Below, piece by piece: positions 1-27,370 of a stretch of DNA of 27,370 nt (positions are counted from its first letter, which is position 1; the number at the start of each line of letters is the position of its first letter). Origin of the DNA: a virus. The stretch covers positions 1-27,370 of IMG/VR virus record IMGVR_UViG_3300020416_000054. One strand, given 5' to 3'. Both the position numbers and the translations under genes were made by a program. The notes under the pieces were generated by a model, which was given only the letters and a program-made list of their open reading frames with translations, did no database searches and was not told the DNA's origin.

Positions 1-29
1 ATGTATATTAAATAAAAAGTGAGGACTTT

Positions 30-461
30 ATGATACTAGATAACCAAGTAATAATAGCAGGCGAGACAGTTAACAAAGAAAGATGGGGCATGGCAGCACA
101 TCACGATGAGAACAAAACTTTTACAGGTAATGTTCTATACAAAAGCCAAATAAGAACAGCTCCAAGTGGTTATTCACATGATGACTCCGTTGAAACAAAC
201 TTTGAAAAAACAGCTCAAGTAGATGGGCTTACAGTTTGGAAATCAAATGGAGAAGTTCCATTCGCAGACATGTTATTAGACTTTGTACAAATTGGTGCAA
301 TAACTTTTGAACAAGCAGAGTTCTCACTAATACAAAAACAAAAAGATCAAAGCGCAAGTCTTGATACTTTGTTTAGAGCAGAGGACGGCAATGTTTACTT
401 AGGCGAAGGTGCCCTAGACTATCGTAAAGACAGACTAGCAAAAATAGCGGAGGCAGCGTAA
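30..461 (+). CDS. Hypothetical protein upstream of DNA ligase
   Basis: A 143-aa protein I do not recognise. It is soluble and polar with no membrane segment or signal peptide, and it has no cysteine and no recognisable catalytic motif. The start is supported by a GAGGA ribosome-binding site at 21-25 ahead of the ATG. The stop codon shares bases with the start of the DNA ligase gene (TAATG), so the two are probably translationally coupled and co-transcribed. That proximity suggests a role in nucleic-acid metabolism, but nothing in the protein itself shows this. Confidence 0.8.
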   Translation: MILDNQVIIAGETVNKERWGMAAHHDENKTFTGNVLYKSQIRTAPSGYSHDDSVETNFEKTAQVDGLTVWKSNGEVPFADMLLDFVQIGAITFEQAEFSLIQKQKDQSASLDTLFRAEDGNVYLGEGALDYRKDRLAKIAEAA

Positions 462-1567
462 TGATATTTCCTTTACCAACACTCTACAAAAGAGACACGA
501 ACGGAAACATTCGTGAACTAACAGTAGAATATTCTCAAGGTGTATTGAATGCTACTAGAACTATTGCTGGTATAAAAGACGGCAACCTAGTTACAAGTGG
601 TTGGAAAAATGCTACAGGTAAGAACACAGGCAAAGCAAATGCTACTACAGATGCTGAACAAGCACAGAAAGAAGCTCAGGCAATGTGGGATAAGAAAGTA
701 GAAAAAGAATACTTTGAAGACATTTCAAAGGTTGATACTTACGATAAGTTCAAACCACAACTAGCACATGACTATACAAAAAGGCCACAGTCTAGTGGTA
801 TTAGTCAACCTAAGTTAGATGGTATTAGATGTATTGCTAGGAAAGATGGACTTTACACAAGAGCAGGTAAGAAAATCACAACATGTGATCACATATATTT
901 TGAACTACAAGCGTTCTTTGTAGAAAATCCACATGTTATTTTAGATGGTGAACTTTACAATCACGAACTAAAAGATGACTTCAACAAAATTACAAGTCTA
1001 GTTCGTAAAGTAAAACCTACTCCAGAAGAGGCAGCAGAATGTCAAAAACTTGTTGAGTATCATGTTTATGATATGGCATGGAAAGACTCTGTTTGTGATG
1101 AAGGATTCTTAGACAGAATGAGCTTTATAGAAGATCAAGAGTTTGAACTTCCAATAGTTACAGTTCCAACATCAGTATGTGAAAACCAAGAAGAGTTAGA
1201 TGCTTTGTATTCACAATATACAGAAGATGGTTACGAAGGACAGATGGTTCGTAACAATACAGTCTACGAAAACAAAAGAAGTAAGAACTTACTGAAAAGA
1301 AAAGAGTTCATTACAGAAGAGTTTGATGTTATAGATGTATTAGAAGGCTCAGGTAATTGGGCAGGATATGCTAAACACTTTGTTCTTACAGACGGAACAG
1401 AAACATTTAAGAGTGGTGTTAGAGGCAATCAAGCGACACTTAAAGCTCTACTAGAACAAGATGAGAAACCTACTTGGGTTACATGTAGATTCTTTGAAAG
1501 GTCAGTAGATAACATTCCAAGATTCCCGGTTGTAATTGACTGGGGTGTAGGTAAGAGGGAGGACTAA
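461..1567 (+). CDS. ATP-dependent DNA ligase
   Basis: A 368-aa enzyme that would seal nicks in phage DNA during replication and repair using ATP. The nucleotidyltransferase motifs are in order: motif I QPKLDGIR with the adenylated lysine at K118, motif III LDGELY at 161-166, motif IV DGYEGQMVR at 256-264, and motif V NLLKRKEF at 277-283. A small OB-like domain follows to the C-terminus. Residues 1-80 form a separate N-terminal segment (YKRDTNGNIRELTVEY, later SGWKNATGKNTGKANATT) that looks like the WGR-like or substrate-binding extension seen on other phage ligases; that assignment is tentative. It is shorter than T4 gp30 (487 aa). It overlaps its upstream neighbour by 1 nt and its downstream neighbour by 1 nt. 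The family call is firm; orthology to T4 gene 30 is not claimed. Confidence 0.95.
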   Translation: MIFPLPTLYKRDTNGNIRELTVEYSQGVLNATRTIAGIKDGNLVTSGWKNATGKNTGKANATTDAEQAQKEAQAMWDKKVEKEYFEDISKVDTYDKFKPQLAHDYTKRPQSSGISQPKLDGIRCIARKDGLYTRAGKKITTCDHIYFELQAFFVENPHVILDGELYNHELKDDFNKITSLVRKVKPTPEEAAECQKLVEYHVYDMAWKDSVCDEGFLDRMSFIEDQEFELPIVTVPTSVCENQEELDALYSQYTEDGYEGQMVRNNTVYENKRSKNLLKRKEFITEEFDVIDVLEGSGNWAGYAKHFVLTDGTETFKSGVRGNQATLKALLEQDEKPTWVTCRFFERSVDNIPRFPVVIDWGVGKRED

Positions 1568-1755
1568 TGTACACATATTTGAAAGAGATAACAGATTGGT
1601 CTCCATACAAAGTTAAGAATCACACTTATATTTTTGATGAGAAAGGACAGAATGTTGGTTACATTATAAGTGGAACCAAGGAAGAACTCTTTTACAAGAA
1701 ACCTTCCAAGCTCTTTTCTAAATCACGAAGGAAATTCATTAAACTAAAGAGGTAA
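1567..1755 (+). CDS. Small basic hypothetical protein
   Basis: A 62-aa protein that is lysine- and arginine-rich, especially in the last 20 residues (KPSKLFSKSRRKFIKLKR), which could bind nucleic acid or membrane. I do not recognise a family. The start codon overlaps the ligase stop (TAATG) and the gene ends 2 nt before the next start, so it sits inside a tight operon. Its reality rests on this packing and on the absence of a better frame here. Confidence 0.65.
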   Translation: MYTYLKEITDWSPYKVKNHTYIFDEKGQNVGYIISGTKEELFYKKPSKLFSKSRRKFIKLKR

Positions 1756-1757
1756 CT

Positions 1758-1916
1758 ATGTTAGAACTAATAGGACTTATAGCTTTGATATGGATTGCAG
1801 TTAAATTTTTGCCAAACTTTTTAATGTTTGTGCTTAAATTATTAGTTGCATTGTTAATACTATATTTAGCTTTATACATATTAGGTGGATTTATACATTG
1901 GCATCTTATCATATGA
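1758..1916 (+). CDS. Small hydrophobic membrane protein (52 aa)
   Basis: The frame reads MLELIGLIALIWIAVKF, then a PNF turn, then MFVLKLLVALLILYLAL and YILGGFIHWHLII. It is almost entirely hydrophobic, with one or two helices split by a short KFLPNF turn. An AGAGG ribosome-binding site lies at 1748-1752, 5 nt before the ATG. The last codons overlap the next gene as ATGA (1913-1916), a classic coupling arrangement. Function is unknown; a small inner-membrane protein is the safe description. It could act in host membrane modification or lysis control, but nothing here proves that. Confidence 0.6.
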   Translation: MLELIGLIALIWIAVKFLPNFLMFVLKLLVALLILYLALYILGGFIHWHLII

Positions 1917-2431
1917 TAAAATATTATGATGGCGTCTTTACATCTAAACAATGTAAAGATTTAATTAAAGTATTTGATAACTCAAAGGGACACCATCAAC
2001 CTATCGATACGCCTCTTATGAAGTTTAATCAATATAACTTTACATCTAATCAAATGAATACACCCTTACACCAGGAAATGGTAGAAGGGTTTATGTCATT
2101 AGGCCGTAAATATTTTTCTGATGTAGAAGCAAGAATACTTCCTAATATAGGAGGGTTCGAAGAATTTAGAATTAAAAAATATGTTGAAGGAGGAGACTTC
2201 AAAGAACATATAGATGTAATGAACTATGCTAGTTCTAGAAGAATTGTAGGGTTCTTACTTTATCTAAATGATTGTGATGGTGTTACAACATTTTCTAATC
2301 ATGATGTAACCATAGAACCTAAGACAGGTCGTGTATTAGTTTTTCCACCTACTTGGGAATATCCTCACACAGGAAATAAATCATCTACAGACAAATATAT
2401 AATGTCTACTTACTTGCATTTAGCAGACTAA
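1913..2431 (+). CDS. 2OG-Fe(II) oxygenase (prolyl-4-hydroxylase-like)
   Basis: A 172-aa non-haem iron dioxygenase that would hydroxylate a protein or small-molecule substrate using 2-oxoglutarate and O2. The double-stranded beta-helix signature is complete: H99 and D101 (FKEHIDVM) with distal H152 (EYPHTG) as the iron triad, and K161 (TDKYIMST) in the position that binds the 2OG carboxylate. The segment PKTGRVLVFPPTWEY is typical of phage P4H-like members. I chose ATG 1913, which overlaps the upstream stop as ATGA; a TTG at 1898 would add five residues but has no better ribosome site. Such oxygenases are common in marine T4-like phages with unknown substrate. The gene ends tail-to-tail with a reverse-strand gene, sharing 3 nt. 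Confidence 0.88.
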   Translation: MIKYYDGVFTSKQCKDLIKVFDNSKGHHQPIDTPLMKFNQYNFTSNQMNTPLHQEMVEGFMSLGRKYFSDVEARILPNIGGFEEFRIKKYVEGGDFKEHIDVMNYASSRRIVGFLLYLNDCDGVTTFSNHDVTIEPKTGRVLVFPPTWEYPHTGNKSSTDKYIMSTYLHLAD

Positions 2432-2670
2432 TCCCATTCAGAAAATTTAAGTCTAACAAGAGCTTTTCTTACAATAGCAATACCTGTTAAACCTATAAAG
2501 TTAATAAACGCAGCCATCTCAGATGAGGTGCCTGCGTAGTCTATGCAAGCCTTAATAATGAATACACTTAGAGGGAACATAATAATTGCTCCTAGTGCTG
2601 TATCTACTGTTGCTTCGTGTAATGCTTTTCTTAGTTTACTATTTTGTACCAATCGCCATGAACCTTTCAT
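2428..2670 (-). CDS. Small two-helix membrane protein (DUF7220-like?)
   Basis: An 80-aa protein, the last gene of the leftward operon. It has an N-terminal basic, amphipathic stretch (MKGSWRLVQNSKLRKALHEA), a hydrophobic segment (ALGAIIMFPLSVFIIKA), and a second one (FINFIGLTGIAIV) followed by RKALVRLKF. The pattern of Arg-rich start, Pro in helix 1 and a C-terminal basic turn resembles small phage membrane proteins of the DUF7220 type, but this is a by-eye comparison. I chose ATG 2670 because AAGG lies 7 nt upstream of it; upstream in-frame ATGs at 2685 and 2694 lack a site. It overlaps the methyltransferase-like gene by 32 nt and shares 3 nt with the oxygenase stop codon. Confidence 0.65.
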   Translation of the reverse strand: MKGSWRLVQNSKLRKALHEATVDTALGAIIMFPLSVFIIKACIDYAGTSSEMAAFINFIGLTGIAIVRKALVRLKFSEWD

Positions 2671-3307
2671 AATATACCTTGCCATTCCAATCATAATAGA
2701 ATTGCTTAGTTTTACCGCTGTAGGTAGTATCCTTTAAACCAGCATTTTCAATTAACGCTTTCTCACTATCTACACAATTGATGCCATACATTTCTTCTAT
2801 GACATTTGAATTCTGTACAGCAAATATAGCGTGTTTATTTGCTGTTTTTAAATCTTTCAAAGGATACATTTGTTCTGCTCCCATTGTAATAACTATATCA
2901 ACCTTTAATTGATTTAATTCATCAAATGCGAACGGAATATCCATATTCCAGTGATTTATTTTTATGTATTCTTCTGCTATATAATGCTTATTAAACACCT
3001 TAGAGAGCTCTAAAGCTTCTTTATCGATGTCAACTAGGTGCATTTCTCCTACAGATAAGTTCTCACATAAGAGAGGAACTAAAGGAACTCCTAACCAGCT
3101 GTTTAAGATAAGAATATTAAATTGCTCATCTTTCATATAGTCGTCTAAACTATTCTTTAGTTCTTCTACTAGCCATATAGCAGCTTCCATTGTATTAGGA
3201 TTCAATGCTTGTCTAAAGTCATCATGTTTATGTTTCATTTCATGCTCTACTTTAGCGAGAGCATTGCCCCAATGTTGTAAGTTATTTAAAAAATTAAAAT
3301 TTAACAT
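2639..3307 (-). CDS. SAM-dependent methyltransferase-like protein
   Basis: A 222-aa protein with a Rossmann-type pattern: a glycine-poor motif I (FNILILNSWLGVPLVPLL, residues 63-80), an acidic end of strand 2 (MHLVDIDKEALEL, 89-101) that would hold the SAM ribose, and strand 4 (VDIVITMGAEQMYPL, 136-150). The C-terminal part, with FYYDWNGKVYYERFMAIG, looks like the closing beta hairpin of class I methyltransferases. Motif I lacks the usual GxGxG, so activity is uncertain. I chose ATG 3307, preceded by GGAAGAAAAGAAG; a frame extension to 3364 is covered by the upstream gene. Its place at the end of a glycosyltransferase operon would fit sugar or glycan methylation, which is an inference. Confidence 0.6.
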   Translation of the reverse strand: MLNFNFLNNLQHWGNALAKVEHEMKHKHDDFRQALNPNTMEAAIWLVEELKNSLDDYMKDEQFNILILNSWLGVPLVPLLCENLSVGEMHLVDIDKEALELSKVFNKHYIAEEYIKINHWNMDIPFAFDELNQLKVDIVITMGAEQMYPLKDLKTANKHAIFAVQNSNVIEEMYGINCVDSEKALIENAGLKDTTYSGKTKQFYYDWNGKVYYERFMAIGTK

Positions 3308-3968
3308 CTTCTTTTCTTCCCATTGAATCAAATAAACAGACATATGGTATTTGTCTGAATACATGTTTTTCTATATCATGTGGATATATATAGCCTTGGT
3401 TATAACTATAAAACCACCCTAACGGAAAATATTTAATTCTTGCTACACCCTTGTGCATAAAGAAATTATCTATTCCACGATAGTACCATAATATTTTTTC
3501 TTTGTGTGCTTTAAAATAAAGAGTAATATTTTCTTTATCTAAGTTATCGTTCCATCTTAATATACTAGAATTTAAATCTGTATATCTATGAGGAACATGT
3601 TCTGTTTCTTTTTGTTGTGTTTCTAAATCATGCCAATGTGTCTGTCCAAAACATAGACAATCTTCAGGATCAAAGTTGGCTATATCATCTATATTCTTTT
3701 GTATGATAATATCTAAATCAAAGAAAAGATTCTCACCTTTTTGTCTTACGACATTATCATCGAATAGATACATTTTGTTCCACCACTTTTCTAATTGATT
3801 GCCTTTAGGAAAAGGTATAACTTTTATGTCTTTATCTAGTCCTTTAGATTTTTCAGTTAAACAATAGAATGTAAAGTCTTGCGATATAAACTCTTTACAA
3901 GATTCGTATATCTTATTTACATGTTTGACAGAATATTTACTGCCCCATTTAACTGTATATATGTTCAT
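3294..3968 (-). CDS. GT-A-type glycosyltransferase (paralogue 4)
   Basis: A 224-aa member of the small glycosyltransferase family repeated in this operon. The N-terminus MNIYTVKWGSKYSVKHVNKIY matches the other paralogues, as do FTFYCLTEKSKGL (32-44), the DxD motif in NLFFDLDIIIQ (D84 and D86), which would bind Mn2+ and the nucleotide sugar, LNSSILRW (132-139), RGIDNFF (164-170) and YSYNQG (187-192). It would move a sugar from a nucleotide donor to an unknown acceptor in the cytoplasm. ATG 3968 overlaps the upstream stop as ATGA; a TTG at 3974 is the less likely start. It is shorter than its neighbour because the WFG-type insert before the DxD is reduced to KWWNKMYLF. Confidence 0.78.
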   Translation of the reverse strand: MNIYTVKWGSKYSVKHVNKIYESCKEFISQDFTFYCLTEKSKGLDKDIKVIPFPKGNQLEKWWNKMYLFDDNVVRQKGENLFFDLDIIIQKNIDDIANFDPEDCLCFGQTHWHDLETQQKETEHVPHRYTDLNSSILRWNDNLDKENITLYFKAHKEKILWYYRGIDNFFMHKGVARIKYFPLGWFYSYNQGYIYPHDIEKHVFRQIPYVCLFDSMGRKEDVKF

Positions 3969-4780
3969 TGCCAATGTCTTAATAAATCCGGATCTACCAA
4001 TTCATTTTGTTTAACACTACCTCTACCTTTAAGCATAGGTTTAGGTAATAGATCAATATTAAATACACAAAGGATTGGTGTATCTCTGTATATTTCTGTT
4101 TCTAAATCGTCGTCTTGCCAACTACGACCTCGGTTATATGAGTAAGCATAGTCTGCTGGGAAATGATCCCAAAGTTTTTTGCCCCAATCTCCCCAACGCC
4201 AAGAATGATAATTATCTGTTCCGTCTGTATATGTAAACCAAATCTTTTCTTTGTTTGCTAATACATCTTGCCATATACATTCTGCTTGATCGTCGCTCCA
4301 TACTTGACAACTGCCATTAGTATATGCGCCGTGTGCTAATTTAAATCTTCTTGTTTTCATAGGCCGAGGATCTTGCCACCAACTTCTTAACTTTGTAGGT
4401 CTTTCCATATTATAGGTTAACAAAGGTTCTATATTGTTCTGGATAATTACATCCAAATCAAAGAAGACGAAGCGTCCTGTCGGCTTATCTGTTGCAAAAT
4501 TGTGAGTATTGAAGACAAATGTTTTAGGTCTGTCCCAGCATCTAGCCATGCCATACTTAAAGTCATCAGAGCCGAACCAATACTTAGGATGAATGGTATC
4601 AATGTCTGGAAATGGTATAACCTTAATATCATCATCCAGTCCTTCAGCGTCGTCAGTATAACAGTAAAAATGGAAATCATGTTTAGCATCTGTATGCCTC
4701 CTTGCCATGTTCTTTAGTTTATTCACAAAATGAGGACCATATCTGGTTCCCCATTTTGAACATACTATATTTACTCTCAT
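3965..4780 (-). CDS. GT-A-type glycosyltransferase (paralogue 3)
   Basis: A 271-aa protein, the longest intact glycosyltransferase of the operon. Features shared with the paralogues are the start VNIVCSKWGTRYGPHFVNKL, FHFYCYTDDAEGL (36-48), HPKYWFG (64-70), FVFNTHNF (88-95), the metal-binding DxD in FVFFDLDVIIQ (D108 and D110), TDGTDNYHSW (185-194), YSYNRG (213-218) and CVFNID (238-243). The C-terminal tail continues to WQ. AAGG sits 9 nt upstream of ATG 4780, which overlaps the ThyX stop as ATGA. Donor and acceptor sugars cannot be read from sequence. Closest in architecture to the 7107-7883 gene, suggesting a duplication. Confidence 0.8.
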   Translation of the reverse strand: MRVNIVCSKWGTRYGPHFVNKLKNMARRHTDAKHDFHFYCYTDDAEGLDDDIKVIPFPDIDTIHPKYWFGSDDFKYGMARCWDRPKTFVFNTHNFATDKPTGRFVFFDLDVIIQNNIEPLLTYNMERPTKLRSWWQDPRPMKTRRFKLAHGAYTNGSCQVWSDDQAECIWQDVLANKEKIWFTYTDGTDNYHSWRWGDWGKKLWDHFPADYAYSYNRGRSWQDDDLETEIYRDTPILCVFNIDLLPKPMLKGRGSVKQNELVDPDLLRHWQ

Positions 4781-5460
4781 ATTTCTTTACCTTTAAACTC
4801 ATTTGCTAGCGGAAATACATTACTTATAACTTTGGCAACTTCATTTGCTATAGCTATATGTTCTTTTTGGGTTCCGTTAGCTCCCCTTAATTCTATGTAA
4901 TGAATCCAACTTCTTAAGGTTCCATTTACATACATTCTACTCATAGTATTGCCCTCGGGTAGCACAGCTCTTGCCTGTTCTTTGGCAATGCCATTTTCTA
5001 TTGCCCAACAATATGCTTGTCTAGCATAACGAATAATATCTTTTTGATACTCGTCCCATTGTTTGGCAATTTGAAAACTTTCTATATCAGCTCCCATCTC
5101 GATACTATTTTGTCTGTTCTTTTCATCTTGTAGTCTAGCCTCTCTTGTTACAAACTCTAAATCCTTTGTAGGGTCTGCATATCGTTGACTAAACTCTTGA
5201 AAGCTAAAACTCCTGTGTCTAAGAATTTGTCTACCAATGTCTCTGGTAGTTTCTATTTCTAAACATACACTAACCATTTCTAATGGCGACCAGTGTTTAT
5301 GTTTCATTAGATACTTAATAAGTTTCTCGCTTGTTTCTTTATTGTTTTGGTTATCAGGATTACTAACCCTTGCACAATATGCAACAAGTTCTGTTGCGCT
5401 TGTGGACATTAATAATTCTTTACCATCTGTTTGACTGTGGCTGATTAATTTAACCTGCAT
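4777..5460 (-). CDS. thyX: Flavin-dependent thymidylate synthase ThyX
   Basis: A 227-aa enzyme that makes dTMP from dUMP using FAD, NADPH and methylene-tetrahydrofolate, supplying thymidine for replication of an AT-rich genome. The ThyX signature RHRSFSFQEFSQRY spans 81-94; the usual asparagine of RHRxxSxNxxSxRY is Q88 here. ATELVAYCARVSNP (22-35), HWSPLEMVSVCLEIETTRDI (56-75), EQARAVLP (161-168) and GTLRSWIHYIELR (180-192) are also conserved. Length is in the normal range for the family. AAGGA lies about 11 nt upstream of ATG 5460. It overlaps both neighbours, so it is part of the glycosyltransferase operon, an unusual setting for a nucleotide-synthesis gene. Confidence 0.95.
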   Translation of the reverse strand: MQVKLISHSQTDGKELLMSTSATELVAYCARVSNPDNQNNKETSEKLIKYLMKHKHWSPLEMVSVCLEIETTRDIGRQILRHRSFSFQEFSQRYADPTKDLEFVTREARLQDEKNRQNSIEMGADIESFQIAKQWDEYQKDIIRYARQAYCWAIENGIAKEQARAVLPEGNTMSRMYVNGTLRSWIHYIELRGANGTQKEHIAIANEVAKVISNVFPLANEFKGKEI

Positions 5461-5660
5461 ATGACATAGTCCTTACCGTATTGTTGTTTGTGTTTAGCAA
5501 GCTCTTCCGTGACTTGCATTGTTTTAAATTCATAATCTGTAATATCTGATTTGATAATCAAAACGGCAAAATTAGATTCTTTAACTATTGGCACATAGTT
5601 ATCGTAATCTTCAAATGTACCTTTCAATATTACTGATTTTTCTGTTGTTACTTCTAACAT
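5445..5660 (-). CDS. Hypothetical protein between fusion protein and ThyX
   Basis: A 71-aa mixed alpha/beta protein (MLEVTTEKSVILKGTFEDYD, then FAVLIIKSDITDYEF, then a helix with EELAKHKQQYG). No family recognised, no membrane segment. Its ATG lies inside the last codons of the upstream gene (7-nt overlap) and its 3' end overlaps thyX by 16 nt, so the frame is well constrained by its neighbours. It could be a small partner of either neighbour, but nothing in the protein shows this. Confidence 0.65.
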   Translation of the reverse strand: MLEVTTEKSVILKGTFEDYDNYVPIVKESNFAVLIIKSDITDYEFKTMQVTEELAKHKQQYGKDYVICRLN

Positions 5661-7141
5661 TTTCCACCTTGTTCATTATGTATTACTTTCGGATTTAACT
5701 TTAACAAATTATTAAAGTATCCTTTATAGAAGTCATTTGTAAAAATTTCTTCTAAAGAGTGTTCCTTTATATTATTCTTATCCCAACTATATAATAACTC
5801 TGTCTTGTGTTCAGGAGAGTCATTTGCTGTAATTAGATTAAGAGCCACATGCTTACAAGGGAACACATTTCCTGTTGCGCTTAGATAAAATTTGTTTTCA
5901 ACTTTACCTTCACACTTGACATGTGGAGAAAACTTTATTGTTCTCTCTTTATATATATCATCTTTTTTTCGTGTCTGTAGAGTCTCTAGTTCTATAAGTT
6001 TATAGTCTGGCATATCCTGCTGTTCGTTTTTTTCTATAATTTTTTCTTCTTTAGGAACATTATTTTCATATATAAATCCTGAGAACATATATTGTTTACA
6101 TAGTTTCTTTGCTTTTTGTATATCGTTGTCTAGTTGATTTGTATGTATATAACTCCAAAACACTCTACACCCTACATTAATTAGAGCTTTAGCATTGTCT
6201 AATATTCTTTTATCAGGATTACCTGTGTTTATATTGAAAGTTATGTTGCCTGTATCTGCAAACATAACACCTATATTTTTCCACCATAATGTATCATGTT
6301 CCTTTCCTTCAGTTACCATATCTACACCTATGCCCCAATCAGACATAAAATAATGAGATACATCCATTAGTTCAGGATATAAAATAGGATCTCCATTATC
6401 ATTAATAAATTTAATTCTTTTTAATTTTGCCTTAAGTAGAAAGTCTGAATTAAATCTATCTTTTATCAATTCATAATCTAAGAACTTGTTCTCACTACCT
6501 AAACATATTTCTACTCTTTCAGGCAAATAAGGATATAAGTCTGTTTCCTTGTTATACATCAAGTCTATCTGTTCTTCTGTAAAATCATCATACCAAAAAG
6601 GCAATGCTATTATATTACCTTCAAGTTTTTCTGGGTATGTTGCTGTGGAGTCCTGTAAGAAAGGTAGTTCGCCATCTTCTATAAAAAATTTATTATGGAA
6701 AGCATCATATTCATACAATAAATTATCCTCATCTTCTTCCCATTCCTCTAGAATTTTTTCTACTTTATCGTTTCGGAAAATAAAATATGCTAGGTTACCG
6801 TCCTGCAGTCGAATACGCTTGTTGGTCTTATAAGTCTCTATGTCCCCTATGTTGTTAATAATAGTATTAGGTGTAATAAACAAAGAGCTACTCTTAGGCT
6901 TTGTGTATCTCATTATATCTATTTCTAACCAATCTAATCCATACTTAGGAACATGAAACTCTATACCTTCGATGTAGCCGTCCATCTTTTTGGTTGACAT
7001 AAGCAAATCCATTTCATTATCTTGTACAAAGACAACGAATTCAAAAGGATCTTCTATCAGTTTCTTGCACTGCGTATATAAAGCGTTTATTTGTACCTGA
7101 CTATAATTATTGTCTAGCTGATTTGCTATAATTGTTACCAT
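5654..7141 (-). CDS. Degenerate glycosyltransferase fused to degenerate radical-SAM/SPASM-like domain
   Basis: A 495-aa protein. Residues 1-165 follow the plan of the neighbouring glycosyltransferases (ANQLDNNYSQVQINALYTQC, FEFVVFVQDNE, SSSLFITPNTIINNIGDI), but where they carry DLD this one has TPN (90-92), so the metal-binding DxD is lost. Residues 205-360 resemble a radical-SAM barrel: strand VEICLG (210-215), RIKFINDNGDPILYPEL (242-258) like the GxGEPLLHPEL region, WGIGVDMVTEGK (269-280), GNITFNINTGNPDKRI (298-313), and GCRVFWSYIHTNQLDNDIQKA (324-344). The CxxxCxxC that binds the Fe-S cluster is absent; only C213 stands there. Residues 405-495 look like a SPASM/twitch tail (C410, FYLSATGNVFPC ending at C429, terminal C495). 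ATG 7141 lies 35 nt inside the upstream gene. Domain calls are by eye and tentative. Confidence 0.6.
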   Translation of the reverse strand: MVTIIANQLDNNYSQVQINALYTQCKKLIEDPFEFVVFVQDNEMDLLMSTKKMDGYIEGIEFHVPKYGLDWLEIDIMRYTKPKSSSLFITPNTIINNIGDIETYKTNKRIRLQDGNLAYFIFRNDKVEKILEEWEEDEDNLLYEYDAFHNKFFIEDGELPFLQDSTATYPEKLEGNIIALPFWYDDFTEEQIDLMYNKETDLYPYLPERVEICLGSENKFLDYELIKDRFNSDFLLKAKLKRIKFINDNGDPILYPELMDVSHYFMSDWGIGVDMVTEGKEHDTLWWKNIGVMFADTGNITFNINTGNPDKRILDNAKALINVGCRVFWSYIHTNQLDNDIQKAKKLCKQYMFSGFIYENNVPKEEKIIEKNEQQDMPDYKLIELETLQTRKKDDIYKERTIKFSPHVKCEGKVENKFYLSATGNVFPCKHVALNLITANDSPEHKTELLYSWDKNNIKEHSLEEIFTNDFYKGYFNNLLKLNPKVIHNEQGGKC

Positions 7142-7883
7142 GCCAAATTCTCAAAAGTGTTTCATTTTCTAATTCATCTATTTTTATTTGTTTCTTACTA
7201 GGATTAGAATCCACATTGAACAAACAAAACTTAGGTTCTTTTCTATATTTATGTGCCTCTAAATCTGTCGGATGAGTCATACCTCTGTTCCAACTATATA
7301 CCCATTCAAAAGGAATATTATTCCAAAAGTCTCTTTGACGCCAAAAGTGATAGTTATCTGTACCCTTAAAGAATGTTCTAAATATTTGTTGATCTTCATC
7401 TAATGCGTCCCAGAATATATGTTCACATTGATCTTTGTTCCAACACATTACACTAGAGTTATATAATGTACCTCTAATCTCTATAAACAATCTTTCATGT
7501 ATTCTTTTCTTCCAATTATCCCACATAACATGAATGATTCTAGGCTTAAGAGCCAATTCATGTAAGTCTGTTATATCATTTTGTATAATTACATCTAAGT
7601 CTAAGTAACACCATTTGCCGTCATACTGTAAAAAGTTATGAGAGTTGAATACTAAAAATTTAGATCTATCCCAACACCAGCGTTCTTTACCAAACCAATA
7701 TTTAGGATGTAAAGGTTCTATATCAGGTATATCACGAGTATCACACTCTAATCCTTTATTGTCATCTGTAAAACATGTAAAGGTAAAGTCTCTTTTGTAA
7801 TGCTCCTGTACCATACGATACAGATTGTTTACATAGTGTGGTTCGTATTTAGTGCCCCACTTGATGCATACAAAGTTCATCAT
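7107..7883 (-). CDS. GT-A-type glycosyltransferase (paralogue 2)
   Basis: A 258-aa glycosyltransferase of the same family. Landmarks are MNFVCIKWGTKYEPHYVNNLY, FTFTCFTDDNKGL (33-45), HPKYWFG (59-65), FLVFNSHNF (76-84), DxD in CYLDLDVIIQ (D95 and D97), YNSSVMCW (141-148), FKGTDNYHFW (172-181), YSWNRG (196-201) and CLFNVDSNP (220-228). The conserved NSSVMxW and GTDNYHxW segments are likely acceptor-side or active-site loops. Two adjacent ATGs (7883 and 7880) could start it; neither has a strong ribosome site. It overlaps the first gene of the operon by 35 nt and the fusion gene by 35 nt. Target unknown; virion protein or host surface glycans are the main candidates. Confidence 0.8.
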   Translation of the reverse strand: MMNFVCIKWGTKYEPHYVNNLYRMVQEHYKRDFTFTCFTDDNKGLECDTRDIPDIEPLHPKYWFGKERWCWDRSKFLVFNSHNFLQYDGKWCYLDLDVIIQNDITDLHELALKPRIIHVMWDNWKKRIHERLFIEIRGTLYNSSVMCWNKDQCEHIFWDALDEDQQIFRTFFKGTDNYHFWRQRDFWNNIPFEWVYSWNRGMTHPTDLEAHKYRKEPKFCLFNVDSNPSKKQIKIDELENETLLRIWHGNNYSKSARQ

Positions 7884-8517
7884 ATTCTTTTGCTATCTCC
7901 GGTCTTCTATCTAATCCATTTAATAAACATATGGTATATTCTGGCCTATACTTTCTTCCAGCAGCTACATACGCATATACTTCATTGTGTGGTAAGTGTT
8001 CAAATGTAAATCCTTCATGATACAAAAATGTATCATCTCCATATGGATATTGTACATCATATGTTTCAGGATATGAGCTATAGTGTTCCCATATATGTGT
8101 AGCATCTTTCCACAACATTACACTAGAATTATAATTACTTAATGGTCCTACAAAGTCTGGTTGCCATGGAAAGTCATGTATGCTTATTTGTTTATCGCCT
8201 TTATCCTTCCACCATGTATATACGATTACAGGGTTATCCTGACAATAATCAAACAAATGATCTATGGGTTTTTGTATTCTTACATCTAAATCTAAGTACA
8301 ATATAGTACCTAGATCTTTTAATTGAAACAGTTTTAACTTTTCCATATTGCCGTTTGGCTCGTGTTCTAGATACAATATACCTATATCTGGGTGTAATCC
8401 TTTAGGATCATCGGTTACACAGACATAGTTATATTTGCCTTCGGTATGTTCGTATATAGAGTTTACAGCATCTGCGCTGTATTTCTCACCATATTTTAAT
8501 GTTAAAATAGTTTTCAT
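7849..8517 (-). CDS. GT-A-type glycosyltransferase (paralogue 1, operon head)
   Basis: A 222-aa glycosyltransferase, first gene of the leftward operon. Landmarks: ILTLKYGEKYSADAVNSIY, YNYVCVTDDPKGL (29-41), DxD in TILYLDLDVRIQ (D76 and D78), SNYNSSVMLW (127-136), YGDDTFLYHEGF (159-170) in place of the GTDNYH loop, EVYAYVAAG (179-187) and CLLNGLDRRPE (197-207). The YGDDTFL form suggests a different acceptor from the other paralogues. I chose ATG 8517; a TTG at 8526 would add three residues. No Shine-Dalgarno site precedes it, and the nearest late-promoter box ends only 12 nt upstream, so one of its two candidate transcripts would have a leader of only about 7 nt. Confidence 0.78.
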   Translation of the reverse strand: MKTILTLKYGEKYSADAVNSIYEHTEGKYNYVCVTDDPKGLHPDIGILYLEHEPNGNMEKLKLFQLKDLGTILYLDLDVRIQKPIDHLFDYCQDNPVIVYTWWKDKGDKQISIHDFPWQPDFVGPLSNYNSSVMLWKDATHIWEHYSSYPETYDVQYPYGDDTFLYHEGFTFEHLPHNEVYAYVAAGRKYRPEYTICLLNGLDRRPEIAKEYDELCMHQVGH

Positions 8518-8529
8518 TGTAATCAATAT

Positions 8530-8537
8530 TATTTATA
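8530..8537 (-). promoter_or_regulatory. T4-type late promoter box, leftward operon (proximal)
   Basis: On the reverse strand this reads TATAAATA, the T4 sigma-gp55 late-promoter consensus. It forms the left part of a perfect 12-bp palindrome, TATTTATAAATA (8530-8541). A start about 6 nt downstream would give an extremely short leader before ATG 8517. Confidence 0.6.
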
Positions 8538-8541
8538 AATA
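8534..8541 (+). promoter_or_regulatory. T4-type late promoter box for fibre/neck genes
   Basis: Exact TATAAATA on the + strand, 32 nt upstream of ATG 8574, with a ribosome site (GAAGGA, 8564-8569) between them. It shares bases with the reverse-strand box at 8530-8537. Confidence 0.75.
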
Positions 8542-8552
8542 AGAGTGTACGA

Positions 8553-8560
8553 TATTTATA
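8553..8560 (-). promoter_or_regulatory. T4-type late promoter box, leftward operon (distal)
   Basis: Reverse-strand TATAAATA 23 nt upstream of the proximal leftward box. A start near 8547 would give a leader of about 30 nt before ATG 8517. The box lies in the 5' leader of the rightward transcript. Confidence 0.55.
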
Positions 8561-8573
8561 GACGAAGGAACCA

Positions 8574-8903
8574 ATGGCAACCATTTCTAACATAGTCATA
8601 GATCAGGGCACAACATTCAGTTTGGAACTGAATTTAACCAATGATGATAATTCTGCCAAAAATTTAGCAGATTATACAGTTACCTCTCAAATAAGAAAAA
8701 GTTATGAGGCAACAACAGCTACTGATTTTACTACAGCGAAAGTAGATGCTACAGGTAAAATAACAATATCGTTGACTGCAGCACAAACGGCTGCACTCAA
8801 AGCAGGACGATATGTTTACGACATAGAGATAGCATCTAGTGCCGAAACATTAAGAGTCTTAGAAGGATTAGTAACCGTAACACCTAATGTTACAAGAGCT
8901 TAG
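8574..8903 (+). CDS. Ig-like virion structural protein
   Basis: A 109-aa, beta-rich protein (SNIVIDQGTTFSLELNLTND, NLADYTVTSQIRKSY, KITISLTAAQTAALKAGRY, VYDIEIAS, LRVLEGLVTVTPNVTR). This pattern is the small Ig-like module seen in baseplate or fibre-attachment proteins of marine T4-like phages and in the N-terminal part of BppU-type baseplate proteins. It would be a virion component near the fibres. GAAGGA precedes the ATG. It is the first gene behind the shared late promoter and ends 8 nt before the next gene. Confidence 0.7.
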   Translation: MATISNIVIDQGTTFSLELNLTNDDNSAKNLADYTVTSQIRKSYEATTATDFTTAKVDATGKITISLTAAQTAALKAGRYVYDIEIASSAETLRVLEGLVTVTPNVTRA

Positions 8904-8911
8904 GAGATTAT

Positions 8912-9169
8912 ATGGCAACGACAGTAAACGCTTCTAATACACCAATTAAAGTTTCTACTTCTATTGGTAGTACAAGAGTAGTTTCATCGACAACTACACA
9001 ATCTGCAACGGCGACGGCCACAGAAATCGGAGATCTCACAGGCATAGATGTTTCAGGTAAGCAAAACGGATACACCTTAGTATATGATAGTAGCAGTGGT
9101 AATTGGCAAGCTAAACCAGCATCGTCTGTAGCAGCATCAGTTACCTCTATTGATGGTGGAACATTTTAG
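8912..9169 (+). CDS. Small fibre-associated structural protein
   Basis: An 85-aa protein rich in Ser, Thr and Ala (STTTQSATATATEIGDLTGI). The middle (GKQNGYTLVYDSSSGNWQAKP) is the 'fibre knob' style seen at the ends of phage fibre repeats. Its last residues SIDGGTF nearly match the GIDGGTY end of the next fibre protein, and the DNA shares ATTGATGGTGGAACAT. This suggests a short fibre protein, or a shared C-terminal assembly tag. GGAG ribosome site at 8903-8906. Confidence 0.65.
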   Translation: MATTVNASNTPIKVSTSIGSTRVVSSTTTQSATATATEIGDLTGIDVSGKQNGYTLVYDSSSGNWQAKPASSVAASVTSIDGGTF

Positions 9170-9170
9170 T

Positions 9171-9186
9171 ATATTAAGCTTAATAT
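9171..9186. repeat. 16-bp perfect palindrome between fibre genes
   Basis: ATATTAAGCTTAATAT just after the stop of the 85-aa gene. It could form a small hairpin in RNA or a dyad in DNA. No run of T follows, so it is not a clear terminator. Confidence 0.5.
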
Positions 9187-9214
9187 TATAGAACATTTAA
9201 CTAGGAGAAAATAA

Positions 9215-10639
9215 ATGGCAACAACAATTCAAATTAAAAGAAGCACAGGCTCAGCAGCCCCAGCAGCTTCGGATTTGGTTGAAGGCGAATTGGCGTATGC
9301 TGAGGATAGATCCGGCGACGGGGCATCTGCTAAGTTATACATTTCATCTATTGACTCAGGTAGTAGTGAAGTAATTCAAGCGATTGGAGGTAAATTTTAT
9401 ACTGATCTTCTTGATAACGCTACAAACGCAGCAACAGCTTCTACCATTGTAAAAAGAGATTCAAATGGAGATGTCATATTTAATAAAATTTTATATGGCA
9501 ACTTGTATTCAACTGAAGGAGATCTACCAAGTGCTTCTACTTACCATGGTATGTTTGCTCATGTACATGGCACAGGTAGAGGTTATTTTGCACATGGTGG
9601 CAACTGGATTAAATTGTTGGATGAATCTTCATTCACATCCTCGGGTGTATTTGTAGATGAAGACAACATGGCATCTGACAGCGCTTCAAAGGTACCTTCA
9701 CAACAATCAGTCAAAGCGTATGTAGACGCACAAGTTACAGCTAGTGATTTAGATGCAGCTGGAGATTCTGGAACAATAGATATAGATCTAGATTCGGAAT
9801 CATTAACAATAGCAGGTGGCACAGGTATTACAACTGCAGCATCTGGCACAACTATTACAGCAACACTAGATGACACAGCAGTTACAGCAGGTTCATATGG
9901 TTCTACAACAGCAGTTCCAGTAATTACTGTTGACGCACAGGGTCGTATTACATCAGCTTCAACATCAGCAATCTCAACCTCATACACATTAGCAGCCGAT
10001 TCAGGTTCTAATGATTCTGTAGCAGGTGGAGAAACAATAACATTTAGTGGTACAGCAAACGAAATTGAAACAACAGTTTCTAATAACGAAATAACAATCG
10101 GCTTACCTAACAATGTAACAATATCAGGTAACCTAACCGTTAGTGGTACAACCACAACTGTAGATTCCACAACTTTATCCGTAGCAGATCCATTGATCTC
10201 ACTAGCAACAGGTAACAATTCATCTGACGCAGTGGACATAGGTCTATATGGTTTATATGACACTTCAGGTTCAACAGACTTGTATTCAGGTTTATTTAGA
10301 GACGCTAATGACTCTGGTAAATGGAAGTTATTTAAAGACTTACAAGCAGCACCTACTACAACTGTCAACACAGGCGGAACAGGTTACGCAGTAGCTACAT
10401 TGGTAGCAAACTTAGAATCATCTAGTGTAACAATTACTGGTGGTTCAATAACAGGTATTACTGATCTGGTAGTAGCAGACGGTGGTACAGGAGCAGGATC
10501 ATTTACAAGTAAAGGTATCCTTTATGGTAATGGAACAGGAGCTCTACAAGTAACAGCAGCAGGCTCAGAAGGACAAGTCCTACAAGCAGGCTCAGGCGGA
10601 ACACCAGAGTTCGGTGGAATTGATGGTGGAACATATTAA
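9215..10639 (+). CDS. Tail fibre / virion protein with Mtd-like N-terminus
   Basis: A 474-aa fibre-like protein. Residues 1-60 (TTIQIKRSTGSAAPAASDLVEGELAYAED, KLYIS) match the major tropism determinant N-terminal type that attaches fibres to the virion. Residues 113-131 hold MFAHVHGTGRGYFAHGGNW, with His-x-His motifs like the metal-binding ones of T4 fibres. SKVPSQQSVKAYVDAQV (158-174) and beta-repeat segments follow. Residues 299-400 carry the module NNVTISGNLTVSGTTTTVD ... LVANLE, which also occurs in the 11200-12480 fibre. The C-terminus is GxGxG-rich (GGTGAGSFTSKGILYGNGTG) and ends in GIDGGTY. Likely part of the receptor-binding apparatus and a plausible glycosylation target. AGGAG ribosome site at 9203-9207. 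Confidence 0.8.
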   Translation: MATTIQIKRSTGSAAPAASDLVEGELAYAEDRSGDGASAKLYISSIDSGSSEVIQAIGGKFYTDLLDNATNAATASTIVKRDSNGDVIFNKILYGNLYSTEGDLPSASTYHGMFAHVHGTGRGYFAHGGNWIKLLDESSFTSSGVFVDEDNMASDSASKVPSQQSVKAYVDAQVTASDLDAAGDSGTIDIDLDSESLTIAGGTGITTAASGTTITATLDDTAVTAGSYGSTTAVPVITVDAQGRITSASTSAISTSYTLAADSGSNDSVAGGETITFSGTANEIETTVSNNEITIGLPNNVTISGNLTVSGTTTTVDSTTLSVADPLISLATGNNSSDAVDIGLYGLYDTSGSTDLYSGLFRDANDSGKWKLFKDLQAAPTTTVNTGGTGYAVATLVANLESSSVTITGGSITGITDLVVADGGTGAGSFTSKGILYGNGTGALQVTAAGSEGQVLQAGSGGTPEFGGIDGGTY

Positions 10640-10659
10640 TAATTTTTAAGGATTTTGAA

Positions 10660-10854
10660 ATGGATGAACAATTAATTAATGAATACATAAACAACTTGGC
10701 AAATCAGGTTAATACTCTGACCCAAGAAAATATTTTACTTAAAACTAGATTAGCTATTTTTGAGAAGAGAGAACAGGAAAAGGCTAAGGCTTCAGAGCCT
10801 GAGCCTTCCTCCCAAGAAGAGGAAACTCCTCCTCTAGTCTCTAAAGAGGAATAA
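10660..10854 (+). CDS. Small coiled-coil protein
   Basis: A 64-aa protein with an N-terminal heptad-like helix (INEYINNLANQVNTLTQENILLKTRLAIFEKRE) and an acidic, Pro/Ser-rich tail (SEPEPSSQEEETPP). AAGGA (10649-10653) precedes the ATG and the gene ends 3 nt before the next one. A trimeric coiled coil next to fibres suggests an assembly helper or a fibre linker; this is inference. Confidence 0.65.
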   Translation: MDEQLINEYINNLANQVNTLTQENILLKTRLAIFEKREQEKAKASEPEPSSQEEETPPLVSKEE

Positions 10855-10857
10855 TAG

Positions 10858-11178
10858 ATGGCAACGGTAATCAAGATTAAAAAATCCGAAACAGCTGGTA
10901 GCGCTCCTACCACTTCGGATTTAGTTGCAGGTGAGGTAGCACTTAATACTGCAGATAAGATTGCCTATGTAAGAAACTCTAGTAATCAGATTATAAAGTT
11001 TGCAAACTTTACTGATGCAGATGAATCTATAACATTCCCTACAGGAGATTGGGGTAGTGTAGCTTCTAGTTTAAGTACAGATGCGTTTGGACAACTTGTT
11101 GAAAAAGAATACGATATGAATACAACTATTAAATATCGTTTAGCAACAGAAGATATGGGTTCAGACTCATCAATATAA
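10858..11178 (+). CDS. Small Mtd-N-like structural protein
   Basis: A 106-aa protein whose first half (MATVIKIKKSETAGSAPTTSDLVAGEVALNTADKIAYVRNSSNQI) repeats the N-terminal attachment pattern of the 474-aa fibre (residues 1-50). It then has a short unrelated segment (FGQLVEKEYDMNTTIKYRLATEDMGSDSSI). This is a stand-alone attachment-type domain without a fibre shaft. It may be an adaptor between the tail and a longer fibre. The stop codon overlaps a late-promoter box. Confidence 0.65.
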   Translation: MATVIKIKKSETAGSAPTTSDLVAGEVALNTADKIAYVRNSSNQIIKFANFTDADESITFPTGDWGSVASSLSTDAFGQLVEKEYDMNTTIKYRLATEDMGSDSSI

Positions 11179-11181
11179 ATA
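11174..11181 (+). promoter_or_regulatory. T4-type late promoter box before fibre gene
   Basis: Exact TATAAATA overlapping the stop codon of the 106-aa gene, 18 nt upstream of ATG 11200, with AGGAGAG as the ribosome site between them. Confidence 0.65.
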
Positions 11182-11199
11182 AGAATATAGGAGAGAATA

Positions 11200-12480
11200 A
11201 TGCCAACACAGGTACAATTTAGACGAGGGACAACTACACAAAACGAATCCTTCACAGGTGCTGTGGGTGAGCTTTCCGTAGATACTACGCTAGACACAAT
11301 AAGAGTACATGACGGTTCCACAGCAGGTGGCTTTAGACTCGCTAAATACTCTGAAATAACATCTGGAGATACCACAGGAAACGCAGCTACAGCAACTGCA
11401 TTACAAAATGCAAGAACAATTCATGGCGTATCTTTTGATGGTACAGCAAATATAGATCTTTCAGAAGTTATTCAAGATACTGTAGGGGCTATGTTCTCAA
11501 GTAACACCGAGACAGGTATAACTGTTGGTTACGAAGATGGCGATGGTACTATTGATTTGGTAGTAGGAACATTAAATCAAGATACTACCGGGAACGCAGC
11601 TACGGCCACAGCATTAGAAACTGCTAGAAATATAGGTGGTGTATCATTTGATGGTACAGCAAATATAAATTTACCGGGTGTTAATACATCAGGAACACAA
11701 GACACCTCAGGTAACGCAGCTACAGCAACAGCTCTTGCAAATGCAAGAACAATAAATGGTGTTAGTTTTGATGGTACAGCAAATGTAACCACACTAACAG
11801 CAGGAACAGGTGTATCAGTTTCAGGTACAGCAGTTTCAATAGGACAAGCAGTAGCAACATCAAGTAATGTTACATTTGCAGATGTAGCAGCAACAGGTAA
11901 TGTAACTATTACAGGAAACTTAGATGTAAATGGAACAACTACAACCTTAGATACTACAAACTCAACAATAGCAGATAGACTTATTGAGTTAGGTAATGGC
12001 ACATCTGGAACACCATCAAATGATATGGGTATTGTTCTCGAAAGAGGAGACTCAGATAACGCATTTATAGGTTGGGACGAAAGTGCAGACAAGTTCCTAA
12101 TGGGAACAGGCTCATTTACAGGAGCAAGCACAGGCAATCTTACAGTTACAACAGGAACACTTGTAGCAAACTTAGAAGGTAATGTTACAGGTAATTTAAC
12201 AGGTAACGCAGACACAGCAACAGCACTTGCAACAGCAAGAGCTATAGCACTAACAGGAGATGTTACAGGTACAGCAAACTTTGACGGTTCAGCAGGTATA
12301 TCAATTAGTGCAACTATTGCAGCTAATAGTGTTGCTTTAGGTACAGACACTACAGGTAATTTTATGGCACAGGTTGCAGGTGGAGATGGTATTACAGTTT
12401 CTCATACACAAGGAGAAGGTTCTACGGCAACTATTACAGGAACAGCTATATACGACGCATCAGGAACAAAACTTAACTAG
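11200..12480 (+). CDS. Repeat-containing tail fibre protein
   Basis: A 426-aa fibre protein. The N-terminus PTQVQFRRGTTTQNESFTGAVGELSVD is the attachment module common in marine phage fibres. Three close repeats follow (residues 58-87, 128-157, 168-197) built on DTTGNAATATAL.(N/T)AR.I.GVSFDGTAN, with a decayed fourth at 330-362 (TGNADTATALATARAIALTG). Residues 223-325 (NVTFADVAATGNVTITGNLD ... GTLVANLEG) match the module in the 474-aa fibre. Near the end, GDGITVSHTQGEGSTATITG is also shared-type shaft sequence. It is likely a shaft of triple-beta-helix type. No chaperone or adhesin tip is obvious. The gene ends 9 nt before gene 13. Confidence 0.78.
   Translation: MPTQVQFRRGTTTQNESFTGAVGELSVDTTLDTIRVHDGSTAGGFRLAKYSEITSGDTTGNAATATALQNARTIHGVSFDGTANIDLSEVIQDTVGAMFSSNTETGITVGYEDGDGTIDLVVGTLNQDTTGNAATATALETARNIGGVSFDGTANINLPGVNTSGTQDTSGNAATATALANARTINGVSFDGTANVTTLTAGTGVSVSGTAVSIGQAVATSSNVTFADVAATGNVTITGNLDVNGTTTTLDTTNSTIADRLIELGNGTSGTPSNDMGIVLERGDSDNAFIGWDESADKFLMGTGSFTGASTGNLTVTTGTLVANLEGNVTGNLTGNADTATALATARAIALTGDVTGTANFDGSAGISISATIAANSVALGTDTTGNFMAQVAGGDGITVSHTQGEGSTATITGTAIYDASGTKLN
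11371..11790 (+). repeat. Three ~90-bp coding repeats in fibre gene
   Basis: Units at 11371-11460, 11581-11670 and 11701-11790, each encoding about 30 residues with GNAATATAL and GVSFDGTAN. A decayed fourth copy lies at 12187-12285. Repeats are in frame and protein-level similarity exceeds DNA identity. Confidence 0.75.
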
Positions 12481-12489
12481 GGGTAGAAA

Positions 12490-13467
12490 ATGGCATTAGC
12501 TAGCAGACAAAATTTACAAGATTACGCCTTAAGAAGGCTAGGCCACCCTGTTATTGAAATCAATGTAGATGAACAACAATTATCTGATAGAATAGATGAT
12601 GCTTTACAATTCTTTCAAGAATATCACTTTGATGGTGTAGAAAGAACTTATGTTAAACATGAAATAACAGGTTCTAAATTAAAATTAACTGCCAACCTAG
12701 CAAACAATTTTCAGAAAGCAGAAACTATTACAGGCGGAACATCAGGAGCTACAGCAATAGTAGATGGCGCTGATGATACAGCACAGTTTATATTATTAGA
12801 ACAAACTAAAACAGGCACCTTTGTAGGAGGAGAAACTATTACAGGCTCTGAGTCAGGAGCAACAGCAACTACACACGCAAGTGATACATACACAAAAGGC
12901 GATATTGAAAATGGATATTTGCCTATTAGTAATGGTATATTAGGTATAACCAGAGTGTTTAACTTTGGAGGTGCAGCAACAAACAATACAAGAGACGGAC
13001 AACTATTTGATCTAATGTACCAATTTAGAATGAATGATCTGTATAACCTAATGGGTGCAGACATGATTTACTATTCAGTCGTACAAACTCACTTAACTAC
13101 ATTAGAAAAACTACTAACAGGGGATAGACAAATCCGTTGGAATAGGAAAACAGATAGATTGTATATTGATACTGACTGGGACAAAACATTTAATATAGGA
13201 GACTTTATTGTAGCAGAAGCTTATGCCATTGTAGATCCTGATACATATACAGAAGTCTATGATGATATGTTTCTTAAAAAATATGTAACAGCATTGTTCA
13301 AGAAACAATGGGGCGAAAATATTAAGAAATTTGCTGGAATACAAATGCCTGGAGGAGTAACATTAGATGGACAAACTATCTATCAAGAGGCAATTCAGGA
13401 GATACAAGCAATAGAACAGGAGATGCAACTTAAATACGAACTGCCTCCTTCACTTATGATAGGATAA
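12490..13467 (+). CDS. 13: Neck protein gp13 with inserted repeat domain
   Basis: A 325-aa homologue of T4 gp13, which with gp14 forms the neck that closes the packaged head and joins it to the tail. The N-terminus SRQNLQDYALRRLGHPVIEINVDEQQLSDRIDDALQFFQEYHFDG and the C-terminal half (MYQFRMNDLYNLMGADMIYY, WNRKTDRLYIDTDWDK, KKYVTALFKKQWGENIKKF) are the conserved body. Residues 60-135 are a Thr/Gly/Ala-rich insertion with two copies of a motif: ETITGGTSGATA and ETITGSESGATA. It is a little longer than T4 gp13 (309 aa). AGGGG precedes the ATG. Confidence 0.9.
   Translation: MALASRQNLQDYALRRLGHPVIEINVDEQQLSDRIDDALQFFQEYHFDGVERTYVKHEITGSKLKLTANLANNFQKAETITGGTSGATAIVDGADDTAQFILLEQTKTGTFVGGETITGSESGATATTHASDTYTKGDIENGYLPISNGILGITRVFNFGGAATNNTRDGQLFDLMYQFRMNDLYNLMGADMIYYSVVQTHLTTLEKLLTGDRQIRWNRKTDRLYIDTDWDKTFNIGDFIVAEAYAIVDPDTYTEVYDDMFLKKYVTALFKKQWGENIKKFAGIQMPGGVTLDGQTIYQEAIQEIQAIEQEMQLKYELPPSLMIG
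12709..12879 (+). repeat. Two-copy GETITG-type repeat inside gene 13
   Basis: Copies at 12709-12765 and 12820-12879 encode KAETITGGTSGATAIVDG and VGGETITGSESGATATTHA, about 37 residues apart. Such motifs occur in beta-structured virion add-on domains. Confidence 0.65.
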
Positions 13468-13471
13468 TACC

Positions 13472-14221
13472 ATGCCTACTAATAATTATTTTCAGAACGG
13501 CGGTGGAATTGGTACAACAAACGAACAGCGCTTAATAGAAGATCTAATTATCGAGAGCCTTAAAATATATGGCCACGATACTTTTTACTTGCCTAGAACA
13601 ATGGTAAATAGTGATACAATCTTTGATGAGGCACAACTATCTCAATTCACACAAGCATATCCTTTAGAAATGTATTTGGATAATGTCCAAGGATTTGAGG
13701 GGCAGGGAGATATATTCACAAGATTTGGTATGGAAGTTAGAGATCAAGCAACTTTCATACTAGCAAAAAGACGATGGGAGGACATGGTAACAAGACAAGG
13801 TCCTACTGTTGCTCGTAAAGCAAGACCTGTAGAAGGAGACTTAATTTATCTTAGTAAAACAAAATCATTGTTTGAAATTAAATATGTAGATTTCCAAAAT
13901 CCTTTCTATCAGGCAGGACAAATATATGTATTTAGAATGACATGTGAATTGTTCGAATACAGTTCAGAAGATTTAGATACAGGCATAGCAGAAATAGATG
14001 CTATAGAAACAAAATACTCTCAAGATATGTTGGAGTATCAGTTTAAACTAGAGTCAGGAGATTTACTATTGAAAGAAGACACAGGTTCATTAATTACAGA
14101 AGCATATCAAACAACTGTATCTGAACCTATAGATAATGCAGACTTTGATAACTTAATAACACTAGAAGGTATATTAGACTTTAGTGAATCTAATCCATTT
14201 GGTGAAATAGGAGGCTCGTAA
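13472..14221 (+). CDS. 14: Neck protein gp14
   Basis: A 249-aa homologue of T4 gp14 (256 aa), the partner of gp13 in the neck. The N-terminus is characteristic: NYFQNGGGIGTTNEQRLIEDLIIESLKIYG, DTFYLPRTMVN, and later MEVRDQATFILAKRRWEDMV. AGGA lies upstream of the ATG, 4 nt after gp13. The stop overlaps the gp15 start (TAATG), so 13-14-15 form a coupled unit. Confidence 0.92.
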   Translation: MPTNNYFQNGGGIGTTNEQRLIEDLIIESLKIYGHDTFYLPRTMVNSDTIFDEAQLSQFTQAYPLEMYLDNVQGFEGQGDIFTRFGMEVRDQATFILAKRRWEDMVTRQGPTVARKARPVEGDLIYLSKTKSLFEIKYVDFQNPFYQAGQIYVFRMTCELFEYSSEDLDTGIAEIDAIETKYSQDMLEYQFKLESGDLLLKEDTGSLITEAYQTTVSEPIDNADFDNLITLEGILDFSESNPFGEIGGS

Positions 14222-15009
14222 TGTTTAAGAATAAAGTCTTCTATCATCAACATGTAAGAAAAGCAATCATTGCCTTTGGAACTATATTTAATGATATAAA
14301 CATTGAAAGAAAGAATAGTTCAGGTGCAGTTGCACAAACATTAAGAGTACCTTTAGCTTATTCTACTAAACAAAAGTTTTTAACAAGGATTGCTAGGGTT
14401 GCAGATACAAGTACAAGAGGAGAGGTAGCACTTACACTACCTAGAATGGGTTTTGAAATAGATGGATTAGGATATGATCCTGCAAGAAAAGTAGCACCTA
14501 TACAAAGGAACAAAGCAATAGGCACAGGAGATGATGTCAATGTTCAAAGATCTGTATTCAGTTCAGCACCATGGAACATGAATTTGTCCTTATATATATT
14601 TGCGAAGAATCAAAACGATGGATTAGCAATAATAGAACAAATACTTCCTTATTTTAATCCTGACTTTAATATAACAGTAAACGATCTCCCAGAAGTGGGA
14701 ATCAAAAGAGATATAAAAATAACTTTAGATAATGTTGGTTATGAAGATGAATATGAAGGCGAGTTCGCTAGTAGACTAAGTGTAGTATGGACATTGAATT
14801 TTACAATGAGACTTAATTTTTACAGTCATGTGGGTAAAATAGATACTATTAAGAAGGCGGTAGTAGACGCTTACAACGATCCTACATTGTCCTTAGTCAA
14901 GGATACAGACCAAAGAGTACGAACAACAGTACAAGTCAATCCATCTACTGCGTCACCTTTAGACACATATTCATTCTTGGAGGAATTTGATGAAGCATTC
15001 GAAGACTAA
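14221..15009 (+). CDS. 15: Tail sheath stabiliser and completion protein gp15
   Basis: A 262-aa homologue of T4 gp15 (272 aa), which caps the tail tube and sheath and docks the neck. Landmarks: NKVFYHQHVRKAIIAFGTIFNDI (3-25), LRVPLAYSTKQKFLTRIARV (40-59), LPRMGFEIDGLGYDPARK (73-90) and PWNMNLSLYIFAKNQNDGLAIIEQILPYF (116-144). The start overlaps the gp14 stop and its end overlaps gene 16 by 20 nt. Confidence 0.92.
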   Translation: MFKNKVFYHQHVRKAIIAFGTIFNDINIERKNSSGAVAQTLRVPLAYSTKQKFLTRIARVADTSTRGEVALTLPRMGFEIDGLGYDPARKVAPIQRNKAIGTGDDVNVQRSVFSSAPWNMNLSLYIFAKNQNDGLAIIEQILPYFNPDFNITVNDLPEVGIKRDIKITLDNVGYEDEYEGEFASRLSVVWTLNFTMRLNFYSHVGKIDTIKKAVVDAYNDPTLSLVKDTDQRVRTTVQVNPSTASPLDTYSFLEEFDEAFED

Positions 15010-15490
15010 AAATACTTTTGAGGAATTAGATAAGAGCTTTAATACAAAAGAAATAACAAAAGCTCTCGAAACTAACCTTAAAAAGACACAAGAAGAAAGA
15101 CAACTCCCAGCAGTAGACATGTCCGAAGAGGATAAACAAGCGCTGGCAATAAAACAACAAGAAGAAGATTTACAGTATGCCAGAATGATGTTAAAACAGG
15201 CTGAGGCATACAATGCTGAGGCTATAGAAGGCATATTACATATAGCAAGAAACTCAGATCAACCTCGTGCATACGAAGTAGCAGGTGGATTAATTAAAAA
15301 TTTACAAGACAATGCTAAGGATATGTTAGATGTGCATGAGAAACAAAAAAGAATAACAGCAGACGACCCTAAAGCAAGAAACATAAAAACACAAAACAAT
15401 GTATTCGTAGGGAGTACAAAAGATTTATTGAAAGCTATAAAAGAAGACGATGCTAAAACCATCGATGTAGATCCAGATGCCACAACCTGA
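14990..15490 (+). CDS. 16: Small terminase subunit gp16
   Basis: A 166-aa homologue in size and position of T4 gp16 (164 aa), the ring-forming subunit that recognises phage DNA and regulates gp17. Most of it is charged alpha-helix suited to the central coiled coil (EEDKQALAIKQQEEDLQYARMMLKQAEAY). I chose ATG 14990 because GGAGG (14979-14983) lies 6 nt upstream; a TTG at 14987 is possible but weaker. It overlaps gp15 by 20 nt and gp17 by 14 nt. Confidence 0.85.
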   Translation: MKHSKTKNTFEELDKSFNTKEITKALETNLKKTQEERQLPAVDMSEEDKQALAIKQQEEDLQYARMMLKQAEAYNAEAIEGILHIARNSDQPRAYEVAGGLIKNLQDNAKDMLDVHEKQKRITADDPKARNIKTQNNVFVGSTKDLLKAIKEDDAKTIDVDPDATT

Positions 15491-17138
15491 ACAAGTATCA
15501 TATCACGGTAATCCTAACCTTAAACCGTTAGCGTATCAGCACGATTTTACAAAAGAAGAAATAAAAGAGTATGTTAAGTGTAAAGAAAATCCTGTTTATT
15601 TTATAGAAAAGTATGTAAAAATTATTACACTTGATAAAGGTCTACAACCTTTTAAATTATATGATTGTCAAAAAGAAAAAGTAGATGTAATAATGAATAA
15701 CAGGCGTGTGGTTCTTATGGAAGGACGACAACAAGGTAAAACAGTTACAGCAGCTGCGTGTATATTGCATTACACTATATTTGAAGAAGATAAAACAGTA
15801 GCTATAATGGCTAACAAGTCAGCAGCAGCTAGAGAAGTACTAAACAGATATCAAATTATGTATGAAAACTTACCTATATGGATGCAACAAGGTGTTAGAG
15901 TATGGAATAAGGGTGATGTAGAATTAGAAAATAATAGTAAAGTATTAACAGCAGCAACAACAGCAGCTGCCATTAGGGGTAAATCTGTAAACTGGTTATA
16001 TATTGATGAGGCAGCAATCATACCTAATAATGTAGCAGATGAATTCTTTACATCTGTTTATCCTACTATTTCTGCTGGTGAAACAACTAAAATTCTACTT
16101 ACATCTACACCATTAGGTTACAATCATTTCTGGAAGTTTTGGAATGAAGCAGAGAAAAAAGAAAATGGATTTGAACACATGTTCATTCCTTACTATGAGA
16201 TACCAGGAAGAGATGAGAAATGGTTAGAAGAACAGAAACAGTTATTAGGAGAAGTTAAATTTAACCAGGAGGTTATGTGTGAATTCCTAGGTTCTACTAA
16301 TACATTAATAAATGCACAAACAATAGGTAGATTAAGTTCAAAGAATCCGGAATATCAAAATAATGGATTAGATATATATGAGAGTCCACAAGAAGGACAT
16401 TATTATGCTATGGCTTGTGATACAGCAAGAGGTATAGGCGGAGATTATTCTGCTTTTGTTGTTGTAGACATTACAGATATGCCATACAAAGTGGTTGCTA
16501 AGTATCGTAGAAACGATGTAGCCCCTATGTTATATCCAGATATAATAGGAAAAGTAGGTAGAGACTATAATAATGCTTTTATATTAGTAGAAGTTAATGA
16601 TATAGGACAACAGGTTGCAGAAATACTACACCAAGAAGTAGAATATGAAAACATTCTAAGTACAGTTACAGAACAGAATAGGCAATATGTAAGTCCTGGG
16701 TTTGGTAAAGCAACAAAGCATGGAGTAACTACTTCTAAACAAGTAAAAAGACAAGGGTGTTTTACATTTAAGTCGTTACTTGAAGAACAAAAACTGTTGA
16801 TATTTGACGATCATATAATACATGAAATATCAACTTTTATAGAGAAGGGCAATACATACCAAGCCGATGAAGGCTATCATGATGACTTGGTAATGTGTAT
16901 GGTATTGTTTGGTTGGCTTACAAGTCAAAATTTCTTTAAAGATATGACAGATGTTAATGTCAGAGAAGGATTATATGGACAACAAATGGGAGAAATAGAA
17001 AGCAACTTAACTCCATTTATAAGAGTCGACGGACAAGAACCAGAAGTAGAAGTAATAGGAGATGATGTTTGGCTATTAGAAGACGAATACAGTCCTATGA
17101 ACTTACAGAAAAAATTGAAAGACCTTATAAACAGGTAA
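15477..17138 (+). CDS. 17: Terminase large subunit gp17 (ATPase and nuclease)
   Basis: A 553-aa DNA-packaging motor. The ATPase domain shows Walker A GRQQGKT (83-89), Walker B WLYIDEAA (173-180) with D177 and catalytic E178, and the coupling motif LLTSTP (207-212). The RNase H-like nuclease has acidic residues D315 (ACDTARG), D323 (GGDYSAF), E372 (VEVND) and D469/D470 (GYHDDLVM). It is shorter than T4 gp17 (610 aa), mainly at the ends. It cuts concatemeric DNA and pumps it into the prohead through gp20. The ATG lies inside the end of gene 16. Confidence 0.96.
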   Translation: MPQPEQVSYHGNPNLKPLAYQHDFTKEEIKEYVKCKENPVYFIEKYVKIITLDKGLQPFKLYDCQKEKVDVIMNNRRVVLMEGRQQGKTVTAAACILHYTIFEEDKTVAIMANKSAAAREVLNRYQIMYENLPIWMQQGVRVWNKGDVELENNSKVLTAATTAAAIRGKSVNWLYIDEAAIIPNNVADEFFTSVYPTISAGETTKILLTSTPLGYNHFWKFWNEAEKKENGFEHMFIPYYEIPGRDEKWLEEQKQLLGEVKFNQEVMCEFLGSTNTLINAQTIGRLSSKNPEYQNNGLDIYESPQEGHYYAMACDTARGIGGDYSAFVVVDITDMPYKVVAKYRRNDVAPMLYPDIIGKVGRDYNNAFILVEVNDIGQQVAEILHQEVEYENILSTVTEQNRQYVSPGFGKATKHGVTTSKQVKRQGCFTFKSLLEEQKLLIFDDHIIHEISTFIEKGNTYQADEGYHDDLVMCMVLFGWLTSQNFFKDMTDVNVREGLYGQQMGEIESNLTPFIRVDGQEPEVEVIGDDVWLLEDEYSPMNLQKKLKDLINR

Positions 17139-17168
17139 TGTAAATACAATAATTATATCGTATTTACA
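17139..17168. repeat. 9-bp inverted repeat downstream of gene 17
   Basis: TGTAAATAC and GTATTTACA with a 12-nt loop, right after the gp17 stop. No T-run follows on +, so it is at most a weak terminator or an mRNA 3'-end hairpin. The rest of the 126-bp gap before gene 18 holds the late promoter and ribosome site. Confidence 0.45.
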
Positions 17169-17194
17169 AAATTGAAGGTTAAAATATTGTCATG

Positions 17195-17202
17195 TATAAA
17201 TA
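17195..17202 (+). promoter_or_regulatory. T4-type late promoter box before gene 18
   Basis: Exact TATAAATA, 62 nt upstream of ATG 17265, in the largest intergenic gap of the head/tail cluster. GAGGAG (17253-17258) is the ribosome site. Confidence 0.75.
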
Positions 17203-17264
17203 GTAGGATGATAATTAATTAAACTTGTGTCATTCATAAGATAATATAAACCGAGGAGAAAAAC

Positions 17265-19181
17265 ATGGCATTTCAGCTATCACCAGGTGTTCTTGTTAAA
17301 GAAACAGACCTTACTAGCGTTATCCCTGCAGTCGCTACTTCAATAGGAGCTTTTGTAGGAGATTTTGCGTGGGGTCCAGCAGGCGAGATCACAACAATTA
17401 GTTCAGAGAACCAGCTTGTTGAGCGGTTCGGAGAGCCTAATGATACTACTGCAATAAGTTTTTTTACTGCAGCAAGTTTCTTGGCTTATGGAAATAACCT
17501 TAAAGTAGTCAGAGCAATAGATGATACTACAGCAGTTAATGCTGTTGCATCAGGTTCAGCAACACTGATTAAAAATGAAGAAGACTACGATAACAACCAT
17601 TCAACCGGAGCAGGTTCAAATGGTATGTGGGCAGCTAAATATCCTGGAGCTTTAGGTAATTCACTTAAAGTTGCATTGGCAGATTCTAGCAATTTTGATA
17701 CTAACTCTGTAGCATCTGCTACTATTACAGCAGGAGGTTCTGGTTATACATCAGCTCCAACTGTAACTTTTGCAGCTGCACCAGCAGGCGGAACTACTGC
17801 TACAGGTACTGCTACAATAAGTGGCGACGCAGTAGCAAGTATCACTATTACTAATGCCGGTGAAGGGTACACATCAGCCCCAGCAATAACATTCAGTGGT
17901 GGAGGCGGTTCTGGAGCAGCAGCTACAGCAGTCTTATCTACTGATTGGACATATAAAAACGAATTCGACAGAGCCCCTGGCACTACTATTGGAGCAGCCA
18001 GAGTAGGTGGTTCAAAAGATGAAGTTCACATTGTCGTTGTAGACGAAGACGGCCTATTTTCAGGCACAGCAGGTACAGTATTAGAAAGATTCGCACATAC
18101 TTCTAAAGCATCAGATGTTAAGGGGTTAGAAGGTGGATCTATTTTCTATAAAGATGTAGTTAATACACAGTCTGAATACATATATTGGACGGATCACCCA
18201 GCAGGAGATGCTACATGGGGAACATCCGCTGCTAATACAGCATTCACATCAGGATTTACAGCAGCAGAAGCTACTGTTTCATTAACAGGCGGTGTTTCTG
18301 ATAGTCCTGATTCAGGCGATATACAAACAGCTTGGACTTTATTCCAAGATGCAGAACAGACAGATATAAACTTGTTATTGACAGGTGGTATTAGTCTTGT
18401 TGATCAAAAATTTGTACAAGATAATATTGCTAAAACAAGAAAAGATTGTGTATCTTTCCACTCACCACAATTTGCTAGCTGCGTGAACAACGCAGGTTCA
18501 GAAGTAACAAGTATTACTACTGATAAAGGCTCACTAGCAGCAACCAGTTATAGTTTCATGGATAGTAACTGGAAATATATGTACGATCGTTACAACGATG
18601 TTTTCAGATGGATTCCACTAAATGGAGACACAGCAGGTCTTTGTGTTGCAACAGACGACGCAAGAGATGCTTGGTTCTCACCAGCAGGATTTAACAGAGG
18701 ACAAATTAGAAATGCTGTTAAATTAGCATGGAGTCCTAACAAGGCTAACAGAGATGACTTATACAAAATAGGAGTCAATCCTGTAATCAATAGCCCAGGA
18801 AACGGTATTGTACTGTTCGGAGATAAAACTCTATTAGCAGCACCTAGTGCATTTGATAGAATTAATGTTCGAAGATTGTTTATTGTTCTTGAAAAAGCTA
18901 TATCTACAGCAGCTAAATTCCAGCTGTTTGAGTTTAACGATGCATTTACAAGAAATCAGTTTACATCGATAGTTAATCCTTTCTTAAGGAATGTTCAAGG
19001 TCGTAGAGGAATACACGACTTTAAAGTAGTATGTAATGAAAGCAACAATACAGATCAAGTTATTTCATCTAACTCGTTCGTTGCAGACATTTTTATTAAA
19101 CCTAATAGAAGTATTAACTTTATTACACTTAACTTTATTGCTACTAGAACAGGCGTTAACTTCGAAGAGATTGGTGGTTAA
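17265..19181 (+). CDS. 18: Tail sheath protein gp18 with inserted repeats
   Basis: A 638-aa contractile sheath subunit (T4 gp18, 659 aa). The N-terminus [34 protein letters not shown] and the C-terminal domain ([72 protein letters not shown]) are the conserved core that polymerises around the gp19 tube. Residues about 149-225 form a Gly/Thr/Ala-rich insert with two copies of GxGYTSAPxxTF (159-169 and 200-210), likely on the outer surface. Expressed from its own late promoter with a strong ribosome site. Confidence 0.95.
17721..17894 (+). repeat. Two-copy GYTSAP repeat inside gene 18
   Basis: Copies at 17721-17771 and 17844-17894 encode [17 protein letters not shown] and [17 protein letters not shown], 41 residues apart. 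Both are in frame and lie in the Gly/Ala-rich insert. Confidence 0.75.
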
Positions 19182-19185
19182 CACT

Positions 19186-19193
19186 TATAAATA
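19186..19193 (+). promoter_or_regulatory. T4-type late promoter box before gene 19
   Basis: Exact TATAAATA just after the gp18 stop and 23 nt before ATG 19217, with TTAGGAG as the ribosome site. Confidence 0.75.
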
Positions 19194-19216
19194 ACTTAAA
19201 GAATTAGGAGAAAAAG

Positions 19217-19732
19217 ATGGATGTAAATAAATTTAAGGCAGCACTAGCACAAGGTGGCGCTCGTCCTAATCAGTTTAAGGTACAAATTGCATTTCCAGCA
19301 GTACCTAACATTCCTAACCAGAATGAACAATTATTGATTAGTGGAGCAGCTTTGCCGGCTTCTACCGTTAACCCAGTTATTACACAATACAGGGGTAGGG
19401 AAGTGAAGTTTGCTGGCGAAAGAATTTTTGATCCTTGGACTATAACCGTAATTAACGATGCTAGTCAATCGTTAAGGCGTCCTTTTGAAAACTGGATGGA
19501 GTTAATTAACAATAAAGAAGATAATTCTGGTAACCTAGATTGGACAGAGTACCAGTGCCAAATTATTGTTGAACACCTAGACAGAAACGATAAAGTATTA
19601 CCAGGTGGTAAATACATTTTAGAAGACGCGTTTCCTATTAACATGTCAGAAATTGCATTACAGTATGCACAGAACGACATAATTGAAGAATACACGGTTA
19701 CATTCCAGTATCAGCATTATAATGTATTTTAA
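19217..19732 (+). CDS. 19: Tail tube protein gp19
   Basis: A 171-aa subunit of the inner tail tube (T4 gp19, 163 aa). Conserved segments are NKFKAALAQGGARPNQFKVQIAFP, LLISGAALPASTVNPV, YRGREVKFAGERIFDPWTITVIND and EYTVTFQYQHYNVF at the C-terminus. It follows the sheath gene as in T4. A 7-bp hairpin overlaps its stop codon. Confidence 0.95.
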   Translation: MDVNKFKAALAQGGARPNQFKVQIAFPAVPNIPNQNEQLLISGAALPASTVNPVITQYRGREVKFAGERIFDPWTITVINDASQSLRRPFENWMELINNKEDNSGNLDWTEYQCQIIVEHLDRNDKVLPGGKYILEDAFPINMSEIALQYAQNDIIEEYTVTFQYQHYNVF

Positions 19733-19746
19733 GCAGTAGTGCTTAA
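19729..19746. repeat. Small hairpin overlapping gene 19 stop
   Basis: TTAAGCA and TGCTTAA with a GTAG loop. The stop codon lies in the left arm. No T-run follows, so more likely an mRNA structure that limits read-through or protects the gp19 message than a terminator. Confidence 0.4.
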
Positions 19747-19758
19747 CAGGTAAAAATT

Positions 19759-21351
19759 ATGGATTTATTTGGGTTTGAAATAAAACGGAAAGAGCCACAG
19801 AAGAACGAAAAATCCTTCGTGGCTCCATCCACAGACGATGCAATAGAAAGCATACGAGCCGGTGGGTATTATGGCACCTATCTAGATTTAGAAGGTGTCG
19901 CCCATACGGAAGCAGAGCTTGTAAAAAGGTATCGTGACATTGCCAATATGGCTGATGTAGATACTGCCGTTGAAGATATTATTAACGAATCTATTGCACA
20001 GTTAGAAAACGAATCGCCTGTGGAGATAAATCTCGACAATGTTGAATTGTCGTCTGCAGTCCGTAAGTCAATATCCAAAGAATTTGAAAGTCTTAAAAAT
20101 ATGATGGACTTTAAAAATAGAGCCCAAGATTATTTTAGGAGATGGTATATAGATGGCAAGATATTTTTTCATAAAGTCATCGATATGGAAGCACCTAAAC
20201 AAGGGATTACAGATATTAGATATATCGATCCTAGAAAAATTAGGAAAGTGCGTACGGTTAAGAAGGAGAAGAACCCTACAGGCGTAAATTTTGTTAAAGA
20301 TGTAGAAGAGTTTTACATCTATAATGATAAAGGAGTAACTACAAAGCCAGGTGCTTATGTAGCTCCAGAGAACCAACAAGGTTTGAAGATAACAAAAGAC
20401 GCCATAGCACACGCACCAAGTGGTTTGGTAGATTACGAGAAGAATATATCTTTATCGTATCTACATAAGGCAATTAGGCCTGCAAACCAACTTCGTATGA
20501 TGGAGAATGCTGTTGTTATATATAGAATAACAAGAGCTCCTGAAAGAAGGATATTTTATGTAGATGTTGGCAACTTGCCTAAGATGAAGGCAGAACAATA
20601 TCTAAAAGACATCATGGATAGATATCGTAATAAATTAGTTTACGATGCTAACACAGGTGAAATTAGAGATGATAAGAAGTTCATGTCTATGTTGGAAGAC
20701 TTCTGGTTACCTAGAAGGGAAGGCGGAACAGGAACAAGTATTGATACATTGCCAGCAGGTCAAAACCTAGGGCAGATTGAAGATGTAGAATATTTTCAAA
20801 GAAAATTGTATCAGTCATTAAACATTCCTGTATCGAGATTAGAACAACAGGCTGGACTAAACTTTGGTAGAGCAGCTGAGATAAATCGAGACGAGATGAA
20901 GTTTACAAAATTCATCATCAAGTTAAGAAGAAAGTTCTCGGTATTGTTAAGCGATCTTTTAAGAACGCAGCTCTTACTAAAAGGTGTTTTAACAGAAGAA
21001 GATTGGGATTCTATTAAAGATGATATAGAATACGAATTTGCTACTGATGCTTATTACACAGAATCTAAAGAACAAGAGATTCTTAGAAGTAGAGTAGAAG
21101 TATTAAATGGTCTTTCTGCTTACATAGGAACATTTTTTAGTAAGCGTTACATTCAAAAGAATGTTTTAATGCTTACAGATGAGGAAATTGATACAATTGA
21201 AACTGAATTACTAAGTGAACCACAGTATCAAAGACAGTATCAATGGAGTCCATTAAGTGCCGTCCAACAAGACGCACCTCAAGGACCCGAAGGACCGGCC
21301 GGCGAAGGAGTACCTGATCCAGGACAACCTGAACCCGGACCAGACCAATAA
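19759..21351 (+). CDS. 20: Portal protein gp20
   Basis: A 530-aa portal vertex subunit (T4 gp20, 524 aa), the dodecameric ring through which gp17 packages DNA and to which the neck attaches. Landmarks: VDTAVEDIINESIAQLENESPVEINLDNVELS (64-95), RRWYIDGKIFFHKVID (126-141), IRYIDPRKIRKVR, YRITRAPERRIFYVDVGNLPK, LPAGQNLGQIEDVEYFQRKLYQSLNIPVSRLE and FGRAAEINRDEMKFTKFI. The last ~25 residues are Pro/Gly-rich (GPEGPAGEGVPDPGQPEPGPDQ), a disordered tail with higher GC than its surroundings. Confidence 0.95.
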   Translation: MDLFGFEIKRKEPQKNEKSFVAPSTDDAIESIRAGGYYGTYLDLEGVAHTEAELVKRYRDIANMADVDTAVEDIINESIAQLENESPVEINLDNVELSSAVRKSISKEFESLKNMMDFKNRAQDYFRRWYIDGKIFFHKVIDMEAPKQGITDIRYIDPRKIRKVRTVKKEKNPTGVNFVKDVEEFYIYNDKGVTTKPGAYVAPENQQGLKITKDAIAHAPSGLVDYEKNISLSYLHKAIRPANQLRMMENAVVIYRITRAPERRIFYVDVGNLPKMKAEQYLKDIMDRYRNKLVYDANTGEIRDDKKFMSMLEDFWLPRREGGTGTSIDTLPAGQNLGQIEDVEYFQRKLYQSLNIPVSRLEQQAGLNFGRAAEINRDEMKFTKFIIKLRRKFSVLLSDLLRTQLLLKGVLTEEDWDSIKDDIEYEFATDAYYTESKEQEILRSRVEVLNGLSAYIGTFFSKRYIQKNVLMLTDEEIDTIETELLSEPQYQRQYQWSPLSAVQQDAPQGPEGPAGEGVPDPGQPEPGPDQ

Positions 21352-21375
21352 ATATAATGATGGAGATATAAATAT

Positions 21376-21666
21376 ATGTCAGAACAAGATAGAACAAAGG
21401 AAGTTAATGATTTAGTGAGCGATATATTAGCGGGTGCTAATACTGACGCTCAAGAAAAATTTAACTCCCAAATGACATCTAGAGCTAATGAAGTTATAGA
21501 TGACAACAAGGCAGGAATAGCAACAGATGTCTTTAACAAACATGTTGTTGATCCTGACATGGAACCACAGGGTGTAGCATTAGATGATGCACTCGTGGAT
21601 ATAGATCAAACAACAGGCAGGCCCGTAGAAGAGCCTGAACAAGGAGAAACAAATGAAGACATTTAA
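21376..21666 (+). CDS. Acidic small protein in the gp67 position
   Basis: A 96-aa, acidic, helical protein (MSEQDRTKEVNDLVSDILAGANTDAQEKF; C-terminus GRPVEEPEQGETNEDI). In T4 the small prohead-core genes 67 and 68 lie between 20 and 21, so by position and charge it may be a prohead-core protein. Direct similarity to gp67 is not obvious, and it lacks an (I/L)xE-A/G cleavage site. A GGAG site lies 10 nt before the ATG. Overlaps the next gene by 14 nt. Confidence 0.7.
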   Translation: MSEQDRTKEVNDLVSDILAGANTDAQEKFNSQMTSRANEVIDDNKAGIATDVFNKHVVDPDMEPQGVALDDALVDIDQTTGRPVEEPEQGETNEDI

Positions 21667-21949
21667 ACAATTCAGAGACGGGATACTTGCCGAAGCTCCT
21701 GTCGATGGTGTAGCAAAAGGCTCACTAGAAGGCGATAAGCACATGTGCGCTACTAAAATCTTTAAAGAAGGTTTTGGAGAAGGTACACCGATATTCGGAG
21801 AACATGCAGAACCAGTAAATGGGGAAGTATCTTGGTATAAAGTTATGTTTGAACACGGTATCGAAACAGTTGAAGTGAATGACCCTAAAGTAGAGGTACT
21901 TGCAGAAGGACCTCATGGAGCACATAAAAAACCAGCAAAAAGGATGTAA
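21653..21949 (+). CDS. Probable prohead-core protein with two gp21 sites
   Basis: A 98-aa protein beginning MKTFKQF, a start common to T4-like prohead and core proteins. It has two matches to the T4 prohead protease consensus (I/L)-x-E|A/G: ILAE|APV at residue 14 and VLAE|GPH at residue 85. Cleavage at both would leave a 71-residue core (residues 15-85) and remove a 14-residue leader and a basic 13-residue tail (GPHGAHKKPAKRM). The middle (GEVSWYKVMFEHGIETVEV) is a compact beta hairpin. Position between genes 20 and 21 fits a T4 gp67/68-like role. A hairpin overlaps the stop. Confidence 0.7.
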   Translation: MKTFKQFRDGILAEAPVDGVAKGSLEGDKHMCATKIFKEGFGEGTPIFGEHAEPVNGEVSWYKVMFEHGIETVEVNDPKVEVLAEGPHGAHKKPAKRM

Positions 21950-21958
21950 CCTTTTTGC
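21935..21958 (+). terminator. Possible hairpin terminator after the 98-aa gene
   Basis: GCAAAAAGG and CCTTTTTGC form a 9-bp stem with loop ATGTAA holding the stop codon. Five of the T residues are within the right arm rather than after it, so termination is possible but likely partial. Confidence 0.35.
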
Positions 21959-21983
21959 CTAATTATTAAAAAAGGAATAACAC

Positions 21984-22409
21984 ATGGCAGTCACAGTAAA
22001 CGCACTTAAATTAACCCAAGTCCAGGGTGTAATTTCTGTAAGGGGGACTGCTGCTACCGGAACAATTGCTCTAGCTTCAACGCTAAAGAAATCTACTGAG
22101 ACGCAAAGCTCCCCAGCAGTCAATATAAAAGGACTACATTGGACCTTGTCTAGCGGTGCTAGCGCCAAGGTGCAACGAAACTCCGTCGTATTATATGAAC
22201 TTATGGAAAATGGTTCATTAGACATGTACGGGTATGCAGACAATTCAGAAAACACATCAGATATTGAAGTAGTAATAGCAGGTGGAGCAGGCGGTACAGT
22301 TATAGTAGATTGTGCTAAAATATCAGGCTATGGCTCACAACAACATCAAGATGCACCATTAGACACTAACGATTCAGGTAATGTCTACAACGGTGGTTCA
22401 TTAGGATAA
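21984..22409 (+). CDS. Beta-rich probable virion protein between genes 20 and 21
   Basis: A 141-aa protein of alternating small and hydrophobic residues (VTVNALKLTQVQGVISVRGT, GLHWTLSSGASAKVQRNSVVLYEL, DIEVVIAGGAGGTVIVDCAKISGYG). The pattern is a beta-sandwich with a disordered Gln/Asp/Asn/Gly tail. I do not recognise it. T4 has no such gene at this place, so a capsid decoration or other head-associated protein is the likeliest idea. AAGGAAT precedes the ATG. Confidence 0.7.
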   Translation: MAVTVNALKLTQVQGVISVRGTAATGTIALASTLKKSTETQSSPAVNIKGLHWTLSSGASAKVQRNSVVLYELMENGSLDMYGYADNSENTSDIEVVIAGGAGGTVIVDCAKISGYGSQQHQDAPLDTNDSGNVYNGGSLG

Positions 22410-22419
22410 GGAGAAAGAT

Positions 22420-23079
22420 ATGAGATTGATTAAAGAATTTAACGAAAGTATTTCATACTTAACTGAAGAAAGTAAAGATCCTAAAAAACCTAATGTTTTT
22501 ATCGAGGGTGTTTTCTTACAATCAGATTTAAAAAACAAAAATGGCAGAGTCTATCCTAAAGAGATCATGCAGAGAGAAGTCAACAGATATGTTGAAGAAA
22601 ATGTAAAAACTAAAAGAGCTTACGGTGAATTAGGACACCCAGAAGGCCCTACAGTTAATTTAGATAGAGTTTCTCACATGATTACATCTCTTAAAGAGGA
22701 TGGAAATAATTGGGTAGGTAAAGCCAAGATAATGGATACGCCAATGGGGCGTATCGTAAAAGAACTTATTAGCGAAGGCGCTCAACTAGGTGTTTCATCT
22801 AGAGGTTTGGGTAGTCTAAAAGAAAGAAATGGCATTAATGAAGTACAAGGTGACTTCATGTTAGCTACAGCAGCTGACATAGTGGCAGATCCTTCAGCAC
22901 CAGACGCTTTTGTATCCGGAATAATGGAAGGCAAAGAGTGGGTTTTTGTTAATGGTAAGTGGACAGAACAGGATATAGAAGAGACACATAATATAATCTC
23001 TAATACATCATCGAGAGAACTAGAAGAAGCTAAATTCGCTGTTTTTAGTAATTTCTTAGATAAACTGTCTAAATTTTAG
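22420..23079 (+). CDS. 21: Prohead protease gp21
   Basis: A 219-aa serine protease (T4 gp21, 212 aa) that matures the prohead by cutting scaffold and capsid proteins after (I/L)-x-E. Conserved NKNGRVYPKEIM (39-50), catalytic H73 in YGELGHPEGPTVN (68-80) and the nucleophile in LGVSSRGLGSL (123-133, Ser126 or Ser127). D148-like and later residues (DIVADPSAPDAFV) complete the fold. Possible autocleavage sites IME|G (170/171) and LEE|A (203/204). GGAG ribosome site directly upstream. Confidence 0.93.
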   Translation: MRLIKEFNESISYLTEESKDPKKPNVFIEGVFLQSDLKNKNGRVYPKEIMQREVNRYVEENVKTKRAYGELGHPEGPTVNLDRVSHMITSLKEDGNNWVGKAKIMDTPMGRIVKELISEGAQLGVSSRGLGSLKERNGINEVQGDFMLATAADIVADPSAPDAFVSGIMEGKEWVFVNGKWTEQDIEETHNIISNTSSRELEEAKFAVFSNFLDKLSKF

Positions 23080-23089
23080 TAGAAATCTG

Positions 23090-23103
23090 TATAAATATAA
23101 ATA
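23090..23103 (+). promoter_or_regulatory. Overlapping double late-promoter box before gene 22
   Basis: TATAAATATAAATA contains two exact TATAAATA boxes, at 23090-23097 and 23096-23103, 49-62 nt before ATG 23153. GAGGAGAG is the ribosome site. Confidence 0.7.
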
Positions 23104-23152
23104 GTTTATTAGATTATATTACAATTTAAAATAATCCTAAGAGGAGAGTAAC

Positions 23153-24490
23153 ATGGGAGTAGAATCCAAAATCAGAGAACTGCTAGAAGGTAAGTTACAA
23201 GACGACACCGTAGCAGTTATAGACGAGCAGATTGCTGGAGATCAACAACCGCCTATGCAAGGTGGTAGTTCTAAAGCTAATTTGCCAACGTCTTCGGGCG
23301 ATGCTCACCGTCCATTAGATAAAAAGCAAGGCGACGCTTCTCACCCTCTACAAGGTAGTTCAAATGCTAATCCTGAGATGCAAGACCTAAGTGGTACAGG
23401 CAACCCAGAAGGTGGATTAACTAGCGAAGTAGGGAAAGCAGCTTCTGCTAAAGCAGGCAATGCCCCTAGACCTCAACATTCTGGTGCAGGTAGTGCACCT
23501 AACTACAGCGATGGCGCTGCCACTCAATCTGTAGTTAACCAGAAATCTTCAGAAGGCAATCGAGGACCTATAGGTGAAGACGAAGAAATCGAAACCGAAG
23601 AGGACCAAGAAGTACTTGATTCAGAAGTCGAAGAGATGGAAGATCAAGAAGTCGTAGCTGAAGATGAGGAAGTAGAGTATGTCAACGAAGGTGAAGAGGA
23701 AGAGGAAGAATTAGTCGAGGAAGAAGAACTTGACGAAGACGAACTCGAAGCTCAAACACTATTTGAGGACGACATTGCTAACTTATTTAAAGACGAAGAG
23801 CACCTTTCAGAAGAATTTAAAACACAAGCAGCTTCACTTTTTGAAGCAACGGTTGTGGCTCGAGTCAATCAACAAGTAGAGATTATTGAAAACGAACTTG
23901 TTGAGGAAGCTTCTAAAGCTTTTGACGAAGCAAAAGAAAAACTTGTAGAAAATGTAGACAAATATCTGTCCTATGTGACAGAGCAATGGCTCAAAGAAAA
24001 CGAGTTGGCTGTTGTTGATGGTTTACGCAACGAGATTAATGAATCATTCATAGAAGGAATGAAACAGGTCTTTACAGAGCATTACATTGAAATGCCTGAA
24101 GAGAAATACGATGTGTTAACAGAACAACAGAACCAAATAGATGCACTGAAATCTAAGTTAGACGAAGAGATCAGTAAGTCTGTTTCTATCAGCGAAGAAA
24201 GAGAACAACTACAAAAGGAAAGAGTTTTCCGTTCCGTGGTTGACGATCTAGCTGAAACTGAAGTTGAAAAGTTTGCAACACTTATTGAAGATGTTTCATA
24301 CGACAATGAGGAAATGTACACTTCTAAACTTAATGTTATCAAGGAAAATTATTTTCCTAAAGCAAAATCTGATGACACAGACAAGCTAGGTGATAGCGTT
24401 GATCAGGGAACTTTAACGGACAATAGTGTAATGAGTAAATATGTACAAGGTATTTCTCAAGCAGCTAAGTTTGATAGGGTTAAAAATTAA
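23153..24490 (+). CDS. 22: Prohead core scaffold protein gp22 (expanded)
   Basis: A 445-aa scaffold protein in the T4 gp22 (269 aa) position, just ahead of the capsid gene. Residues 30-140 are a polar, Gly/Ser/Asn/Gln-rich segment. Residues 141-200 are strongly acidic (runs such as EGEEEEEELVEEEELDEDELE). The C-terminal half is coiled coil (LFEATVVARVNQQVEIIENE; QQNQIDALKSKLDEEISKSVS). LFE|A at 231/232 is a good gp21 site. It would fill the prohead and be degraded as the head matures. The length beyond T4 is mostly in the N-terminal polar and acidic parts. Confidence 0.9.
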   Translation: MGVESKIRELLEGKLQDDTVAVIDEQIAGDQQPPMQGGSSKANLPTSSGDAHRPLDKKQGDASHPLQGSSNANPEMQDLSGTGNPEGGLTSEVGKAASAKAGNAPRPQHSGAGSAPNYSDGAATQSVVNQKSSEGNRGPIGEDEEIETEEDQEVLDSEVEEMEDQEVVAEDEEVEYVNEGEEEEEELVEEEELDEDELEAQTLFEDDIANLFKDEEHLSEEFKTQAASLFEATVVARVNQQVEIIENELVEEASKAFDEAKEKLVENVDKYLSYVTEQWLKENELAVVDGLRNEINESFIEGMKQVFTEHYIEMPEEKYDVLTEQQNQIDALKSKLDEEISKSVSISEEREQLQKERVFRSVVDDLAETEVEKFATLIEDVSYDNEEMYTSKLNVIKENYFPKAKSDDTDKLGDSVDQGTLTDNSVMSKYVQGISQAAKFDRVKN

Positions 24491-24496
24491 CATTTT

Positions 24497-24504
24497 TATA
24501 AATA
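24497..24504 (+). promoter_or_regulatory. T4-type late promoter box before gene 23
   Basis: Exact TATAAATA just after the gp22 stop and 46 nt before ATG 24551. AAGGAG is the ribosome site. This suits the very high demand for capsid protein. Confidence 0.75.
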
Positions 24505-24550
24505 ATTAGGTTATAAAATATAACAAACAAAGTAAAACAAGGAGAAACTG

Positions 24551-25816
24551 ATGTATCTTTCAGAAGAACTACAAAAGAAGTGGCAACCAGTTCTTGAGCA
24601 CGGTGACTTACCTGAGATTCAGGACCCGTACAAAAAAGCTGTTACCACAGTAGTACTCGAGAACCAAGAGAAGGCTCTCCGCGAGGAGAAAGAAACTCTT
24701 TTCGAGGCTACACATGCTAACCAAACAGGTGCAAGCGTTGATAACTACGATCCAATTCTTATATCGTTAGTTAGACGTTCGTTACCTAACCTTATGGCTT
24801 ACGATGTTTGTGGAGTACAACCAATGTCTGGACCAACAGGTCTAATCTTTGCTATGAAGTCACACTTCTCCAGTCAAACTGGAGCCGAGGCTTTATTTAA
24901 CGAAGCAGACACTGATTTCTCAGGTGCTGGTACACACGCTGGATCTAATCCAGTAGATGGTACTTACACTACAGGAACAGGGGTTTCTACAAGCACTGCA
25001 GAAGGCTTTGGAGACAGCACTACACTAAATGAAATGGCATTCTCAATCGAGAAGACAACTGTTACTGCTAAATCAAGAGCATTGAAAGCAGAATACACCG
25101 TTGAACTTGCTCAAGACTTGAAAGCTGTTCATGGTTTAGATGCGGAATCCGAGCTAAGTAATATCCTTTCACAGGAAATTCTAGCAGAGATCAACCGTGA
25201 GGTAATTAGAACTATTTACAAAGTAGCAAAAACAGGCTCAGCCTCAACTGCTACAGCTGGAACATTTGACTTAGATGTTGACAGTAATGGTAGATGGTCA
25301 GTAGAACGATTCAAAGGTCTTTTATTCAATATCGAGCGTGATGCTAATGTTATAGCACAAGACACAAGGCGTGGTAAAGGTAACTTCATCATCTGTTCAT
25401 CAGATGTTGCTAGTGCCCTATCAATGTCAGGTGTACTTGATTACGCACCAGCATTATCAACTAACTTAAATGTTGATGACACAGGTAATACATTCGCTGG
25501 TGTATTAAACGGTAGATATAGAGTATATATTGACCCTTATTCAGCTAACACAGGAGCTGCTAGCCAGTTCTATGTAGTTGGTTATAAAGGAACTAGCGCA
25601 TATGACGCAGGTCTTTTCTACTGTCCGTATGTTCCTCTACAAATGGTTAGGGCTATTGACCCAAGCACATTCCAACCTAAAATTGGTTTCAAAACTAGGT
25701 ATGGCATGATCGCTAACCCATTTGTTCTTAAAGCAGATGGAACTACTGATGCAGATTCATTTACTGCAGACAGAAACCACTACTACAGATCTGTTAAAGT
25801 TACAAACTTAATGTAA
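24551..25816 (+). CDS. 23: Major capsid protein gp23
   Basis: A 421-aa precursor of the main capsid subunit (T4 gp23, 521 aa). The N-terminus MYLSEELQKKWQPVLEH and AVTTVVLENQEKALREEKETLFE are the prohead delta-domain. TLFE|ATHANQTGAS is the gp21 cleavage site after E52. Typical sequence follows: DPILISLVRRSLPNLMAYDVCGVQPMSGPTGLIFAM (63-98), SRALKAEYTVELAQDLKAVHGLDAESELSNILSQEI and GLFYCPYVPLQMVRAIDP, ending in NHYYRSVKVTNLM. Shorter than T4, as in other marine relatives, with the insertion loops reduced. A strong hairpin terminator follows. Confidence 0.96.
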   Translation: MYLSEELQKKWQPVLEHGDLPEIQDPYKKAVTTVVLENQEKALREEKETLFEATHANQTGASVDNYDPILISLVRRSLPNLMAYDVCGVQPMSGPTGLIFAMKSHFSSQTGAEALFNEADTDFSGAGTHAGSNPVDGTYTTGTGVSTSTAEGFGDSTTLNEMAFSIEKTTVTAKSRALKAEYTVELAQDLKAVHGLDAESELSNILSQEILAEINREVIRTIYKVAKTGSASTATAGTFDLDVDSNGRWSVERFKGLLFNIERDANVIAQDTRRGKGNFIICSSDVASALSMSGVLDYAPALSTNLNVDDTGNTFAGVLNGRYRVYIDPYSANTGAASQFYVVGYKGTSAYDAGLFYCPYVPLQMVRAIDPSTFQPKIGFKTRYGMIANPFVLKADGTTDADSFTADRNHYYRSVKVTNLM

Positions 25817-25844
25817 TTTAGATCTAATTCTTGTAAAAGAATTT

Positions 25845-25877
25845 AAAACGGGCTAAACATACTTAGCCCGTTTTTTT
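25845..25877 (+). terminator. Rho-independent terminator after gene 23
   Basis: ACGGGCTAA and TTAGCCCGT (core 25848-25871; A/T pairs extend it to 12 bp) with a 6-nt loop, followed by a run of T to 25877. On the reverse strand the same stem is followed by TTTTAAATT, so it may stop the convergent 71-aa gene as well. Confidence 0.85.
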
Positions 25878-25887
25878 GTCTGAACGA

Positions 25888-26103
25888 CTATTTTTGTGTA
25901 ACGAAAGCATTAAGCTGGGTAGCCACATCAATAACATCTTGTGCAGTTATTGTAACTGTAGGCAACGGCTTTTTATCGTTGGGGAAAGAATCATTGTGTG
26001 CATGTATTGCATCACATGATCTTATATAATTATCCTGAAGGATACTTTGTGCTTGGTTTAGTAAGTCGGCTCTGATTTCGAACCCTGATTTATTATCACT
26101 CAT
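25888..26103 (-). CDS. Small protein downstream of gp23, reverse strand
   Basis: A 71-aa protein (MSDNKSGFEIRADLLNQAQSILQDNYIRSCDAIHAHND ... TVTITAQDVIDVATQLNAFV). It has two helices and resembles short conserved proteins of marine T4-like phages with unknown role; I cannot name a family. ATG 26103 is chosen because AGGAG lies 6 nt upstream; the longer frame from 26163 has none. A reverse-strand late box at 26169-26176 gives it a leader of about 60 nt. It faces gene 23, with the terminator between them. Confidence 0.8.
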   Translation of the reverse strand: MSDNKSGFEIRADLLNQAQSILQDNYIRSCDAIHAHNDSFPNDKKPLPTVTITAQDVIDVATQLNAFVTQK

Positions 26104-26168
26104 ATTTTTCTCCTGTGTGTAAGTGTGTCGACGGTTTTGCCACCATATTTGTTTAAAAACCATCTCAA

Positions 26169-26176
26169 TATTTATA
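26169..26176 (-). promoter_or_regulatory. T4-type late promoter box for the 71-aa gene
   Basis: Reverse-strand TATAAATA. A start near 26163 would lead the 71-aa gene. Confidence 0.6.
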
Positions 26177-26184
26177 CATAAATA
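26177..26184 (+). promoter_or_regulatory. Variant late box CATAAATA before the 344-aa gene
   Basis: One mismatch to TATAAATA, directly abutting the reverse-strand box. If used, the transcript would begin at or within a base or two of ATG 26190, giving a leaderless message. No ribosome site is visible here. Confidence 0.3.
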
Positions 26185-26189
26185 CAGTT

Positions 26190-27224
26190 ATGAAGTTCCA
26201 TATATTATATAATAATGAAAAGATAATACCAAACATAAGTCAGAACATAAGAAATTGGCCAGTTAGTTATGATATAGATAATGCAGAAGTGGTTCTTACA
26301 TACGAACTCAATACATATTCTGTTACAAAAAAATTTGCTAATCTATGGGAAACAACTCACTCTAATGCACTAAGACAAAATGGAGGTAGACAGTTTGAGC
26401 AACAGCAACAGGTGTTTACACGACCTACGCCTGAAAGAATCATGCGCTCACGAGAAATATATAATAAAACATTACAAGATATTATTCCTTTTGTAAGTAG
26501 ACAAAGTGCAGCTATAATTGTAGGTGGAGATTTAAATGTAGAAATATCTACAAAACCTTATTTAGAAAAGTTTAATAGAGCACATGAATTATTTGAAAAA
26601 GAATGTGCTAGTGTTTTACCTACAGGAAATAAGTATGAAGGTTCGTGGGAAAAATGGCAAGTAATACATAGAAATAGATTACAGTTATTAAATTCTATAA
26701 TACATTTTAACGAAGAAGAAATACGCCCTAACCCTGCACCCAAATATACAACTATAATATCAACTTCATATAATAGTGATCACCAAGGAGACAATAACGA
26801 TTCTTTTCTAATGGCAGATTATTTTTATAAGGACATGGTTCCTTCAGATTATAGAGCTTTTTCTTTTGGCAAGGGAGTACCAGGCACATTATATTTAGAC
26901 TTTGCTACTTTAGGTAAATGTTTAACAGAAATAGCAGGCACTAATGATCTAAGATTATTAAGAACAGAAGGACCTTCTCAACAAACAAAAATATGGCCTT
27001 GGGTAAGATATTCATGGGAGCCTCCCCAACCTCTTAGAGTAAAACAATATAATAAATGGATAAAACAGAACAAAGTAGGACAAATATTAGACTTGTCTAA
27101 CCCTATATATAAACCTGGTTTACACCCTTTAGGAGTATGTACATCTCATGATTTTAAGAACGCTAAAGAATTTGAGGACTTTATACAAGATAGAGCTGTA
27201 ATAGGAACAGTACTAGAAAGGTAA
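26190..27224 (+). CDS. Unrecognised 344-aa protein
   Basis: I do not recognise this protein. It is soluble, alpha/beta, with charged helices (RIMRSREIYNKTLQDIIPF, HELFEKECASVLP, GSWEKWQVIHRNRLQLLNSIIHF) and aromatic-rich loops (KIWPWVRYSWEPPQPLRVKQYNKW, YYxxD-type segment MADYFYKDMVPSDYRAF). No Walker, DxD or metal motif is clear. It has only two Cys (in GKCLTEI and GVCTSHD) plus C in FEKECAS. It has no ribosome site, and an upstream element places the likely transcript start at the ATG. Between gp23 and an IscU-like gene, so possibly a late or accessory gene. Confidence 0.75.
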   Translation: MKFHILYNNEKIIPNISQNIRNWPVSYDIDNAEVVLTYELNTYSVTKKFANLWETTHSNALRQNGGRQFEQQQQVFTRPTPERIMRSREIYNKTLQDIIPFVSRQSAAIIVGGDLNVEISTKPYLEKFNRAHELFEKECASVLPTGNKYEGSWEKWQVIHRNRLQLLNSIIHFNEEEIRPNPAPKYTTIISTSYNSDHQGDNNDSFLMADYFYKDMVPSDYRAFSFGKGVPGTLYLDFATLGKCLTEIAGTNDLRLLRTEGPSQQTKIWPWVRYSWEPPQPLRVKQYNKWIKQNKVGQILDLSNPIYKPGLHPLGVCTSHDFKNAKEFEDFIQDRAVIGTVLER

Positions 27225-27255
27225 CATAGAGTTTGATTTTAGGTTCGTCATTTGT

Positions 27256-27263
27256 TATAAATA
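27256..27263 (+). promoter_or_regulatory. T4-type late promoter box before IscU-like gene
   Basis: Exact TATAAATA, 21 nt before ATG 27285, with CGGAGG as the ribosome site. Confidence 0.7.
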
Positions 27264-27284
27264 CTACTACATAACGGAGGATTT

Positions 27285-27370
27285 ATGGCTTACTCAGATA
27301 AAGTAGTAAAGAGATTTGAAGAAGTAACTAATAACCCACAAGCACATGGTGTAGGAAGATTTGATCCTAA
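27285..27370 (+). CDS. IscU/NifU-like Fe-S scaffold, N-terminal fragment
   Basis: Only 28 codons are in the window; the gene runs past its end. The start MAYSDKVVKRFEEV followed by HGVGRFDP follows the plan of IscU (MAYSEKVIDHYENPRNVGSFD), the scaffold on which Fe-S clusters are built. The NPRN part is instead TNNPQAHG, and no cluster Cys lies in the visible piece, so the family call is provisional. A strong ribosome site (CGGAGG) and a late promoter precede it, so it would be made late in infection. Confidence 0.5.
   Translation, partial: MAYSDKVVKRFEEVTNNPQAHGVGRFDP

Follow-up and report, generated by a model that had tools for sequence, protein, structure and literature searches.

A palindromic late-promoter box, probably read in both directions, between glycosyltransferase and tail-fibre genes of marine T4-like phages

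Introduction

Can a single promoter box serve two operons that point away from each other? The question is raised by a 56-bp intergenic gap (8518–8573) in the window, by which is meant the whole stretch of 27,370 nucleotides analysed here. The window is a 27-kb virus record with structural genes in a T4-like layout, and comes from a marine T4-like phage. The gap separates the ATG of a glycosyltransferase-like gene (8517, reading leftwards) from that of a tail-fibre assembly-like gene (8574, reading rightwards). An initial annotation had pointed out a palindrome in this gap, and had proposed that one shared late box drives both the leftward and the rightward operon.

In T4, late transcription depends on three proteins, gp55, gp33 and gp45 (PMC2988020), and late boxes span positions −13 to −6 (PMC1524935). 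The genes for these proteins lie outside the 27-kb fragment and were looked for in G001, a 170-kb relative. G001 encodes homologues of the HTVC008M proteins, with identities of 52% (gp55), 40% (gp33) and 32% (gp45).

The junction and its flanking operons

The palindrome is found exactly where the initial annotation had placed it: a perfect 12-bp palindrome, TATTTATAAATA, with TATAAATA on both strands. The full symmetry extends to 14 bp (TTATTTATAAATAA). On either strand the match to the TATAAATA consensus of T4-type (gp55) late promoters is exact, and the conserved 12-bp palindrome has the form of a shared −10 element, symmetric and usable on both strands (Table 1).

Table 1. Features at and around the divergent junction (window coordinates).
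Feature	Position	Strand	Basis
Palindromic shared late-promoter −10 box (predicted)	8529..8542, core 8530-8541	none	Sequence and conservation
Rightward late box TATAAATA, fibre/neck operon; predicted +1 = 8547	8534..8541	+	T4 geometry, −13 to −6 (PMC1524935)
Leftward late box TATAAATA, glycosyltransferase/thyX operon; predicted +1 = 8524	8530..8537	-	T4 geometry
Second leftward TATAAATA; predicted +1 = 8547	8553..8560	-	Sequence
Shine-Dalgarno-like GAAGGA before the fibre-assembly ATG at 8574	8565..8570	+	Sequence
First leftward gene, glycosyltransferase-like (GT), 222 aa, phrog_1962	7849..8517	-	
Leftward unit of overlapping genes: several glycosyltransferase-like, SPASM-like, ThyX, small proteins	2428..8517	-	
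First rightward gene, L-shaped tail-fibre assembly-like protein, 109 aa, phrog_1084/3304	8574..8903	+	
Rightward unit: fibre genes, then neck genes gp13 and gp14	8574..14221	+	
Neck gene gp13	12490..13467	+	
Neck gene gp14	13472..14221	+	

Such a site is improbable by chance. The window contains 12 copies of TATAAATA where shuffled sequences contain 4.9 on average, and only one of 100 shuffles reaches 12. The exact 12-mer occurs once, against 0.017 expected from a second-order Markov model; allowing at most one mismatch, there are three occurrences (0.63 expected). The decisive evidence against a chance origin is that the core is kept in all 41 distinct intergenic sequences from close relatives.

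The rightward box lies upstream of virion genes (fibre assembly, fibres, gp13, gp14), and one further late box occurs within this unit, at 11174. None of the leftward genes is a classical late gene. Their description in the initial annotation as a glycosyltransferase operon holds for the several glycosyltransferases, and is incomplete in that thyX and other genes belong to the unit too; the GT-like genes, ThyX and the SPASM-like protein form a single overlapping unit adjoining the fibre genes. The sole exact reverse boxes for the whole leftward unit are the two in the gap; none is internal.

The closest counterparts of the fibre-assembly protein among sequenced isolates come from Melnitz (Methylophilales) and from HTVC008M and Mosig (Pelagibacter), followed by cyanophages. 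The first GT has no match among 50,697 sequenced phage records, and the search turned up no cultured phage that carries this gene pair.

Conservation of the palindrome

Two scans yielded 160 loci, which correspond to 48 distinct intergenic sequences between the divergent GT/fibre pair. These were divided into a close set of 41 sequences (GT identity at least 69%) and a distant set of seven (GT identity at most 54%). In the close set, the 12-bp core is invariant throughout, as is an AG that follows the palindrome, and the full 14 bp are kept in 32 sequences. Of the 24 flanking columns, 23 vary and one is invariant. The 41 sequences are mutually related; hence, the comparison was made over columns, and sequences were not counted as independent. 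The left half-site, TATT, which is needed only for leftward reading and is invariant in 41/41, stands out from the flanks even when taken by itself (Fisher p=2.4e-4). Judged by this column pattern, the palindrome is under strong selection in marine T4-like phages.

Spacing to the genes differs between the two sides. Of 42 sequences, 36 have the GT start codon 12–13 nt away from the reverse box and the other six have it 23–24 nt away, while the distance from fibre start to forward box varies from 23 to 36 nt. An in-frame TTG/GTG located 3 nt past the reverse box was considered as the true GT start and rejected, as it is not conserved.

The additional reverse box at 8553–8560, also noted in the initial annotation, is present at that place; it accompanies the palindrome only in the window sequence and in L004 among the 48 distinct sequences, and the explanation developed here works without it. 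It is probably accessory or incidental. As the main leftward promoter it was rejected, since just one of the 47 distinct sequences besides that of the window has it in addition to the palindrome. Together with the forward box at 8534, the reverse box at 8560 makes a face-to-face pair; late boxes with the same geometry occur in T4 at 77349–77371, in the gap between the divergent late genes 4 and 53.

Dependence on gene arrangement

Other gene arrangements indicate what the symmetry accompanies. Where the gene ahead of the fibre-assembly gene points the same way (HTVC008M, Melnitz-1, Melnitz-3, S-SRM01), the forward box is kept and the palindrome is never seen. In Mosig, P-HM2 and ACG-2014f, there is no exact box directly before the fibre-assembly gene. 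The palindrome is also absent from the seven distant divergent relatives; six of these retain the forward box, and in three (L140, L145, L146) a reverse box stands apart, close to the fibre start. Two single boxes in place of one shared box are what selection for two promoters predicts.

The relative G001 contains exactly one other palindrome, at 162681–162692, again between divergent genes (for an unknown 533-aa protein and a tail assembly chaperone-like protein). This second site is kept in five of six relatives besides G001, and the sixth (L199) has separate forward and reverse boxes instead. The search for the same palindrome between divergent operons of related phages, which the initial annotation had suggested, has been positive in all 41 distinct sequences of the close set and at this second G001 site.

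Known counterparts

The nearest known counterpart is in T4 itself. In its genome (NC_000866), the sole TATTTATAAATA lies at 116450–116461, in the gap between the divergent late genes 26 and 51, and GenBank entry M77695 annotates overlapping TATA boxes for both genes at this palindrome. Four more T4-like phages, from other lineages (Mosigvirus, Karamvirus, Dhakavirus and Klebsiella phage TNG87), have the same 26/51 palindrome; Ac42 carries two overlapping single boxes instead. The window site is of the T4 26/51 type, with TATTTATAAATA between divergent genes of which at least one is late, and the two gaps are alike in having the same 12-bp sequence and in size (about 50 bp in T4). They differ in that T4 26/51 is a baseplate hub gene pair, and both of its genes have the Shine-Dalgarno sequence AAAGGAG, starting roughly 17 and 21 nt away from the respective boxes; in the window, the leftward start is only 12 nt from its box and lacks a Shine-Dalgarno sequence. 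To this already known type of two-way late box the window adds, on good support, a new example, and it places the type in marine T4-like phages, between genes unrelated to the T4 pair.

Outside the phages, E. coli has an established class of bidirectional promoters in which both directions share one symmetric −10 element (Warman et al.; PMC12825309). As is proposed for the window, this element accommodates two mutually exclusive polymerase orientations. The starts predicted for the window from T4 geometry are 23 bp apart; in the E. coli class, distances of 18, 10 and 23 bp between starts are common (PMC12825309). The E. coli promoters work with sigma-70, −35 elements and activators, whereas the window site would use a predicted phage late sigma and sliding-clamp activation, with no −35 element.

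T4-like cyanophages have the same box in their late promoters (NATAAATA), upstream of virion genes (PMC2984593). The cyanophage boxes described there are single and act in one direction, in contrast to the palindromic box of the window, and the palindrome was not found in P-HM2, ACG-2014f, S-SRM01, S-PM2 or syn9. The literature searched gave no description of bidirectional, divergent or palindromic late promoters.

Proposed mode of action

Taken together, these observations make it very probable that gp55-type late transcription sets out from the palindrome in both directions, at predicted positions 8547 (+) and 8524 (-). A gp55-type late sigma factor on host RNA polymerase, aided by gp33 and the sliding clamp gp45, would recognise TATAAATA; the symmetry of the box would allow a single 12-bp site to be recognised either way round. 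Polymerase bound in one orientation would start near 8547 and produce the fibre/neck mRNA; bound in the opposite orientation, it would start near 8524 and produce the glycosyltransferase/thyX mRNA with a leader of only 7 nt (GAUUACA). Since the two bound states would exclude each other, one site would split late initiation between two operons.

The proposal of one shared late box in the initial annotation thus stands as far as the box itself is concerned: the half-sites are invariant in both orientations, the palindrome is lost beside a co-directional neighbour, separate boxes appear in distant divergent relatives, and T4 genes 26/51 have the same layout. The actual starts, their timing and mutual exclusion at the palindrome are inferred, and so are the simultaneous expression of the two operons and their competition for polymerase. 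On shared boxes of E. coli, competition between opposing polymerases arises only under strong initiation; by analogy, clamp-activated late promoters may reach this competing regime.

For this phage group, the spacing of late boxes from start codons gives independent support to the −13 to −6 geometry. Four relatives, G001 (L168-L176), HTVC008M, Melnitz-1 and Mosig, together have 92 TATAAATA boxes that precede an ORF. Exactly 5 nt separate the box from the ATG in 15 of these, and distances of 0–4, 6 or 7 nt do not occur. The corresponding distribution for 55 anagrams of the box is flat (23 of 1597 at 5 nt). For boxes at this 5-nt distance, T4 geometry makes the A of AUG itself position +1, so leaderless late mRNAs are predicted. 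Elsewhere, the 5-nt pattern occurs three times in S-SRM01 and once in T4, and was not found in P-HM2, ACG-2014f, S-PM2 or syn9.

These spacings bear on a point against the bidirectional promoter, namely that the predicted 7-nt GT leader has no Shine-Dalgarno sequence. Such a leader would suit a phage group in which very short leaders appear to be tolerated. In L038, L039, L044 and L057, an SD-like AAAGGAG begins immediately beyond the reverse box; starting at T4 distance would remove most of it, which calls for caution about the exact leftward start.

Alternative readings

In one variant of the bidirectional promoter, both boxes are promoters and an upstream host-type promoter additionally switches the leftward operon on at an earlier time, with the late box providing a second phase. 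Both can hold, and the variant is conceivable, if on the unlikely side. ThyX typically has an early or middle function. At the second G001 palindrome, the stretch from the reverse late box to the leftward gene includes a TTGACA element, and both early and late promoters have been proposed for middle-mode genes of RB49 and cyanophages (PMC2984593). Against it, there is no convincing sigma-70-like promoter upstream of the leftward unit: sigma-70-like sites near the junction show no excess over shuffles, and an early sigma-70 promoter for this unit was rejected, the sites found being of chance number. A weak early promoter may lie inside the fibre gene.

It is much less probable that the rightward box is the only promoter here, the left half being AT-rich context or chance and leftward transcription starting elsewhere, from an early promoter or the 8553–8560 box. 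The forward box does precede the fibre gene also where no divergent neighbour is present, a start from the 8553–8560 box would give a longer leader of about 30 nt, and the fibre gene contains two weak sigma-70-like sites on the reverse strand. Their number equals the shuffle expectation, however, and the 8553–8560 box recurs only in L004. The invariant left half also argues against a one-way promoter, as does the distribution of TATT-preceded TATAAATA across five phages: all copies are within the three palindromes, each between divergent starts.

Finally, perfect symmetry and strict conservation would also suit a dimeric-regulator site or other symmetric DNA element with a secondary likeness to late boxes, but this is scarcely credible given that each half is an exact 8-bp late consensus, that a single box suffices in co-directional contexts, and that, unlike a dimer site, the element splits into two separate late boxes in L140, L145, L146 and L199.

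Implications and further late boxes

As a two-way late promoter, the palindrome would tie a sugar-transferase/thymidylate operon to the virion programme. It may also have a use beyond sharing. In T4, the sliding clamp activates late promoters according to its own orientation, which is set by the nicked strand (PMC2988020). Because clamp orientation governs activation and the box has no direction of its own, the symmetric box could conceivably be a polarity reader, with the clamp orientation left by replication picking either the fibre/neck or the glycosyltransferase operon; this idea is speculative and rather doubtful. The site offers a compact natural template for asking if late transcription takes its direction from clamp orientation, and hence from the direction of replication.

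Other late boxes in this group show further arrangements. Upstream of the scaffold gene, the window has two overlapping tandem late boxes, TATAAATATAAATA (23090–23103), and G001 has them in the matching place (86499–86512). Examples of the 5-nt class include the gp2 homologue of G001 (40299–40284, -) and gp2 of HTVC008M (18929–18914, -). The latter belongs to the 26 bp that separate the divergent genes gp2 and gp4 (18917–18942), which have a 5+8+8+5 layout: TATAAATA leftward and TCTAAATA rightward stand back-to-back, each 5 nt from its ATG, and both mRNAs are predicted to be leaderless.
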